DNA of 64,000 nucleotides from Aureliella helgolandensis (GTDB lineage: Bacteria; Planctomycetota; Planctomycetia; Pirellulales; Pirellulaceae). Made by a program: the position numbers and the translations under genes. The stretch is from positions 868,001 through 932,000 of the forward strand of contig NZ_CP036298.1 of assembly GCF_007752135.1 (NCBI RefSeq), in the 5' to 3' direction. Positions 1 to 64,000 of the stretch are shown one piece after another (positions within the stretch are counted from its first letter, which is position 1; each line of letters opens with the position of its first letter). The notes under the pieces are model-generated. The model ran no database searches. It saw only the letters and a list, made by a program, of their open reading frames with translations, and had not been told where the DNA came from.

Positions 1-1
1 C

Positions 2-754
2 GTCGCTCGTCAACTTCGTCGGTTGGAGCTCGTTCGCCTGCCACGCTGCCTCAGTCGCTAGATCGATTACCTGCGACGGGTTTAAGCCCAGCGGTAGTCG
101 TTGCAGGGCCTGGCCGGTCGTTTCGCCGTCCTGCTTCTGTTGAGTGGGAGAAGTTGGCGAGGGAGAGTCGAGCCAGTCTTCGGGAAGTGATGCTGAAGCG
201 AAGAGCGTCAACCAGCCCTGAACCAATTCGATCTCTGCATCGGTCAATTGCCCCTCAGGCGGCATGTGCCCCACGGCGTCTGGCAGCAATACCGTCAGCA
301 ACAGGCTCTGCTCGACACTTTGCGGATCGATGGCTGGACCACTCAAACCACCACGCAGCAGGCTGGCGATTGTTTCCAGCTCGAGTTGGCCCGAATGCTC
401 GGAAGCACGGTGGCATTCAAAGCAGTTTTCCACCAGCAGCGGTCGGAGGCTCTGCTCCCAAATCGTTTCGAGTTTTGCTAAGTCAGGGCCTGGGGCGGAC
501 GACGTAGCCGGAAGCTGCGAATCCACGCTGGGCTCTTCCACTTCTTCGGCTGGCAAGATTGCTGGAGGCGTTTCGGGATCGCCGGCTGGATCCGTGTCTC
601 CTGGCACTGTTTCGGCTGCCAGTGTCTCGGCTCTTGAGATTTCCGAGGAGACTTGGCTATAGCCGGTGCTAGGAGACGCTACGAGCCAGGGCAGCACGAG
701 GAAGGTGATTGCACAGGAATAGCGTCGGAGAGACCGCGTAGGTAGGGCTTGCAT
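2..754 (-). CDS. Planctomycete cytochrome-type protein (PSCyt1), C-terminus outside window
   Basis: This minus-strand frame stays open from an ATG at 754 to the left edge of the window, giving 251 codons. It begins with a probable signal peptide (about residues 1-33). An acidic, proline-rich linker follows, then a CFECH heme-binding motif at residues 111-115. Downstream lie MPPEG and a helix typical of the C-terminal part of a planctomycete cytochrome domain (PSCyt1, PF07635). In this family the heme domain normally precedes DUF1549 and DUF1553, but those would lie outside the window. The protein is probably exported, with c-type heme attached in the periplasm. It is the last gene of a minus-strand run after the sulfatase and antiporter genes, with a gap of about 165 bp. 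I translated it by hand, and no competing plus-strand gene is convincing. Confidence 0.8.
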   Translation of the reverse strand, partial: MQALPTRSLRRYSCAITFLVLPWLVASPSTGYSQVSSEISRAETLAAETVPGDTDPAGDPETPPAILPAEEVEEPSVDSQLPATSSAPGPDLAKLETIWEQSLRPLLVENCFECHRASEHSGQLELETIASLLRGGLSGPAIDPQSVEQSLLLTVLLPDAVGHMPPEGQLTDAEIELVQGWLTLFASASLPEDWLDSPSPTSPTQQKQDGETTGQALQRLPLGLNPSQVIDLATEAAWQANELQPTKLTSD

Positions 755-919
755 GGTGGTGGGGCAAGGAAGGCGGAAGGATGTGGGGAGGAAGGGCTGT
801 CTATTATACACGGTTTTTCTCGCGACGAGCGTGGTTTGTGCAAAGTTGAGCGGAGGCTTAAGAGGGACGCTGCTAGCCGAGCCAGGCTGGCCCCATGGGC
901 TTTCAATGTTAGATCCGTT

Positions 920-2530
920 TCAATGTTTGATCAGGATTCGCAGCAAGGCCTGGGAGGCCTCGGCCTCTTCGCTCACGACGCTGTCAGCGCCTGCAGAACG
1001 GAGCTTTTGCGTATTGCTTTGGAATCGACAACGCACCAGGATTGTGGCGAGTGCATTTGACTTGCGGGCGATACGCACAATCTGATTGGCGATGTCATCA
1101 TTGGGCACGCTGACCACAATAATTGCGGCAGTGCCGATTTTCGCCAATTCCAACACGGATTGTTCAGTCGCATCCCCGACGACGGTGCGGAATCCCTCTT
1201 GGGCAAACGGATGCAAATTGATGGAGCTCAGGTCAACGAGGCAGACATCTAATCCGGTGAGCTCCAGTTGGCTGGCAACTTGGCGTCCAATGGGGCCAGC
1301 ACCGATGATCGTCGCCTGCGACTTGCGCGTGGCTGCTTCCATCGTCCGTGGTGGTCCACTATTTCTGTCTTGGGTGCTGTAGGTCCACCTCAGCCCCTGT
1401 TTGAGTAGGAGTGGGGTGAGGATTAGGGAGCCAACGGAAATAGCGACCATGCGTTGGTAGTTCATGGCGGAGAGCAGTCCTGCATCCACTCCCTGGCTGG
1501 CGAGGATAAAGGCAAATTCACCTACATGGGCCAGGCCTATGCCCATCCCAAAGGAGCTCTGCAAGTTTAGGCTGGTAAGGCGGAGTGCGACGGTCGCAGC
1601 GAGACCTTTGATGAGAATCAGCCCGGTCAGGAATCCCAGAATCAATACGGGTTCGGAAATCAGCAGCCGGGGATCGAAGATTAGCCCCAGTCCCACAAAA
1701 AAGACAGCCGCGAACGTTTCGCGGAATGGGAACACGAGTGCATCTATTTGTTTCGTCCAGCGATTGCCGTTAAAACTCAGGCCTGCAGCAAACGCCCCCA
1801 CGGCTGCTGGTAAACCGACGGTATAGGCGGCGAGTGTAACGCTGCCTAGCACCACCAGCGTGAATAAAATGACCAACTCTGGACTGCGATAGCCAGCAAA
1901 TAGAGGGATAATCCACATCGCTAGAGCGTATCGGAGTCCGATGACGGCCAGCACAAACAGACTGGATATACCGGCTAGGGCTAGGTAGCTGCCGACGGTG
2001 ACCGAATCGCTTTCACCGGTCAATAGCGGCACGATCAGCAAGAGTGGAACGAGTGCAGCGTCTTGAAACAGCAGGATTCCAATAGCTCGACGGCCATGCG
2101 GCTGGCTGGCTTGACCACACTCCGAGAGTGCTTTGAATACTAGGACGGTTGAGCTGAAGGCCGTGGCGGAGGCTAGCAACCAAGCGGGCCGCCAGCTGAG
2201 TCCCAGTTGGAGCAGCAAGCAGGCCACCGGGACAGCCACCATTAACATTTGTACTGTCCCACCGATGAGCAACTTGCGCCCCAGTGTTCTCAAATCGTCT
2301 AGCGAAAATTCAAGGCCGATGGAAAACAGCAGGAGGAAAACTCCCGTTTCCGCAAAGGCCTCCAGCTGATGGTTTGCATCGACAACCCATCCCAGACAGC
2401 CGTCGCCCAGGAGCGTCCCGACAACGAGGTAGCCGATCAGAACCGAGACTTTAATCCAGCGACAGACCAACCCCGCGATGAGCCCTGCGGCGAGGATGAT
2501 CAGAAGTTCGCGAATGAGTGTGGGTGCCAT
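920..2530 (-). CDS. CPA2-family monovalent cation:proton antiporter with TrkA-N domain (KefB/YbaL type)
   Basis: The 536-residue product has an N-terminal membrane domain of about 385 residues made of a dozen hydrophobic helices. This matches the Na+/H+ exchanger (PF00999) fold of Kef-type transporters. A soluble C-terminal domain from about residue 403 carries the Rossmann signature GAGPIGRQ (about 410-417), as in TrkA-N/RCK domains that bind a nucleotide and gate the transporter. Function inferred from the family: potassium or sodium exchange for protons across the inner membrane. The ATG lies 3 bp after the stop of the upstream sulfatase gene, so the two are probably co-transcribed. The specific cation cannot be read from the sequence. 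Confidence 0.9.
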   Translation of the reverse strand: MAPTLIRELLIILAAGLIAGLVCRWIKVSVLIGYLVVGTLLGDGCLGWVVDANHQLEAFAETGVFLLLFSIGLEFSLDDLRTLGRKLLIGGTVQMLMVAVPVACLLLQLGLSWRPAWLLASATAFSSTVLVFKALSECGQASQPHGRRAIGILLFQDAALVPLLLIVPLLTGESDSVTVGSYLALAGISSLFVLAVIGLRYALAMWIIPLFAGYRSPELVILFTLVVLGSVTLAAYTVGLPAAVGAFAAGLSFNGNRWTKQIDALVFPFRETFAAVFFVGLGLIFDPRLLISEPVLILGFLTGLILIKGLAATVALRLTSLNLQSSFGMGIGLAHVGEFAFILASQGVDAGLLSAMNYQRMVAISVGSLILTPLLLKQGLRWTYSTQDRNSGPPRTMEAATRKSQATIIGAGPIGRQVASQLELTGLDVCLVDLSSINLHPFAQEGFRTVVGDATEQSVLELAKIGTAAIIVVSVPNDDIANQIVRIARKSNALATILVRCRFQSNTQKLRSAGADSVVSEEAEASQALLRILIKH

Positions 2531-2533
2531 ACT

Positions 2534-3988
2534 TTAGAGAGAAAAGCCTTCAAGCTTCAGTTGTTGGCATTCGCGGATTGCTTGCTGGTATTCCGGCAGT
2601 GCAGCGACATTGATCGTTTCCAGTGGGTCGGTCTCGTGGTCATAGAGCTCGGTAGCCATTAAATCGCCACTGGTGAAATCACGCCACTCGGTGTAGCGAT
2701 AACGTGCCGTTCGCACACTACGCCCCATGACCTCGGGTTGTTCGTCGTAGTAGGCGGGGCGGGGATGCTGCGTGAATGCGGCTGATCGTACCGTTGCTTG
2801 CGGGTTTTCGAGGATCGGCTTTAGGCTCTTGCCTTCCAGGTCCGGCACGGCTGGTAGACCGCACAGGTCGATGAGTGTTGGGTACATGTCGAGCAATTCG
2901 GCCAGCGACCCCGTGGCAGTTCCAGCCGCGTGCATTTCGGGAGTCGCAATCATGAGTGGAACCGCTGCATCGAGTTCGAAGTTGGATGTTTTAGCCCACA
3001 ATGTTTGCTCACCCAGGTGGTAGCCGTGATCGGACCAGAAGACCACAATCGTGTTTTTACGCAGGTCGAGTCGCTCGAGCTCATCAAGAACGCGACCCAC
3101 CTGCGCATCCATGTAGCTGATGGCAGCGAGGTAGCCGTGTCGCATTTCCATGACGGAGGCTTCATCCAGGACTCTGGGTTCCTTGCGTCCGAGAATTTCT
3201 CGGCTATTGTGCCAAGCGATGCGCGGCGCATCGGTGGGCCATTCGGGATTGGCTGGAGGAGATAGCTGAGAGCGATCGTAAAGGTCCCAGTATTTCTTGG
3301 GCGCGTTGAACGGAGAGTGGGGCTTCCAGAATCCGACCGCCAGGAAAAAGGGAGTGCTTGAGGCCTGCCGTTGTTGGAGTGCCTGTATCGCAAGGTCAGC
3401 AACTCTACCATCGAAATAGGCATCATCGGGCACATCCCTGCATTCACACTTGAGATCGCTGGCCAGATTGGGCGGGAGCTCCCCGGTGACTTGTGGGGTG
3501 TCAGAGCCGTGGTTGGCGAAGTGCATGGCGGCCGGTACGCTCCACGAGGCGGGATCTCCCTGTAGATCATGTATCCAGTTGTGGTAGATCTTCCCCACGT
3601 TTTGCGTGAAGTAACCATGTTGCATGAAGTGCTGGGGCAGCGTGACCACCTGTGGCCGAACGTCTCGAAAATGGGTTGGCAGATCCCAAATGCCGAGCGT
3701 GTCTGGTCGTAGTCCAGTCATCAGCGAGGCGCGGGATGGATTGCAGACCGCTTGTTGGCAATAGGCGTGCTTAAACAGACGGCCCTGCTCGGCCAAGCGA
3801 TCGAGGTGCGGTGTCAACACCTCCTCATTCCCTAAGCAACCAAGATCATTGCGGAGATCGTCGGCTGCGATGAAGAGAACGTTGGGGCGATCTGCGGCAC
3901 CGAGAGGGGCAAGGCAGGTACTCAGCCCAAGCACCATGCACATGAGAAATAGGAAGGTGCGAATTAGGGTAGGCGGAGTGTAATTCAT
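2534..3988 (-). CDS. Exported sulfatase, iduronate-2-sulfatase-like
   Basis: A type I sulfatase of 484 residues. The mature part opens with [13 protein letters not shown] (metal-binding Asp pair at about 43-44). The active-site signature is [11 protein letters not shown], with Cys82 the residue converted to formylglycine. The order and wording ([13 protein letters not shown], later GYHLGEQ and W-K) match iduronate-2-sulfatase-like enzymes. Predicted reaction: hydrolysis of sulfate esters on a polysaccharide in the periplasm or outside the cell. I chose the ATG at 3988 because it is followed directly by a classic signal peptide ending near APLGAA. A longer frame starts at a TTG at 4048 but adds a polar leader. 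It is first in a minus-strand run with the antiporter gene 3 bp downstream. A formylglycine-generating enzyme is required but is not in the window. Confidence 0.92.
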
Positions 3989-4411
3989 CGGATGCCTAAC
4001 GTAGGAGGTGGTAGGGGATCTGGAAGCGGCGGGCAGGTTGGCGTTCAAAGTTCGCCTTGGACCATCTCATGAACTTGGACCATCCATGAAACGGTGCGCG
4101 ACACCTTAGGATACACCAATTCGGAATCCTTGAATTGAGCCCTTGTTTTCCGTTCCAATTCTGCCGCTTTTCCAAAGCTGGGCAAGGGAGGGAGCGACTT
4201 GTTGAACTTGGGGCCACTCGCGTTTCCAACTCTGCCCAGCAGTGCACCGTCTTGGGGGGGACGCGGTGCATGTGGTAGGTTAAGCGTCAGCTACCACTGC
4301 AGGAGAGAGCGGTGGGCCCGTGGCGCGGTGCTGAAACATCGTGCTGAAAAACTTGCCGCGCAGCTGCCCACTACGCGCTGCCAAAACCAGTCCTTGTTAG
4401 GAATCCGAAGT

Positions 4412-7123
4412 ATGAAACCTGAGAACTCGACAGCTATTCCTCTAACCCTTCTAACTTGGTGGGACGTCCGACATGTTGGGTTGGTTGTAAGCCTCGTGCT
4501 GTGGCTGGCTGGATCGGGGAGGGCAGCTCCACAACTAGAGAGCGAGGAACCTGGAAATGTTACCGCCACTCCCGTGCCCGGAATGGTTGGCGAGCAGGCA
4601 TCTGGCGTCCTGCTCCCGACCGGGCAACTGGTTCACCCTGCGGGTGAACTAGCTGAGTTGAAGGGGCGACCGAATGATCTATGCTACAGCGCAGAGGTCG
4701 GATTGGTTTTCGTTAAGGATCGTGCGCACCTGCACATCATAGATCCAGTCCAGTGGTCGATCCTGCAGTCGCTGGAGAGCCCTGGAGGGGCCTCGCTCAC
4801 CGGCATCGTGGTCAGTCGAGCGGGCAACGTCTATTTTTCGAATAGCAAGCAACAGGTGCATGTGTTTGTTCCTGATGGCGGGCCAGCTGCGCAGAACGCT
4901 CCGGCTGATTCTCCCGGCAGCTATGTCCTGGCAAGTTCTATTGAGCTTCCGGCAGATTGCTTTCCCTGTGGACTATGCCTGAGCGACGATGAAGAGCAGC
5001 TGTTCGTCTGCCTCTCTAAGACCAATTCTGTGGCTGTGATCGACGTGGCAACTTCGGCAGTCGAGCACGTGGTGGACGTTGGGATTTCACCCTTCACAGC
5101 TCGGTTTGTGGCTGGGGCACCAGGCCAATTGTTCGTTACAAATCTTGGCGGGCGTCGGGCACGGGCTGGGGAACGCACCGCACCGAGTGCAGGAACGGAA
5201 ACGCCCGTGGACGAACGGGGCATTGCGAACACATCCATGGTTTCAGTGATCGATTTGGAACAAATGGAAGTTGTCTCCGAGGTTACCGCGGAACTCCACC
5301 CGACCGCCATGGCCATCTTGCCTGGGAAACCTCAGCAGGCTGCGACGGTATTGATAACCAACACCAATGACGATTCCGTTACCTTGCTCGACTCCGGATC
5401 TCTACAGAGCCGAAACCAACTTGCCAAACCTCTGTTAGATCTTCCTTTCGGCTCGATGCCCAATTCGGCTTGTGTCTCCCCGGATGGCAATTGGTTATTT
5501 GTCGGGTTGGCAGGCAATAACGCGGTCAGCGTGTATCGCTTGGACTCCGAGAGAGACTATGCAACGGTCGGATTGGACGAACCTATTGGCTATCTGCCAA
5601 CAGGTTGGTTCCCCGTTGCGCTGGATTGCAGTGAGACCGATTTGTTCGTGGCAAATCTAAAGGGCTGGGGATCTCGAGCGGACATGCGTGAGGAGTCTAA
5701 GGGGAGGAACTCGCACGATCATTCGGGAGTGATTCAAAAGATACCCTTGGCGGATATTTTGGATGATGCACTTCTTTCGCAATGGACGGCCAAGGTGCTG
5801 GAGAGCGCTCGAGTCATTCCGGTTGTGAGAGCGGAATTGAACGCGGCCAATCCCGCACCGGTGGTTCCCGTGCCAGAGAAACTAGGCCAACCGAGTTCCT
5901 TTAAACATGTAATCTATGTCATCAAAGAGAACCGCACTTACGATCAAGTCTTTGGGGATATGCCGGCGGGCAGAGGCAGTCGAGCCTTGTGCACGTTTCC
6001 AGAACGCGTAACGCCCAACCATCATGCCTTGGCCAGCCGATTCGGTTTGCTGGATAATTACTACTGCAATGGTGTCCTTTCAGCGGATGGGCATTCGTGG
6101 GCTACGGAGGGCAATGTGACGCCCTACTTGGAGCGCGCCTTTGGCGGATTTTCGAGAAGCTATACGTTTGGAGATGATCCCCTGACATACTCGTCGAGTG
6201 GTTTTCTTTGGGATTATGTGCTGGGGGCTGGCTTGACCTTCCGGAACTATGGAGAAATGGACTATGCCAAGCCTCCGCAGGGCATGAAGTATCAGGAAAT
6301 ATGGAAGGCGCATGCTGCTGGCGAGGACTTGCGTTTCGAGCAGAACATTGGAATCGAGCGGCTGAAGCGTTATTCATCTCCCGACTATCCAGGCTGGGGG
6401 ATGATGATCCCCGACGTGCTTCGGATGAAGCGATTCCTAACCGAATTCGAGCAATTTAAAACTGACGGAACCCTGCCGAACCTCAGTATCGTATATCTCC
6501 CGCAAGATCACTTGGGCGGTGGTGTGACGTCCGGGGCGCATATGGCAGACAACGATTTAGCTCTGGGGCAATTGGTTGATGCGGTAAGCCATTCTACGTT
6601 CTGGAAAAATACGCTTATCGTTGTGAACGAGGACGATCCTCAGAACGGATACGATCATATTGATGGGCACCGCTCGATCTGTCTGGTGATCAGTGCCTAC
6701 AGTCGACCGGGGGTGAATCATCACTTTTACAACCAGACGAGCGTCCTGCGTACGATCCTGCACGTGCTGGGGCTACCACCGATGAATCAACAGGATGCAA
6801 GATCTCCGTTGATGAAAGAGTGTTTCGTGAACGAACCGAATATGACTCCCTATCAAGTCAGAGAGGCCAACATACCGCTCAACCAGCAACCAGGGGAGGA
6901 AAGCAAGCAGTCGTCCACGGAGCGAGATTGGCGGACGAGATTGGCCTCGGTTCCCATTGAGCGGACTGGAATGAAGACGGAACAAGATGAAGACACGCTC
7001 AACCGATTTGTGTGGCATGAGATGATGGGCTGGGAAACGCCCTACCCTGCTCACTTGTCAGGCGCACATGGAACGGGATTACGGAAGCTCGGTTTGGAAT
7101 TCGACGATGGGAGTGCGGAATGA
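4412..7123 (+). CDS. Exported beta-propeller protein with C-terminal phosphoesterase domain
   Basis: The product has 903 residues from the ATG at 4412; an upstream in-frame TTG at 4199 adds a long unlikely leader. A signal peptide ends near GSGRAA. Residues of roughly 70-480 look like a YVTN-type beta-propeller with recurring DLCYS/VSPDGNWLFVG blades. From about residue 497 there is a phosphoesterase-family domain (PF04185), with the hallmark ENRTYDQVFGD and later DGHSWATEG, LPQDH, NEDDPQNGYDHIDGHRS and TSVLRTI. Family members include acid phosphatases and phospholipase-C-like enzymes, so it probably hydrolyses phosphoesters in the periplasm or outside the cell. The exact substrate is unknown. 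The gene stands alone, convergent with the Tad-type genes downstream. Confidence 0.88.
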   Translation: MKPENSTAIPLTLLTWWDVRHVGLVVSLVLWLAGSGRAAPQLESEEPGNVTATPVPGMVGEQASGVLLPTGQLVHPAGELAELKGRPNDLCYSAEVGLVFVKDRAHLHIIDPVQWSILQSLESPGGASLTGIVVSRAGNVYFSNSKQQVHVFVPDGGPAAQNAPADSPGSYVLASSIELPADCFPCGLCLSDDEEQLFVCLSKTNSVAVIDVATSAVEHVVDVGISPFTARFVAGAPGQLFVTNLGGRRARAGERTAPSAGTETPVDERGIANTSMVSVIDLEQMEVVSEVTAELHPTAMAILPGKPQQAATVLITNTNDDSVTLLDSGSLQSRNQLAKPLLDLPFGSMPNSACVSPDGNWLFVGLAGNNAVSVYRLDSERDYATVGLDEPIGYLPTGWFPVALDCSETDLFVANLKGWGSRADMREESKGRNSHDHSGVIQKIPLADILDDALLSQWTAKVLESARVIPVVRAELNAANPAPVVPVPEKLGQPSSFKHVIYVIKENRTYDQVFGDMPAGRGSRALCTFPERVTPNHHALASRFGLLDNYYCNGVLSADGHSWATEGNVTPYLERAFGGFSRSYTFGDDPLTYSSSGFLWDYVLGAGLTFRNYGEMDYAKPPQGMKYQEIWKAHAAGEDLRFEQNIGIERLKRYSSPDYPGWGMMIPDVLRMKRFLTEFEQFKTDGTLPNLSIVYLPQDHLGGGVTSGAHMADNDLALGQLVDAVSHSTFWKNTLIVVNEDDPQNGYDHIDGHRSICLVISAYSRPGVNHHFYNQTSVLRTILHVLGLPPMNQQDARSPLMKECFVNEPNMTPYQVREANIPLNQQPGEESKQSSTERDWRTRLASVPIERTGMKTEQDEDTLNRFVWHEMMGWETPYPAHLSGAHGTGLRKLGLEFDDGSAE

Positions 7124-7152
7124 TCAACAGCGATCGGAAAGGAATTGTAGGC

Positions 7153-7241
7153 GTAACCGTTCACGACCTTCCTTATCCACCAACAATTTCAACCGCTGCT
7201 TCAGGTTTGAGTTTAAGTCGCTGACAACCGTGAACGGCTAC
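7153..7241. repeat. Intergenic repeat element, copy 1 of 2
   Basis: This stretch of about 89 bp starts with GTAACCGTTCACG and ends with CGTGAACGGCTAC, so its ends form a 13-bp inverted repeat with one mismatch. Its interior is repeated almost base for base at 7405-7494. The longest shared block covers TGAGTTTAAGTCGCTGACAA. No coding frame is credible. Possible roles are a REP- or MITE-like element or a structured RNA end. It sits between two convergent genes. Confidence 0.6.
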
Positions 7242-7404
7242 GAAGTATCCAGGCGGACGTTTGGCAGGAAGATGGGGGCAGGAAGATGAATTCCTCTGGC
7301 TATTTTCCTGCCAACAACACTCTCTGCTTCACTATACTCGCCCCCGGCCAAACTCAACGGCGAGGAGTAACACCAAGCAAGCTCACCACTGAGAAGCATT
7401 TCAT

Positions 7405-7494
7405 CCGTTCGTTCACGACCTTCCTCCCCCATCAGGCAGCCTCAACCGTTGCTTCAGGTATGAGTTTAAGTCGCTGACAACCTTGAACGGTTAC
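7405..7494. repeat. Intergenic repeat element, copy 2 of 2
   Basis: Second copy of the element at 7153-7241, in the same orientation, about 250 bp further on. From GTTCACGACCTTCCT through GCTTCAGGTATGAG to GAACGGTTAC it matches copy 1 with scattered differences. Its left end has diverged more than its right end. The DNA between the copies is not shared but contains a short tandem GGCAGGAAGATG-like repeat near 7263-7288. Confidence 0.6.
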
Positions 7495-7509
7495 TTGTAG
7501 GCGGTGCTG

Positions 7510-8001
7510 CTACAGGTTTTCCTTCGTCAGGGCGCAGCTTTGGCTAACTGTCAGGCCGTGGGTGAAACGCCCCACGCCCCACGAGTTTTGGTCGACGGGG
7601 AGGTTGACGGTTACCACGATCCGGTCGGCATTATCGACGACGTTGACGGTCACGCCGTTGCCGGCACCGACTTGCGTCAGGATCCGCTGGGCCTCTAGTT
7701 GAGCTTCGGCTGGCGTGCCACCGGGAACGATAGCGGTTCGCGCGCCTTCATAGGCAGCATTGGCGGCGGTGTGTTTCAAGAAGTTGAGGCGAGTGAGTTC
7801 GATTGCCGCGAGGAATATCATGAAAATGATTGGGGAGACCAACGCGAATTCGACAGTGGTTACCCCTCTACGCTGCTTGTCGGAACGCACCTTCGGTTGA
7901 ACGCGTCCTCGTCGTCGGGAGATGAATGGACTCTGACCACTTGCGGGAATCGCTGTAGGGATAAGCAATTGACTTTTGTCTTGTAGTTGAGGATTCATCA
8001 T
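7510..8001 (-). CDS. TadE-like pseudopilin protein
   Basis: The product has 163 residues with a basic leader, then RRGVTTVEFALVSPIIF at about 45-60 and a single hydrophobic helix. A conserved AAYEGAR stretch follows, and a small beta-rich domain ends the protein. The Glu at position 51, just inside the helix, is typical of TadE/TadG-type minor pseudopilins (PF07811). These insert in the inner membrane and belong to Flp/Tad pilus systems. The gene is last in a three-gene minus-strand set with a TadG-like VWA protein (42 bp upstream) and a second TadE-like protein. No TadA ATPase, secretin or TadB/C gene is in the window. Confidence 0.85.
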   Translation of the reverse strand: MMNPQLQDKSQLLIPTAIPASGQSPFISRRRGRVQPKVRSDKQRRGVTTVEFALVSPIIFMIFLAAIELTRLNFLKHTAANAAYEGARTAIVPGGTPAEAQLEAQRILTQVGAGNGVTVNVVDNADRIVVTVNLPVDQNSWGVGRFTHGLTVSQSCALTKENL

Positions 8002-8043
8002 TGGTCGCTTTCGGGATCGCGGGGGAGGCGTGCCAGTAGCCTC

Positions 8044-9270
8044 TTATTCAACGATCACAATCGGCAGGCTGCGAGCCAATTCTCGAAAGGCGTCTCGCAA
8101 TTCAGTTTCATTGGTGGTTGAGTAGTAGCGCCCGCCGGTCATCTCTGCCATTTGACGGACATCATTCTGCAGGTTGGTGAGCATTGTCACGGCGTGGATC
8201 ACGACGCCGGCATTCCGAGCATCCGTACCAACTTGTTGGGGTGTGCGTCCTGCATTCCACTGGCCGTCGGTTAGTAGGATGACGATTTTATTGGAGAATG
8301 ACGACGATTGCCCCCCCGTCAAATGGCCGACCGCCAAATCGACACCGGCGGACAAGTGGGTACCACCCATCATCGGTTTGGTGTTCAGGCTATTGATCGC
8401 GTTAGTGACTAGGCTGCGTTGTTGTGCAAAGGTAGTGCTGTCCGATTGTGGCAAGCCGACGTTGAGCGTTGCGGATTGAAACACGGTGCCAGGGGAGATC
8501 GGCATCGTGTAGTCCGAGGCCCAAGTCACCAATGAGGTCTTCGGGGCAGGCGTGTAGAGGGCCGCTTCATCGTAGAAAATCTGAACCGCACCGCGAAGGA
8601 CAGCCCAGCGACTTTGGGTTGGGTGTGGAGCGGAAAGGTGATTGCGCCACATGTCGCCCCAGGCGGTGAAATTGCTGAGGTAAGGATTGTTCGGAGCGTA
8701 TTCGTAGTCGACGCCTGTCATATCGAAAAGCATGGATCCGGAGCGGTCTAGGCACAAGCAGACTTCAACTTGCTGCTGGCCAGCAGTGGCTTCGGAGCGC
8801 GGCGTAAAGGTGGATCGTCCAAGGATACGCCCAAAGTGCAAGGGAATCGCTGGATGGAGCGCATCGCCTCCGGTATTGGCGTCGACGCGCACAGCATTGG
8901 GTGGAAAACCTCCTGGGCTGAACTGCCACCGCCCGCCACCGGACTCGACCAAACGTCCGAGAATTACATCCGATTCTGCAATTGCCAGAGGCTGTCCGGC
9001 GACCGAGTTCATGGACGCGTACCGCACTGCTTCTGAGCGCGCTAAATCGACATCTTCGGTTCGTGCCAGCGCTTCGGCACCGGCTTTGGCTGCTGAATCC
9101 GTAGCAACGCGGAGTTCGGTTCTGACCAACTGCATGTAAGAAAAGTCAACCGTGATGGCAGCGGCGATCGCGAAGACAAAGAGCATGCCCAGAATGAGCA
9201 TCATCGCCGCCCCGCGGCGACGCGAGGCAAGCAAATTGGATTGGAGCTGGAATTTGCGATTCGACTTCAT
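8044..9270 (-). CDS. TadG-like pilus assembly protein with von Willebrand factor A domain
   Basis: 408 residues from the ATG at 9270; a TTG eight codons earlier is less likely. An arginine-rich leader and one transmembrane helix (AAMMLILGMLFVFAIAAAIT) lead into a TadG N-terminal region with LRVATDSAAKAGAEALA. A VWA domain begins near residue 168 with the metal-site motif DRSGSM at about 175-180. It ends with LLTDGQWN and an ATMTGGRYY-like segment. Such proteins sit in the inner membrane with the VWA domain outside and are linked to Tad pili or adhesion. The neighbours on both sides are TadE-like, which supports the assignment. VWA domains bind divalent metals and protein partners. Confidence 0.87.
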   Translation of the reverse strand: MKSNRKFQLQSNLLASRRRGAAMMLILGMLFVFAIAAAITVDFSYMQLVRTELRVATDSAAKAGAEALARTEDVDLARSEAVRYASMNSVAGQPLAIAESDVILGRLVESGGGRWQFSPGGFPPNAVRVDANTGGDALHPAIPLHFGRILGRSTFTPRSEATAGQQQVEVCLCLDRSGSMLFDMTGVDYEYAPNNPYLSNFTAWGDMWRNHLSAPHPTQSRWAVLRGAVQIFYDEAALYTPAPKTSLVTWASDYTMPISPGTVFQSATLNVGLPQSDSTTFAQQRSLVTNAINSLNTKPMMGGTHLSAGVDLAVGHLTGGQSSSFSNKIVILLTDGQWNAGRTPQQVGTDARNAGVVIHAVTMLTNLQNDVRQMAEMTGGRYYSTTNETELRDAFRELARSLPIVIVE

Positions 9271-9375
9271 TTGATTTACCTCGACGCGGAGCAACAGAAA
9301 GAAAGGTGGTTGGATGAACTTGAATGTTCAAGTTCAACCAGTAGCCCATATCCAAGCCGGGCGCTAGCAAGCGCG

Positions 9376-9840
9376 CTACATGCGGACCATCGTGACTTGC
9401 TTCTCAAGGACCCTGTTTTCAAGAAGTCTCATTGGATTCATCGAATAGGCCGCAGAAGGGGCACGGACGGTTACCGTGACTTCGGTCCCGCGGGGTGTCG
9501 TGGGCGTAATTTCGGGTGTGTAGACCACCGTGTAGTCCGCAACTTCGCGGGCGGCAAGGACTTCGGCAATGCGGGCTGAGGCGGTGGCATTGGTACCGCC
9601 AGGCCGCGTGGCGGCTCGAGCACCTTCGTAGGCTGCGATGGTCACCGCTTGCTTTAAGAAAATACCGTCGGCAATTTCGAGGGAAGTGAACACCAGCAAT
9701 ACGATGACTGGCAGCATCAGAGCCGTTTCAACCACGGCAACACCACGCCGGGAAGGGTTGCTCGCCGTCGAAGAACCGACACCACGTCTCATGGAACGTT
9801 GATTTTTGCGACGCACGATTTGTTGCTCTGAGGTGTTCAC
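9376..9840 (-). CDS. TadE-like pseudopilin protein
   Basis: 154 residues with the TadE pattern: basic leader, SRRGVAVVETALMLPVIV at about 30-47 (Glu38), one membrane helix, then IAAYEGARAATRPGG and a beta-rich tail. It resembles the gene at 7510-8001, so the two are probably paralogues. The frame starts with GTG at 9840. An ATG at 9792 (MRRGVGSS) would also give a complete TadE protein, and no clear ribosome site decides between them. It is first in the three-gene minus-strand set. It probably acts as a minor pseudopilin at the inner membrane. Confidence 0.82.
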   Translation of the reverse strand: MNTSEQQIVRRKNQRSMRRGVGSSTASNPSRRGVAVVETALMLPVIVLLVFTSLEIADGIFLKQAVTIAAYEGARAATRPGGTNATASARIAEVLAAREVADYTVVYTPEITPTTPRGTEVTVTVRAPSAAYSMNPMRLLENRVLEKQVTMVRM

Positions 9841-10109
9841 GGTTTCTATTGCGCAGTTAGTTGTTGGGGGAATGTCTTTGAGGGCACGTCCCGCTCTACG
9901 AGTAGGGAAACTGTTGTGTTTAGAGGGCTTGCTAAGCTAAACTGAGAAGCCAATTAAACTCTAGGTTACAAATCAAGTCGGTGTGGTTGGAAATTACAAA
10001 AAAGAGTTGAATCTTGCTCGGGGCGAGATCTGTAAACTATTCAGCACTAAATAGGCATCGCCAGCACCGTACGCCATTCGTGCGTTCCGAAGCACTAAGG
10101 AGCTCTACT

Positions 10110-11624
10110 ATGTCATGCAACGCCGCCACGGCGACACCGCCGTTTTCTCAGACACTATGGGAAGAGATCGCCGATTTTGAATTGGATCAAATTGAAAGCG
10201 GTTTGGTATTCTCGGAGCGACTGGCACGTGAGAATGGTTGGACGTTGCCGTATGCGCGTCGCGCGATCGGGGAATATAAGCGTTTTCTCTATCTTGCAGT
10301 GACGGTGGAGCATGTTGTTTGTCCCTCGGATGCGGTGGATCAAGTGTGGCACATGCATTTGACCTACACTCGCAGCTATTGGGACGAACTGTGTGGAGGG
10401 ATCTTGGGAAGGCCGCTGCACCATGGGCCGACAGGTGGAGGGAGCCGCGAACAGGAGAAGTTTTTTAGGCTGTATCAGAGAACGCAGGAATCGTATCGCT
10501 CCATTTTCGGAGAGGAGGCCCCTGCGGATGTTTGGCCATCGGCTACACGGCGATTTGGCCAGGACCTGCAGTTTGTCCGAATCAATCGTTCACAGCATTG
10601 GATTGTGCCACGTCCGTCCTGGTCGCAATCCATTGTTGGGGCAGCTAGCCTGGGGATGCTCTTCCCGCTGTTCCAAATCGCTGCCAGTCCATTGGATTGG
10701 AACGGTCCTACCTTCTTGGTGTTTTACTTCTGCCTCCTGGTAATTGCAGTTGTTGTGAGCTTGCTGGGGAGACTCTGGCTACTGCAAGCGGATGATTCTG
10801 AACTGCGGTCGAGGCCCTCTCGCTCCGTCGTTCATCCGATTGAGGCTGCCTGGATGAAAGGTGGAGACGAAGCGGCAATCAAGTGCGCCATGCTCGAACT
10901 AGCTCAAGCAAATTCAATTGACTTGGACGGCATGAAGGTGACGATCGGACCGAATTCTGCCAAGTACAAACCGCAGCACCGGGTCAGTCAGCTCGTGCTC
11001 AGTAGCATTGCTGGAGCGACGGGTAGCCAGTCGTGGTCTCGACTGCGCCGCGATGTTCGGCACGGATTGCTGGCGACAAGGCAGGGGTTGGAGGAAAAGG
11101 GATTGGTTGCGTCATGGTCGGACCGCGCAACAGCGGTTCTACTGCCACTGGCACTCATCGGCGGCGTGGCACTGCTGGGAGCTGCGAAAATCTGGGTCGG
11201 TTTCCAACGGAACAAACCAGTGACGTTCTTGATGCTCGGAGAGGTGCTTACGGTGGCCGTACTGGCGGTGACCATCGCGACCATCCCCAAGCTCACGCGC
11301 GCCGGTAAGAGGTTGCTACAGCGTCTGCAAGATGATCTTTCGGCAAGTGAACGCAAGAGCATTTCGTTGGCTGGACAAAAAGCGGATGTGGAGGGAACTG
11401 CGGAGAATTCGACCCAGAATGATGCACTCCTATGGTCGGCCGCACTGCTGGGGACTGGCTTCCTTGCAATGACTCCTTACGATGCATACGGTAGTTGGTT
11501 TGGTGCCCAACGGTCTTCCGGCACCGCAGGGGGTTGCAGTACGAGTGGCTGCGGAGGCGATTCCGGCTGTGGAGGTGGTGGTGGGTGCGGAGGAGGAGGC
11601 TGTGGGGGCTGCGGTGGAGATTGA
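10110..11624 (+). CDS. Membrane protein: GRDP-like N-terminus, TIGR04222-like body, Gly/Cys-rich tail
   Basis: 504 residues from the ATG at 10110, preceded by AAGGAG eight bases upstream. The N-terminal part carries VDQVWHMHLTYTRSYWDEL and LGRPLHHGP (His 81, 83, 104, 105), the signature of glycine-rich-domain-like (GRDP) proteins. Four hydrophobic segments follow, two near residues 170-220 and two near 345-395. Between them is a soluble region with repeated WSRLRR/GLLATRQGLEE-like helices, seen in proteins with the TIGR04222 domain. The last 36 residues are almost only Gly, Cys and Ser, with six Cys in a GGC/SGC rhythm. Function is unknown; the His cluster and Cys tail could bind metal (inference). 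It stands alone. Confidence 0.8.
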   Translation: MSCNAATATPPFSQTLWEEIADFELDQIESGLVFSERLARENGWTLPYARRAIGEYKRFLYLAVTVEHVVCPSDAVDQVWHMHLTYTRSYWDELCGGILGRPLHHGPTGGGSREQEKFFRLYQRTQESYRSIFGEEAPADVWPSATRRFGQDLQFVRINRSQHWIVPRPSWSQSIVGAASLGMLFPLFQIAASPLDWNGPTFLVFYFCLLVIAVVVSLLGRLWLLQADDSELRSRPSRSVVHPIEAAWMKGGDEAAIKCAMLELAQANSIDLDGMKVTIGPNSAKYKPQHRVSQLVLSSIAGATGSQSWSRLRRDVRHGLLATRQGLEEKGLVASWSDRATAVLLPLALIGGVALLGAAKIWVGFQRNKPVTFLMLGEVLTVAVLAVTIATIPKLTRAGKRLLQRLQDDLSASERKSISLAGQKADVEGTAENSTQNDALLWSAALLGTGFLAMTPYDAYGSWFGAQRSSGTAGGCSTSGCGGDSGCGGGGGCGGGGCGGCGGD

Positions 11625-11940
11625 AGCGGAACTCCTGTCATTGCAGCACGTTAGGGGCATTGCAGCGCGTTCGAGCCGTGGACCAAGGCGATCATCGGTC
11701 CGCCAAGGAACGCTCCCTGGGTGCCTCTATTCGCTTTCGTGTACCTGGGTGCGTATGCTATGATGAATCCCTAGGTTAATGGGCGTGCGGAAGAAATTGC
11801 GCCTGTGAAAAGCAGCCGCCAGTGAAACTAAAACAGTGATATTGCAGGCCAGCAGCGATGTTCCACTGGCAGTAGGCAGTTCCGAGAGCCACTGCGCCGC
11901 TCCTCTATAAACAATCCCTTTCATTTAAAATGTCTGGTAC
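11625..11940. other. Intergenic region without recognised gene
   Basis: These 316 bp separate two plus-strand genes. I see no convincing coding frame, RNA gene or clear terminator. The promoter of the DUF1549/DUF1553 gene that starts at 11941 probably lies here, but no good -35/-10 pair stands out. Confidence 0.5.
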
Positions 11941-14900
11941 ATGTTCCCATCCACTCTTCGCGCTTTCCGCTCCTCGATTCGTCAGCAAGGTAGATTCACC
12001 GTATGCTGCGCTCGCGACCTGCTGGGGGTTGGCTTGGTGGCTCTATTGCTGTTGGGCCTCGGTGTCGTTAGCCAAGTGCATGCACAGGCAGACGCTCCTG
12101 TTGACTTCAACCGAGAGATCCGGCCCTTGCTCAACGAACATTGCGTGAGCTGCCATGGAGGCGTGAAGCAGGCGGCAGATATAAGTTTTGTCTATCGCGA
12201 TCAGGCGCTCACGGTGATTGAGCCGGGAGATCCAGCAGCGTCCTACTTTCTTGATCGCGTGATGGCAGAGGACAGCGATGAACGGATGCCGCCTGCGGAG
12301 CATGGACGCGCGCTCAATGAGCACGAAATTGATTTGCTCCGCCGGTGGATTGCGGAAGGGGCTGAGTGGGGCTCACATTGGGCGTTCGTACCACCGGAGA
12401 AAGTGGAGCTGCCAGTAGACGCAGCGGCGGATTGGAGTCGGAGTCGGCTCGACCACTTTATCTTGGCTCGACTGCGACAGGTGGGCTTAGAACCCACGCC
12501 TGCGGCAACTCCGGAGCGTTGGCTGAGACGTGTCAGCCTAGATCTCATCGGACTGCCACCCTCTCCTGAAGAGCGGGCCGCATTTTTGGACGCGGTCCAC
12601 CGCGATGGAGAAGCCGCCTACGAAGCGGAAGTCGACCGCTTGCTCGATTCGCCCGCGTTCGGAGAACGCTGGGCCAGCGTTTGGCTAGACGCGATGCGCT
12701 ACGCCGATTCTCGTGGTCTGGGGCTCGATGGCCGACGTACCATTTGGAAGTATCGTGATTGGGTGATTCGGGCATTCAACCAAGACATGCCCTACGATCA
12801 ATTCACCATCCGGCAATTGGCTGGAGATCTCCTCTCTGAACCCACGCTCGACGATCTCGTTGCTACTGCAAGTATTCGGCTTACCCAAACGAATGAAGAG
12901 GGAGGCACCGATGACGAAGAATTTCGTGTGGAAGCAGTCATCGACCGTGTGAGCACTACTTGGCAGACTTGGCAGGGATTGTCCTTTGGATGTGTGCAGT
13001 GTCATGCGCATCCGTACGATCCCATTCGCCACGAAGAATACTACCAATTCATGGCCTTTTTTAACAACACGGCGGACTGTGATTTGGACAGCGATCAACC
13101 GACGGTCCGCGTGCCGCTGGACGATTCCCAAGCTACTCAAGCCGTAGAGCTCGACCGCCAAATCCAGCGGCTTGAGTGGCAGGAATGGGAGCTCGCCAAT
13201 CGCATTGCAGAGGGGGAGTCGACTTGGCATGCGCTGACCAACATCGCCGTATCGACTGACAATGGGACGCATGTGCAAGTTGCTCAATCGCCGAGTGTCT
13301 CCGAGTATCAAACGGTAGGCACGGTCGCCAAGGATACCACCGTGACGTTCGAGGGGGATCTTCCCGATGACTTTCGGCAATTGACCGCTGTCCGCTTCAC
13401 CGGTTTGCCAGTTGACTCACTCAAGGCACTGCGTGATTCGGAATGGGGATTCGTGATCTCGCATCTCCAATTGGAACTGTTGCCCGGCACCGAGGCGAAG
13501 GCGGGAACGGATGCGTGGATCAAGCTCGACATTGCTCGGGTGGTGGCCGATGAGCCGGAGCCGATTCTCGATCCGCAGCAAAGCCTAAACCCGAAATCGT
13601 CCCAAGGTTTTGGGGCGTACTCTCGCATCCACTTTCCACGCAGTGCGTCCTTCATCTTGGAGCGGCCGATCGACCTGGCTCCAGGAACTCGCCTCCGCGT
13701 TGCACTGAGCCAGAAGATCAACGCCTTGGGAGCCTTTCCGTTGGTCGCGCATCGTGGGCAGATCGCGGTAAGCAACGCCCCGGATTTTTCCCATTGGTGG
13801 AGTGCGCCCGACCGGCGTGCGGCTAGGCAGGTCTTGGACAAACTGGTTCGCCAGCGTTCACAGATTGCGTCGGTAGATATCCCGATCGCCCAGGAACGCT
13901 ACTCGCCACTGGCGCGCCCAACCCACGTTTTTGATCGTGGCGGGTTCCTCAGCAAAACAGAGCTGGTGACAGCGAAAACACCCGCCTTTTTGCCTCCGGT
14001 GATCGGCTCCAACCTGATGGGAGAGGCGGCGCACAGCGTGACTCCGGTCAATCGCTTGGACCTCGCCCGTTGGCTGGTGGCACCCGAGAATCCACTCACT
14101 TCCCGGGTGATGGTCAATCGCTTGTGGGCCGCAATGTTTGGAGCTGGGATCGTTGAGACGCAGGAGGATTTTGGATCGTCGGGAGCGAATCCCACGCATC
14201 CAAGATTATTGGATGATCTAGCCGTTCGTTTTCGAACTGAGATGGGGTGGCATCCGAAAGCGTTGCTCCGAGAAATGGCGTTGAGTTCAACCTATCGCCA
14301 ATCGTCGGAGGTATCGGCCGAGAAATTAGCACTGGATCCGCAAAACCAACTTCTGAGTCGCGGTTCCCGCAGGCGTTTGTCGGCGGAAACGATTCGCGAT
14401 CAAGCACTCGCCCTTTCGGGATTGCTTAGTAGCGAACAATTTGGTCCACCTGTCTACCCTCCAATCCCCGATGGGGTGTGGCAACCATTTCAATCTAGCG
14501 ACAAGTGGAAAACGGCAGGTGCTGACGATGCGGATCGATATCGTCGCACGATCTACACCTACACCAAGCGTTCCATTCCCTTTCCGTTAATGGCCTCCTT
14601 TGACGCTCCTTCTCGTGAGTTCTGTTCCGTGCGGAGACTCCCGTCTAACACGCCACTCCAGGCGTTAATGACCATGAACGATACGACCTTTGTCGAGGCC
14701 GCCCAGGCCTTGGCCGTCAGAATGCTGAATGACGAAGATCGTTTAGAAGCTCAACTCTCCTTTGGTTTGAGCCTGGTGACAGGGCGAGAGCCGCAAGAGC
14801 AGGAGCTAGCAGAGTTGGCCGCCTTGTACCAGCAGAGTGTGGATTTGAGTTGGCCTACAAACGAGGCAGGAGATGGGGACGCAGAAGTTGAAACGCCAGC

Positions 14901-14985
14901 AAAACCACTGGCGGACCCAAACCAGGCAGCCATGGTGATCGTGGCGGGGGTGCTGTTGAATCTGGACGAAGTACTCAGTCGCTGA
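11941..14985 (+). CDS. PSCyt1-DUF1549-DUF1553 cytochrome-type protein
   Basis: 1014 residues in the standard planctomycete order. A signal peptide ends near QVHAQA, followed by a PSCyt1 heme domain with CVSCHGG at 68-73. DUF1549 follows (DHFILARLRQ, then RVSLDLIGLPPSPEE). A second heme-type motif CVQCHAHPYDPI lies at 351-362, then a non-conserved beta-rich middle, and finally DUF1553 (RLDLARWLVAPENPLTSRV, GSRRRLSAETIRDQAL, LPSNTPLQALMTMND). It is exported, and the role in electron transfer or oxidative catabolism is inferred from its heme sites. The next gene, a DUF1501 protein, is its usual partner and starts 61 bp later, so the pair is very probably one operon. Confidence 0.92.
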   Translation: MFPSTLRAFRSSIRQQGRFTVCCARDLLGVGLVALLLLGLGVVSQVHAQADAPVDFNREIRPLLNEHCVSCHGGVKQAADISFVYRDQALTVIEPGDPAASYFLDRVMAEDSDERMPPAEHGRALNEHEIDLLRRWIAEGAEWGSHWAFVPPEKVELPVDAAADWSRSRLDHFILARLRQVGLEPTPAATPERWLRRVSLDLIGLPPSPEERAAFLDAVHRDGEAAYEAEVDRLLDSPAFGERWASVWLDAMRYADSRGLGLDGRRTIWKYRDWVIRAFNQDMPYDQFTIRQLAGDLLSEPTLDDLVATASIRLTQTNEEGGTDDEEFRVEAVIDRVSTTWQTWQGLSFGCVQCHAHPYDPIRHEEYYQFMAFFNNTADCDLDSDQPTVRVPLDDSQATQAVELDRQIQRLEWQEWELANRIAEGESTWHALTNIAVSTDNGTHVQVAQSPSVSEYQTVGTVAKDTTVTFEGDLPDDFRQLTAVRFTGLPVDSLKALRDSEWGFVISHLQLELLPGTEAKAGTDAWIKLDIARVVADEPEPILDPQQSLNPKSSQGFGAYSRIHFPRSASFILERPIDLAPGTRLRVALSQKINALGAFPLVAHRGQIAVSNAPDFSHWWSAPDRRAARQVLDKLVRQRSQIASVDIPIAQERYSPLARPTHVFDRGGFLSKTELVTAKTPAFLPPVIGSNLMGEAAHSVTPVNRLDLARWLVAPENPLTSRVMVNRLWAAMFGAGIVETQEDFGSSGANPTHPRLLDDLAVRFRTEMGWHPKALLREMALSSTYRQSSEVSAEKLALDPQNQLLSRGSRRRLSAETIRDQALALSGLLSSEQFGPPVYPPIPDGVWQPFQSSDKWKTAGADDADRYRRTIYTYTKRSIPFPLMASFDAPSREFCSVRRLPSNTPLQALMTMNDTTFVEAAQALAVRMLNDEDRLEAQLSFGLSLVTGREPQEQELAELAALYQQSVDLSWPTNEAGDGDAEVETPAKPLADPNQAAMVIVAGVLLNLDEVLSR

Positions 14986-15046
14986 GTTGGCCGCCAGTCG
15001 GCTTCCACCGCTCCCCCACAAAATGCACTTCAAGGAACCTATCGCG

Positions 15047-16513
15047 ATGTCCCATAAGTCCATCATTCACGAAGCCAACGAACAAGCGTTGCAGTACCAG
15101 ACTCGCCGGCACTTCCTCAGCCAATGCACAACCGGCCTTGGATCTTTGTGGTTGGCATCGCAGGCCCAAGGGGCCACTCCCAATAAAGTAGGTGGGGATA
15201 GTGCGCGGGGATTGCATGTGCCTCCCAAAGTCAAGCGAGTCATCTACTTGCACATGATCGGCGCGCCCAGCCAGCTGGAGTTGTTTGACTACCGACCAGA
15301 ATTGCAAAAATACGATGGGAAGGATTGTCCTCAAGCCTATTTGGAAGGACAGAGATTCGCCTTCATACAAGGCACGCCTCAAATGTTGGGGCCGCAATAT
15401 CCCTTCAAGCAACATGGAGCATCAGGAGCTTGGGTTTCGGATCGCCTGCCGCACTTTTCGGAAGTTGTCGACAAAGTCTGCTTTATCAAGTCAATGCAAA
15501 CAGACCAGTTCAACCACGGGCCTGCCCAGCTTATGGTCCAAAGTGGTCAATCTCGGATTGGCTACCCTTCGATCGGTTCTTGGGTAACGTGGGGACTAGG
15601 AACGGAGAACGAGGATCTTCCCGGATTTATTGTGCTACTGTCAGGCGGGCGTTTGCCGCGGGTGGGCAACGCGCTGTGGAGTAGTGGGTTTCTTCCATCG
15701 GTGTACCAGGGAGTCCAATGCCGCTCTAAGGGAGACCCCGTTTTGAATGTTTCGAATCCGCAGGGTGTGTCTCGCGATCAACGCCGCGCCGCACTTGACT
15801 CTCTTAAACGCCTCAACGAAATGAATCACGCGCAGTTTGGCGATCCGGAAACGTTGACTCGCATATCCCAGTACGAGTTGGCTTTCCGCATGCAAACCGC
15901 GGTTCCCGATGCGATGGACATCTCGCAAGAGTCGCCAGCGACCCATGAAGAATATGGTGTGGAGTTGGGCAAGGAGTCTTTTGCAAATAACTGCCTGTTG
16001 GCTCGGCGGCTAGCCGAGCGGGGCGTGCGTTTTATTCAACTGTACGACTGGGGCTGGGATACCCATGGATCGAACGAGAGTGAGTCGCTCAATGGTGGAT
16101 TTAATCGAAAGTGCCAGCAGTCCGACCGTCCGATGACTGCCTTGCTGCGTGACCTCGATCGTCGTGGTCTGTTAGAAGATACGTTGGTCGTGTGGAGCGG
16201 TGAGTTCGGGAGAACTTCCATGGCAGAAAATCGAGGCGGTGTGGCCACGCGATTCATCGGTCGAGATCACAATCCCAACGCATTCACGCTATGGATGGCC
16301 GGTGGTGGTGTGAAGGCCGGATTTAGCTATGGCGAAACCGATGAAATGGGATATCACGTAGCTGAGAATCCCGTCCAGGTTCGAGATTTTCATGCCACGC
16401 TGCAGCGTTTGCTGGGGATCGATTACCAGCGCATGACTTTCCCCTATCAGGGGTTGAACCAAAAATTGACCGGTGTCAAACCTGCCCGCGTGGTGGAAGA
16501 AGTCCTGCTGTAG
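15047..16513 (+). CDS. DUF1501 protein with Tat-like signal
   Basis: 488 residues. I chose the ATG at 15047 because CAAGGAA lies about ten bases upstream. The frame can be extended to a TTG at 14987, which would sit immediately after the upstream stop. The leader has a twin-arginine-like pattern, RRHFLSQCTTGLGSLWLAS (from residue 20). The body is DUF1501 (alkaline-phosphatase-like fold) with VIYLHMIGAPSQLELFDYRP, LPHFSEVVDKVCFIKSM, DWGWDTHG, WSGEFGRT and GRDHNPNAFTLWMAGGGVK. The reaction is unknown. These genes almost always follow a DUF1549/DUF1553 gene, as here, and the proteins are thought to work together in the periplasm. Confidence 0.92.
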   Translation: MSHKSIIHEANEQALQYQTRRHFLSQCTTGLGSLWLASQAQGATPNKVGGDSARGLHVPPKVKRVIYLHMIGAPSQLELFDYRPELQKYDGKDCPQAYLEGQRFAFIQGTPQMLGPQYPFKQHGASGAWVSDRLPHFSEVVDKVCFIKSMQTDQFNHGPAQLMVQSGQSRIGYPSIGSWVTWGLGTENEDLPGFIVLLSGGRLPRVGNALWSSGFLPSVYQGVQCRSKGDPVLNVSNPQGVSRDQRRAALDSLKRLNEMNHAQFGDPETLTRISQYELAFRMQTAVPDAMDISQESPATHEEYGVELGKESFANNCLLARRLAERGVRFIQLYDWGWDTHGSNESESLNGGFNRKCQQSDRPMTALLRDLDRRGLLEDTLVVWSGEFGRTSMAENRGGVATRFIGRDHNPNAFTLWMAGGGVKAGFSYGETDEMGYHVAENPVQVRDFHATLQRLLGIDYQRMTFPYQGLNQKLTGVKPARVVEEVLL

Positions 16514-16530
16514 CGCAAAACCACAGGTGC

Positions 16531-16583
16531 CTCTGGAGTACGTTGACTTTGGAGTGCGTTGACTCGTCATCGCTTTGGAGTGG
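16531..16583. repeat. Short repeat element with direct repeats flanking an imperfect palindrome
   Basis: The intergenic stretch holds a tandem near-copy (CTCTGGAGTACGTTGAC then TTTGGAGTGCGTTGAC) and a third partial copy CTTTGGAGTGG at 16573-16583. Between the second and third copies, GCGTTGACTCGTCATCGC is an imperfect palindrome. It lies between convergent genes. It looks like one member of a dispersed hairpin family, but only one is visible in this window. Confidence 0.45.
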
Positions 16584-16729
16584 TTCACGGTGGGTAGTCG
16601 TTGGTCCACCGAGCGGTTGTTTTGGGGCTAGGACAGAAGTCTTTTGCCGTCCATTTTTCCGCTCAGCCGTTAAGGCACTTGGTTGCCGGGCAAGAAAGCT
16701 TCGACGAGTCGCAGCAGTCCCTAGGGCTC

Positions 16730-18592
16730 CTACTCCTGCAATCGGGGATGGTCGCGTAAGAAAGTCTGCCAACTACTGCTGGAAATCGCGGTTCCCTGAA
16801 TGTCGCATTGCCGCAGTGCTGGCAACGCATCGAGCGTTTCCAAAGCCGCATCGGTCACGGGCGTTAGCGTCAGCCACAGGGTTTCCAGTGCACCGAGACC
16901 CGCTAGTTGAGACAGTTTCTGATCGTCAATTGCGCAGCGCGCCAGGTCGAGTTCTGCCAACGCTTGGAGCTCGTTGAGTTGCTTTAAGAAGGAGCCCTCT
17001 ACCGGTGTTCCCTCAACGCTTAGGCGGTTGAGTTCCTTGAGCAAGGGAAGCCATTTTAGTTGTTCATCGGTAATGTTGGTAAAAGAGAGGTCAAGCCACT
17101 GGAGTTTTGCTTGATTGTCCAGGGTCTGCCAGGTCTGAGGCGTGAGTTGACTGCCGGCAAGAACGAGATCTTGAACTTGATGGCCACTGTCTCTCAAGGA
17201 ATGTAGGTCTTCGTCCGACAGGGTCAGAGCCGTTTGATAGACCCGTTTGGCTTGTTGCTCGTTAGCCGCTAGCAGGTTCAAGAGGGGGCGAGGCGTATTC
17301 GCCAGGCTGCCATCGCCTCCTTGGTAGACATCGACCAGGGCCTTAAAAAATGCTTCACGTGCGCCAGCTTCTTCCAGTAATTGATCGAGAAAAAGGTGGG
17401 CCAGTCCTGCGGCATGAGTGTAGAGTCGGGATAGCTCTGGGCTCTTCTTCCACGAGTCTAAGTTGCCTTGTGTAAATTCCGACCAATCGGGCCAATATCC
17501 GTCGCGCACCGCCCGATAACGAGCTGTTTGCAGCCGGGGAGACTCCAGGCCACCAATGGTCCAGTAACTGCCACGCTGGTTCAACGATTCCATATACATG
17601 GCAATGCCCTCGACCAGCCATAGGCCGCCAGTCTCGCCTACGTGCGAGGGCTCTAAGTGCGTCGCTTCAGCGAGCAGTTGATGGGTGAGTTCGTGGAAAA
17701 GCGTGGCTGTCAGATTGTCGTCTGGATAGAAAAACGAAGTCTGAGAATCTGGGGCATAGTATCCAACCGAAACACCGATATTTGCCTCGGAAGCTCCCAA
17801 GAGTTGCAAGTACTCTTGTCGGTCTCGCAAGAGAACCACTTGGATCTCTTCAGGTTGGTCCCACGGTACCGCGCTTCCTGCTAGGCGTTGTTGAAGTTGG
17901 CCAGGGGCGGCCCACAGTGGATAAAAAATTTGACTCCACAGGCAATAGAATCGCTCGAGCTGCTGTGCTAGCTCCAGGCTAGCGCGCCGATCGGCGCGGG
18001 TGAGTAAATTAAAGTGCGTCGTTCGAATCTGGCTGTAGGATCGAGCTGGCCAAGCAAAGTTGGGATGAATGGTGGTCACGGTCCGCATTTGCGGGCGCCG
18101 AGTCAGCGCGGTGGTGAAGGCCCCCAGAGCACGCCGCGATGCGGAGTGTTGAGGGTGTTCGCGGTGGACTTGCCACAGCAGTTGAAAGGCTTCGGTTTCG
18201 AGCCCTTGGCCAGCTAGCTGCTGAACCTTCTCAAAGAGAAAGTCGGCGTAGCGGTGGCGAATGGCTACAAAAGAATCGCGCCAGTGTGCTTGGTTAGTGC
18301 TCTGCGGAGCCGTTGCTGAGGGGCCGTCTTCAGCTAAGTAGAGCACGGTCTGATCATCGCGTGGGAGCGGTAGCCAATTGCGAGAATATTCCGCTTCCGA
18401 CGGTAGCCCGATGCGCTCACAGATGTCCGCCAAGCGTTGCAACTCCGCTCGCATAGAAGCGTCGCTGAAGGGTGGCTCCACCTCCACTGATTCTCCAGCA
18501 GAGTTGGTCGGCAACTCTTGAGCGACCACTAAGGCAGCGTTCGCAAGCATGAGGAAGCTAGCCAATAGTGGGAAGAAGAGCTGCAAGTGCAC
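16730..18592 (-). CDS. Exported HExxH metallopeptidase-like (DUF1570-type) protein with leucine-rich repeats
   Basis: 620 residues. The start is a GTG at 18592, supported by GAGG six bases upstream and an immediate signal peptide (LFFPLLASFLMLANAALVVA). The middle contains ATLFHELTHQLLAEA around residue 300 and GGLWLVEGIAMYMESL about 25 residues later. This is the gluzincin pattern (HExxH plus downstream Glu) of DUF1570 proteins, which suggests a zinc peptidase that may or may not be active. From about residue 470 to the end are LRR-like units (LQWLDLSFTNITDEQLKWL, LAELDLARCAIDDQKLSQL, LETLWLTLTPVTDAALETL), which usually mediate protein contacts. The substrate is unknown. It is convergent with the DUF1501 gene. 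Confidence 0.8.
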   Translation of the reverse strand: MHLQLFFPLLASFLMLANAALVVAQELPTNSAGESVEVEPPFSDASMRAELQRLADICERIGLPSEAEYSRNWLPLPRDDQTVLYLAEDGPSATAPQSTNQAHWRDSFVAIRHRYADFLFEKVQQLAGQGLETEAFQLLWQVHREHPQHSASRRALGAFTTALTRRPQMRTVTTIHPNFAWPARSYSQIRTTHFNLLTRADRRASLELAQQLERFYCLWSQIFYPLWAAPGQLQQRLAGSAVPWDQPEEIQVVLLRDRQEYLQLLGASEANIGVSVGYYAPDSQTSFFYPDDNLTATLFHELTHQLLAEATHLEPSHVGETGGLWLVEGIAMYMESLNQRGSYWTIGGLESPRLQTARYRAVRDGYWPDWSEFTQGNLDSWKKSPELSRLYTHAAGLAHLFLDQLLEEAGAREAFFKALVDVYQGGDGSLANTPRPLLNLLAANEQQAKRVYQTALTLSDEDLHSLRDSGHQVQDLVLAGSQLTPQTWQTLDNQAKLQWLDLSFTNITDEQLKWLPLLKELNRLSVEGTPVEGSFLKQLNELQALAELDLARCAIDDQKLSQLAGLGALETLWLTLTPVTDAALETLDALPALRQCDIQGTAISSSSWQTFLRDHPRLQE

Positions 18593-18883
18593 GGTATCCT
18601 CAAGATTGGGTTAGGGCCTCGGGGCATTCCATTCCACCGCGCAAGCGGGGCTCCCGTTGAGGCCTACTTAAATGACGCGGAGAAACTTGTTTCGATGTGG
18701 TGGTTGGGGGCGGTTGCGCGCCCAACTCGAACGTTCGGCAGTTGAGCGACTCGATCGCTACCTCCATTCTGAATCAGCCAGCGGTCTCCTGGCTACTGCG
18801 AGGCGTTACAATAGCGAAGCAATGCCAAAGTTACCTCTCACCGTACCCAGTCCTAGGGACTATAGCGATAGGCGGAAAAACTC

Positions 18884-21217
18884 ATGAATGCAAAACTAGT
18901 GCTTTGTCAAAGTTTAATCTTAGGGTTGCCCTGGAAAAGGTGTCCGACACCAAAAGCCGGAACGGCCCTACGGGGGCTTCGCACTTTTGGTGTCGGACAC
19001 CTTTTCCCACTCCGCCGGGCTGTTTGTGCGGTCCTGTTTGCCGTTCTCGTGTCCTGCGGAGGGTGGGGGGCGGTGCCAGCGAGTTGGGGGGCGGAGTTGA
19101 GTCCTATAGGAGCGACTGCGCCCAACGTAGTCTTTATTCTAGCTGATGACTTGGGGTGGCGCGATCTTTCCTGCTACGGGAGCCCACTCTGCGAAACGCC
19201 CCATATCGACGCACTTGCCGCTACTGGAATGCGTTTCACCAATGCCTACAGTGCCGCATCGATTTGCTCTCCGACGCGCGCTAGTTTGATGACTGGCAAG
19301 CATCCGGTGCGAACCGGGGTCACCGACTATATTCCCGGGCTGAAATCAAAGCCGGAACAAATGCGGACACCCCGCACGGCACGGCAACTGGCTTTGGAGG
19401 AAGTGACCTTAGGAGAAATGTTCCAACAAGCTGGTTATGAAACGATGTACGCCGGGAAATGGCATTTAGGAGGGGTCGGTTACGAGCCGCCCGACCAGGG
19501 CTTTGACGTGTATGTTGGGGACCGGCAGCTCGGCCCCCATGGACGCGATTGGACGGTTGGAACGCGAATCACCGCCGCCTTTGATGAATTTGTGACGGCA
19601 CGTCAGGCCGCTGAAGCGTCGGCCCCATTCTTGGCTTATCTGTCCTTTCATGAACCCCACATTCCCATCTTGGAATATCCCGAACATATCAATCACTTTC
19701 AGCAGAAAGTCGCAGGCTTGGGAGAATCGCCGGCACCACGTGCCGAACGCGAGGGCCGAACGCGAATGCGGCAGGATGATGCCGCCTATGGTAGTGAGGT
19801 CGCAGGGCTGGATGATCTGGTGGGCCAAGTCGTGGCGACGCTAGATCACGCTGGACTCCGCGAAGAGACCTTGATCGTTTTCTATTCGGACAACGGTGGG
19901 CTGTCGACCAAGTCGCAGCCGGGACCCACAAGCAATCTGCCGCTACGGGCGGGCAAGGGGTGGTTGTACGAAGGTGGGCTACGCGTACCGTTGCTCGTGT
20001 CACTGCCAGGGAAGATCGAACCTGCGTCGGTGTCTGATCAGTTGACGGTAAGCTACGATCTGGTGCCAACCCTGCTCGATCTGGTGGGGGCCGAAGTGTC
20101 GGTGAACAATGCGTTGCCACCGCAAGCTCTGGATGGCCGTAGTTTACAGCCTATCCTGCTAGGCGATGTGGAATCGCTGCCGGCAAGGGCCGAGTATTGG
20201 CACTACCCACACTATCACGGTTCAACCTGGGCCCCCGGTGCAGCCATGCGCGACGGTGATTGGAAGTTAATTCAGTTCGACCACTACGGGCAGGTTGAAC
20301 TCTACAATCTGGCCGAGGATCCCAGCGAAACGAAGGACTTGGCCGCGGAGCACCCCGAGCGGGTGGCAGACATGCAGCAACGCTTAGCAGCCTGGCAAGC
20401 TTCGGTAGGGGCCCGCTTTGCTCAACCGAAAAATCTAGCTGTCGAGGAGCTCGTGGCTTGGTGCATCGTCCCCTTCGATGCAAGTCGCCGTGGACCCGAG
20501 GCACGTGCACAAATGTTGCAGGAGTTGGGCCTGCGGAAGCTTGCCTACGACTGGCGCGAAGAGCACGTGGCGACTTGGGATGCAGAAATTGACGCGTTGG
20601 CTGCGCACGACATCGAGCTGACAGCTTTTTGGTGCTCCAGTTCGCTCTCGCCAGGACAAGATCCTGGTACGCAACGCATCCTCGATTTTCTGCGTCGGCG
20701 ACAAGTGACCACTCAATTGTGGGTCATGCTGCCCGATCATGAATTGTCAAAAATTGATGATGAGGCTGAGCGTGTGCAGCGGGCGGCATTGGCACTCCGG
20801 CAGTATGCGGAGCTCGCGGGAGAGATTGGATGTCAGGTTGGGCTCTACAATCACGGTGGATGGATTGGACGCCCGGAAATAATGGTCCGAGTGATGCGGG
20901 AGTTGAGTGATCTCGACAATTTGGGAATTGTCTACAATCTGCACCATGCCCATGGTGAATTGGATCAGTTTCCTACTGCACTGCGAGCCATGCTCCCCTA
21001 CCTAATGTGTGTCAATTTGAATGGGACCACCGTCGGAGGCGAAAAAATTGTGACACTTGGGGAGGGGACTCTGGATGCCGAAATTCTGGGTTGGTTGCGC
21101 CAAGTACAGTACTCAGGGCCCATTGGCATTCTCGATCACCGAGGTCAATTGGATGCCAAGGAGAGTTTGGAAATGAATTTGACCGGTCTCAGGGCGTTGA
21201 TTGGCCCAGTCGAGTAG
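18884..21217 (+). CDS. Sulfatase fused to a TIM-barrel sugar isomerase/epimerase-like domain
   Basis: 777 residues. Residues of about 75-510 form a type I sulfatase: APNVVFILADDLGWRDL, then ICSPTRASLMTGKHPVRTG with Cys128 the formylglycine site, AGKWHLGG, FYSDNGG, and GRSLQPIL/WHYPHYHG near its end. From about 522 to 777 a second domain reads WCIVPFDASRRGPEARA, LRKLAYDWREEHV, LYNHGGWIGRP, IVYNLHHAHGE and GPIGILDHRGQ. This is the xylose-isomerase-like TIM barrel (PF01261) normally encoded as a separate planctomycete protein. The product could desulfate a sugar and act on it further, but that is inference. The leader is odd: a perfect inverted repeat (18933-19007) is translated inside it, ahead of a hydrophobic stretch with a lipobox-like LVSC. 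The true start could lie elsewhere. Confidence 0.87.
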   Translation: MNAKLVLCQSLILGLPWKRCPTPKAGTALRGLRTFGVGHLFPLRRAVCAVLFAVLVSCGGWGAVPASWGAELSPIGATAPNVVFILADDLGWRDLSCYGSPLCETPHIDALAATGMRFTNAYSAASICSPTRASLMTGKHPVRTGVTDYIPGLKSKPEQMRTPRTARQLALEEVTLGEMFQQAGYETMYAGKWHLGGVGYEPPDQGFDVYVGDRQLGPHGRDWTVGTRITAAFDEFVTARQAAEASAPFLAYLSFHEPHIPILEYPEHINHFQQKVAGLGESPAPRAEREGRTRMRQDDAAYGSEVAGLDDLVGQVVATLDHAGLREETLIVFYSDNGGLSTKSQPGPTSNLPLRAGKGWLYEGGLRVPLLVSLPGKIEPASVSDQLTVSYDLVPTLLDLVGAEVSVNNALPPQALDGRSLQPILLGDVESLPARAEYWHYPHYHGSTWAPGAAMRDGDWKLIQFDHYGQVELYNLAEDPSETKDLAAEHPERVADMQQRLAAWQASVGARFAQPKNLAVEELVAWCIVPFDASRRGPEARAQMLQELGLRKLAYDWREEHVATWDAEIDALAAHDIELTAFWCSSSLSPGQDPGTQRILDFLRRRQVTTQLWVMLPDHELSKIDDEAERVQRAALALRQYAELAGEIGCQVGLYNHGGWIGRPEIMVRVMRELSDLDNLGIVYNLHHAHGELDQFPTALRAMLPYLMCVNLNGTTVGGEKIVTLGEGTLDAEILGWLRQVQYSGPIGILDHRGQLDAKESLEMNLTGLRALIGPVE
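18933..19007. repeat. 75-bp palindromic element, perfect 24-bp arms, inside a coding region
   Basis: The left arm 18933-18956 and right arm 18984-19007 are exact reverse complements over 24 bp, around a 27-bp centre. Each arm holds the smaller palindrome GGTGTCCGACACC. The element spans exactly 75 bp, or 25 codons, so it keeps the reading frame of the fused sulfatase. It encodes roughly residues 17-42 of the leader region. It looks like a REP/MITE-type unit inserted into the gene start. I recall similar GGTGTCGGACACC palindromes in planctomycete genomes, but cannot check here. Confidence 0.8.
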
Positions 21218-21262
21218 CTGCTCTGCCTGCGAATCGCCTGCAATTTATCACGCATGACTACG

Positions 21263-21313
21263 AAAAAGCCCCGGTACAACTCCATGCATCGCATGGGAGT
21301 TGGAACCGGGGCT
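21263..21313 (-). terminator. Rho-independent terminator, stronger on the minus strand
   Basis: AGCCCCGGT and ACCGGGGCT pair, followed inside by CAACTCC with GGAGTTG and a small loop, forming a long stem of about 20 bp. Reading the minus strand, the stem is followed by TTTTT, which fits a terminator for the lipoprotein gene that ends at 21359. On the plus strand it is followed by the weaker GATTGTTATT and may also stop the sulfatase transcript. Confidence 0.8.
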
Positions 21314-21358
21314 GATTGTTATTAGAGGCTGGCGAACATTGTTCGCGGAACTCATCGG

Positions 21359-21778
21359 TTATTTGATGTCAATAGGAAACTCATTCTTTCCTTCTTTGAC
21401 TTCAAACTTCAGATCAGAGCTGGCCTCATTCCAATATTTTTGAGGAATGGTTTTATCGGCCTGCATGGGGACCGGTGCTGCTGAGGCATCCTCGGGAGGA
21501 ACTGAGATAGGTGCAAAGTAGGCTGTATACGAACCGACTGGAATGGGATCGTCCAAAGTAAACGTTCCGTCGCTTTTGAGGTCAGCTCCGCCACCTTGGC
21601 CAGAGGACAAGTCGATCACCATAACCGAGGCGTCCGTGTATGGCTTACCTTTCACACTCACAGTGCCACTGACTGTTCCTACGGGAGGCTCGGATGAGCA
21701 GCCGCTGGAAACGGCCAGTAAGCCCAACGTTAGAAGCACTACAGCACGACAGTTTCTGAGTGATATTGCGCGATGCAT
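21359..21778 (-). CDS. Small lipoprotein with carboxypeptidase-regulatory-like beta domain
   Basis: 139 residues from the ATG at 21778; a longer frame to 21862 adds a polar leader before the signal. The signal peptide is lipoprotein type (VVLLTLGLLAVSSGC, lipidated Cys about 27). The mature part, GTVSGTVSVKGKPYTDASVMVID and SDGTFTLDDPIPVGSYTAYF, is a transthyretin/CarboxypepD-like beta domain common in planctomycete surface lipoproteins. The function is unknown, perhaps structural. It lies 108 bp downstream of the DUF1559 gene on the same strand, the usual arrangement for such pairs, so they are probably co-transcribed. A strong hairpin follows at 21263-21313. Confidence 0.8.
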   Translation of the reverse strand: MHRAISLRNCRAVVLLTLGLLAVSSGCSSEPPVGTVSGTVSVKGKPYTDASVMVIDLSSGQGGGADLKSDGTFTLDDPIPVGSYTAYFAPISVPPEDASAAPVPMQADKTIPQKYWNEASSDLKFEVKEGKNEFPIDIK

Positions 21779-21886
21779 GAGAATTGTTGAAACCTTAGTG
21801 GGACATGTGGAAAAGGAATGAAGAGGAGTGCCACGCAGCCTGCGGAATCGGCTGCATGGCACTGCAATGTTTAGGACCGCTGTCAG

Positions 21887-22858
21887 CTACTGCTCAATCG
21901 AAGCGACTTCGCCATCGTATCGGCAGCACAAACGCTTGAGGGTCATGAAGTCGATGGAATCGGAGATGAAGTGGACTGAACCATCGCCCAGACCAACTTC
22001 AATACCTCCAGTGTGCAAGGAGTTCAAGATAGTATTGTTGCGGTACATGTAGTCGGTTGCGCCACCTTGAACAATATTCGAATTGGGTGCGAAGCGAACG
22101 GTGGAAGTCCCGGTCTGCCATAGGTCACCACAGCCGGGGCCCACGCGATTTCCATGCCGACTGCCATACCAGCCACCGTAGTAGTTCGCTGATCGATTGA
22201 CGCCAGCCACCAATCCGGATTGATCCGAGATGACCATGGTGTTGGAAGTACCGTCGGTCATGGAAGCCATCTTGGTCGTTTCGTTGGGAACGAGCACGCC
22301 ATTATTGGATGACCAACCATGTCCGCAGTCATAGGTGCCACGGGTATCGTCCGGGCCTGGAACCGGACGAGCCGCGCCTGCGATTCCCACATAGCTGACA
22401 TTCATCGCGGTTCCATTGTTGTTGGAAACTGGCGCGACATCAAAGGGATCGACCGGCGATGATGGGCAGCGGTAGGTTGGTACCAGCAGATTGACCAGAA
22501 CTTCGTTGTACAGGAAGGGCGTTGGACTAGCTCCACCGGCCATGAAGTGCGAATCGTAGGTGAAGGCCAGGTTCTGGTAAACATTGCCCTGTTCAATAAA
22601 CGGCATGATCAACGTTCGCCAGTTCGAACCGTTCGACGGCCATTCCACCCGCAGGTTGTACGAGCCATAGGGAAACGATTTGTGAGCGTCGTGATAATTG
22701 TGCAGCGACAGACTGATCTGCTTGACGTTGTTCGAGCAGCTCATTCTACGTGCTGCCTCTCGGGCAGCTTGGACGGCGGGCAACAACAGCCCGACTAAAA
22801 TCCCGATGATGGCAATTACGACCAGTAATTCCACCAACGTAAAACCTTGACGTTTCAT
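21887..22858 (-). CDS. DUF1559 protein with pilin-type N-terminus and H-X9-DG C-terminus
   Basis: 323 residues from the ATG at 22858, supported by AGAGGA about eight bases upstream; the frame reaches 22891. The N-terminus is a prepilin peptidase-type signal, RQGFTLVELLVVIAIIGILVGLLLPAVQAAREAARR. The DUF1559 body follows (CSNNVKQISLSLHNYHDA). Near the end, HTGGIEVGLGDGSVHFISD contains His followed nine residues later by Asp-Gly, the H-X9-DG motif of this expanded planctomycete family. These proteins are processed like type IV pilins and probably sit at the envelope; their role is not established. A small lipoprotein gene follows. Confidence 0.93.
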   Translation of the reverse strand: MKRQGFTLVELLVVIAIIGILVGLLLPAVQAAREAARRMSCSNNVKQISLSLHNYHDAHKSFPYGSYNLRVEWPSNGSNWRTLIMPFIEQGNVYQNLAFTYDSHFMAGGASPTPFLYNEVLVNLLVPTYRCPSSPVDPFDVAPVSNNNGTAMNVSYVGIAGAARPVPGPDDTRGTYDCGHGWSSNNGVLVPNETTKMASMTDGTSNTMVISDQSGLVAGVNRSANYYGGWYGSRHGNRVGPGCGDLWQTGTSTVRFAPNSNIVQGGATDYMYRNNTILNSLHTGGIEVGLGDGSVHFISDSIDFMTLKRLCCRYDGEVASIEQ

Positions 22859-23515
22859 TCTGTGGATCCTCTTAAAAAAATAGAAAAACATGGCTGAAAA
22901 CGCGACTCTCCGCCTGACTCGCTAATTCAGCAGATTCTTACCTTAACGCTACAGGGAGTTGTAGTGCAACTAAATATTGGGCCTTTCTTATTCGTTTTGG
23001 GAAAGAACTTTAACGGCGACGCGGCTCGGTGCAAAAACTGCATAGCAATTGTGCTTCAGTGCATGGGTAATAAGCAATTTGCAGGCTTTGGAGACCAGTG
23101 TGGGGGTTGGTGGCGAGACCGCGGTACGTTGATCAGCGTTTGCTAATGGTGGTGGAATTTCCATTGAGAGGGCTCGGTATCTATTGTTTGGCGGAGGCGA
23201 AGGGAGGGGATTCGCCTTGCTGGAGATGGATTTGCGGCGTATAAGTTTACATTAGCGTATTCTTAATACTGAGCCTTGCCGTCTACTCATGTGGCTACGC
23301 AGCACGCGTCTTTAAAGAGGGCCTCGCAACGGCGTCTGCAGGAGGGGCTGCACTAGATATGGGGTGGGCAGCAAACCGGTGATGGCATTGCGGAATTCGA
23401 CCTAGCGGGGTGGACGGCACTTGTTCTATAGTCGCGGAGCATCGGACGCGTCAGGAGAGTTAAGTGTGGCTCGGTGCTTCCCCAATTTCCCAATGTTCAG
23501 CAAGGAGTGCAGCCA
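22859..23515. other. Divergent intergenic region (DUF1559 / ParA-like)
   Basis: About 650 bp separate divergent genes and should hold both promoters. I see no credible coding frame. A short hairpin, GGCGAA (23196-23201) with TTCGCC (23211-23216), is the only structure I noticed, and no convincing -35/-10 pair stands out. The ribosome site AAGGAG at about 23502-23507 belongs to the ParA-like gene. Confidence 0.45.
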
Positions 23516-24361
23516 ATGCGATCGATAGCGGTTATCAATCAAAAAGGTGGCGTTGGTAAGACAACTTCCGCCGTAAATCTGGCCGCCGCATTGGCGGAAC
23601 AAGGCTTTCGCGTTTGCGTGCTTGACCTCGACCCGCAAGCTCACGCTTCGCTGCACCTCGGCCTCTCGGTGCTGAACGACCAACCGAGTGTCTATGACGT
23701 CCTGTGCGGGGATGCCACGATTGCAGACGCTCGCTATTGGGTCACCGATAATCTAGCGGTCATTCCAGCCAACCTAGATTTGGCTGCGGCCGAAATGGAA
23801 TTGGCCGGCGAAGTTGGACGCGAAGTTATCTTGCGCGATAAATTGGAATTGGACGACGAGCAGTTTGATTTTCTGATTCTTGATTGCCCACCTTCGCTCG
23901 GAGTGCTGACGCTTAACGCGCTAACAGCCGTCCAGGAAGTTTTCCTACCTCTGCAGCCCCATTTTCTGGCTCTGCACGGACTTAGCAAGCTGCTGAAAAC
24001 GATTGAGATTGTTGCCAAACGGCTCAATCCAACTCTGCATCTCTCGGGTGTAGTCTTGTGCATGTACGAGTCGAGTACGCGATTGGCGGCCGAAGTGACC
24101 CGTGACGTGGACGAGTTCCTGACGATGCAGTCGAAGTCCCAGGGCATCTGGGCTGGCGCAAAGTTTTATGAGACTCGAGTTCGACGCAATATCCGCTTGG
24201 CGGAGGCGCCTAGTTTCGGTCAATCGATCCTGGAATATGCACCTACGTCGAATGGCGCCGAGGACTATCGTGCACTGGCCAAAGAAGTGATGGGGGTCTC
24301 AACCTCCGCAAGCCGGCCGCACGAGACGGATGCGGAAATTGGTCTCGTCAAGGCTGCTTAG
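23516..24361 (+). CDS. ParA/MinD-family ATPase
   Basis: 281 residues from the ATG at 23516, with AAGGAG eight bases upstream; an in-frame GTG at 23474 is less likely. It has a deviant Walker A box, [10 protein letters not shown] (8-17, with the signature Lys10). [18 protein letters not shown] and the switch [18 protein letters not shown] follow, all typical of ParA ATPases that dimerise on ATP and bind DNA or a surface. Roles include chromosome or plasmid partition and positioning of cell structures. There is no ParB gene beside it. The next gene, a lipoprotein, starts 3 bp after the stop, suggesting an operon and perhaps an envelope role (inference). Confidence 0.9.
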
Positions 24362-24364
24362 CTC

Positions 24365-25090
24365 ATGACGGCTCCTACTCCCAGCTTGCCTGCCTCTGAC
24401 GGTCCACAGCGTGCCCGGCGCCGATCGTCCGTCGTGGTCTTTGGGTGGGCCGCTGCCTTGCTATGCGCGTTTCCGATGGGTTGCCGGCAATGGGCCTATG
24501 GTCCAGAAGGGATGGGGTTGGGCCCTGGTCCGCCTGCGCCGATTGAAGTCCCCGTAGCCAATCCCGCGCACGTGGGGAACGTCGACCCCGATTTCCTCTG
24601 GCGGCAGATCGTGGACACCGTGGACGACCATTTTCGAATTCGGTCCGAACAGCCCGTGTTGCGCAACAATCTCACCGTGCTGGAAGGGAATTTGTCCACC
24701 TACCCCGAGGTCAGCGGAACGTCGTTAGAACCGTGGCGTAACGATGCAGCCCGTGGTTTCGAGCGTCTGCAGAGCACGTTTCAAACCATCCGCCGCACAG
24801 CCAATGTTCGAGTCGTTCCCGAAGCTGGGGGCTATTTGATCGACGTCAGTGTGGTCAAGGAGCAAGAGGACGTCGATCAGTCGCAGTTCTCTACAGCGGG
24901 CGCCTTAGCCCAACGGCACGATGGAACCATTGTTCGCAATGAGAATCAATTGCGGCAAATGCCGGTAACGCTGGGGTGGTACGAAATTGGCCGCGATCGC
25001 GATCTAGAACATCGCTTGATGGAGAACATCCTAGGCCGCATTTCGAATGTAGAACCTCCTCCCCAAAAACTGCTCCACCACAGTCGCTAA
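24365..25090 (+). CDS. Hypothetical lipoprotein downstream of ParA-like gene
   Basis: 241 residues. After an Arg-rich start comes a hydrophobic segment (VVVFGWAAALLCAFPMGC) that fits a lipobox with Cys at about 40. The mature part has a Pro/Gly linker, then NVDPDFLWRQIVDTVDDHFRI and a beta-rich region (RTANVRVVPEAGGYLIDVSVVKEQ). It is conserved-looking, but I do not recognise the family. Its ATG is 3 bp after the parA-like stop, so translation is probably coupled. It is probably anchored in a membrane and faces the periplasm. No function is claimed. Confidence 0.75.
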   Translation: MTAPTPSLPASDGPQRARRRSSVVVFGWAAALLCAFPMGCRQWAYGPEGMGLGPGPPAPIEVPVANPAHVGNVDPDFLWRQIVDTVDDHFRIRSEQPVLRNNLTVLEGNLSTYPEVSGTSLEPWRNDAARGFERLQSTFQTIRRTANVRVVPEAGGYLIDVSVVKEQEDVDQSQFSTAGALAQRHDGTIVRNENQLRQMPVTLGWYEIGRDRDLEHRLMENILGRISNVEPPPQKLLHHSR

Positions 25091-25763
25091 GCGGTTGGAA
25101 CTCGCCGTCTTGGTCCCCCCACCTAACTCTCGAGTTTTGCGGCAGTGGTCCAGTGCTTCTAACCCAATTGAATTTTTTTGGGTTGAGGATTGTGTAGCAC
25201 GGTCCCTGGTCTTCCCGAAATACCATGCGACAAAACCCAGGTCACTCCCACTCCCACTCCCACTCGTGCTCGTGCTTGTGCTTGTGCACTTCTACTCGGG
25301 GAGTTCTGATTGCGAGTGCGGTTTTACTCCGTACGAGTACGATTGGTGTGCAAAAAGTAGGTAACCCCAAGCCAGGGCTCAGCAGTATGCGGAATACGGG
25401 ATGCGTTACATGCAACTTGATTCGAACATCCAATCTCTTGGGCTAGCGGCTCCTGTGGCATTGGCAAGATCATTTTGGCGAACGTGCACGCTGCCCACGC
25501 AGAAAGACAATTGGCCCAGCCAGTGAGTGCGACACACTTGCCCGATTCGTGAGCTAGACCGCTTGGTCCACTCCGCGAACTCGAATGCGGAACGACCGCC
25601 CTCGCCACAGCCCGCTGGGCGGCTGGATTTTGCTACTTTGCGCACAATGAAGCTGGATCGATTGTGGGGAAATTGACGATTGTGACTGAGTCGGATTCTG
25701 CGCGCTGCGACGAGCCCGCCGGCTCCCAGTCCCCTCGGTACCTACTCAGCACCATCCAGCCGC
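25091..25763. other. Intergenic region with low-complexity DNA
   Basis: About 670 bp between two plus-strand genes. It contains a hexamer array (25243-25290) and short frames on both strands that I judge spurious because their content comes from the repeat. No RNA gene or terminator is clear. Confidence 0.4.
25243..25290. repeat. Degenerating hexanucleotide tandem array
   Basis: Eight consecutive 6-bp units run CACTCC (three times), CACTCG, TGCTCG, TGCTTG (twice) and TGCACT. The gradual change along the array suggests slippage followed by point change. The array would encode His-Ser or Cys-Leu runs if translated, but it lies between genes. Confidence 0.75.
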
Positions 25764-26234
25764 ATGACTTTCAGTCCACTTCTCTTGTCGCTTGCAACAC
25801 CAGCTGCGGTAGCTACCGCCAGCACTGTTGTCGATGTCGCTCAAGGTCTGGGGCAGAACTTTGCGAATCTACTGTCCGGTGCTTCGGGCAGCGCTGCCGC
25901 AGAGGCCAGTTCAGCGGATCGCGAGTCGAATGCACCGAGTTCCCTAGCCGATTTGGCTGGCGAGCTGCGGCAATGGTTTCGTGAACTGGGCCTCGAAGAG
26001 CAGCCCTTCCAGCTGAATTTTGATTTGGCCGCCGACGGAACACAATCGCTGAGCGTTACCGGGATGCAGGCGGACAGGCTCAATGAGGAGTTGGGAAATG
26101 CCCCCGAATGGGGCGAGCGGATGCGAGCGTTCGCCAGCAATTTGCAGCATGCGGCGAGCCAATCCATGGGAGGGAGTGTCCCTCATCTACGATTGTCGAT
26201 TACCGAATCGGAATCGACCGTCTCGCAGTCCTAA
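25764..26234 (+). CDS. Hypothetical protein
   Basis: 156 residues from an ATG at 25764. The first 20 residues are moderately hydrophobic (FSPLLLSLATPAAVATAS). An Ala/Ser-rich region follows, then SLADLAGELRQWFRELGLEEQPFQLNFDLAADGTQSLSVTG and a helical end (WGERMRAFASNLQHAASQ). It has the base usage of its neighbours and no better frame overlaps it, so it is probably real. I recognise no family. It stands alone between the repeat-bearing gap and the serine acetyltransferase gene. Confidence 0.5.
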   Translation: MTFSPLLLSLATPAAVATASTVVDVAQGLGQNFANLLSGASGSAAAEASSADRESNAPSSLADLAGELRQWFRELGLEEQPFQLNFDLAADGTQSLSVTGMQADRLNEELGNAPEWGERMRAFASNLQHAASQSMGGSVPHLRLSITESESTVSQS

Positions 26235-26277
26235 AGCGAATGCGCGCTGGGGCAATCGTTCAACTTGGGTGTCTGGG

Positions 26278-26283
26278 TATAAT
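26278..26283 (+). promoter_or_regulatory. Candidate -10 promoter box
   Basis: A perfect TATAAT lies about 185 bp before the serine acetyltransferase start. No good -35 hexamer is found at 16-18 bp upstream, so this is only suggestive. Confidence 0.3.
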
Positions 26284-26467
26284 ACGGGCTTTCGATTGAC
26301 CGCAAGGATTCTTGTGAATTTGAGAATTCTGTCGACCGAACAATAGGGAAGGGTATGAGGCAGTGAGTGGTCCTTGAGCGGCAGTTGCTTGCTCGGTACG
26401 GCTTCAGGAACTCGCCTGCCTCCCCTGCCGGGATTTGCTTGCCTCCGCAGAACTGAAGGAATTGATC

Positions 26468-27436
26468 ATGGCATCCGATTTTCGTCTGAAGGAAAAGCTT
26501 CCAACACTCGTTTCGTCGATCGTGGGAACCTACACCGCCGATGATCGGATCAATCATTTGGGGCATTGTCCGCTGCCCAAATACGACTCGGTCGTGGCCA
26601 TTGTGGAGGATCTGACCGACATCCTCTATCCCGGCTTTCGTCGGCGCGAGGGATTGCACATTGGCAACGTGACCTACCATGTTGGCAATTTAATTGATTC
26701 CCTACACGATTCGCTCACCACGCAGATCGGGCGCGCCTTGCATCACGACGACCGGGTGCACAATCGATCGAGTGATTGTGAGAACCAGCTCGATTACGAA
26801 GCCAAGGGACAGGCCATCGCCATTCGGTTTTTGGAACAGATTCCCCGCTTGCGTCGTTTGCTGGCCACGGATGTCGAAGCGGCCTACGACGGCGACCCGG
26901 CGGTTAGTAGTCGCGATGAGATCATTTTTTGCTATCCAGGTTTGGAAGCGATCACCATCTACCGCATTGCGCATGAGTTGCGTCGCTTAGGGGTTCCGTT
27001 CATTCCGCGGATGATGACGGAGTGGGGGCACAAGCAGACGGGCATCGATCTGCACCCTGGAGCTCAGGTTGGCGAATACTTTTTCATCGACCACGGAACG
27101 GGTGTGGTCATTGGAGAAACATGCGAAATCGGCTCCAACGTTAAGATTTATCAAGGTGTTACCCTCGGAGCAATTAGCTTTCCAACAGACCCCGATGGGC
27201 AGTTGATTCGCGGGCAGAAACGCCATCCGACCATCGAAGATCGGGTCGTCATCTATGCCAACGCAACGATTCTGGGTGGGCGCACGGTAGTCGGGCATGA
27301 CAGCGTCGTTGGTTCTTCTGTGTGGATTACTAGTGCGGTAGCGCCTCATACTACCGTCACTCTGGAAAAGCCGAATTTGCGCGTGCGAGGGGGAGTCCCC
27401 GATGATTTGAAGCCGGAGACGAACTACCAAATCTAA
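26468..27436 (+). CDS. cysE: Serine O-acetyltransferase
   Basis: 322 residues from the ATG at 26468, with AAGGA nine bases upstream; an in-frame TTG at 26435 is less likely. An alpha-helical N-terminal half leads to the catalytic domain with [18 protein letters not shown] (catalytic His around 209). Hexapeptide repeats then form a left-handed beta helix ([42 protein letters not shown]). The enzyme acetylates L-serine with acetyl-CoA to give O-acetylserine, the first committed step of cysteine synthesis, in the cytoplasm. It is longer at the N-terminus than E. coli CysE and resembles the EpsC-type enzymes. No cysteine synthase gene is next to it. Confidence 0.92.
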
Positions 27437-27566
27437 ACAGCTTGTTCGGTAGGGTAGTCCGCCGCCGCGTGAGCAAGACCGGATTGGTTGCCGCAACCCG
27501 GTGTTAGCCCCTTGGTAAAACTGACGACGCTTCTAATTCAACCAGCCGTAAAGCTAAGGGAATACG

Positions 27567-28031
27567 ATGAATTTTACACGCATTGATCAAGTCACCGCGA
27601 CGGTTCTGGTCATCGAATCGGATCCTTTGATGCTAACGGCCATGGGGTCGGTCATGAATATGCAGGGATATCGAGCGGTGTTGGCTAGAACCGAAGATGT
27701 TGCCAATGTCGCCATTGCCGACCAGACCTTGGACGTCATTGTCCTGTCGATCAACGAGCTCGAATCGGGCTGTCATTTCGCCCATCGCTTGCGAAGTCAT
27801 GCAACATCGAGCGACACGCCCATTATCTTTCTCGTGCCCGAATTGAAGGCGGAATGGACCGAGAAGCTCTCGGCGCAGGGTGGGGTCTACAGTCTGCTCA
27901 AGCCGATTGATCCCCATGGTCTATTGGAACTGGTGGACCGGGTCTTGTGGATGCCCCATTTGGCGCGAAGTCGTGGTACCGCCCCTGAAAACCACCTGAA
28001 CATGCAGGCAGATTGGATTCGTCTGAACTAG
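27567..28031 (+). CDS. Degenerate receiver (pseudo-response-regulator) domain protein
   Basis: 154 residues with the fold of a CheY-like receiver: TVLVIESDP at 12-20, LDVIVLSINELESG at 55-68, IIFLVPE and LLKPID. The acidic pocket keeps Glu17 and Asp19, and Lys112 of the KP motif is present. The phosphoacceptor Asp, however, is replaced by Ser61 and the switch Thr/Ser by Val90. It therefore probably cannot be phosphorylated in the normal way and may work by constitutive protein contact. No output domain is attached and no histidine kinase is nearby. It is transcribed in the same direction as the serine acetyltransferase gene, 130 bp downstream. Confidence 0.75.
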   Translation: MNFTRIDQVTATVLVIESDPLMLTAMGSVMNMQGYRAVLARTEDVANVAIADQTLDVIVLSINELESGCHFAHRLRSHATSSDTPIIFLVPELKAEWTEKLSAQGGVYSLLKPIDPHGLLELVDRVLWMPHLARSRGTAPENHLNMQADWIRLN

Positions 28032-28252
28032 GGTTCTCGGAGTGGCGTCCCTCTTCTGCCGCCACTGGCGCGGGGTTTCCATTAATTTGTCGTAAGCTAC
28101 GGCAGTTTTGGGGGGCAATCTTTGGGCAAATAAAGCATAATTGAGGGGTTCGTTTGCTGGATGTGCAGCGGTTTGAATGGCAGCCTGTCTACCATGCCCC
28201 AGCATCCGGGCCTTCCCCCTCTCCCGCCCTACGTCCGAAGAAGCCCTCCCTC

Positions 28253-29536
28253 ATGTTGCTACGCCCTTATTGGTTGGTGTTTTCCGTCCTCCTTGCTTGG
28301 GGGGGGCTAGTCTGTTCACCCAACGAGTTGAAAGCCCAGGCCGACTTCCCGCTCGTCGAAGTTGCAGCCGTAATCGAGACCCCCGTGGATACTGCTTACC
28401 GAGTGATCGGGACGGTGAACCCACTGCGCACCTCGATGGTTGGTAGTGCGGTGGCGGGCCGCGTGCTGGAGGTCTACGTCAATCAAGGCGATGCTGTCGA
28501 AGCCGGCCAGCCCTTGGCGCAGCTCCGGACGGATACGTTGGAACTTGAGTTGGCCGCCGCCGAGGCCGAGCTCGAACTCTACCGCCAGCAGTTGGCCGAA
28601 ATGGTCAATGGTTCTCGCGTTGAGGACATTGCCGAAGCGAAAGCACGCTCTCTGGGGGCTAAAGCAGCCATGGAAAATGCTGCCAGACAACTGCAGCGGC
28701 TCGAGGAGTTGATGTCGTCCGGCGCAGCCATTGATGCCGACATCGAAGATGCACGTGAACGTTCCATCTTCACGCAGTACACGCATGCGGCCGCTGAAGC
28801 GACATTGGCACGCGTTGAAAAGGGGCCTCGCAGCGAACAGATTGCGCAAGCTGCAGCGCGAGTGGAGTTGCAACAACAGAATGTGCTGGTGATTAAGGAC
28901 CGAATTGTCAAACACACCATGATCGCTCCCTTCGATGGCTTTATCTCTGCCAAGTTTACGGAGATTGGAGCTTGGATCGAGAGTGGAGGGCAAGTTGCGG
29001 AAGTGATCGAATTGAAAGAGGTTGAGATCCAAGCGCCCACCACTGCCGAAAACGCAACCAAGCTGAAGCGGGGAGATACGGTGCGGGTCGAATTCCCTGA
29101 GCTACCTCACAAGCTGCTTACCGGTGTGGTGCATCGGATTGTTCCCGTAGCCGACTCGCGAGCCCGCACGTTTCCCGTACTCATTCGCCTACAGAATGAA
29201 ATCATTGACGATAGCCCGCTGCTGTTGTCGGGCATGATGGCGCGCATCGACCTACCTACCGGCAAACCTCAAGTCTTGCCACTCGTGCCGAAGGATGCGC
29301 TGGTGCTCAACCAGCTCGATCGGTCCGTGTTTGTCGTGGAAATGGAGCGTAGTGGCGAGACGGGGACGGTTCGCAAGGTTCCCGTGGAACTGGGAATTGC
29401 CATGGAGGGATTGATTCAAGTCACTGGTGACCTCTCCGCAGGCGATTTAGTGGTGGTGTTGGGGAATGAACGCTTGATTCCCAACAGCCAAGTTCGTGTG
29501 ACCAACAAGGTGATTTCGCAAACCGCGAAGAACTAA
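28253..29536 (+). CDS. RND efflux periplasmic adaptor (membrane fusion protein), pump 1
   Basis: 427 residues from the ATG at 28253, where a signal peptide begins (LLRPYWLVFSVLLAWGGLVC, ending near KAQA); a TTG at 28154 would only add a polar leader. A biotinyl-lipoyl-like half (GSAVAGRVLEVYVNQGDAVEAGQPLAQL) is followed by a long coiled-coil hairpin rich in Ala and Glu. The second lipoyl half (RIVKHTMIAPFDGFISAKFTEIGAWIESGGQVAEV) and a beta-barrel come next. This is the HlyD/AcrA-type adaptor. It links the inner-membrane RND pump, encoded 70 bp downstream, to an outer-membrane channel. No channel gene adjoins this pair. Confidence 0.9.
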   Translation: MLLRPYWLVFSVLLAWGGLVCSPNELKAQADFPLVEVAAVIETPVDTAYRVIGTVNPLRTSMVGSAVAGRVLEVYVNQGDAVEAGQPLAQLRTDTLELELAAAEAELELYRQQLAEMVNGSRVEDIAEAKARSLGAKAAMENAARQLQRLEELMSSGAAIDADIEDARERSIFTQYTHAAAEATLARVEKGPRSEQIAQAAARVELQQQNVLVIKDRIVKHTMIAPFDGFISAKFTEIGAWIESGGQVAEVIELKEVEIQAPTTAENATKLKRGDTVRVEFPELPHKLLTGVVHRIVPVADSRARTFPVLIRLQNEIIDDSPLLLSGMMARIDLPTGKPQVLPLVPKDALVLNQLDRSVFVVEMERSGETGTVRKVPVELGIAMEGLIQVTGDLSAGDLVVVLGNERLIPNSQVRVTNKVISQTAKN

Positions 29537-29606
29537 GCTCCAGTGGCTGTGAAGCACACTTCCTCACTAAATTCCATACGCCCAATTCCAATTCAAGTCT
29601 ATTCAC

Positions 29607-32600
29607 ATGTCACTGTTCGTTTGGTTCATTCAGAACCCGGTCAAAGTCTCGGTCGGCGTATTGCTCGTCTCTTTGTTTGGGGCAATCTCTCTAATCACAA
29701 TGCCCAAGCAGCTCATTCCCGAGGTGCAAAATCCAATTCTTTCGGTCCGCACCACTTGGCCCGGTGCCAGTCCGCAAGAAATTGAGCGGGAGATCGTGCA
29801 AGAGCAGGAGGAGCAGCTGGCCGCCGTTGAAGGCTTGGTCAAGATGTCTTCCACCTGCAGCTCTGGATCCTCCAGCATTACGCTGGAATTCGCTGTCGGG
29901 ACCAACATCGAAGATGCCATGATGCGTGTGAACACACGCCTGCAGCAAGTTCGCGAGTACCCTGTCAATGCTCAAGAACCTGTGATCGAAGCCTCGAGCG
30001 TGGCGGACAGCCCCATCGCTCGCTTTGCGCTGACTGCTAGACCACCCAGTATCGCGGCAATCGAAGCCTTTCAATTAGAGCATCCGGAATTGGCCGAAGC
30101 GCTTGAGCCAGCCCGTCGAGCGGTCAACACCGGATTGCGCGTGTTTCGATTGCAAGAAATCTACAATGAATTGCAGGAGCAGCATCCTGAGTTGGTGGAA
30201 TTGCTCCCCCCCGAAGCCGATTTGCAGGCGATTCGAAAACTTGCAGAAGACCTCATCGAGCCCCAGTTTGAGCGAGTGCCCGGGGTTGCCGAGGCCGAGA
30301 CCTACGGAGGCCAAGATGAAGAGTTGCAAGTCATCATCGATCCCGAGCGACTGGCCTCGCGGCAGCTCACCATTGAAGATGTCCGAGTCGCGTTGATGGG
30401 GCATAATCGGGACACGTCGGCGGGCGAGCTCTGGGAGGGCAAGCGACGTTGGGTGATTCGTACGCTTGGCCAATTTCGCAGCCCAGAGCACGTGAAATCC
30501 CAAGTTCTGCGGTCCGAGGGAGGAACCCCTATCTATGTTCGTGATGTGGCTGACGTGGTGGTTTCTTATAAGAAGGCCGATAGCCTCTCACGGCGCTATG
30601 GACTCACCAGTAATGGTCTGAGTGTGCGACGTTCCTCCGATGCCAACGTGCTAGAGGTCATGAAAGGGGTGCAAAAGGTAACCGCTGATTTGAATGCTGG
30701 CTTGCTCGATCGCCTGGGCCTCGAACTCTTTCAGTACTACGACGAAACAGAGTACATCAAATCAGCGATCAGTCTCGTGCAGCAGAATATCTTTGTGGGG
30801 GGAGCGTTGACCATCATCGTGCTGATGCTCTTCTTGCACTTAGGCCGCAAGACACTCTTGGCTATCCCTGTCTTGGCTGCCAGCGCTTTGGCATCGGTGT
30901 ATATCTCTCCTTGGTTCTTCCTGGTAACCGTCGGGTTGACCCTGGTTTGCGGGCTATGGTTCGGTCGCGGTGCCCTGGTGGTAGGACTCGCGATTCCCGT
31001 CAGTATTATTGGGACGTTCTTGCTCTTGGGGCTTATGGGGCGATCCCTGAACGTGATCAGTTTGGCTGGGCTGGCGTTTGCGGTAGGAATGCTCGTCGAC
31101 AATGCCGTGGTTGTACTCGAAAATATCTACCGCCGCCGCGAGATGGGCGAGTCTGCCGCTCAAGCTGCCTCGGGAGGCACTGCGGAGGTCGCGGGGGCCG
31201 TGGTCGCTTCGACGCTTACCACCATCGCCGTGTTCGTCCCGGTTCTGTTCGTCCAGGAAACCTCCGGACAGCTCTTCCGAGATATCGCGTTGGCGATCAG
31301 CTGCGCCGTGGGGCTGTCACTCGTCGTCTCCTTCACGATGATTCCTGCAGCTGCGGCGAGGTTGTTTCATGGTAGCCAAACAGTCAACCGTAGATCCTCA
31401 GGGGAAACCGCCTCTAGCGAGCTAGACGCGGCGCCAGACGGCGCACCCAGGTCCAGCGGTCGGTTGGTTGGGTTGATCACAGCTGGCGGCAATCGCTTTG
31501 CCGGTTTTATCGCAGGAATGAATCGGTGGGTGATTGAACGCAGGAGTCGCTCAATCGCGCTGGTTGTCAGCATGATTCTATTTTCCCTGTCAGTCAGCTA
31601 TCTGCTGTGGCCCAAAGTCGAATATCTGCCATCGGGGAATCGCAACTTTGTGTTCTGCAGCCTGTCGCCACCTCCGGGCTACAATATCGAGCAATTGATG
31701 GTCATGGGCGAGCGGTTAGAGAAGGACTTGCAACCCTACTGGGACGTGGATCCGGGAAGTCCCGAAGCGGCCCTGCTGCCCTACCCTACCATCGACTATT
31801 ATTTTTACGCGGTCCGCGGCACTTCGGTCTTCATGGGATTCCGCACCACGGATGAAAGTCGGATTCGGGAGCTGATTCCTCTGGTCCGAGAAGCTGCTTC
31901 GAAGTTTAAAGGCACGCGCGCCCTGGTGAAGCAGTCCAGTTTGTTCGAGCGAGGACTGACCGGTGGGCGAACGATCGACATTGAAATCACCGGTGGCGAT
32001 CTCAATAAGTTGATTGCCGTGGGCACGCGGGTGATGGACGATGTGCAACGGCTGATCCCTTCAGCGCAAGCCTCTCCACAACCTAGTTTGGATATCGCCA
32101 GTCCCGAAGTGCATGTCTATCCCAAGCGAATCGAAGCGGCCGAGATGGGAGTCAACGCAGCCGAGTTGGGATATGCCGTCGACGCGTTTATCGACGGTGC
32201 CTATGCGGGAGACTACTACGTCGATGGAGATAAAATCGACCTCACGATCAAGGGGGGCGATACCTTCGCCCAACGCACGCAAGATATTAATTGGCTGCCG
32301 ATCTCAACCTCCTCTGGTCAGATTGTACCGCTAGAGGCAGTGGCCGATGTGCAAATCAACAGCGGTCCTGAGTCCATCATGCGTCGTGAGCGTCTGAGAG
32401 CCATCACGATTTCAGTCACTCCGCCGCTGACTATGCCGCTGGAGGAAGCGATGCAATTAATTGATCAACAGATTGTCGATGTATTGCACGAAGAGGGAGT
32501 CATCGATGGAGATACCATGGTGAGTCTGTCTGGGACGGCTGATAAGTTGCGCGAAGCCTGGGACGCCCTCAGCTGGAACCTGGCTCTAGCGTTGGCAATC

Positions 32601-33098
32601 ACCTATCTGTTGATGGCCGCACTGTTCGAATCGTGGCTTTATCCCTTTGTGATTATCCTGACCGTGCCACTGGGAGCTGTGGGGGGCGTGCTGGGGTTGT
32701 TTGTATTGAACTTCTTTATTTTCCAGTCGCTCGACGTGTTGACCATGCTGGGCTTCGTCATTCTGGTCGGGACGGTGGTGAATAATGCAATTCTAATCGT
32801 GCACCAATCGCTGCATTACATGCGCGACGGAATGGCCCCGCGGCAAGCCGTACCCGAGAGTGTGCGAACGCGCATTCGCCCCATTTTCATTACCACCACA
32901 ACAACCGTACTGGGCCTCCTGCCACTGGTCGTATTTCCAGGTGCGGGGAGTGAACTTTATCGAGGTTTGGGGGCGGTCGTGCTCGGTGGCCTAATCCTCT
33001 CGACAGCCTTCACGCTCTTCCTAGTGCCGGCGGTGTTCGTGTTGACCATGGATGCCAAGCAGTTCGTCATGGGGTTGTTTCAGAGGGTGGCCCGCTAG
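29607..33098 (+). CDS. RND-family efflux transporter (AcrB/HAE1 superfamily), pump 1, enlarged
   Basis: 1163 residues, against about 1050 for AcrB. TM1 is VKVSVGVLLVSLFGAISLITMPKQLIPE, followed by the porter domain with EAETYGGQDEELQVIID. The TM4 signature is AGLAFAVGMLVDNAVVVLEN, and C-terminal helices end with FLVPAVFVLTMD. The transporter exports small molecules using the proton gradient, probably with the adaptor upstream. Two expansions stand out. A helical insert of about 60-70 residues lies in the first porter region (about 150-220), with a repeated HPEL motif. A hydrophobic insert of about 40 residues lies around 417-457, just before IPVSIIGTF. The stop shares four bases with the convergent methyltransferase stop. 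Confidence 0.92.
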   Translation: MSLFVWFIQNPVKVSVGVLLVSLFGAISLITMPKQLIPEVQNPILSVRTTWPGASPQEIEREIVQEQEEQLAAVEGLVKMSSTCSSGSSSITLEFAVGTNIEDAMMRVNTRLQQVREYPVNAQEPVIEASSVADSPIARFALTARPPSIAAIEAFQLEHPELAEALEPARRAVNTGLRVFRLQEIYNELQEQHPELVELLPPEADLQAIRKLAEDLIEPQFERVPGVAEAETYGGQDEELQVIIDPERLASRQLTIEDVRVALMGHNRDTSAGELWEGKRRWVIRTLGQFRSPEHVKSQVLRSEGGTPIYVRDVADVVVSYKKADSLSRRYGLTSNGLSVRRSSDANVLEVMKGVQKVTADLNAGLLDRLGLELFQYYDETEYIKSAISLVQQNIFVGGALTIIVLMLFLHLGRKTLLAIPVLAASALASVYISPWFFLVTVGLTLVCGLWFGRGALVVGLAIPVSIIGTFLLLGLMGRSLNVISLAGLAFAVGMLVDNAVVVLENIYRRREMGESAAQAASGGTAEVAGAVVASTLTTIAVFVPVLFVQETSGQLFRDIALAISCAVGLSLVVSFTMIPAAAARLFHGSQTVNRRSSGETASSELDAAPDGAPRSSGRLVGLITAGGNRFAGFIAGMNRWVIERRSRSIALVVSMILFSLSVSYLLWPKVEYLPSGNRNFVFCSLSPPPGYNIEQLMVMGERLEKDLQPYWDVDPGSPEAALLPYPTIDYYFYAVRGTSVFMGFRTTDESRIRELIPLVREAASKFKGTRALVKQSSLFERGLTGGRTIDIEITGGDLNKLIAVGTRVMDDVQRLIPSAQASPQPSLDIASPEVHVYPKRIEAAEMGVNAAELGYAVDAFIDGAYAGDYYVDGDKIDLTIKGGDTFAQRTQDINWLPISTSSGQIVPLEAVADVQINSGPESIMRRERLRAITISVTPPLTMPLEEAMQLIDQQIVDVLHEEGVIDGDTMVSLSGTADKLREAWDALSWNLALALAITYLLMAALFESWLYPFVIILTVPLGAVGGVLGLFVLNFFIFQSLDVLTMLGFVILVGTVVNNAILIVHQSLHYMRDGMAPRQAVPESVRTRIRPIFITTTTTVLGLLPLVVFPGAGSELYRGLGAVVLGGLILSTAFTLFLVPAVFVLTMDAKQFVMGLFQRVAR

Positions 33099-33820
33099 AG
33101 AGGCAAACCGCACTCGAAGACTCGCACCGGAATGCGTCCATCCTGCATGTCCAGGTCATGTTCCTGGGTTTCCCAGCCAGCCTGGCGAATCCACTTGGCA
33201 AAGGAATCGCCCGTGTGCCGGTGCGGTTCACTGAGGTAGACGCGTCCCTGAGGAGCTAGATGCTGTCGCAAGCACTCATCGAGCACTTCAAAGAGGCTGG
33301 TGTCGTAGACTAGGTCGGAGCCGATGATGATCGGAAACCGGGGCTCTGGCAGCTGCTGCACGCCCCACTTGAGCCGCTCAAAGCGGACGTGGGAGGCAAC
33401 CGATTGCGCATTGAGCTCGGCCACTTGAAGCGCCAGCAAGACCGCATCGGTCATCGTCACCGAGGCGCCGCGGAGGGCGGCGCCAACACCGGCCTGGCCC
33501 GACCCGCAACCGAGTTCGAGCACGCGGGTTCCCGACAGATCTAAGCGGGCTAAGAATTGGTCCAACCCCAGCGCGGCTCGCCAAGTCGCGGCCCAAAAGG
33601 GATCGAGTTCCTCGGCCGGCAAGGGCTTGCCCGCCTCATCCACAGAGCCCGCCACCGCCGTTTCGAGCAACGTGTCGGGGTTCGCAACGCGATACCAAGT
33701 CAGCTCGCGGGCTCCCAATTGGATGGGAGTCGGTTCGAGCTGAACGGTCTGTTCAATGAGAGCTTTCAGCTCTTGCCACTGTGGCTGAGATGCGTTAGTC
33801 ACGTCGCTTGAGGATGTCAT
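33095..33820 (-). CDS. Class I SAM-dependent methyltransferase (Methyltransf_16-like)
   Basis: 241 residues from the ATG at 33820; the frame can be extended to 33931 but would then overlap the upstream gene by 137 bp. The SAM-binding motif I is VLELGCGSGQAGVG. Acidic motif II VTMTDAV, IIIGSDLVYD and a final beta strand follow. The layout resembles the small METTL21/Methyltransf_16 group that methylates lysines on proteins, but the substrate cannot be told. It overlaps the end of the TIM-barrel gene by 26 bp and is probably translationally coupled to it. Its stop shares CTAG with the RND pump stop from the other strand. Confidence 0.82.
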   Translation of the reverse strand: MTSSSDVTNASQPQWQELKALIEQTVQLEPTPIQLGARELTWYRVANPDTLLETAVAGSVDEAGKPLPAEELDPFWAATWRAALGLDQFLARLDLSGTRVLELGCGSGQAGVGAALRGASVTMTDAVLLALQVAELNAQSVASHVRFERLKWGVQQLPEPRFPIIIGSDLVYDTSLFEVLDECLRQHLAPQGRVYLSEPHRHTGDSFAKWIRQAGWETQEHDLDMQDGRIPVRVFECGLPL

Positions 33821-34805
33821 CGAAGTCGGTGAGGTGATAGGGGATGCCGGTGTAGTCGAGCAGACGGCAGAGTCCACGCAGGGCGACGCCAAATCCGTCG
33901 GGTCCGCTAAATCCACCAAATTGACCACCACCCTTAACGTGCGGTTCGAGATCGAAAATCACTCCTGGTGCCCCAAGTTTTTTCATTCTCTTTTCGATCT
34001 TGGGGAGCTCGTTGACGAGATCGCGCAGGATGGCCTCGTGACCGGTGTCGCCCAGGTCGGCGGGTACAAAGTTCTTGAGCGAGGTTTCATCGACATGCTG
34101 CATGCGCTGGGTGGCAGAGCTGTGGCGATAGTCCTTGATGTGCAACCAGCCCAAGCCTGGCTTCATGGCTAAGTATTCTGCGAACACCTCATCGGGAGTC
34201 ATGCCTTGGCAAACCAAATTGGCACCATCGAAGATAAGCACCAGGGAGGAGTTTTTTACTTGACGGTGAATTTTGGCCAAGAGCTTGCCGGTCTGGCCCA
34301 CCAGATTGGCTTCGACCTCGAGCCCAAACACGAGGCCCTCCGCTGCGCACACCTCGGCGATGGCCCCCAGCTGGTCTGAGACTTGATTGAGATGGTCGGC
34401 TGGGTCTGTCCCCATCGGATGGTAGAAGGAGAATCCTCGCAGGAGCTTGGTGCCGAGCGTATTGGCCACGTCACACGCGTGCTTGACCTCTTTGGCCAAG
34501 TAATTCTTAAACGGAATGAACTTGTTCGAAGTCCCGTCATCCACATCCAAGAGCTTGACTTTGCCAATGGGCGAACCCAATGTGGCTACACTCAAACCGT
34601 AATTGGCCTGCAGCTTTACCACCGTCTTGAGTTCGGCTTTGGTGAGTGCCATGGCATTCTTGATGCCTCCGCCCACGTCGATAAAGCGAATGGAGTAGTG
34701 TTGGAGCCCCGCGGCCGCCATCGCAGCAAACTGTTGCTCGGCTTGCTTATTTTCTGCCGACTCATCGGCGAAACCGCTAAGGATAATTGGATTGAGCATC
34801 GACAT
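33795..34805 (-). CDS. Sugar phosphate isomerase/epimerase (xylose-isomerase-like TIM barrel)
   Basis: 336 residues starting with ATG at 34805, in the AP_endonuc_2/xylose-isomerase-like family (PF01261). Barrel features include SGFADESAENKQAEQQF, HYSIRFIDVGGG, LRGFSFYHPMG and GLVFGLEVEANLVG. The metal-site segments SSLVLIFDGAN, LGWLHIKDYRH and VIFDLEPHVKGGG follow. It has no signal peptide, so it is probably cytoplasmic. Likely reaction: keto-aldose isomerisation or epimerisation of a sugar or inositol-type compound, with divalent metal. It precedes and overlaps the methyltransferase gene. Confidence 0.88.
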   Translation of the reverse strand: MSMLNPIILSGFADESAENKQAEQQFAAMAAAGLQHYSIRFIDVGGGIKNAMALTKAELKTVVKLQANYGLSVATLGSPIGKVKLLDVDDGTSNKFIPFKNYLAKEVKHACDVANTLGTKLLRGFSFYHPMGTDPADHLNQVSDQLGAIAEVCAAEGLVFGLEVEANLVGQTGKLLAKIHRQVKNSSLVLIFDGANLVCQGMTPDEVFAEYLAMKPGLGWLHIKDYRHSSATQRMQHVDETSLKNFVPADLGDTGHEAILRDLVNELPKIEKRMKKLGAPGVIFDLEPHVKGGGQFGGFSGPDGFGVALRGLCRLLDYTGIPYHLTDFDDILKRRD

Positions 34806-35123
34806 CTTCTTCGTTCAAGGTGGGTTGGAATGGGGCAAACCAACAAATTACTGCGAATGGGTTCGATTGGGAACCTATTGAATTCCCCCAAGGTTAACCC
34901 TTCCACGCCTCAGTGGCAACGGACGCTTGGCGAGCACAAGACAGCCACTCTGCCTCCGTCCCAGCGGGACAACTGGCTGTCGTCCGCAGCGCGATCAGGT
35001 TTAGCACGGTTGACGCTTCTGCGAACATTGGGGGGCGATGGCTTTGCGGCAATCGCCAAAGGGCTCGCAAATCGGCAAGCGGCTGGCGAACGTGTGGGCT
35101 GGAGTTGCCCCCAAACGCTGGGC
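34806..35123. other. Intergenic region without recognised gene
   Basis: 318 bp between two minus-strand genes. I see no RNA gene or terminator. A long plus-strand frame runs through here and over both neighbours, but it is antisense to real genes and is rejected. Confidence 0.45.
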
Positions 35124-35483
35124 TTAGCTGTTTTCTTCGTAATCGATGGTGATTACCGAAGAGATTCCGCCACGTGGGCCCCAGTGACTCTCAAGCGTCA
35201 ATCGTCGAGGCTTGAGCATTTCCACAAAGTCATCGAGAATGCGATTGGTAACATTCTCGTAGAAAATACCTTCATTGCGGAACTTTTGCAGGTAGAGTTT
35301 GAGGCTCTTCAGTTCAACACATTTCGCTCCGGGGACATACCGAAAGATCAGCGTGCCAAAATCGGGCTGGCCTGTCATGGGGCAAATGGAGGTGAATTCA
35401 GGACAAGTTATTTCGATTTCGTACTCGCGATCTGGGAAACTATTGTCAAAAACTTCCAGTTGATCTTGAAAGGGGGTAGCCAC
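35124..35483 (-). CDS. queF: NADPH-dependent 7-cyano-7-deazaguanine (preQ0) reductase
   Basis: 119 residues of the short (YkvM-type) QueF. TSICPMTGQPDFG at 31-43 holds the catalytic Cys34 and, seven residues on, Asp41. ELKSLKLYL and FRNEGIFYE follow, the substrate and NADPH contacts known from the family. HWGPRGGISSV closes the fold. The enzyme reduces the nitrile preQ0 to preQ1 in queuosine synthesis in the cytoplasm. The start is a GTG at 35483, the only reasonable one, since it gives the N-terminus seen in short QueF proteins. It is divergent from queE, 59 bp away. Confidence 0.95.
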   Translation of the reverse strand: MATPFQDQLEVFDNSFPDREYEIEITCPEFTSICPMTGQPDFGTLIFRYVPGAKCVELKSLKLYLQKFRNEGIFYENVTNRILDDFVEMLKPRRLTLESHWGPRGGISSVITIDYEENS

Positions 35484-35542
35484 AGGAGAGAATTCCTCAG
35501 TTCAGTAACAGTACAAGCCTCAACAAACAATAGCTTGGAAGT

Positions 35543-36262
35543 ATGAAATCAAACGCTGCAAATCGAAAGGGGGCTAAACTGCGGATCAGCGAGATCTACG
35601 CCAGCATTCAGGGCGAAGGAGTGCTGACCGGTACGCCGAGCATCTTTGTGCGGACCAGTGGCTGCAATTTGCGGTGCTGGTTTTGCGATACGCGGTTTGC
35701 CTCTTGGGAACCAGAAGGGGAGTTCCTAGAGCTAGAGCAGGTCGTTGAGCAGACTCTGGCGCTGGGGCACTCGCATATCGTCTTGACCGGCGGAGAGCCG
35801 ATGATTTATAGCAATTTGCCAACTCTATGCGGCGAGTTCCGAGAGGCCGGCCGGCATATCACGATCGAGACGGCGGGGACCATTTTCCACGAAGTGGCTT
35901 GCGATTTGATGTCGATCAGCCCCAAATTGAGCAGTTCCGCGCCCGTGGGGTCGCCCGGTGGTTGGTTCGCGACTCACAATGCTCGACGCGAACGATTGGA
36001 GGTCGTGCGGCAATTGATGACCGCCCATCCCTACCAGCTGAAGTTTGTCGTCGATACACCTGCCGACGCTGATGAAGTGCTGACCTACCTCGATCGTCTG
36101 GGAGATTTTGAAGGTCAGCGCGTGTTGTTGATGCCACAAGGGACGGAGAAAGTCGAACTCGATCGACAAGCCGCCTGGTTAATCCCCTGGTGCGAGCAGC
36201 ATGATTTGCGTTTCTGTCCCCGGGCCCATATCCACTGGTTCGGCAATCGCCGAGGCACGTAA
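35543..36262 (+). CDS. queE: 7-carboxy-7-deazaguanine synthase
   Basis: 239 residues. The radical-SAM cluster motif is CNLRCWFC (Cys 41, 45, 48), preceded by SEIYASIQGEGVLTGTPSIF, the diagnostic QueE opening. The SAM-binding GGEP motif TGGEPM follows. The long segment after the barrel (ISPKLSSSAPVGSPGG) is also typical. It converts carboxytetrahydropterin to 7-carboxy-7-deazaguanine, the ring-contraction step of queuosine synthesis, using an Fe-S cluster and SAM. The ATG at 35543 has GGAAG close upstream. It faces queF across a 59-bp gap that must hold both promoters. queC and queD are not in the window. Confidence 0.96.
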   Translation: MKSNAANRKGAKLRISEIYASIQGEGVLTGTPSIFVRTSGCNLRCWFCDTRFASWEPEGEFLELEQVVEQTLALGHSHIVLTGGEPMIYSNLPTLCGEFREAGRHITIETAGTIFHEVACDLMSISPKLSSSAPVGSPGGWFATHNARRERLEVVRQLMTAHPYQLKFVVDTPADADEVLTYLDRLGDFEGQRVLLMPQGTEKVELDRQAAWLIPWCEQHDLRFCPRAHIHWFGNRRGT

Positions 36263-36331
36263 TTGTCGCATGCCCCATTGTCGAACGAAGCGCCCGCCTA
36301 GCTGCCGGTTAAAGCTCAGCAGCCTGGAAGC

Positions 36332-37765
36332 TCAGTTGCTTGGAAGAGCAGCCGGGGATGCAGCGGGCAACGCCATTTCATCGAGATCCAGTCGGTAGAG
36401 AATTTGGTTGTAATCGTGCAGGGGCGTTGGATGGGCGTGGTCGGAAAATTGCGCCGTGTAGGTCCCTTCAAAAAATAGAACAGAGCTGTCGGGCTCCGTG
36501 AACTCTGGATGCAGGCGAGGGTTGTAAAAGGTGTAGTTTTCATGGCTCAGGATCTCTACCGCAGGTCCCCAGGGCCCCGTGGGGGAAACCGCTTCTGCGT
36601 ACCACAGCGTGCCGAATGGTGAGGGGGTTCCAAATTTCTGCATGAACACCGTGACCCACCTTTGGCGGTATGCGTTCCATGCGATGGATCCCGAATGGGG
36701 TTGAACCTCGCGTGGGCTGTCGACCACGCCAAGGGAGGTTGGCGGAGTCAACTCCTCCCACTCGCTCGGCTGTTGCCACGCCTCGAAGGTCGCGCGAACT
36801 CGCGTGTGCGGTAGTGGGTTCCCTACATACAACCACTCAACTCCCTGATGGTCTGTCTCGAGGGCGGCATGCCCTTCCCGCGTCCAAAACGGTGGTGGTT
36901 CGCCGGAGCTCTTTTTCCATACTGTTCTCAGGTGATCAAACTCAAGGGTGGCTTCGTTCCAAACGCACAAGCCTATCTCGTAGGTGTCCAATCGCCCTTC
37001 GATCTTACGATAGGTTGCTACCAGATGTTCCGTCCCGGCGGCGTCCTTGAGGCTGGCGTATCCGGTAAGCCAAGTAGGTCCATTGCCGGGCATGTCCGCT
37101 ACTGCCCTAGGTTTGCCCTTGGAGGAAGTGAAGTAGTTGAAACGCGGATGAAGTGGCGGCTGCTGGGAATCTAGTGGCTTAGAATCGGTGGTAGCGCTGA
37201 TCATGTCAAAGACGCCCAAGGGGTAGTTCGCGAATTTTGTATCCCCCCAGGCCCAAAACAATTTTCCACGATGCATGGCGGTTTGCACGCTGTCGCAGCC
37301 CGCTAGAGGAGCATCGATCCAGTCCGCTTCCTCTCCCAATTTTTGACTCTCCTCGAACAATCCGCTGCCAGTCAGGCGACCGATGCGTTTGGCCAAGCTG
37401 AATCGAGTAACAGGAACCTGTACAGACTCTCCAGGCAGTGGGGTCAAGCGGATCCCGCGGTAACCAAAGGCATCGGGTGGGACGCCATAGCCATGTCCGA
37501 CCACGGTGAACCAGACTTCATGTCCCATCAAGGAGGGGGCGTCGATGGCGATGACCCCTGCGTTGTCGGAGATGAAGCGGAGTTCGTTGGTCGTTTTGAG
37601 TTCAACGAGCGGAACGGGCCATCCCGAGTCCTCGTCCACAACTTGAATTCGGTAAGGTGTCTTCAAGTCATCAGCGCGTAGGGTGGTGGAATGGGACGCC
37701 GCCATGGCCCACATCAGCAGGCCAGCAATGCACAGCATCCTCTTAAATTCACGGGAATTCTTCAT
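36332..37765 (-). CDS. Exported protein of unknown function, possibly a glycoside-hydrolase-like propeller
   Basis: 477 residues from the ATG at 37765; the frame runs to 37831 but the signal peptide (MLCIAGLLMWAMAASHS, ending near TTLRAD) sits after the internal ATG. The first 100 residues look like a small beta domain (YRIQVVDEDSGWPVPLVELKTTN). The rest is aromatic-rich beta repeats such as HRGKLFWAWGDT, FWTREGHAALETDHQGVEWLYVGNP, WNAYRQRWVTVFMQ and GTLWYAEAVSPTGPWGPAVEI, which recall five-bladed propellers (GH43/DUF4185-like). That is only a structural guess. It is in line, on the minus strand, with the FG-GAP/ASPIC lipoprotein gene (69-bp gap). Confidence 0.65.
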   Translation of the reverse strand: MKNSREFKRMLCIAGLLMWAMAASHSTTLRADDLKTPYRIQVVDEDSGWPVPLVELKTTNELRFISDNAGVIAIDAPSLMGHEVWFTVVGHGYGVPPDAFGYRGIRLTPLPGESVQVPVTRFSLAKRIGRLTGSGLFEESQKLGEEADWIDAPLAGCDSVQTAMHRGKLFWAWGDTKFANYPLGVFDMISATTDSKPLDSQQPPLHPRFNYFTSSKGKPRAVADMPGNGPTWLTGYASLKDAAGTEHLVATYRKIEGRLDTYEIGLCVWNEATLEFDHLRTVWKKSSGEPPPFWTREGHAALETDHQGVEWLYVGNPLPHTRVRATFEAWQQPSEWEELTPPTSLGVVDSPREVQPHSGSIAWNAYRQRWVTVFMQKFGTPSPFGTLWYAEAVSPTGPWGPAVEILSHENYTFYNPRLHPEFTEPDSSVLFFEGTYTAQFSDHAHPTPLHDYNQILYRLDLDEMALPAASPAALPSN

Positions 37766-37833
37766 CGGTATCTGCTTGGGTAGGCGCCTGCAAGGACGGG
37801 GAGGGATCTGTCGGTCGGAACTCCCATGCATCG

Positions 37834-39549
37834 CTACTGGGGGCTTTCGAGGATCGATAGGGGAGCTCCTGCATGTAGGTTAGTCACGCTCTGGAGTATT
37901 CCGCTTGGCCAGTAGATTTCGAGTCGCTCGATAACTTCATCCGGGAGTATTCCCCAGTGCAAGGTGTATGGATTCTGGGAGAGGTAGCTGCCGCCACCGA
38001 CGACTGACCTGAGGAACTTGCCGCGGTTCGTATGGAGAATGGCCCGGGTTCCAATTGCATTGCGATTGCTTTTCGTTCCCACCAAATCCACGCTCAGGAG
38101 TTTTCCTGTGGTTTGGGTTTCGTTGAGCAGGATAGCCGCCGGCTCTTGCGTATGGGAGTAGACCAAATCCAGGTCGCCGTCTCGGTCGAGATCTCCACAA
38201 ATCAATCCGCGTCCCCGATGGAACTTGCTGAAAAAACTATCGGCGCTGAATTCTTGACGTACAAGTCGTCGTGAATCGCCAACTTCCGAATTCGCGAGTA
38301 AGAGACTCTGTTGTTCAGTCCGAGATTGCTTGGGATGGATCATCACATGGCCATTGGTGACGACTAGGTCTTCGTCGCCATCCAAGTCGAGATCTGCCGC
38401 GATGGTGCCAAAGCCGACAAACAAATTGCCTAGGGAATTGAGCCCCGCCCGTTCGGTGGCCCACATAAATCTGGCATCACCGTTATTTTCGTAGAGTGCG
38501 TAGCTCTCGTTTTCATAGTTCGTGACCCACAAGTCTGGCTCTAAATTCTGGTCGAAGTCGAGCAGGGCGATGCCCATGCTTCCATTGGGCGTGCCGCTGC
38601 CATCGAGTCCGGTCCCGCTCATCAATCCGGCATCAAGAAAACTCCCGGTGCCGTCATTGAGGTATAAGAAATTGTTGGTGGTGTCATTGGCGACGTAGAT
38701 GTCGGCATGCCCATCCGAATTGAAATCTGCCACCAAAACTCCCAGCCCCTTGCCACCCGCTTCCAGGCCGCTGGATTCGTCTGCGCGGCGAAAGGTTCCA
38801 TCTCCGTTGCTGAAATAGAGCGTGTCGTTCAGTCCGCTAAAGTCGTTGGGGGTACACACATCCATCACACCCGGGGTGCCGGAGGGGCAAGCTGGATGGT
38901 TCTCCCAAGACCAATCCACATAGTTGGCGATATAGAGATCGAGGTTGCCATCGCCATTGAAATCTCCCCAAGCCGCACTCGAACTCCAGGAATAATTTTC
39001 TGGAGTGGCGGTCAGTGCTGTCTCGGCAAACGTTCCATCCCCTAGGTTGTGCAGCAATTGTAGGTCGTCATAGCCAGTGATCAGCACATCATCAAAACCA
39101 TCATTGTCGAAATCGCCTGTGGTGCATCCATGGGAATATTGCTTCGGCGGCACTAGGTGCGCGAGCTCCGTACAGTCGCGAAACTGCAGGCCATCCCGTT
39201 GACGCCAAAGGGTCGAGGGTAGGCCCGTCAACGGTTCGTCTCGCTGGATACTTCCGCCACCAGGAAAGAGGAGATCGATGGAGCCATCCCGATCGTAGTC
39301 CAAGGCGGCGACTCCCCCCCCCAGCGACTCGACGATACTGAACTCGCCTGCACCTTCGCCGTTATCATAGACAGCCCGAACGAGACTCTCCACGGTATGG
39401 TCGCGAAAGTCGAAGAGATGCTCGGCTTCAGCTTGGCCGGACCCATCTTCGGTCCAGTTCTTCGTGGGTGTCTTCACCTGCTGCTTGCAGCCGCAGAGGG
39501 CTAGGCCCAGCGCCAGCAACGCAGTAAATCGCATTGATGTTAGGACCAT
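37834..39549 (-). CDS. FG-GAP/VCBS repeat protein with ASPIC/UnbV C-terminus, lipoprotein
   Basis: About 571 residues from ATG 39549; a second ATG at 39534 is almost as good, and a TTG at 39588 is not needed. A lipoprotein signal (FTALLALGLALCGC) is followed by a beta-propeller. Its blades carry Ca-binding loops of the DxDxDG type: DYDRDGSIDLLF, DFDNDGFDD, DFNGDGNLDLYI, DFNSDGHADIYV, DLDLDGDEDLVV and DLDRDGDLDLVY. The last 100 residues match ASPIC/UnbV (GVGSYL-like GGGSYLSQNPYTLHWGILPDEVIERLEIYWPSG). It is probably an exported, calcium-stabilised binding protein. These are common in planctomycetes, and the ligand is unknown. Confidence 0.87.
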   Translation of the reverse strand: MVLTSMRFTALLALGLALCGCKQQVKTPTKNWTEDGSGQAEAEHLFDFRDHTVESLVRAVYDNGEGAGEFSIVESLGGGVAALDYDRDGSIDLLFPGGGSIQRDEPLTGLPSTLWRQRDGLQFRDCTELAHLVPPKQYSHGCTTGDFDNDGFDDVLITGYDDLQLLHNLGDGTFAETALTATPENYSWSSSAAWGDFNGDGNLDLYIANYVDWSWENHPACPSGTPGVMDVCTPNDFSGLNDTLYFSNGDGTFRRADESSGLEAGGKGLGVLVADFNSDGHADIYVANDTTNNFLYLNDGTGSFLDAGLMSGTGLDGSGTPNGSMGIALLDFDQNLEPDLWVTNYENESYALYENNGDARFMWATERAGLNSLGNLFVGFGTIAADLDLDGDEDLVVTNGHVMIHPKQSRTEQQSLLLANSEVGDSRRLVRQEFSADSFFSKFHRGRGLICGDLDRDGDLDLVYSHTQEPAAILLNETQTTGKLLSVDLVGTKSNRNAIGTRAILHTNRGKFLRSVVGGGSYLSQNPYTLHWGILPDEVIERLEIYWPSGILQSVTNLHAGAPLSILESPQ

Positions 39550-39767
39550 TGCTTGAGCTGCAGTGCCTGCTTGGAAAACGATTTGCAACGCATTTTTCCA
39601 CGATAAAGATTGTTACCACCTGACAATACCTTATTGTACGCTTCCCAAAAGAGAAGCAACTAGGCTTTTCCACAAAATGGTCCCGGCTGAGGCGCGTCTT
39701 ACGCCCTGCCACACTGTGTTAGAATTTGTGGGAAAGCCCACCTAAAAACCATTGATGGAACCTTCCT

Positions 39768-42700
39768 ATGCAACCTACGCAGCGTATTGCGCTCGCCGTG
39801 ATCACGGTTTGTCTTCTGGCTACATTACGCGTTGCCTCAGCTTCCGAGTTCGTTCCTGCCAACTTGGTGGTTCCAGAGGGATACGAGGTGGAGGTGGTGG
39901 CTGCGTCGCCGTTGGTCGAACACCCAACCTTTGCAACCTTTGACGAGTCGGGGCGGTTGTTTGTTTGCGAGAATGCTGGGGTCAATATGTCTGCCGCTGA
40001 GTTGGAGGAGAGTCTCCCCAATTCGATTCGGATGCTCGTGGATAGTGATGGAGATGGGCGTTTTGACAAGCACACCGTCTTTGCGGACAAGATGACATTT
40101 CCAATGGGAGGTGCTTGGCACAATGGGGCTTTGTACGTAGCCTCCCCTCCCAACATTTGGCGTTTGGCTGATACCACGGGCGACGGCGTTGCAGATGATC
40201 GAAAAATCCTGGTGTCCGGTTTTGGGTACACCGGAAATGCAGCTAGTATCCACGGTTGCGTTAATGGTCCCGATGGTCGTATCTACTGGTGCGACGGTTT
40301 TCATGGCCATGAGATCAAAGATGATGCAGGGGCGGTTCAGAGCGAGCGTTTTGGTTCGTACCTCTTTAGCTGTCTGCCCAATGGCTCGGACCTTCGACTG
40401 CATGCCGGCGGTGGGATGGACAATCCCGTAGAAGTTGATTTCACCGATACCGGTGAAATGCTGGGTACCGTCAACATCCTTCGCACTCGGCCGCGCGTTG
40501 ATGCACTGGTCCACTGGCTCTACGGTGGCGCTTATCCTCACCGCGAGCGGGTGCGCCAGGAGCTGAAAACGACGGGTGAGTTCTTGGGACCCATCCATGA
40601 CTTCGGGCATGTGGCTGTCTCTGGAACCATGCGAGTTCGCAATTCCGTCGGACAGCCAGAATGGCAAAATAGCTTTTTGGCAACCTTCTTCAATATTGGG
40701 AAGGTCGTTCGATTGCAGCTCCAGCGTGAGGGCGCATCGTTCAACGTCGTGCAGCGTGAGTTTCTCTCTTCACCTAGTCCGGAATTCCATCCGACTGACA
40801 TTGTAGAAGACGCGGATGGTAGTCTTTTAGTCGTTGATACCGGCGGATGGTTCTATCGCGGTTGCCCAACCTCTCAGTTCGCCAAGCCCGATGTGCTGGG
40901 TGCTATCTACCGCATTCGTCTCAAGGAGGCTGCCGTAGTTGCGGACCCGCGTGGAATGCAGATCCTGTGGGACGACCTGCCGGACGATAAGTTGGTGGAG
41001 TTGCTGGGGGATTCGCGATTTGTGGTTCGCCAGCGGGCCATTGCTGCTTGTGCGGCTCGCTCACCTGGAGTTATCCCTCTGCTGGCGAGCAAAGCTGAGG
41101 AAGGTGAATTACGCACCGCCCAAAATTCTCTTTGGGCACTGACTCAAATTGTGGGTTCTGCTGCCAGTGAGTCGGAAACGCGTCATGCAGCATGGGCAGC
41201 GATTGTGGCTGCCTTGCAACACTCTCTACCTGACATGCGTCAAACCGCTTGTCGCAGTCTTGCTACCTATCCCAATTCGAAAGTGTTGGAAGAGCTGCTG
41301 CCGTTGCTGCAAGATCATCGGCCGGAGGTTCGGCGTGAATGCGCCACTGCCATTGGACGCCTTGGCGATTCTGCAGCCGTAGCTGCTTTGCTGGACGCCC
41401 TCGAGCAGGCGGTTGATCGCACGGAAGAACACTCGCTAATCTATGCGCTGATTGAAATTAATGATCCTCCCACAACGCGACGAGGGCTCCAGCAGGCCAG
41501 TCCGCGAGTTCAGCAAGGGAGCCTGATTGCACTCGATCAGATGGATGCTGGAGATTTGCAGGTTGAGGAGGTCATGCCCTTGGCTCTAACGAGGGATGCT
41601 AATCTCCAACGGGCTGCGGCTGAAATTTTCTTAGAGCATCCAGAATGGCAGCCTCAGGCGGCTCAACTCCTGGGACCACTATTGCAGCGAAGTAAGGGAA
41701 TGCCACTGGAGCACGCGACGACGCAGCGGCTGCTGGCCCAGTTCGTTGAGCAACCCCAGGTGCGTGCGTTGGTCGGTAGGCACCTCAACGATCCAGCCCT
41801 CTCCGCATCGACTCGCTCGCTCATCTTGCATGCATTGGCGGCCCGACAGAAGATTGATTTTGATCCAAGCTGGCAGGCGCCCCTGGCCCGCATGCTCGAA
41901 GAGCGAGAGGCTGCCACGCTGCCGTTGGCGATTGAGGCAATTGCAGCCATGGATACTGCCGCTTTCGACTCGCAACTGCAGGACTTAAGCATGGATCCCT
42001 CCCTGCCCATCCTATTGCGTGTCACGCTTGCTCAGACTCTAAGTGGCAATGCCTCGACACTGACCAAGGAAGCCTTCGAGTTGTTGGTACAGGAGTGGAC
42101 TGCGGGCACTTATGCAGCCAGCCTAGAGGCCGCTCAGCGACTGGGCACTGCTTCACTCTCCAAGGCTCAGAAGCTGGAATTGTTGCCCCATTTTCGAACG
42201 GCTAGTCCCGATTCACTCCGGGCACTGCTGTCCCCTTATGCTCGCGTTGACGACGCTGTTCAGGCTGGTGTCTACTTGGATGCGATCGGTTCGGCACGCA
42301 GTTTGACTCTCATACCGCCGCATGAATTCTCCGATATGATCAAGGCCTATCCCGTCGAAGCACTGCCGCAGGCCAACGCTATTTTGCAAAAAATTCAACA
42401 AGCGGAAGCGAACAAACTAGTGAAGCTAGATCGCTATCTTTCCCTGTTGGCGGCCGGCAATGCAGAGCGTGGAAAGAAGTTGTTTTGGGACGAGAAATCT
42501 CGCTGTGGAGCATGCCACCAGATTGGTAAGCAAGGGATTGCCGTTGGCCCCGATTTGACGACCATCGGCGCCAATCGCAGTCCTCAGGCTTTGTTGGAGT
42601 CAGTCGTTTTCCCGTCGGCCACCATCGTTCGTGACTATGAACCCTACGCCGTGGCATTGACCGATGGACGGGTTTTGAGTGGCGTCATCGTGCGTGAAAC

Positions 42701-42893
42701 GACGGAAGAGATTTTCCTGCAACAGCAGACGGGGGCGCTGGAAAGAATTGCCCGCAACGATATTGAGGAAATGCAAGCCAGTTTGACATCGATCATGCCT
42801 GCCGGGCTCGATGCGACCTGGAGCGGTGAAGAACTTGCCGACTTGGTGGCCTATCTCAAGCAGCAGCAAACCGCAGCCCCTAGCACTCCGTAG
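39768..42893 (+). CDS. PVC-type heme-binding CxxCH protein (dehydrogenase-like propeller + HEAT repeats + cytochrome c)
   Basis: 1041 residues with signal peptide (ends near RVASA). The N-terminal third is a six-bladed propeller with VPEGYEVEVVAASPLVEHPTF, DSDGDGRFDKHTVFADKMTFPMGG and TIHG/DGRIYW-type blades, as in the planctomycete membrane-bound dehydrogenase domain. The middle (about 400-870) is a HEAT-like repeat array. The C-terminal cytochrome c domain has CGACHQIGKQG at 913-923. SPQALLESVVFPSATI and the final VAYLKQQQT follow, the standard ending. It is exported to the periplasm, and the propeller probably oxidises a sugar-like compound and passes electrons to the heme (inference). It is divergent from the ASPIC gene. 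Confidence 0.92.
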   Translation: MQPTQRIALAVITVCLLATLRVASASEFVPANLVVPEGYEVEVVAASPLVEHPTFATFDESGRLFVCENAGVNMSAAELEESLPNSIRMLVDSDGDGRFDKHTVFADKMTFPMGGAWHNGALYVASPPNIWRLADTTGDGVADDRKILVSGFGYTGNAASIHGCVNGPDGRIYWCDGFHGHEIKDDAGAVQSERFGSYLFSCLPNGSDLRLHAGGGMDNPVEVDFTDTGEMLGTVNILRTRPRVDALVHWLYGGAYPHRERVRQELKTTGEFLGPIHDFGHVAVSGTMRVRNSVGQPEWQNSFLATFFNIGKVVRLQLQREGASFNVVQREFLSSPSPEFHPTDIVEDADGSLLVVDTGGWFYRGCPTSQFAKPDVLGAIYRIRLKEAAVVADPRGMQILWDDLPDDKLVELLGDSRFVVRQRAIAACAARSPGVIPLLASKAEEGELRTAQNSLWALTQIVGSAASESETRHAAWAAIVAALQHSLPDMRQTACRSLATYPNSKVLEELLPLLQDHRPEVRRECATAIGRLGDSAAVAALLDALEQAVDRTEEHSLIYALIEINDPPTTRRGLQQASPRVQQGSLIALDQMDAGDLQVEEVMPLALTRDANLQRAAAEIFLEHPEWQPQAAQLLGPLLQRSKGMPLEHATTQRLLAQFVEQPQVRALVGRHLNDPALSASTRSLILHALAARQKIDFDPSWQAPLARMLEEREAATLPLAIEAIAAMDTAAFDSQLQDLSMDPSLPILLRVTLAQTLSGNASTLTKEAFELLVQEWTAGTYAASLEAAQRLGTASLSKAQKLELLPHFRTASPDSLRALLSPYARVDDAVQAGVYLDAIGSARSLTLIPPHEFSDMIKAYPVEALPQANAILQKIQQAEANKLVKLDRYLSLLAAGNAERGKKLFWDEKSRCGACHQIGKQGIAVGPDLTTIGANRSPQALLESVVFPSATIVRDYEPYAVALTDGRVLSGVIVRETTEEIFLQQQTGALERIARNDIEEMQASLTSIMPAGLDATWSGEELADLVAYLKQQQTAAPSTP

Positions 42894-43019
42894 CTCGGTT
42901 CACTCTCCTCCTCCTCCTCCGGTGGTAAGATCCCTAATTGCCCTGTAGGGGAACCGCCTTTCCCTGCTCACGCAACGAGTTACTGTTTTAACAGGCCGTT
43001 ACGGCTGGGGGCTGTTTCA

Positions 43020-44372
43020 TCAAGCCGGCGCGGAAGGCCAGGTTTGGACTTGAGAGCTGATTGCGGCCGTACGCCCAAGGATAGCTGCCATGGTGCCGAA
43101 GGCTGCGTGCTCTCCGTCCTGGGGAAGGGGAGCTCCATGTAGCCATGTCCAAGGTGAAGCGAGCTGTCCAGCCGGAGCTCCCGCTGTTCCAGCCTGAGAC
43201 CCAACCAGTCCCTGATTGCCATTGGACGCAGTCTCCCGCAATGCCGGTCGCGTTTCCCAGATCAGCTGATGGTGCTGGTCGTAAATCTTTCCAGCTAAGA
43301 CGTCGCACCAGCCCCGACTGCCATAAACGGCGACGGGATAGGGTGTTGTCGAGGAGCGTTGCTGGACAGGATGATTGGGTTTGATTCCCGCAGGCTTCCA
43401 GCATGCATCGACCTGCACTCCACCGGCGTATCGGTAGGTAATTGCTACAGGGCGGTCCACTTGGTGCAGCGACTGCGTTGGCGCTATTTCGCCGACGCAT
43501 TCCGCCTCAAGGGGGTTGCCATCCAATATCCAATTGCAAAGGTCCATTCGATCGACGAATGTTTCCAGCATCCCCCCGCCGCCGGTCCAATCGAAATGCA
43601 TCCAATTTCGGAGCTGGTCCTCCAAGTGGGTGTTCGAATTGTGGTTCGACGGGGTGCTCGATCGAGAGGGAAGTGCCGGGGCAGTACAGTGGGTGGAGAT
43701 GGTAGAGATGGTACCAATCGCTCCCGCGTGAAGCTGGGCGACCGTGGCGGCGATGCGGGGATCGTGACGTTGGTCGAGCGCCACGCTGACGGCCAATTGC
43801 TTTTGATGCGCCAGGCGGCTTGCGGAAAGGAATTGTTCGACGCCGGCGACATCGGTTGCGATTGCTCGAGCTGCGACAACATGTTTGCCGGCATCGACGG
43901 CAGCCATCATATGCTGCGGGCGAAAACCTGGTGCGGTGGCCAGCACGACTAGGTCTACGTCGCTGGACAGGAGTTGTTGGAACGCATCGAGTCCCACGTA
44001 GCGATGTTGCGGCTGGATCGCGAATTGTTCGGAGAAACGGCTCTTCATACCGCGCAATGACTGCTGCAGTCGGTCCTCGAAGACGTCCGCGACGGCTCTG
44101 AGTCGAGCATGAGGGGCCGCTTTGAATAGCTGTGTGCACAATTGGACGCCGCGGCGTCCGCAGCCGATCAAACCGACTCGCAGCGTCCGCTGGGGTAGTA
44201 GGCAGCTGCTGGAGCGAGCGGTCGCCCCCACGGCGGCGGGTGTAGGACTGGCTCCCAGCACGGCGGGCACGGCACCGGCCAGTAGCAACGATGAGCCTCG
44301 CAAGAATTCGCGGCGGGAGTCGTCGTTAGGTACGGGGGTGGAACGCAGCCGATCTTTTGCGGGTTCAGCCAT
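43020..44372 (-). CDS. Gfo/Idh/MocA family oxidoreductase, exported, with atypical active site
   Basis: 450 residues from the ATG at 44372; a GTG two codons earlier is also in frame. A Tat-type signal is seen (DSRREFLRGSSLLLAGAVPAVLG). The Rossmann domain follows with RVGLIGCGRRGVQLC, VRAVADVFEDR-like RLRAVADVFEDRL and VLATAPGFRPQHM. The usual EKP motif is missing: after AVDAGKHVV comes AARAIATD. The usual catalytic Lys is therefore absent, and activity may be altered. The C-terminal half has DWTGGGGMLETFVDRMDLCNWIL. It would use NAD(P) tightly bound in the periplasm, as GFOR-like enzymes do. It is convergent with the cytochrome gene. Confidence 0.85.
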   Translation of the reverse strand: MAEPAKDRLRSTPVPNDDSRREFLRGSSLLLAGAVPAVLGASPTPAAVGATARSSSCLLPQRTLRVGLIGCGRRGVQLCTQLFKAAPHARLRAVADVFEDRLQQSLRGMKSRFSEQFAIQPQHRYVGLDAFQQLLSSDVDLVVLATAPGFRPQHMMAAVDAGKHVVAARAIATDVAGVEQFLSASRLAHQKQLAVSVALDQRHDPRIAATVAQLHAGAIGTISTISTHCTAPALPSRSSTPSNHNSNTHLEDQLRNWMHFDWTGGGGMLETFVDRMDLCNWILDGNPLEAECVGEIAPTQSLHQVDRPVAITYRYAGGVQVDACWKPAGIKPNHPVQQRSSTTPYPVAVYGSRGWCDVLAGKIYDQHHQLIWETRPALRETASNGNQGLVGSQAGTAGAPAGQLASPWTWLHGAPLPQDGEHAAFGTMAAILGRTAAISSQVQTWPSAPA

Positions 44373-44465
44373 AGACACTGGTTACCAAGACGTGTTTTTT
44401 GAATTGTGACGATGCAGATCGTCTACCAGTTCAATGGTACACAGGATTGAGGGGAGAAGAAACTA

Positions 44466-44553
44466 ACGTACAAAACTAATCTCGCCGAGTGAGGGTACCC
44501 AGCGATTGGAAAAGGGTCGTGCGGGATCTGATGGCACGATTAGTTTTGTACGT
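44466..44553. repeat. 88-bp element with perfect 16-bp terminal inverted repeats
   Basis: ACGTACAAAACTAATC at 44466-44481 is the exact reverse complement of GATTAGTTTTGTACGT at 44538-44553, with 56 bp between. The arms are AT-rich against the GC-rich surroundings. It could be a small MITE-like insertion or a folded regulatory element. No transposase is nearby. Confidence 0.7.
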
Positions 44554-44887
44554 CGGTAAGTGTTGGGGAGGGGAGGCAGCTGTGCTTGCTAGGTCCACTA
44601 CTTTTTTGATGAATAAACGCGACGGTCGACCCACAGTCCAACCCAGACAGCTACCGAATGTCCGGTTGGGTGCAAATGCAACGTTAAAGCAGTTTGATTG
44701 GCCTTAGCATGCCATCAGTGTGTTTCATTGTACCGCTAGATGGCGTTGCTGCAAGCTAAACCGGCGCAAAAGGTCGAAATTGAGCTGGGGAGCAGTGTGG
44801 GCAGGCCCCCTCTCGGTCGTGGATAAAGCACGCCGAGTGCGATAAGCGTGGGAAACTCGCCGCCTCGTCCGCCAGGTGTTTCCGCCG

Positions 44888-44904
44888 CGGCCCTGCGAGG
44901 GCCG
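44888..44904. repeat. GC-rich hairpin (REP-like)
   Basis: CGGCCCT and AGGGCCG pair around GCG, followed by AAGCGCTAC. It lies just downstream of the TIM-barrel gene that ends at 44935 on the minus strand. It may end that transcript, though there is no T run, so a repeat family is as likely. Confidence 0.5.
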
Positions 44905-44934
44905 AAGCGCTACTGCTGCAGGGAGCGATTCGGG

Positions 44935-45954
44935 TTATCCCTGTTTGAGCCCCAGCATGCGGTCGAGAGAATCGGCGGTTTGGTAGATCAACGCTTCTGG
45001 GAAGTGCTGGTAGGGGTGGAAGTACTCGAAGGTCAAATAGCCGTCGTATCCAATCTGATCGAAGGCGGACAAGACACTTGGCCAATTCGTCGTACCATCC
45101 AGCAGCGGTCGAAACGCTTCGAGGCTGTGGTCCGTTCCCTTTTTGGTGAACTCCTTAAGGTGGACGTTTTTGATGCGCTGTCCAAGAATGGGAATCCAGT
45201 GTTCGGGGAACTGGTATTCCATAATGTTGCCCGTGTCAAAATGCACCTGTACATACGGGCTTGAAAAACTGTCCACAAAATCAGCCATTTCCATGGGAGA
45301 CATGAGAAAGCCATTGAAGAAAATGTTTTCCATATTCAAGTGGACGTTCAGCTTCTCCGCTTGGGGCAGAAGTTTTTCGATGGCTGCCCGAGCTCGAGCA
45401 TGGCAGACATCGTTGGGGGTGGGATCATGCTCTGGGCGCCAAGGCATGTGCACGGCCCCTGGAACTACCAAGAGATTCTCGGTCCCCAAATCATGGGCTG
45501 CCTGCGTCATGAGGCCTGCCAGCTCCATTCCGCGAGCCCGCTCTTGCGGATCATTACTGGTCAGCGGGTAGGGCCAAAAGAGGAAAGAGCATAGCCCGCT
45601 AATCGCGATGCCAATATCTTCTGCCATGCGACGAATCGCTTCAAACTCTGCGGTGCCCGATTGAGGAGAAAGGTCGCTTTCGAGGTCGTAGTTCAATTCA
45701 ATGCCATCGAAGCCCGCGCGCTTGGCCAACTCCATGCATTGTCGTAGGGACATTTTATCGGGGTAGGGAAACGCCCAAAGATTGATCGACTTCTTCATGT
45801 TGTAGACGGGCCGCGTCGCTAGTTCGCCGGCGACTCCGCTGCTGGCGTCACCCTCTGAGGCCGAGCCTGACTGACCGACTGCCGCCCATGCTGCGCTCCC
45901 AAAGGCAGCGTAAGTGAGCAATTCACGACGTTTCAATGCGGAATGAGGTTGCAT
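44935..45954 (-). CDS. Exported sugar phosphate isomerase/epimerase (TIM barrel)
   Basis: 339 residues from the ATG at 45954, with GAGAAG about eight bases upstream; a longer frame extends to 46389 but encodes a low-quality leader. The N-terminus has a Tat-like signal, LKRRELLTYAAFGSAAWAAVG. The xylose-isomerase-like TIM barrel follows: SINLWAFPYPDKMSLRQC, AKRAGFDGIELNYD, LLVVPGAVHMPW, HLNMENIFFNG, YVQVHFDTGNIMEY, KNVHLKEF and GYLTFEYFHPY. These hold the metal-binding Glu/His/Asp set. It probably isomerises or epimerises a sugar or related compound in the periplasm. Export of such an enzyme is a planctomycete habit. Confidence 0.88.
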   Translation of the reverse strand: MQPHSALKRRELLTYAAFGSAAWAAVGQSGSASEGDASSGVAGELATRPVYNMKKSINLWAFPYPDKMSLRQCMELAKRAGFDGIELNYDLESDLSPQSGTAEFEAIRRMAEDIGIAISGLCSFLFWPYPLTSNDPQERARGMELAGLMTQAAHDLGTENLLVVPGAVHMPWRPEHDPTPNDVCHARARAAIEKLLPQAEKLNVHLNMENIFFNGFLMSPMEMADFVDSFSSPYVQVHFDTGNIMEYQFPEHWIPILGQRIKNVHLKEFTKKGTDHSLEAFRPLLDGTTNWPSVLSAFDQIGYDGYLTFEYFHPYQHFPEALIYQTADSLDRMLGLKQG

Positions 45955-46171
45955 GGTAGGGCTTCTCGATGGGGTCGGGGATACTAGAGGATGCCCCGAT
46001 TGTAGTAGGCTCGCCGGCCATACTCTACCCACCTGCTGCAGTCCCTGCAGGTCAGCGGCCCCGCCGCTCAAGTTGTTTCCGTCGAGCTCGTCGACTCTGT
46101 CTCGCGGGCCACCGCATGGCAGAGATTGCCTGCAACAAGTTGTCGGTCGAGACGGAGCTTGGCGGGCAGGA

Positions 46172-46196
46172 CGTTCCCAGGAAGAGCCTGGGAACG
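46172..46196. repeat. Perfect hairpin between leuD and the TIM-barrel gene
   Basis: CGTTCCCAGG (46172-46181) and CCTGGGAACG (46187-46196) form a perfect 10-bp stem with the loop AAGAG. It follows leuD on the minus strand by about 30 bp, so it may end the leuCD transcript. No T run follows. I recall this kind of CGTTCCCAGG hairpin as a dispersed repeat, but cannot confirm it. Confidence 0.6.
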
Positions 46197-46226
46197 CGGT
46201 GCAGTGCTGCGAACTGGTGTCACCGT

Positions 46227-46829
46227 TTAGGCGCCGGAGGCAATGCCGTGCGCCACTTCGTAGGCGGTGATCTTGTCTTCCATTTCCAGCGTCATGGCAA
46301 TGTCGTCCAGTCCATTGAGGAGACTGTGGCGACGCGATGCTTGGACTTCGAATTCCAGAGACAGGCCGTATTCGTCGCTGAGCGTGCAAGTCTCGAGATC
46401 GACCGTCATTTGGTAAGGGGCGTGCTCTCGCGCCTTGGCAAACAGCTCCTCAATGACACTCTCCGAAAGCTTGATCGGAAGCACGCCGTTCTTGAAGCAG
46501 TTGTTAAAGAAAATGTCTGCAAAGGAAGGGGCGAGGATAACTCGCAGGCCGTAGTCTTCCAGTGCCCAGACCGCATGTTCACGACTTGAGCCACAGCCGA
46601 AATTGCGTTGGACGAGCAGGATTTGAGCACCCTTGGCTGCCGGCTGATTGAGCTCAAAGTCCGGATTGTCCGAGCCATCATCCTTGAAACGCCAGTCGAA
46701 AAATAGGAATTGGCCAAACCCCGTGCGCTCGATCCGCTTGAGGAATTGCTTGGGAATAATCTGGTCCGTATCGATGTTGGAACGTTCCAGGGGAGCTACG
46801 ACGCCAGTTAACTTCGTAAAGGGTTGCAT
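46227..46829 (-). CDS. leuD: 3-isopropylmalate dehydratase, small subunit
   Basis: 200 residues, the usual length. The swivelling domain is recognisable by VVAPLERSNIDTDQIIPKQFLKRIERTGFG, LFFDWRF, RNFGCGSSREHAVWALEDYGLRVILAPSFADIFFNNCFKNGVLPI. With LeuC it isomerises 2-isopropylmalate to 3-isopropylmalate in leucine synthesis, in the cytoplasm. It follows leuC on the same strand after 122 bp, so the two form an operon. The ATG at 46829 gives the standard MQPFTKLTG start. Confidence 0.97.
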   Translation of the reverse strand: MQPFTKLTGVVAPLERSNIDTDQIIPKQFLKRIERTGFGQFLFFDWRFKDDGSDNPDFELNQPAAKGAQILLVQRNFGCGSSREHAVWALEDYGLRVILAPSFADIFFNNCFKNGVLPIKLSESVIEELFAKAREHAPYQMTVDLETCTLSDEYGLSLEFEVQASRRHSLLNGLDDIAMTLEMEDKITAYEVAHGIASGA

Positions 46830-46951
46830 AGTCTTTGGTTCACTCTAAATGCATGCATGTGTGTAATGGTATCCAACAAGAACCGAGCAACAGCCGCCGG
46901 GCACCTTCTCCCCGCCACGCTGCATTCCCATTCTTGATGTTGACGAAATCC

Positions 46952-48373
<1,422 letters not shown>

Positions 48374-48548
48374 AACTTTTGACCTACAGTAGCCCCAGTT
48401 GCTTGGGGCAGGGAAACGCTAGAATGGAAAAAGGGAGGCTCGTCGAATCGTTAGCCTCCACGTTGCGAATGCTCAAGGATCGACGGGAAGCTGCAAACTG
48501 TCAAGCGACGTTGTTTTCGCCTTGAGAAATCTGAGGAGCGATGGGAGG

Positions 48549-49928
48549 ATGTTTTCGCAGTTAGAGTCCTTAAGGGCGGTGTTGCGCACCTTGGTGTGGT
48601 CGAGCTTTCCTTTTCGATCGACCCCACGCGCTGTCCGTAACACTCCGCGAGCATGGCTAACGCAGTGCCTCACGCTGGTTGGATTGGTCTTTGTGGGGGG
48701 TGGGTGTTCGTCTCGGGAAACAGATGTCCTGGCTCGGTCCTCCGTCACACCGCTTCAGTTGCGGGTGGCATCCAACTCAATGGAGCCGACTCTTCTGGGC
48801 CCTCAATCCGTAGTGCGGTGCGAGGAGTGTGGAGAGCTGGGGCAGGTGCCGTGGCAGGCGGAAACGCTGCGCTTCCCCGTTCGTTGTTATCGCTGTGGTG
48901 GTGTCTGCCTGCTCACCGAGGAGACGATCGCTGGCCAACGCGTATTGCTTTCGCCAACCCCCATAGCGCGGAAGCACCCGCGTTTAGCGGTGGTCGGCTT
49001 TCGAGCGTCCAAGCAAGCGGCGGTGCAAGTCAAACGCGTTTGGGGGCTACCTGGAGAGAGTGTTGCCATTCGGCAAGGGGAACTGTGGATCGACGGTAAG
49101 TGGTTTCAAAAAGGTTTCGCGGAACTGGAGCAGGTGGCCGTCCCCATTGCCGTTTTTCCGGACTCGCAAGCAAGCCCCATGCTACGCCCCCTGGCCAGCG
49201 CAGGTTTTCCCTTGGATAGCAAATGGCGATGGCAATTCCAACGGCATGGACGCGTTCATCCGGGCGAGGGGCGATCGGCAACATGGTTGGTCGCCAGCGG
49301 TTTGGTTGACGAGGATCCATGGAATCAGCCGTTTTCCTACCAACCGGTCCCTGTGCACGATTGGATGTGCACCCTGGAACTGAAGCAAGCGTTGGCTCAC
49401 CCCTTGGAAATCCGTGGTCGGTGTTATGGGCGTGAGCTGATTGTGAGGATCGATCCAGTGGATGAGATTCGTGACTTGCATGCCAAGGAATCCCGTTTGG
49501 TGATCCAGTCGCAGCAGGTCCGCCTCGCGCTGGAAATGCGCAAGTCGCTTCGTTTGGCGATTTGCGATGGACGCTTGCTCAGCGATTGCGACAGCGCTCA
49601 GGTGCAAGTTGAGGATCTGTCCTCAGTGTGGCAGGCTCGATCAGAAATCGCCGCCGATTTTGAATTGAGTTTGCATGCGCTGTCCGCCGCCGCAGACAGC
49701 CCTCGCCAGCGGCAGGCTATGCCTGAGATTGAGAGCATGCAGATTGCGCGCGACATGGTGCTACGTAGCTACCCACAACCCGATGCTGAGCAGGAATTTC
49801 CGCAGTTGGCTCCCGATGAATATCTATTGCTGGGCGATAACCAAGTGGTTTCCAGCGATAGTCGCAATGGCTTGGGGCCGGTTCCTCAATCGCAGATTTT
49901 GGGCGACGTAACCGCGACCGTTCCCTAA
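48549..49928 (+). CDS. S26 signal-peptidase-like lipoprotein with CxxC/CxxC cluster insert
   Basis: About 459 residues from the ATG at 48549; a TTG at 48522 is in frame, and neither has a good ribosome site. A hydrophobic segment ends in a lipobox-like VGGGC (Cys53). Signal-peptidase-I boxes follow: SNSMEPTL with nucleophile Ser77, KRVWGLPGESVAI with general base Lys162, and GDNQVVSSDSRNG near 429-441. Between Ser and Lys lies an inserted knuckle pair, CEEC (91-94) and CYRC (113-116), likely zinc-binding. Between the Lys box and the GDN box there are about 250 extra residues of unknown fold. It could be a specialised peptidase facing the periplasm or an inactive relative. It is divergent from leuC. 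Confidence 0.8.
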   Translation: MFSQLESLRAVLRTLVWSSFPFRSTPRAVRNTPRAWLTQCLTLVGLVFVGGGCSSRETDVLARSSVTPLQLRVASNSMEPTLLGPQSVVRCEECGELGQVPWQAETLRFPVRCYRCGGVCLLTEETIAGQRVLLSPTPIARKHPRLAVVGFRASKQAAVQVKRVWGLPGESVAIRQGELWIDGKWFQKGFAELEQVAVPIAVFPDSQASPMLRPLASAGFPLDSKWRWQFQRHGRVHPGEGRSATWLVASGLVDEDPWNQPFSYQPVPVHDWMCTLELKQALAHPLEIRGRCYGRELIVRIDPVDEIRDLHAKESRLVIQSQQVRLALEMRKSLRLAICDGRLLSDCDSAQVQVEDLSSVWQARSEIAADFELSLHALSAAADSPRQRQAMPEIESMQIARDMVLRSYPQPDAEQEFPQLAPDEYLLLGDNQVVSSDSRNGLGPVPQSQILGDVTATVP

Positions 49929-50067
49929 GCCCTAAGCACTGGCCGTAGGCACTGGGCACTGGACATTGGATTCCCAGCTGTTGCCCAAGAGTCGTGGCTG
50001 GTGAGGATCGCGGCAGTGGCTTTCGGGGGCGCAACTCAGTAGCCGCGCCGGTCCGAAATTTCCAGCC

Positions 50068-51681
50068 CTAGTGCTCGGAGGCCCCCAGCATGCGCATGGA
50101 AGTGAATCGTAGTTTCGGGTTTTCACGCTCGACGAAATTGGCATCCCATTCGGTTTGCAGCAGCACTGCATCGTGACCAAATTGATCGCGCACTCGCTTA
50201 GCGCCGTAGGGCAGTTTGAGTGTCGTGACTTCGTCATTGAGGCCTTCGATCCAACGGGTCAATTTGAAGGACCGCCAACTGAGCGATGTCTGCGTGTTGT
50301 ATTCCGACTCGAGTCGAAAGCGGACGACGTCGAATTGGAGTTCCCCGACTGCTGCTAAGATCAACTCTCGCACGGTGGAGCGAGGGTCGTGGAAGATCTG
50401 GATCGCCCCTTCTTCCACCAACTGCGACAACCCGCGGTCGAACTGCTTGCGGCGCGAGGTATCGGTGCAATTCAATACGGCAAAAAATTCAGGGGAAAAT
50501 TGGGGGAGTGCTTCGTAGTGGAAGGGCTCTCCCTGGAAAATCGTGTCCCCCAGCAGGAATTCACCAGGATTGACCAAACCAATGATGTCGCCGGGATAGG
50601 CTTCGTCCATGGTCTCACGTTCCTGCCCGAAAATTCGCAGGGCGCGGGGCAATCGCAATTTCTTACCGGAGCGAGCCACCGTCGCTTCCATATCGCGTTC
50701 GAAGCGTCCGGCGCAGACGCGCACGAAGGCCACACGATCCCGGTGCCGCGGATCGAGGTTGGCTTGGATCTTAAATACGAAGCCAGCAAAACCTTCGCGG
50801 CTGGCTGAAATCTCACCAATGTTGCTCGTGCGATCTCGAGGAACAGGGCAGAGTTTCAAGAATCCACGCAGGAAGCGTTCGACCCCTATATTCGTAAGTG
50901 CACTGCCGAAAAAGATGGGGGACTGCTTGCCCGCCATGAATTGTTCTTGGTCAAAATGCGTGCCCGCGGAACGGATTAGATCGACATCGTCTCGCGTGCT
51001 CGTCACCACACCGGCTGCTACGTTCAAGTCCTCTGAGTTTTCGGGAGTGAAGTCGCTGAAGGGAACTTGGCGGCTGGCAACGCGACGACTACTGCTAATT
51101 TCGTCATACAAGTGGACCATGTCCTGCTGGAGATCCACGATACCTCGAAAGTCTTGCCCACCGCCCACTGGCCAGTTCTGGGGAACCACTTCGATGCCGA
51201 ATTTGGTTTCAATCTCATCGATGACTTCGAGTGGCGCCAGCCCAGGTCGATCAACCTTGTTGACGAACGTCATGACGGGGATCCCTCGCATGGCGCACAC
51301 GCGAAACAGTTTCTCGGTCTGCGCTTCGACCCCCTTGGCCTGATCGACGACCATCACCGCCGCGTCTGCAGCCATCAACGTGCGGTAGGTGTCCTCGCTA
51401 AAGTCATGGTGACCCGGCGTGTCGAGAAGATTCACTAGGCAATCATCGAACTCGAAGGTCAACACCGTCGAACTGACCGAGATTCCCCGTTGTTTTTCCA
51501 GCTCCATCCAGTCCGAGGTGGCCGCGCGCTGCGATTTTCGACCGCGCACTGCCCCGGCAATTTCAATGGAGCCACCAAACAGCAGGAGTTTCTCGGTGAG
51601 CGTCGTCTTTCCCGCATCGGGGTGAGAGATGATGGCAAATGTTCTACGACGGTTTCTCTGCTGATCGACAGTGCGATTCAC
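50068..51681 (-). CDS. prfC: Peptide chain release factor 3
   Basis: 537 residues from a GTG at 51681, chosen because GGAGAGG lies about five bases upstream; the open frame extends to 51726. G1 is SHPDAGKTTLTE, followed by G2 QRGISVSSTVLTFE, G3 DTPGHHDFSEDTYR and G4 NKVDR. The RF3-specific order (SDWMELEKQRG, the FGSALTNIGVERFL domain, FHDPRSTVRELILAAVGELQFDVV) distinguishes it from EF-G. This GTPase releases RF1/RF2 from the ribosome after termination, in the cytoplasm. It stands alone on the minus strand between the S26 gene and RND pump 2. Confidence 0.97.
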   Translation of the reverse strand: MNRTVDQQRNRRRTFAIISHPDAGKTTLTEKLLLFGGSIEIAGAVRGRKSQRAATSDWMELEKQRGISVSSTVLTFEFDDCLVNLLDTPGHHDFSEDTYRTLMAADAAVMVVDQAKGVEAQTEKLFRVCAMRGIPVMTFVNKVDRPGLAPLEVIDEIETKFGIEVVPQNWPVGGGQDFRGIVDLQQDMVHLYDEISSSRRVASRQVPFSDFTPENSEDLNVAAGVVTSTRDDVDLIRSAGTHFDQEQFMAGKQSPIFFGSALTNIGVERFLRGFLKLCPVPRDRTSNIGEISASREGFAGFVFKIQANLDPRHRDRVAFVRVCAGRFERDMEATVARSGKKLRLPRALRIFGQERETMDEAYPGDIIGLVNPGEFLLGDTIFQGEPFHYEALPQFSPEFFAVLNCTDTSRRKQFDRGLSQLVEEGAIQIFHDPRSTVRELILAAVGELQFDVVRFRLESEYNTQTSLSWRSFKLTRWIEGLNDEVTTLKLPYGAKRVRDQFGHDAVLLQTEWDANFVERENPKLRFTSMRMLGASEH

Positions 51682-51902
51682 GTTACCTCTCCACGGTTTA
51701 CCAATCCGATGTCTCAGACCAGCCAAGCTACGAATGTGTCAAGCTACAGCAAGGTATCGGATTGACCGCAACTGCATAGCCCTCCCCCTATTACGCACCC
51801 CCAGAAAGTGGCTTCTTCTGGTGTGCCCGGTGGCTTGGCTGGGGCCTCGCCGAGCGGCTGCGTGCTCTGAGGATTCCCTGGCTGGGCCAAGCTTCCTGCG
51901 CC

Positions 51903-54900
51903 TTACTCGCGATGCACGAGGGTATAGACGCAGGGGACGAGCATCAGTGTCAGGATGGTGGAGACGACCATTCCTCCCAGCAGCGCTCGCGCGAGTGGGA
52001 TCATGGCTTCGTTGCCAGGCGAGAATTGAATTGCCAAGGGGAGCATGGAAGCGACTAGCGTCAGGGAAGTCATCAGGATGGGCCGCAGTCGTACTTGAGC
52101 TGCCGACAGAACCGCTTGGTAAGCGGTGTGACCCTTCGCGCGAAGTTTGTTGGCGAACTCAACCAAGAGAATCGAATTGTTCACGACGACTCCCATCATC
52201 ATCAAGATCCCCATCAGCGACTGGATGCTGAGGTAGGTATTGGTGCAGTAAAGTACCAGCAGGACACCGCCCAGGCCGAGTGGCACCGACAGCATGATGA
52301 TCAATGGGTCGACGAAAGAGCGGAATTGCGCCATGAGGACGAGGTACACCAGGATTGCAGCGACGACTAGGCCGATGCTCAGCAGGCTCATTCCCGAACG
52401 CATGGTTTCCACGGGCCCGCGAATGGTCGCTGCGACTCCCTTTTCGAACTCGATCGATGCCAACGCCTCTTCGACGTCACGAGCTACGGAACCAATGTCG
52501 CGCCCCGATACGTTGACATGAACATCGTTGACTCGCGAGATATTGTAGTGCGCAATTTCACCTGGAATGTTGACTCGGTGAAGTGTAGCAATGTTGGACA
52601 GAGGGATGGTAACTGGACCGTTGGGGGTGTCTAGCGAAATGGGCATGTTGTGCAACTCGTCCAAGGAATGGATGGAGTTGGATTCGTATTGTACGCCCAT
52701 GAAAAAGTCGGTTCCCGAATTGGGATCGATCCAGATCGTCGACGCGTATCCTACGCTGGAACCCAGGGCTGTGAGCACCGTGTGAGCGACTTGTTCTTGA
52801 TCGACTCCTAGATACTTGGCGCGCGTTCGATCCACTTGGACGTCAAATTGAGGGTAGTCGAGGGATTGAGCGATTTGCACATCCTCGGTACCTGGAATGT
52901 GTTGGATCGCGGCGACCACACTCTCGGCACCAGCGCGGCATTGTTCCAGCGAGCCAGCGGACACCTGGACGTTGATGGGCGTGGGGACCCCTTCGTTGAG
53001 CGCCATGTTCACAATCCCACCCGAGACGAACATGAATTGTTCTAGTGGATACTCGGCAGACAGCTTTTTTCGCAACTGTTGAATATAGACTTGCGTGCCT
53101 GTACTGCGATTCGCCTGCTTAAGATTTACGATGATGTAGGCGGTATCGGGTCCTGCATTGGAACTGAGCACCGTCGAGAATCCGGCACCCTTACCGACGG
53201 GCAGCCCAATATTGCTGATCAAGGTTTCAATTTGTTGTTCCGGTATGACTTCTTTGATGGAGTTTTCCAGTCGAGCCACCAATTTTTCGGTTTCAAGCAG
53301 TTCGGTTCCAGGCAAGGTTTTGATGCGGAGTTCGAAGGAGCCTGCGTCGACATCAGGGAACAATTCGGTCCCGATACTGGGCCATAGCAGGAAGGATGCA
53401 CCGATACCCAGTACGATCACCAACGTGCTAAGTCCGGGCGCCGCCAGCAGTTTCTGGAGGGTGCGTGTGTATAGGCCGCTCTGTTGTGGTTGTGCGGTCG
53501 CTTGGGGTTGTGCGGGGACGCCTGCTTCTGAGTTGCCGGAGGCGAGTTTGTTATCGAGGACGCGGGTGCGGATGAAGGTGGCGCAGAAGGCGGGAACGAC
53601 GGTCAGAGCGAGGACATAGGAGGCCCCGATCGTAAAGGTGGCGGCCAGGGACAGTGGTGTAAAGAGATACTTAATCATCCCCGTCAGGAAGACTGCAGGC
53701 AGGAATACGGCCAAGGTCGTGACGGTGCCCGCCAGGATCGCTCCGGAAACCTCTTGGGTTCCGTCCAGCGCGGCTTGCGCGGGCGACTTGCCCATGCGTT
53801 GGTGCCGCAGGACATTCTCGACAACGACGATGCCAGCGTCGACGACGGTACCAATGGCCAGAGCGATTCCGCCGAGAGTCATGACATTAATGGTCTGACC
53901 GGTAAAGGCAAATCCCAACGCCCCGATCAGGATGGCCAGTCCCATGGTGGTGACGATAATGACGGTGGGTAGGAAACGCCGTAGGAAGAGCAGGACGACA
54001 CAGGCGACCAGTAGTGCTCCCAAACCAACTTGGCTGTATAAGTTGGCCATGGCATTGCGGATGTAATGAGACTGGTCGGAGACGAGCGTGACCTCGGTCG
54101 CTTCAGGAATGTCTCCTCGATCCTTCATCTTGGGGATCTCGGAGGCAATCCCCTCGTAGATCCGGTCGACGACGGCAATCGTGTTCTCGCCAGGTTCTCG
54201 GAGCAGCGGGCAATATACGCTCCGCTTCCCATTGACTCTCACAATGTTGTATTGCAACGCGGAATCGTCGACGACGCGTCCTACATCGCGAATGAAGATC
54301 GGGCGGCCATTCCGGATGGTGATCGGAACCGCTTCGATGTCTTCGACGGTGGGTAGCGTATTGCGGGGATGGACTTGGTAGTCGGTGCCATCGAGCCGGG
54401 CCGAGCCGCCAGCCAGCACAAGATTGGATTTGCGCATGGCATCCACGACTTGGGTGGCGCTAATATTGCGTGATTGGAGTTTGATGGGGTCGACGTACAC
54501 CATCATCTGTCGGAACTTGCCACCGAACGGGTGTGGGATTTGAACTCCTTTGAGTCCTCCCATTTTATTCCGTACGGCATAGTAGCCGATGGAGTACAGC
54601 TCCGACTCACTAAGTCCTTCACCGGAGATCGCCGCTAGCACCACCGGCAGGTTGGCTGGCTCGCTACGGAGTGTGAAAGGGTATTCAATCCCTGGCGGCA
54701 AGTGGAACATGTCGCTGGCTTCCAGGTTGACGATGTCATTCATTGCCGAACTGGGGTCGGCTCCGGCCTGGAAGAAGACTTTGATAACCGCTGCACCAGG
54801 AATTGTGCGCGACTCTTGGTGCTCGATTTTTCCAGCTAGAGTCAGCGCACGCTCTACCCTGGAGCTGACCGATTTCTCCATATCCATGGTTGGAAGACCG

Positions 54901-55055
54901 GGATAGGAGAAGTAGCTAACGACGACCGGCTTGCGGAAGTCGGGCAGGATGTCGATGGTGATGCCGGGGATGACAGCAGCCCCCAAAATGCACAATGCGA
55001 GCGCGGCAGACAAAACCGTAAAGCGGTTTCGAAGGGAAAATTGAACCAGTCCCAT
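51903..55055 (-). CDS. RND-family efflux transporter (AcrB/HAE1 superfamily), pump 2
   Basis: 1050 residues, the usual length. Two repeats of a transmembrane helix followed by a large porter loop are seen. TM1 is FTVLSAALALCILGAAVIPGI, then DILPDFRKPVVVSYFSYPG. The TM4 proton-relay signature is GGIALAIGTVVDAGIVVVENVLRH. The second half has SLMGILMMMGVVVNNSILLVEFANKLRAKG and LMLVPCVYTLVHRE. It exports drugs, metals or other compounds using proton-motive force. It follows the adaptor gene on the same strand with a 19-bp gap. With the divergent TolC-like gene it makes a complete tripartite system. Confidence 0.93.
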   Translation of the reverse strand: MGLVQFSLRNRFTVLSAALALCILGAAVIPGITIDILPDFRKPVVVSYFSYPGLPTMDMEKSVSSRVERALTLAGKIEHQESRTIPGAAVIKVFFQAGADPSSAMNDIVNLEASDMFHLPPGIEYPFTLRSEPANLPVVLAAISGEGLSESELYSIGYYAVRNKMGGLKGVQIPHPFGGKFRQMMVYVDPIKLQSRNISATQVVDAMRKSNLVLAGGSARLDGTDYQVHPRNTLPTVEDIEAVPITIRNGRPIFIRDVGRVVDDSALQYNIVRVNGKRSVYCPLLREPGENTIAVVDRIYEGIASEIPKMKDRGDIPEATEVTLVSDQSHYIRNAMANLYSQVGLGALLVACVVLLFLRRFLPTVIIVTTMGLAILIGALGFAFTGQTINVMTLGGIALAIGTVVDAGIVVVENVLRHQRMGKSPAQAALDGTQEVSGAILAGTVTTLAVFLPAVFLTGMIKYLFTPLSLAATFTIGASYVLALTVVPAFCATFIRTRVLDNKLASGNSEAGVPAQPQATAQPQQSGLYTRTLQKLLAAPGLSTLVIVLGIGASFLLWPSIGTELFPDVDAGSFELRIKTLPGTELLETEKLVARLENSIKEVIPEQQIETLISNIGLPVGKGAGFSTVLSSNAGPDTAYIIVNLKQANRSTGTQVYIQQLRKKLSAEYPLEQFMFVSGGIVNMALNEGVPTPINVQVSAGSLEQCRAGAESVVAAIQHIPGTEDVQIAQSLDYPQFDVQVDRTRAKYLGVDQEQVAHTVLTALGSSVGYASTIWIDPNSGTDFFMGVQYESNSIHSLDELHNMPISLDTPNGPVTIPLSNIATLHRVNIPGEIAHYNISRVNDVHVNVSGRDIGSVARDVEEALASIEFEKGVAATIRGPVETMRSGMSLLSIGLVVAAILVYLVLMAQFRSFVDPLIIMLSVPLGLGGVLLVLYCTNTYLSIQSLMGILMMMGVVVNNSILLVEFANKLRAKGHTAYQAVLSAAQVRLRPILMTSLTLVASMLPLAIQFSPGNEAMIPLARALLGGMVVSTILTLMLVPCVYTLVHRE

Positions 55056-55074
55056 GATGTCGTACTTTTCGTTA

Positions 55075-56430
55075 TCAGTCAGCTAGGATGGAAACAACTT
55101 CACCGTTGGCAAATCGCTTGAGATGCGCGTCGATCACGCGATCTCCGACTGCTAACCCCGTGGTAACTTCAATCCGTTTGCCGTCATCAAAACCAGTGCC
55201 AACCGGGACGTTCTTCACTGTTTGATTTTCATCGATCACATACACGTAAGCCTGGCCCTTTTCGTCGAAGCGAATCGCGCGGGCGGGTAGAGTGTTCGTA
55301 AGTGAGTCGCTCGGTAGTGCGATCGAAGCTTGCCCAAACATGCCGGGCAACAATCGCTTGTCGGCATTCTCCAGTTCAACTTCCACCAGCATCGTTCGGG
55401 TGCTCGGATCGAGTTCACCTGCAATGCGAGTGACTGGGGCCTCCCTGTTGGCTTCCCCTGGGAAGCTTGGGAAAGAAATGGTGGCGGTGGTGCCGACCGT
55501 AATGCTGGCGGCTTGCATTTCAGGAACTGGAATGTGGACGCGAACTGGATCGATTTGACTAACCACAAACAGGGGGGCGCCCACGCCCACTTCGCTCGAC
55601 TGCCTCACTAGATCGCCCGGGTTGACCGAACGCTGCGTGATCACTCCGGCAAAGGGGGCTCGCAGCGTCGCGTATTCGATTGCCGCATCGAGTTCGCCCA
55701 GCTGTCGTTGGGCGACTCGGGTGGCAGCCTTCGCTGCCGAGACCCCGGCTTCGGCGGCAGCATGTTCGGCTTGGGCAACCACTACGTCGGCAGCAGCCGA
55801 TTGGCGGGCGGAGAGCACGGCCGACTGATTGGCCGTTTCCGAGTCGCGTTTCTTGCGGACCTCGTCCAGCATTCGATTCTCAAGAGAACGCCGTGCAACC
55901 AGATCTTCGGTACGAGAGAATTCGGCCTCAATCGCAGCCAACGCTGCAGCGGCTCGCTGAATTTCCGACTCGGTCTGAGCCAGCTTGGCTTCTGCGGACT
56001 GAATTCGTGCATTGGCGAGTGCGATGCCAGACATCGCCGCCTGCTCTTCTGCCAATTGTTTTTCAATGTGAGCTTTGGCAACCTCTCTTGCCTGTTGCAT
56101 TTCTGGCACGGCAATGATCGCTAGTGGGGCTCCCTGATCTACGAAGTCGCCGATGTCGACCTTTAACTCCGAGATGTAACCTGAAACCCTGGCCCGAATT
56201 TCCGTGCGGTAGTAGGCCTGAACCGTAGCGGGTTGTTGGGTCGTGGGGGTAACCTTGGCCGCCTCAACAGCGACCGCACGCACTCGGGTGGGAGCCGACT
56301 TTTCCGCTGGGGATGAAGTGGCTTGTGGCAGGCTGGAATGGGTGCAACTTGCGAGCATTAGCGTCGCGGAATACATCACCAGTTGGGAACGCTTGCGGAT
56401 GGTCTTGGCCATGGCTGATGCCGTACTCAT
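55075..56430 (-). CDS. RND efflux periplasmic adaptor (membrane fusion protein), lipoprotein, pump 2
   Basis: 451 residues with a lipoprotein signal ending in TLMLASC (Cys about 28). The adaptor layout is clear: VQAYYRTEIRARVSGYISELKVDIGDFVDQGAPLAIIAVPE (lipoyl half), then a long Ala/Glu/Arg-rich coiled-coil hairpin. The second lipoyl half (YATLRAPFAGVITQRSVNPGDLV) and a beta-barrel with TMLVEVELENADKRLLPGMFGQASI follow. It joins the inner-membrane RND transporter, encoded directly after it, to the outer-membrane channel. The gene is divergent from the TolC-like gene with about 230 bp between them, where both promoters must lie. Confidence 0.92.
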   Translation of the reverse strand: MSTASAMAKTIRKRSQLVMYSATLMLASCTHSSLPQATSSPAEKSAPTRVRAVAVEAAKVTPTTQQPATVQAYYRTEIRARVSGYISELKVDIGDFVDQGAPLAIIAVPEMQQAREVAKAHIEKQLAEEQAAMSGIALANARIQSAEAKLAQTESEIQRAAAALAAIEAEFSRTEDLVARRSLENRMLDEVRKKRDSETANQSAVLSARQSAAADVVVAQAEHAAAEAGVSAAKAATRVAQRQLGELDAAIEYATLRAPFAGVITQRSVNPGDLVRQSSEVGVGAPLFVVSQIDPVRVHIPVPEMQAASITVGTTATISFPSFPGEANREAPVTRIAGELDPSTRTMLVEVELENADKRLLPGMFGQASIALPSDSLTNTLPARAIRFDEKGQAYVYVIDENQTVKNVPVGTGFDDGKRIEVTTGLAVGDRVIDAHLKRFANGEVVSILAD

Positions 56431-56663
56431 GATGTTCGATACAGTCGGTATTTTTTACGCGATTGGTCAGGCTCTCCTAGGTACGGAAACTAGTATAGTT
56501 CGCATTACATGCTTGCTCGACAGCGAGTTGGAGGGTTTTAGCGGTTTCCTTGCTTAGCGGGCAGAGATGCCGACTGCTGCGCGCCGAATCACAATCACTA
56601 TGATCCTCACGTTCGGAGTAACATTGGGGCATCGCCGATTGGAATCAGCAAAAGGAGGGCAGG

Positions 56664-58409
56664 ATGCCCCGTCTACACTTGTGCTTTGGGCTGTTGGTGT
56701 GCGCAGGATGCGCCAGCCAGCAACACTTAACTTTGCCAGCCGCGCCAACCGGAACGATGGTCCATGAACAAGTGGCTGCCGCTAGCTCGCCTGCTGACGT
56801 AGCAACGCCCGCCCTCATGGCCTCCACAAAGATCGTGACGCTCGAGTCTGCCCGGATCGGTTCTGAGCACCCGCAGGTTCAAGCTCGGGTGGCATCGTAT
56901 CGCCATCCCGTGCGAGAGGGCATCGATCCCGCAGTAGAATCCCTACAATCCCAACCGATCACCCACGTCTCGTTAGCTTCGACCGTACGGCCCGCCGATG
57001 CAATATCGGTAGTCCCACCGTTAACCAGTGAACTCCCGCCGGTGGCTTCCACCGCGTATTCCCCCTCGGATCAAGTGGTGGTTGAGGAGCGTGCGTCCCA
57101 GGTGGGAATCGGACATTCCGCAATTCAGATGAATCTACCGACAGCCCTCGCCATGGTAGGGGGGCAGCACCCGGCAGTCGGCTTCGCGCAGTGGCGTGTG
57201 CAAGAGGCCTACGCTCAATTGTCGCAAGCTCGCGTGCTGTGGCTACCGTCCCTGCAAGCTGGCTTCAGTTTTCATCGCCACGATGGCAATTACCAGGCCA
57301 GTGACGGGCGGATCGTGGACATAGACCGCAATTCCTTCCAGTACGGCTTGGGCTCGGGGGCCGTGGGCGCAGGTACCACGCCTCGGCCCGGATTGGTTGC
57401 TCAGTTTCACTTGGCCGATGCGATTTTTCAGCCCGAGATTGCGCAGAAAATGGCTTGGGCCCGAGGCCATGCGTCGACCGCAGTCACCAATACACAACTT
57501 CGCAACGCAGCCATTTCCTACTTGCAACTGCTCGACGCGCACCAAACGGAGCGCATTTTGGACGAATCGCGCCTTCGCACTGCTGAATTGGCCAAGTTAA
57601 CGGGGGATTTTGCTGCTGCCGGACAGGGGCTGCAGGCTGATGCCGATCGCGTGCAAACCGAGTTGTTGATGGTTGAAAATCGCTTGCTCTCCGCTCGTGA
57701 ACGCATCGAAGTGACTTCCGCCCGACTCGCTCAAGTTCTGAGTCTCGATGGTGGCCCCACGATTATTCCTCAAGATCCAACCCTGCTGCCGCTGGAACTC
57801 GTGAACCTCGGCGCGGAGAAGTCTCAGTTGATCGCGACCGGGCTGGCCAATCGCCCCGAATTGAAGGAATCTCAGGCTTTGGTGGCAGCTGCCTGCGAAC
57901 AGTATCGACGCCAGCAATATGCACCCTTCGTGCCGAGTGTCCTGCTCGGCTTCAGCTCAACCGGCTTCGGCGGTGGCTTGGCCAACAGCCTCAACAATGT
58001 CGACGACCGCATGGACTTCGACGCCCTTATGTCCTGGCAGGTGCGGAACTTTGGCCTCGGTGAACGCGCCGCTCGTCGAGAAGCCAATGCGCAGGTGGAG
58101 CAGGCCAAGTACGAGAAGATACGCGCCATGGACCAAGTGGCTAGCGAAATTGCCACCGCCTATGCCGAGGTCCTCTATCGGGGGCAGCAAATTGGTTTGA
58201 TGCAGCAGGCGATCGGATTTGCTGAGAATTCCTTCGAACGCAACCTCAGCAGAATTCGGGATGGCCAGGGGCTGCCCCTGGAAGTGTTGCAGTCGGTGCG
58301 CGCTCTGGAGGACGCTCGCTTGGCATACCTCAAGGCCCTGGTCGATCACAATCAATCGCAGTTTCAATTGCAGTGGGCCCTGGGTTGGCCAATTACGGCC
58401 GAATCCTAA
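56664..58409 (+). CDS. TolC-like outer-membrane efflux lipoprotein, pump 2
   Basis: 581 residues. The ATG at 56664 has a strong AGGAGG six bases upstream. A lipoprotein signal (LHLCFGLLVCAGC) is followed by about 130 residues of low-complexity linker. The outer-membrane efflux domain (OEP, PF02321) begins near residue 150 with MNLPTALAMVGGQHPAVGFAQWRVQEAYAQLSQARVLWLPSLQ. It ends with LPLEVLQSVRALEDARLAYLKALVDHNQSQFQLQWALG. It forms the trimeric channel that crosses the outer membrane and periplasm. Its location beside the RND transporter and adaptor genes shows the partnership. The linker is longer than in most family members. Confidence 0.92.
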   Translation: MPRLHLCFGLLVCAGCASQQHLTLPAAPTGTMVHEQVAAASSPADVATPALMASTKIVTLESARIGSEHPQVQARVASYRHPVREGIDPAVESLQSQPITHVSLASTVRPADAISVVPPLTSELPPVASTAYSPSDQVVVEERASQVGIGHSAIQMNLPTALAMVGGQHPAVGFAQWRVQEAYAQLSQARVLWLPSLQAGFSFHRHDGNYQASDGRIVDIDRNSFQYGLGSGAVGAGTTPRPGLVAQFHLADAIFQPEIAQKMAWARGHASTAVTNTQLRNAAISYLQLLDAHQTERILDESRLRTAELAKLTGDFAAAGQGLQADADRVQTELLMVENRLLSARERIEVTSARLAQVLSLDGGPTIIPQDPTLLPLELVNLGAEKSQLIATGLANRPELKESQALVAAACEQYRRQQYAPFVPSVLLGFSSTGFGGGLANSLNNVDDRMDFDALMSWQVRNFGLGERAARREANAQVEQAKYEKIRAMDQVASEIATAYAEVLYRGQQIGLMQQAIGFAENSFERNLSRIRDGQGLPLEVLQSVRALEDARLAYLKALVDHNQSQFQLQWALGWPITAES

Positions 58410-58456
58410 GGGGGCGTTCCGCTAGCGAAGTCTGCTGGAGGAGCTGGGGGATGAAG

Positions 58457-58927
58457 CTATTCCATGCGGAACTCATCGTCTGCCTCGTGGCGACTTTTTG
58501 AAAGTCGGTTGATCCAGTTTACAACATGGTGCAGTCCGTAGACGAAAACGGCCAGTCCCAGTGGAGCGGTGTAGACGAAGAGAGCAAAGATGACTTGCGC
58601 TTTGCGGGCTTCGGCTGTATCGCGAATCGCATCCGGACGTCCCAGCCAAGCGTTCAGCTCCGAGGTGATTGCCGGCACGCGTAAGGCGTAATAAATCAAC
58701 AACCCAACACCGGCTCCAACTACTGTTAGCAGCATGATCAACATGGTGCCAAAGCCAAAACGCACGGCCTCTGGTGCGGCGAATGGGGACTCTGTTTGCT
58801 GGTGCTCGGACACGTCGAGGTTGCCTTCTGCGCAGAGTTGGTTGCGGGGCGACTGAAGCGGGAGTGGTTCAACGCAGTAGTGGATCAAGGGATGGGTGCG
58901 AGAATTCCCGTAGGGAAATGCAAGCAT
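58457..58927 (-). CDS. Small two-helix membrane protein
   Basis: 156 residues from ATG 58927. The first 55 residues are polar and may be partly untranslated; a GTG start about 38 codons in is possible. Two hydrophobic helices follow, GTMLIMLLTVVGAGVGLLIYYAL and VIFALFVYTAPLGLAVFVYGLHHVV, separated by an about 35-residue loop. The end is charged (SKSRHEADDEFRME). I recognise no family, but the pattern fits a small integral inner-membrane protein. It is convergent with the TolC-like gene, with only 47 bp between. Confidence 0.65.
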   Translation of the reverse strand: MLAFPYGNSRTHPLIHYCVEPLPLQSPRNQLCAEGNLDVSEHQQTESPFAAPEAVRFGFGTMLIMLLTVVGAGVGLLIYYALRVPAITSELNAWLGRPDAIRDTAEARKAQVIFALFVYTAPLGLAVFVYGLHHVVNWINRLSKSRHEADDEFRME

Positions 58928-59160
58928 AGTAATCGTGTCAACATAGTGAAACTGGGCAGCGTTTCCCAGTGCGGATTACTCAGTGTGAAGCAATTCGACC
59001 GGTTTTCCCGATTCCGTAGGTGCGGTCTTACCGATTCGAAGGCTATCGACCAAGTATTCAACGGCGATCCCGCAACCGCCACAGGTCGATCAGGCGAATA
59101 TTGAAATTACCCAGTTGGCTTACACGCACAGCCAGCGGAGTGCGCAGAAGGATTACGCTG

Positions 59161-59451
59161 ATGAAACGTGTTCTATTAGGTTTGACGCTAGTGACCAGCA
59201 TGATGTGTAGCGTAGGCTGTCACAATCTGCGAAACAAGAACTGCAATAGTTGCAACGGAGCGACGGGCTGTCGACCATGCAATATGGGCTGGCAGCGGGG
59301 TGGTTCCGACTACCAGCGCTATCTGAGTAGCAATCAAGGGCATCACGCACCTCCGACCGCAGCTGCTGGTGGGCAAGTCGCGTATCCCTATTACACCAAT
59401 CGCGGTCCCCGTGATTTCTTGGTCGATAATCCTCCGACCATTGGTCGCTAG
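59161..59451 (+). CDS. Small Cys-rich lipoprotein
   Basis: 96 residues from the ATG at 59161, with AAGGA nine bases upstream. The leader is lipoprotein type, LLGLTLVTSMMCSVGC (lipid Cys about 20). The mature part opens with NKNCNSCNGATGCRPC, four closely spaced Cys, then a Tyr/Gln/Pro-rich tail. The Cys cluster suggests a disulfide-bonded or metal-binding surface peptide. I recognise no named family. It lies between a membrane protein gene and a Gfo/Idh/MocA gene, both on the other strand. Confidence 0.72.
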   Translation: MKRVLLGLTLVTSMMCSVGCHNLRNKNCNSCNGATGCRPCNMGWQRGGSDYQRYLSSNQGHHAPPTAAAGGQVAYPYYTNRGPRDFLVDNPPTIGR

Positions 59452-59601
59452 TAAGCTTGGCAGGCTATTCCCATCGGTAGACGAGTTTTTTCTCGTCCAC
59501 CGCTGGGGGCCAGTTGGCCGGTGAGGACCGAATTTTCGCGGCTTATTGCAAACGCAACCCGCTGAGTCAACGAGGCGATCAATTCCGTCCGCCGCACCGC
59601 G

Positions 59602-60795
59602 TTAGCGTCGTGCTCGGTCGCACTTGAAGGGCAGCCACGCACCATTTTGTTGGCTACTTGCGACCGATTGTTGGATGAACAGCATGCCTTCCACTCCGTC
59701 ATGAACGTTGGGGTAGACGGTATTGATGCGTTCAACCTTCTCGCCAGAATGTTTGGCAACGATCGCATCGAATGCGGCTGCGTAGATATTCGCAAACGCT
59801 TCGAAGAAGGCTTCCGGATGTCCGGCGGGCAGCCGGCAAGCGGCTTGTCCGGATGCCAGCATGTACGGAGCATTGGGATCCCGGGTGTAAATCTTATGGG
59901 GCTGGCCGTTCGCCCGGACCTGCATTGCATTGGGATTTTCCTGAGCCCAGGAAAGGGAGCCCTTGGTGCCATCAATTTCGATCGTCACATCGTTTTCTCG
60001 TCCATGACTGATCTGAGACGCCGTGACGGTACCCAATCCTCCATTGTCGTATTTGATGAGGGCGGTGCCGTAGTCATCGAGTTTACGGCCGGGGACGAAG
60101 GTTCGTAGGTGGCAGGAGATTTCTTCCGACAGCAGGCCGGTCATGTAACGCCCCAGGTTGTAGGCGTGGGTAGCGATATCCCCAAAGCAACCGGCTGCAC
60201 CGCTCTTGCTCGGGTCGGTGCGCCAGGCAGCTTGCTTCTGGTCAGAATCTTCGATTTTGGAACGCAACCAACCTTGGATGTAATTGGCGCGGACGGCTTG
60301 GATTTCACCGAGTTCGCCGCTTTGGATCATCTCTCGCGCCTGGCGAATGAGCGGGTATCCTGTGTAGTTGTGTGTTAATCCAAAGACGACGGACGAATTG
60401 TCCACTAGGACGGCCAGCTCTTCGGCCTGTCCCAAATCGAACGTCATGGGTTTGTCGCACATGACGTGAAAGCCGGCTTCGACGGCCGCTTTGGAAATCT
60501 CGAAGTGAGTGTGGTTGGGGGTGGCGACGGTGACGAAGTCGATCCGCTCCCCTTCTGGCAGCTGCCGCTCCTTGTCAAACATCTCTTGGTACGAACCATA
60601 CGCGCGTGACTCGGCGACATTGTAGTCTGCGGCGGAGGCTTTGCTTCGCTGCGGATTGCTGGAAAACGCGCCAGCTACCACCTCCGCTCGGTTGTCCAAG
60701 CAGGCTGCGATCGAATGCACTTTGCCAATGAAGGAGCCTTGGCCACCACCGACCATACCCATCTTCAGTTTGCGATTAAGTGGCCCGTTGGTCAT
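59602..60795 (-). CDS. Gfo/Idh/MocA family oxidoreductase, cytoplasmic
   Basis: 397 residues from the ATG at 60795, with GGAGAG upstream; a longer frame runs to 61041. No signal peptide is seen. The Rossmann fold is KMGMVGGGQGSFIGKVHSIA. The active-site motif is CDKPMTFD, the DKP form of the usual EKP. GLTHNYTGYPLIRQA and the C-terminal GCFGDIATHAYNLGRY segment with the catalytic His follow. It probably oxidises a sugar or inositol with NAD(P). The DKP contrasts with the other Gfo/Idh/MocA gene in this window, which lacks the motif. Confidence 0.9.
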   Translation of the reverse strand: MTNGPLNRKLKMGMVGGGQGSFIGKVHSIAACLDNRAEVVAGAFSSNPQRSKASAADYNVAESRAYGSYQEMFDKERQLPEGERIDFVTVATPNHTHFEISKAAVEAGFHVMCDKPMTFDLGQAEELAVLVDNSSVVFGLTHNYTGYPLIRQAREMIQSGELGEIQAVRANYIQGWLRSKIEDSDQKQAAWRTDPSKSGAAGCFGDIATHAYNLGRYMTGLLSEEISCHLRTFVPGRKLDDYGTALIKYDNGGLGTVTASQISHGRENDVTIEIDGTKGSLSWAQENPNAMQVRANGQPHKIYTRDPNAPYMLASGQAACRLPAGHPEAFFEAFANIYAAAFDAIVAKHSGEKVERINTVYPNVHDGVEGMLFIQQSVASSQQNGAWLPFKCDRARR

Positions 60796-61082
60796 GCTCG
60801 TGTCTCTCCGTGGGTGGGGAACGACGCGGTAGGCCCGAGCCCCCGCGTTGCAAGGATTGTCGCCTGATGCGGTCTGGCACCAATTGCTGCAGGGAAACGA
60901 CCGTGATGCTCGTCGTTCCAGTGTGAATGGGGAGGGGATGAAAAGAGGGCATCCACCTGGAATAATGCTGCATGTTCTACCACAAATCGAACGCCTCTGG
61001 GAGTGACTCCCACGCACCCATGGAATCGTGATGTGGTACACTGCGGCTACTCCTATCGGCCCTTGCCCACTTTAGTCGCACT

Positions 61083-64000
61083 ATGTCGAATTACTTCGAA
61101 TTCGCTTTCGGTTGGATGCGGAACATCTCGTTTTCGTATGAGTACCCATTTGCGCTATTATTACTCATTCTAATTCCAGTGCTGTGGTGGGGCAGCTTTC
61201 GCTCGCTGAGCAGTCTTGGCAATGGACGGCGTTGGGCCGCATTGACCTTCCGTTCCCTCGTACTCCTGCTCATCGTGTTCGCTCTGGCCGGTATCCAATG
61301 GGTCTGGATTAGCAATACTGTGTCAGTGATCTATTTGCTGGATCAGAGTGACAGTATTCCGAGGGCGAAGCGGGATATCATGTTGGAATACGCGATCGAG
61401 AACGTCGCTGCTCACCGCAATTACGAGCGAGGGGACCGCTCGGGACTGATCATATTCGGACGCGAAGCCGCCATTGAATTCCCGCCCTACGATGATGATC
61501 TGCCACACGTTGCGGGGGTTGAAAGTTACTTGGGACGCACCGATGCGACCAACCTGGAATCGGCGCTCAAGCTTGCGCAAGCATCGTTTCCTGAGGATGC
61601 TGCCAAACGCATCGTCATTGTGACCGATGGCAACGAAACGCTCGGTAATGCGACGGCGCTCGCTCAAGCCCTTTCCGAAGCGGGCATCGGAATTGACATC
61701 GTTCCGGTCAGCATGAGCGCCAACAGCGAGATCTTGGTTGAAAAAGTGGTCCTGCCGACCAGTATGCGACAGGGGCAACCCTTCGAAACTCGCATTGTTG
61801 TCAATCGCTTTCAAGAGTCTGGGGATGCTCCCGTTGATGGCCGTCTACGGCTTCTGCGAAGCGTGGGTGGACGCGAGACGCTGATCTTTGAAGATGACGT
61901 GGTGTTGGACAAAGAGGTCAACGTTTTTCCCATCACCGACACTATTGAACAACCCGCTGGCTATACCTACCGTGCTGAATTCTTGCCTTTGAATCGCGAG
62001 GATGATGCGATTCAGCAAAACAACCGGGCCGATGCCTTCACCTACGTGCGCGGCAAAGGCCGAGTTCTATTGATCGAAGATTGGAACGCGCCCAATGAGT
62101 TTGTTCCGTTGATCGAAGCGCTCCGCCGAAGCGAGATTGAGGTGGACGTGTTACCTAGCAACCAATTGTTCACTTCGCTCACCGAGTTGCAAGTTTACGA
62201 TTGCGTCGTGCTGGCGGGAGTTCCGCGGAGCAGTGGCGATTCGGCGTTGGACATCGCCAACTTTACCGATGAGCAGTTGCAGATGCTAGTAACCAACACG
62301 CAGCAATTTGGCGCAGGGCTGATCATGTTGGGAGGGCCCAACGCGTTGGGCGCTGGAGGGTGGGCCAATACGATCGTTGAAGAGGCGATGCCGGTCGACT
62401 TTCAAATTAAGAATACCAAGATTGAAGCAGTCGGGGCCTTGGCGATGATCCTGCATGCTTCCGAAATTGCGCAAGGAAATTACTGGCAGAAACGCATCGG
62501 TCAGGCCGCTTTGGAAGTCCTCGGGCCGATGGACTACTGCGGCGTGGCGGTCTACAGTTCACTGGGGGATACTTGGCTGTGGGGGGGCGCGCAGGGGATG
62601 CTCCGCGTGGGGGCCAATCGCCAAGCCATGGTCAGCCGATTGCGAGCCATGACGCCGGGCGATATGCCCGACTTTCAACCGGCCATGCAAATGGCCTTGA
62701 GGTCCTTGAGCAATACCCCCGCTTCGATCAAGCACATGATCATTATTAGCGATGGCGATCCCACCCCACCCGCGCCAGCCATTCTAACGCAATTCGCCAG
62801 CAATCAGATCAAAATCTCGACGGTGGCCGTTGGGGCCCACGGGCCAGCCGGCCACAACACCTTGCAGGATATCTCCCTGAAGACCGGCGGCAATTACTAC
62901 GTTGCTACCAACCCATCGGCACTGCCTAAGATTTTTCAGCGCGAAGCGATGCGGGTGGCTCGCCCCCTGGTCTACGAGCCGGACGGCGGGCTGATGCCAC
63001 GCATCACCTATCCCCATGAAATCGTACAAGGGCTCTCGCGGGATTTGCCGAATCTCAAGGGCTTCGTGCTGACCTCGATCAAGGACAGTCCGTTGGTTGA
63101 AGTGCCGATTCGTGCCAGCAATCCCACCGAACCGGAAAATCAAGCCGTCTTGGCGACCTGGACCTACGGTCTTGGACGCACTGCCGTGTTTTCCAGCGAT
63201 GTGGGCAAGCGTTGGGCCGGCGCTTGGACGGACTGGAGCGGTTACGACCAGCTCTTTGCCCAGTTGGTGAGGTGGGCCATGCGACCCACGGAATCGGATG
63301 CGAAGTTTTCAATCGCGACGAACGTCACCGATGGACAGGTTCAAGTGGTTGTCAATGCGCTAGATCAAAACGACGATTTCTTGAATTTTCTGGACATGCA
63401 AGCCGTGGCCGTTGGGCCCGACTTGAAACCCTTGCCGCTGACCATGCGGCAAGTGGCTCCCGGTCGATACATCGGTTCCTTTGACACCGATGGTTCCGGC
63501 AGCTACCTGGTCAATATGCTACCAGGGCCTGGCATGGCCCCGGTGACGACGGGCGCCAGTGTGCCGTTTTCAGACGAATATCGCATCAAGCCTACGAACC
63601 TGACAATGCTTCAGGGGTTGGCTGAGTTAGAGCCGCAGGGAGGTCAGCCTGGGCATCTCTCAGCGCCCCTGGACCAACAAAGCTTTCAAGAGTTGCTCAA
63701 GCATGACGTCTATCGTCCAGGCTTGCCCCGAGCGATGACGATGCAGGATATTTGGCCCTGGTGCCTCATGTTCGGGGCCGTTTGCTTGTTTGGGGATGTG
63801 CTGGTGCGGCGCGTCTCGTTGGATTATGCCTATCCGTTCAAATGGTGGTACCGAAAATTGCGGCCTGGGGTAACCCAGCAAGACGCCGTCCGACAGGCAA
63901 GCCTAGCTCGCTTGCGGAACACCAAAACAGAAGTTTCCGATGAGTTGGGAAGCGCTCGCGCTAGCACGCGTTTCGAATCGGAATCCCCTGCAGAGCAGGA
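61083..64000 (+). CDS. Large membrane protein with VWA and GATase1-like domains, C-terminus outside window
   Basis: The frame is open from ATG 61083 to the right edge, giving 972 codons. Two membrane helices (FALLLLILIPVLWW and LTFRSLVLLLIVFALAGIQW) are followed by a VWA domain with the metal-site motif DQSDS at 87-91. A glutamine-amidotransferase-like region lies around 330-450 (RVLLIEDWN, VVLAGVPRS, GAGLIMLGGPNALGAGG). A second VWA-type stretch has HMIIISDGDPTPPAP near 545-560. Another helix near 885-905 (WPWCLMFGAVCLFGDVLV) precedes a charged tail. This matches the large VWA-containing planctomycete membrane proteins, often with MoxR/BatA-type neighbours. The function is unknown. Confidence 0.88.
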   Translation, partial: MSNYFEFAFGWMRNISFSYEYPFALLLLILIPVLWWGSFRSLSSLGNGRRWAALTFRSLVLLLIVFALAGIQWVWISNTVSVIYLLDQSDSIPRAKRDIMLEYAIENVAAHRNYERGDRSGLIIFGREAAIEFPPYDDDLPHVAGVESYLGRTDATNLESALKLAQASFPEDAAKRIVIVTDGNETLGNATALAQALSEAGIGIDIVPVSMSANSEILVEKVVLPTSMRQGQPFETRIVVNRFQESGDAPVDGRLRLLRSVGGRETLIFEDDVVLDKEVNVFPITDTIEQPAGYTYRAEFLPLNREDDAIQQNNRADAFTYVRGKGRVLLIEDWNAPNEFVPLIEALRRSEIEVDVLPSNQLFTSLTELQVYDCVVLAGVPRSSGDSALDIANFTDEQLQMLVTNTQQFGAGLIMLGGPNALGAGGWANTIVEEAMPVDFQIKNTKIEAVGALAMILHASEIAQGNYWQKRIGQAALEVLGPMDYCGVAVYSSLGDTWLWGGAQGMLRVGANRQAMVSRLRAMTPGDMPDFQPAMQMALRSLSNTPASIKHMIIISDGDPTPPAPAILTQFASNQIKISTVAVGAHGPAGHNTLQDISLKTGGNYYVATNPSALPKIFQREAMRVARPLVYEPDGGLMPRITYPHEIVQGLSRDLPNLKGFVLTSIKDSPLVEVPIRASNPTEPENQAVLATWTYGLGRTAVFSSDVGKRWAGAWTDWSGYDQLFAQLVRWAMRPTESDAKFSIATNVTDGQVQVVVNALDQNDDFLNFLDMQAVAVGPDLKPLPLTMRQVAPGRYIGSFDTDGSGSYLVNMLPGPGMAPVTTGASVPFSDEYRIKPTNLTMLQGLAELEPQGGQPGHLSAPLDQQSFQELLKHDVYRPGLPRAMTMQDIWPWCLMFGAVCLFGDVLVRRVSLDYAYPFKWWYRKLRPGVTQQDAVRQASLARLRNTKTEVSDELGSARASTRFESESPAEQ

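Follow-up and report, generated by a model that had tools for sequence, protein, structure and literature searches.

A probable truncated MITE-like element with a REPIN-like hairpin, presumably read in frame in the leader of a planctomycete sulfatase gene

In-frame palindromic insertions, MITEs, REPINs and REP-targeting insertion sequences (ISs) are all kinds of element that are already known from bacteria. Bacterial MITEs, including RUP, NEMIS, Nezha, ERIC and others, are short, non-coding, dispersed sequences with terminal inverted repeats and a short target duplication (PMC3733652, PMC10969869). The element that we describe here resembles them in being short and non-coding, with terminal inverted repeats and dispersed copies, but it carries a REP-like doublet at its centre, this centre differs between species, and no parent transposon was found. 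Like the REPINs of Pseudomonas, it contains two inverted REP-like sequences with a spacer, a hairpin and compensatory changes (PMC3116915). In Pseudomonas, however, conservation is lower in the spacer than in the REPs (PMC3116915), whereas here the linker, which served as the bait, is common between species and the arms differ; in addition, a terminal-repeat shell surrounds the doublet, and a general link to RAYT genes is not supported. Rickettsia palindromic elements are likewise palindromic, about 150 bp long and in frame inside genes (PMC10969869), but they occur in genes many times, while we found one clear case among 30 copies, in a leader. Finally, all copies of ISRm22, a member of the IS4 family, lie in REP palindromes, and some of them have imperfect duplications, which were attributed to recombination (PMC1525189). 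A 1.53-kb IS in our genome similarly has all its copies at a REP palindrome, although its duplication is 11 bp, compared to 6 bp in ISRm22 (PMC1525189), and spans the palindrome.

The window, the whole 64-kb stretch of DNA that was analysed, belongs to a genome of 8.44 Mb (G000) that forms a single contig. On its plus strand it carries a sulfatase ORF of 777 aa (18884-21217), which matches PF00884 and SGSH_C and ends in a C-terminal TIM barrel of the AP_endonuc_2 type. In frame within this ORF lies an inverted repeat, whose left and right REP-like hairpin arms (18933-18956 and 18984-19007, plus strand, by arm search) are 24 nt each, 100% complementary and 27 nt apart. Each arm contains the 13-nt palindrome GGTGTCSGACACC (18939-18951 and 18989-19001), and a 29-nt linker, a relative of a planctomycete-wide linker, overlaps each arm by one base (18956-18984, plus strand). 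A sequence-only reading of this locus had described mismatch-free 24-bp arms, a 13-bp palindrome in each of them and a 75-bp in-frame element. We reproduced the arms and their palindromes, and the frame holds within the 777-aa ORF, but the 75-bp boundaries do not, the unit being larger and lacking its right end. Exact 14-nt inverted pairs within 100 nt occur at two places in the 64 kb and in none of 20 mononucleotide shuffles of the window, and the leader repeat is not a product of chance. Folded as DNA, the 75 nt reach z -9.6 on the plus strand and z -11.1 on the minus strand, and in arms, pairing and fold the repeat has the make-up of a REPIN, that is, two inverted REPs forming a hairpin. 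The other place, at 44466-44553, holds a second exact inverted repeat in which the 14-nt seeds extend to 16 nt with 56 nt between the arms; it is possibly another small repeat element. Rfam at gathering thresholds gave no match in the window, and a tRNA search returned no genes.

A genome-wide search for further copies, which the sequence-only reading had proposed, showed that the repeat is not single-copy. With the 75 nt as query, the core was recovered at no fewer than 33 places, each with ≥82% identity over at least 66 of 75 nt, alongside weaker and incomplete matches; this number is a lower bound, as 40 of 67 candidates were scored, and it includes two matches separated by a single IS copy. 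The inverted repeat is mobile-derived and forms the core of a MITE-like family of about 155 bp, rather than an element of 75 bp. Members of the family have terminal repeats TAGTGCWTTGTCAA at CTAG, inside which two inverted REP-like palindromes surround the 29-nt linker. Comparison of 30 loci with their flanks revealed that most copies extend outward to TAGTGCATTGTCAA and its reverse complement; recognisable terminal repeats were absent from L041, L042 and L043, and one repeat was missing in some others. Among 40 loci scanned we found 21 two-ended elements of 102-172 bp, or about 1.7 kb where an IS had entered; they have the terminal inverted repeats and the short non-coding build that define a MITE. 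All 21 are immediately preceded on the left by C, and 18 are immediately followed on the right by G. In 20 of the 21 each end closes with TA, TA being part of the search motif, and for a target-site duplication read from these C/TA/G ends TA is indistinguishable from CTAG. In two copies, L070 and L099, a single central palindrome replaces the doublet. By inspection, neither GTAG nor CGTC is present at the palindrome end in the consensus arms of this genome, and GTAG is present in the centres of the shells in three other genomes (G013, G023 and G058). Outside any MITE context, one locus (L071, G000:C1:5902734-5904759) carries five single palindrome copies with A and T runs, among which two pairs have a spacing of 60 nt.

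The copy in the window is a remnant of such an element of about 155 bp (18897-19011, plus strand), with an exact left end and a right limit placed by eye at 19008-19012, where its likeness to copies L034 and L070 stops. Comparison of flanks identified TAGTGCTTTGTCAA, at a CTAG, as the left terminal repeat (18897-18910, corresponding to C1:886897-886910, plus strand), while no right terminal repeat with up to three mismatches was found in 19008-19300; the copy has kept its left repeat and lost about 40 bp on the right. From the position of the left repeat, the point at which the likeness stops and the absence of the right repeat, we take MNAK to be the host part to the left of the element and LRRAVCAVLFAVLVSC the one to its right. 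MNAK (18884-18895, plus strand) includes the ATG; the other in-frame starts that precede the hydrophobic segment belong to the element. Because the inserted unit exceeds 75 bp and lacks its right end, 75 bp is not the size of the insertion, and the 25 added codons claimed earlier give way to about 114 nt, or 38 codons, between the two host parts.

We consider it likely, with a probability of roughly 0.8, that a MITE-like element with a REPIN-like hairpin inserted at CTAG in the leader of a secreted sulfatase, was truncated on the right and is read through in frame. The dispersed family, its terminal repeats, the retained left repeat and missing right end, the intact frame and the shorter leaders of orthologues are direct observations; the exact insertion junction, judged with orthologues at only 65-69% identity, is not proved.

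The arrangement of start codons bears on how the gene would be translated. An in-frame stop (TAG) lies 15 nt upstream of the ATG at 18884, which is preceded by an AGGCGG-like ribosome site, as judged by inspection. Further in-frame starts are GTG at 18899 and TTG at 18926, both inside the element, and the next, at 19049, already belongs to the codons of VCAVLFAVLVSC, which is the hydrophobic part of the original signal peptide (19022-19057, plus strand, from hydropathy). As there is no start between the element and the hydrophobic segment, any exported product includes element-encoded residues. A downstream translation start, one of the options raised by the sequence-only reading, is nearly excluded for an exported product, given the lack of any in-frame start between 18926 and 19049; its placement of the repeat between the ATG and the hydrophobic part of the leader agrees with our data, with the host codons MNAK before and the hydrophobic segment after. 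The comparison with orthologues that it had called for showed that four same-genus proteins, at 65-69% identity, have shorter leaders without the inserted residues. The leader comprises 79 residues, or 41 minus the insert, compared to 28-35 in these orthologues, lengths for which the BLAST alignments start after the leader, G005 begins at a contig end and G011 is counted from the Met closest to the hydrophobic segment (about 50 residues result from a Met further upstream). The hydrophobic segment is intact and, by hydropathy alone, the n-region measures 46 residues versus 2-13 in the four orthologue leaders, counted with the same provisos for G005 and G011.

We propose that a non-autonomous terminal-repeat element with a REPIN-like hairpin would have inserted at CTAG just past the fourth sulfatase codon, probably mobilised in trans by a DDE-type transposase that recognises the terminal repeat, and would have lost its right 40 bp or so after insertion. 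Since the remaining sequence is in frame and stop-free, translation would start at the gene's own ATG, cross the element and continue into the original signal peptide, resulting in a leader about 38 residues longer. The intact hydrophobic segment suggests that export would still work, whereas expression may be reduced, or might even be blocked, by a hairpin that the mRNA forms soon after the start. This hairpin, predicted to be very stable (z -6.0) and situated about 50 nt after the ATG, and the unusually long n-region also fit a silencing of the gene by the insertion, leaving a pseudogene whose open frame is a matter of luck. We regard this as unlikely, as the 777-aa frame is intact, the sulfatase domains are present and a ribosome site lies ahead of the ATG.

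Elsewhere in the genome, a frame of at least 100 aa runs across the core in 9 of the 30 copies examined. Pfam searches of the four longest frames matched the sulfatase and the metallophosphoesterase at L043 (G000:C1:3765274) and gave no match for L042 and L048; at L043 the core is in frame but 5' of the likelier metallophosphoesterase start (MLKPLRR...), which is signal-peptide-like. As L042 and L048 lack a Pfam match and the L043 core precedes the likelier start, the window copy alone is clearly an in-frame capture inside a conserved protein. The recurrent in-frame insertion into unrelated genes that marks Rickettsia palindromic elements was not found among these copies.

With regard to what moves the element, its terminal ends point to a DDE transposase that acts in trans, presumably as in the families that target TA. 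A transposase with these ends was not found in the two families searched, PF13358 and PF07592. An IS630-type parent (PF13358) was rejected because the domain is absent from this genome, and an ISAzo13-type parent (PF07592) because its loci are without the ends. We also rejected a 1.37-kb pair of ends in G030 as the parent transposon, as it encloses a glycosyltransferase-like gene and no transposase. Alternatively, the core could be a REPIN moved alone by a RAYT (a Y1 HUH transposase), with incidental terminal repeats. The inverted orientation of the REP doublet is consistent with this, as is a Y1 (RAYT-like) gene near C1:5957567 (L078:1153-1908), whose stop lies 16 nt ahead of a perfect palindrome of 29 bp that shares its centre with the element. 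In contrast, copies with traceable ends run out to the terminal repeats, and a tested arm (within 1.5 kb, at most one mismatch) was present at one of seven Y1 loci in this genome and at one of 30 retrieved loci (of 70 matches) in ten other genomes. The latter, L307 of G005, has a different arm, which is not among the arms seen as cargo in G005. In these sets of loci, a RAYT with the cargo arm of its genome was not generally found; a general RAYT link is not supported, and we find it improbable that a RAYT alone accounts for the core.

In the wider planctomycetes, the linker pattern was matched in at least 120 stretches of public genome contigs, against a chance expectation of about 0.002 matches at equal base frequencies, and the 80 linker loci taken up came from 17 assemblies, all of them planctomycetes. 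Because the pattern fixed 24 of 26 letters, the constancy of the linker is partly built in; the arms were not fixed. Beside the linker the arms vary by species (AAAAGGTGCCAGGCACC, AAAGGGGTCAGGAGTCAATT, AAAAGGGGTCAGACACC and others). In 77 distinct elements, drawn from 72 of 82 linker matches (a contig end cut an arm in the other ten) and 23 copies from our genome with duplicates removed, 93% of arm pairs are standard pairs and both-sided change occurs at 21 of 24 arm positions, while sliding one arm by 1-3 lowers pairing to 41-55%. Among 16 representative arm types 83% pair, whereas randomly assigned right arms paired at 61% on average and at 71% at most (500 shuffles). Species-specific arms still pair around a common linker.

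The palindromes are also targets of the 1.53-kb IS, which encodes a DDE transposase (PF01609), is present in 12 copies in G000:C1 (loci L331-L354) and is tentatively labelled IS4-like from its PF01609 match. The left ends of all 12 copies adjoin a palindrome, GTGTCSGACAC in ten and a one-base variant in two. An exact 11-bp duplication is present at nine, and the three copies without it look recombined or mutated. In other planctomycetes, the IS-end letters GTGCCATTC adjoin the local REP arm at L212 and L252, which suggests that related ISs may target different arms. The single central palindrome of L070 and L099 and the 11-bp duplication made by the local IS would fit an origin of the doublet from a 39-bp mini-insertion that entered a single palindrome and duplicated 11 bp of it, but in other species the arms beside the linker are not palindromic and are inverted rather than direct repeats, and since a target duplication cannot give inverted arms this account is ruled out as a general rule and is very improbable overall, although it could apply in this genome alone.

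The terminal-repeat shell was sought with the pattern CTAGTGCWTTGTCMA, which occurs in 13 of 60 genomes, compared to 2 of 60 for the same pattern backwards; in 12 of the 13, all but G002, at least one place was inspected for a shell. Ten genomes (G000, G005, G007, G013, G023, G037, G039, G044, G055 and G058) have two-ended elements of less than 230 bp, and no shell was seen at the places inspected in G011. About 17 nt inside the terminal repeat are alike among G000, G005 and G013, though they lie outside the search pattern, and in six comparisons of these arms 0 to 297 of 20000 shuffles did as well. Exact inner arms extend to at most 26 nt in our genome, 20 nt in G005 and G013, 24 nt in G044, 15 nt in G058 and 16 nt in G037; in G007, G023 and G055 they extend to just 5-8 nt, and a hairpin is therefore not firmly shown there. 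G039 contains an empty 53-bp shell. With one element compared per genome, the centres of G000 and G005 share linker sequence (12 nt exact), and other pairs of non-empty centres have at most 10 nt in common. A similar shell hence encloses different centres in nine of ten genomes and is empty in the tenth. A plasmid search with a 31-nt shell consensus returned three records, at E 7. A word search of the accessible portions of the open-licence literature yielded no description of a shell with exchangeable REP cargo, or of the planctomycete linker.

We tentatively raise the possibility of a 'casing and cargo' element of this order, in which a shell of TAGTGCWTTGTCMA and about 17 nt ending near GGGTT would have its centre repeatedly refilled with different REP hairpins, the linker staying constant and the arms changing together. 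If so, a terminal-repeat transposase and a REP system would be two means of mobility combined in one element, and stranded copies could turn into protein sequence. A signal peptide that has taken up a mobile palindrome in frame offers a natural test of the limits of leader lengthening. In addition, the common linker with covarying arms and the similar shell with changing centres would allow us to ask how REP specificity switches between species.
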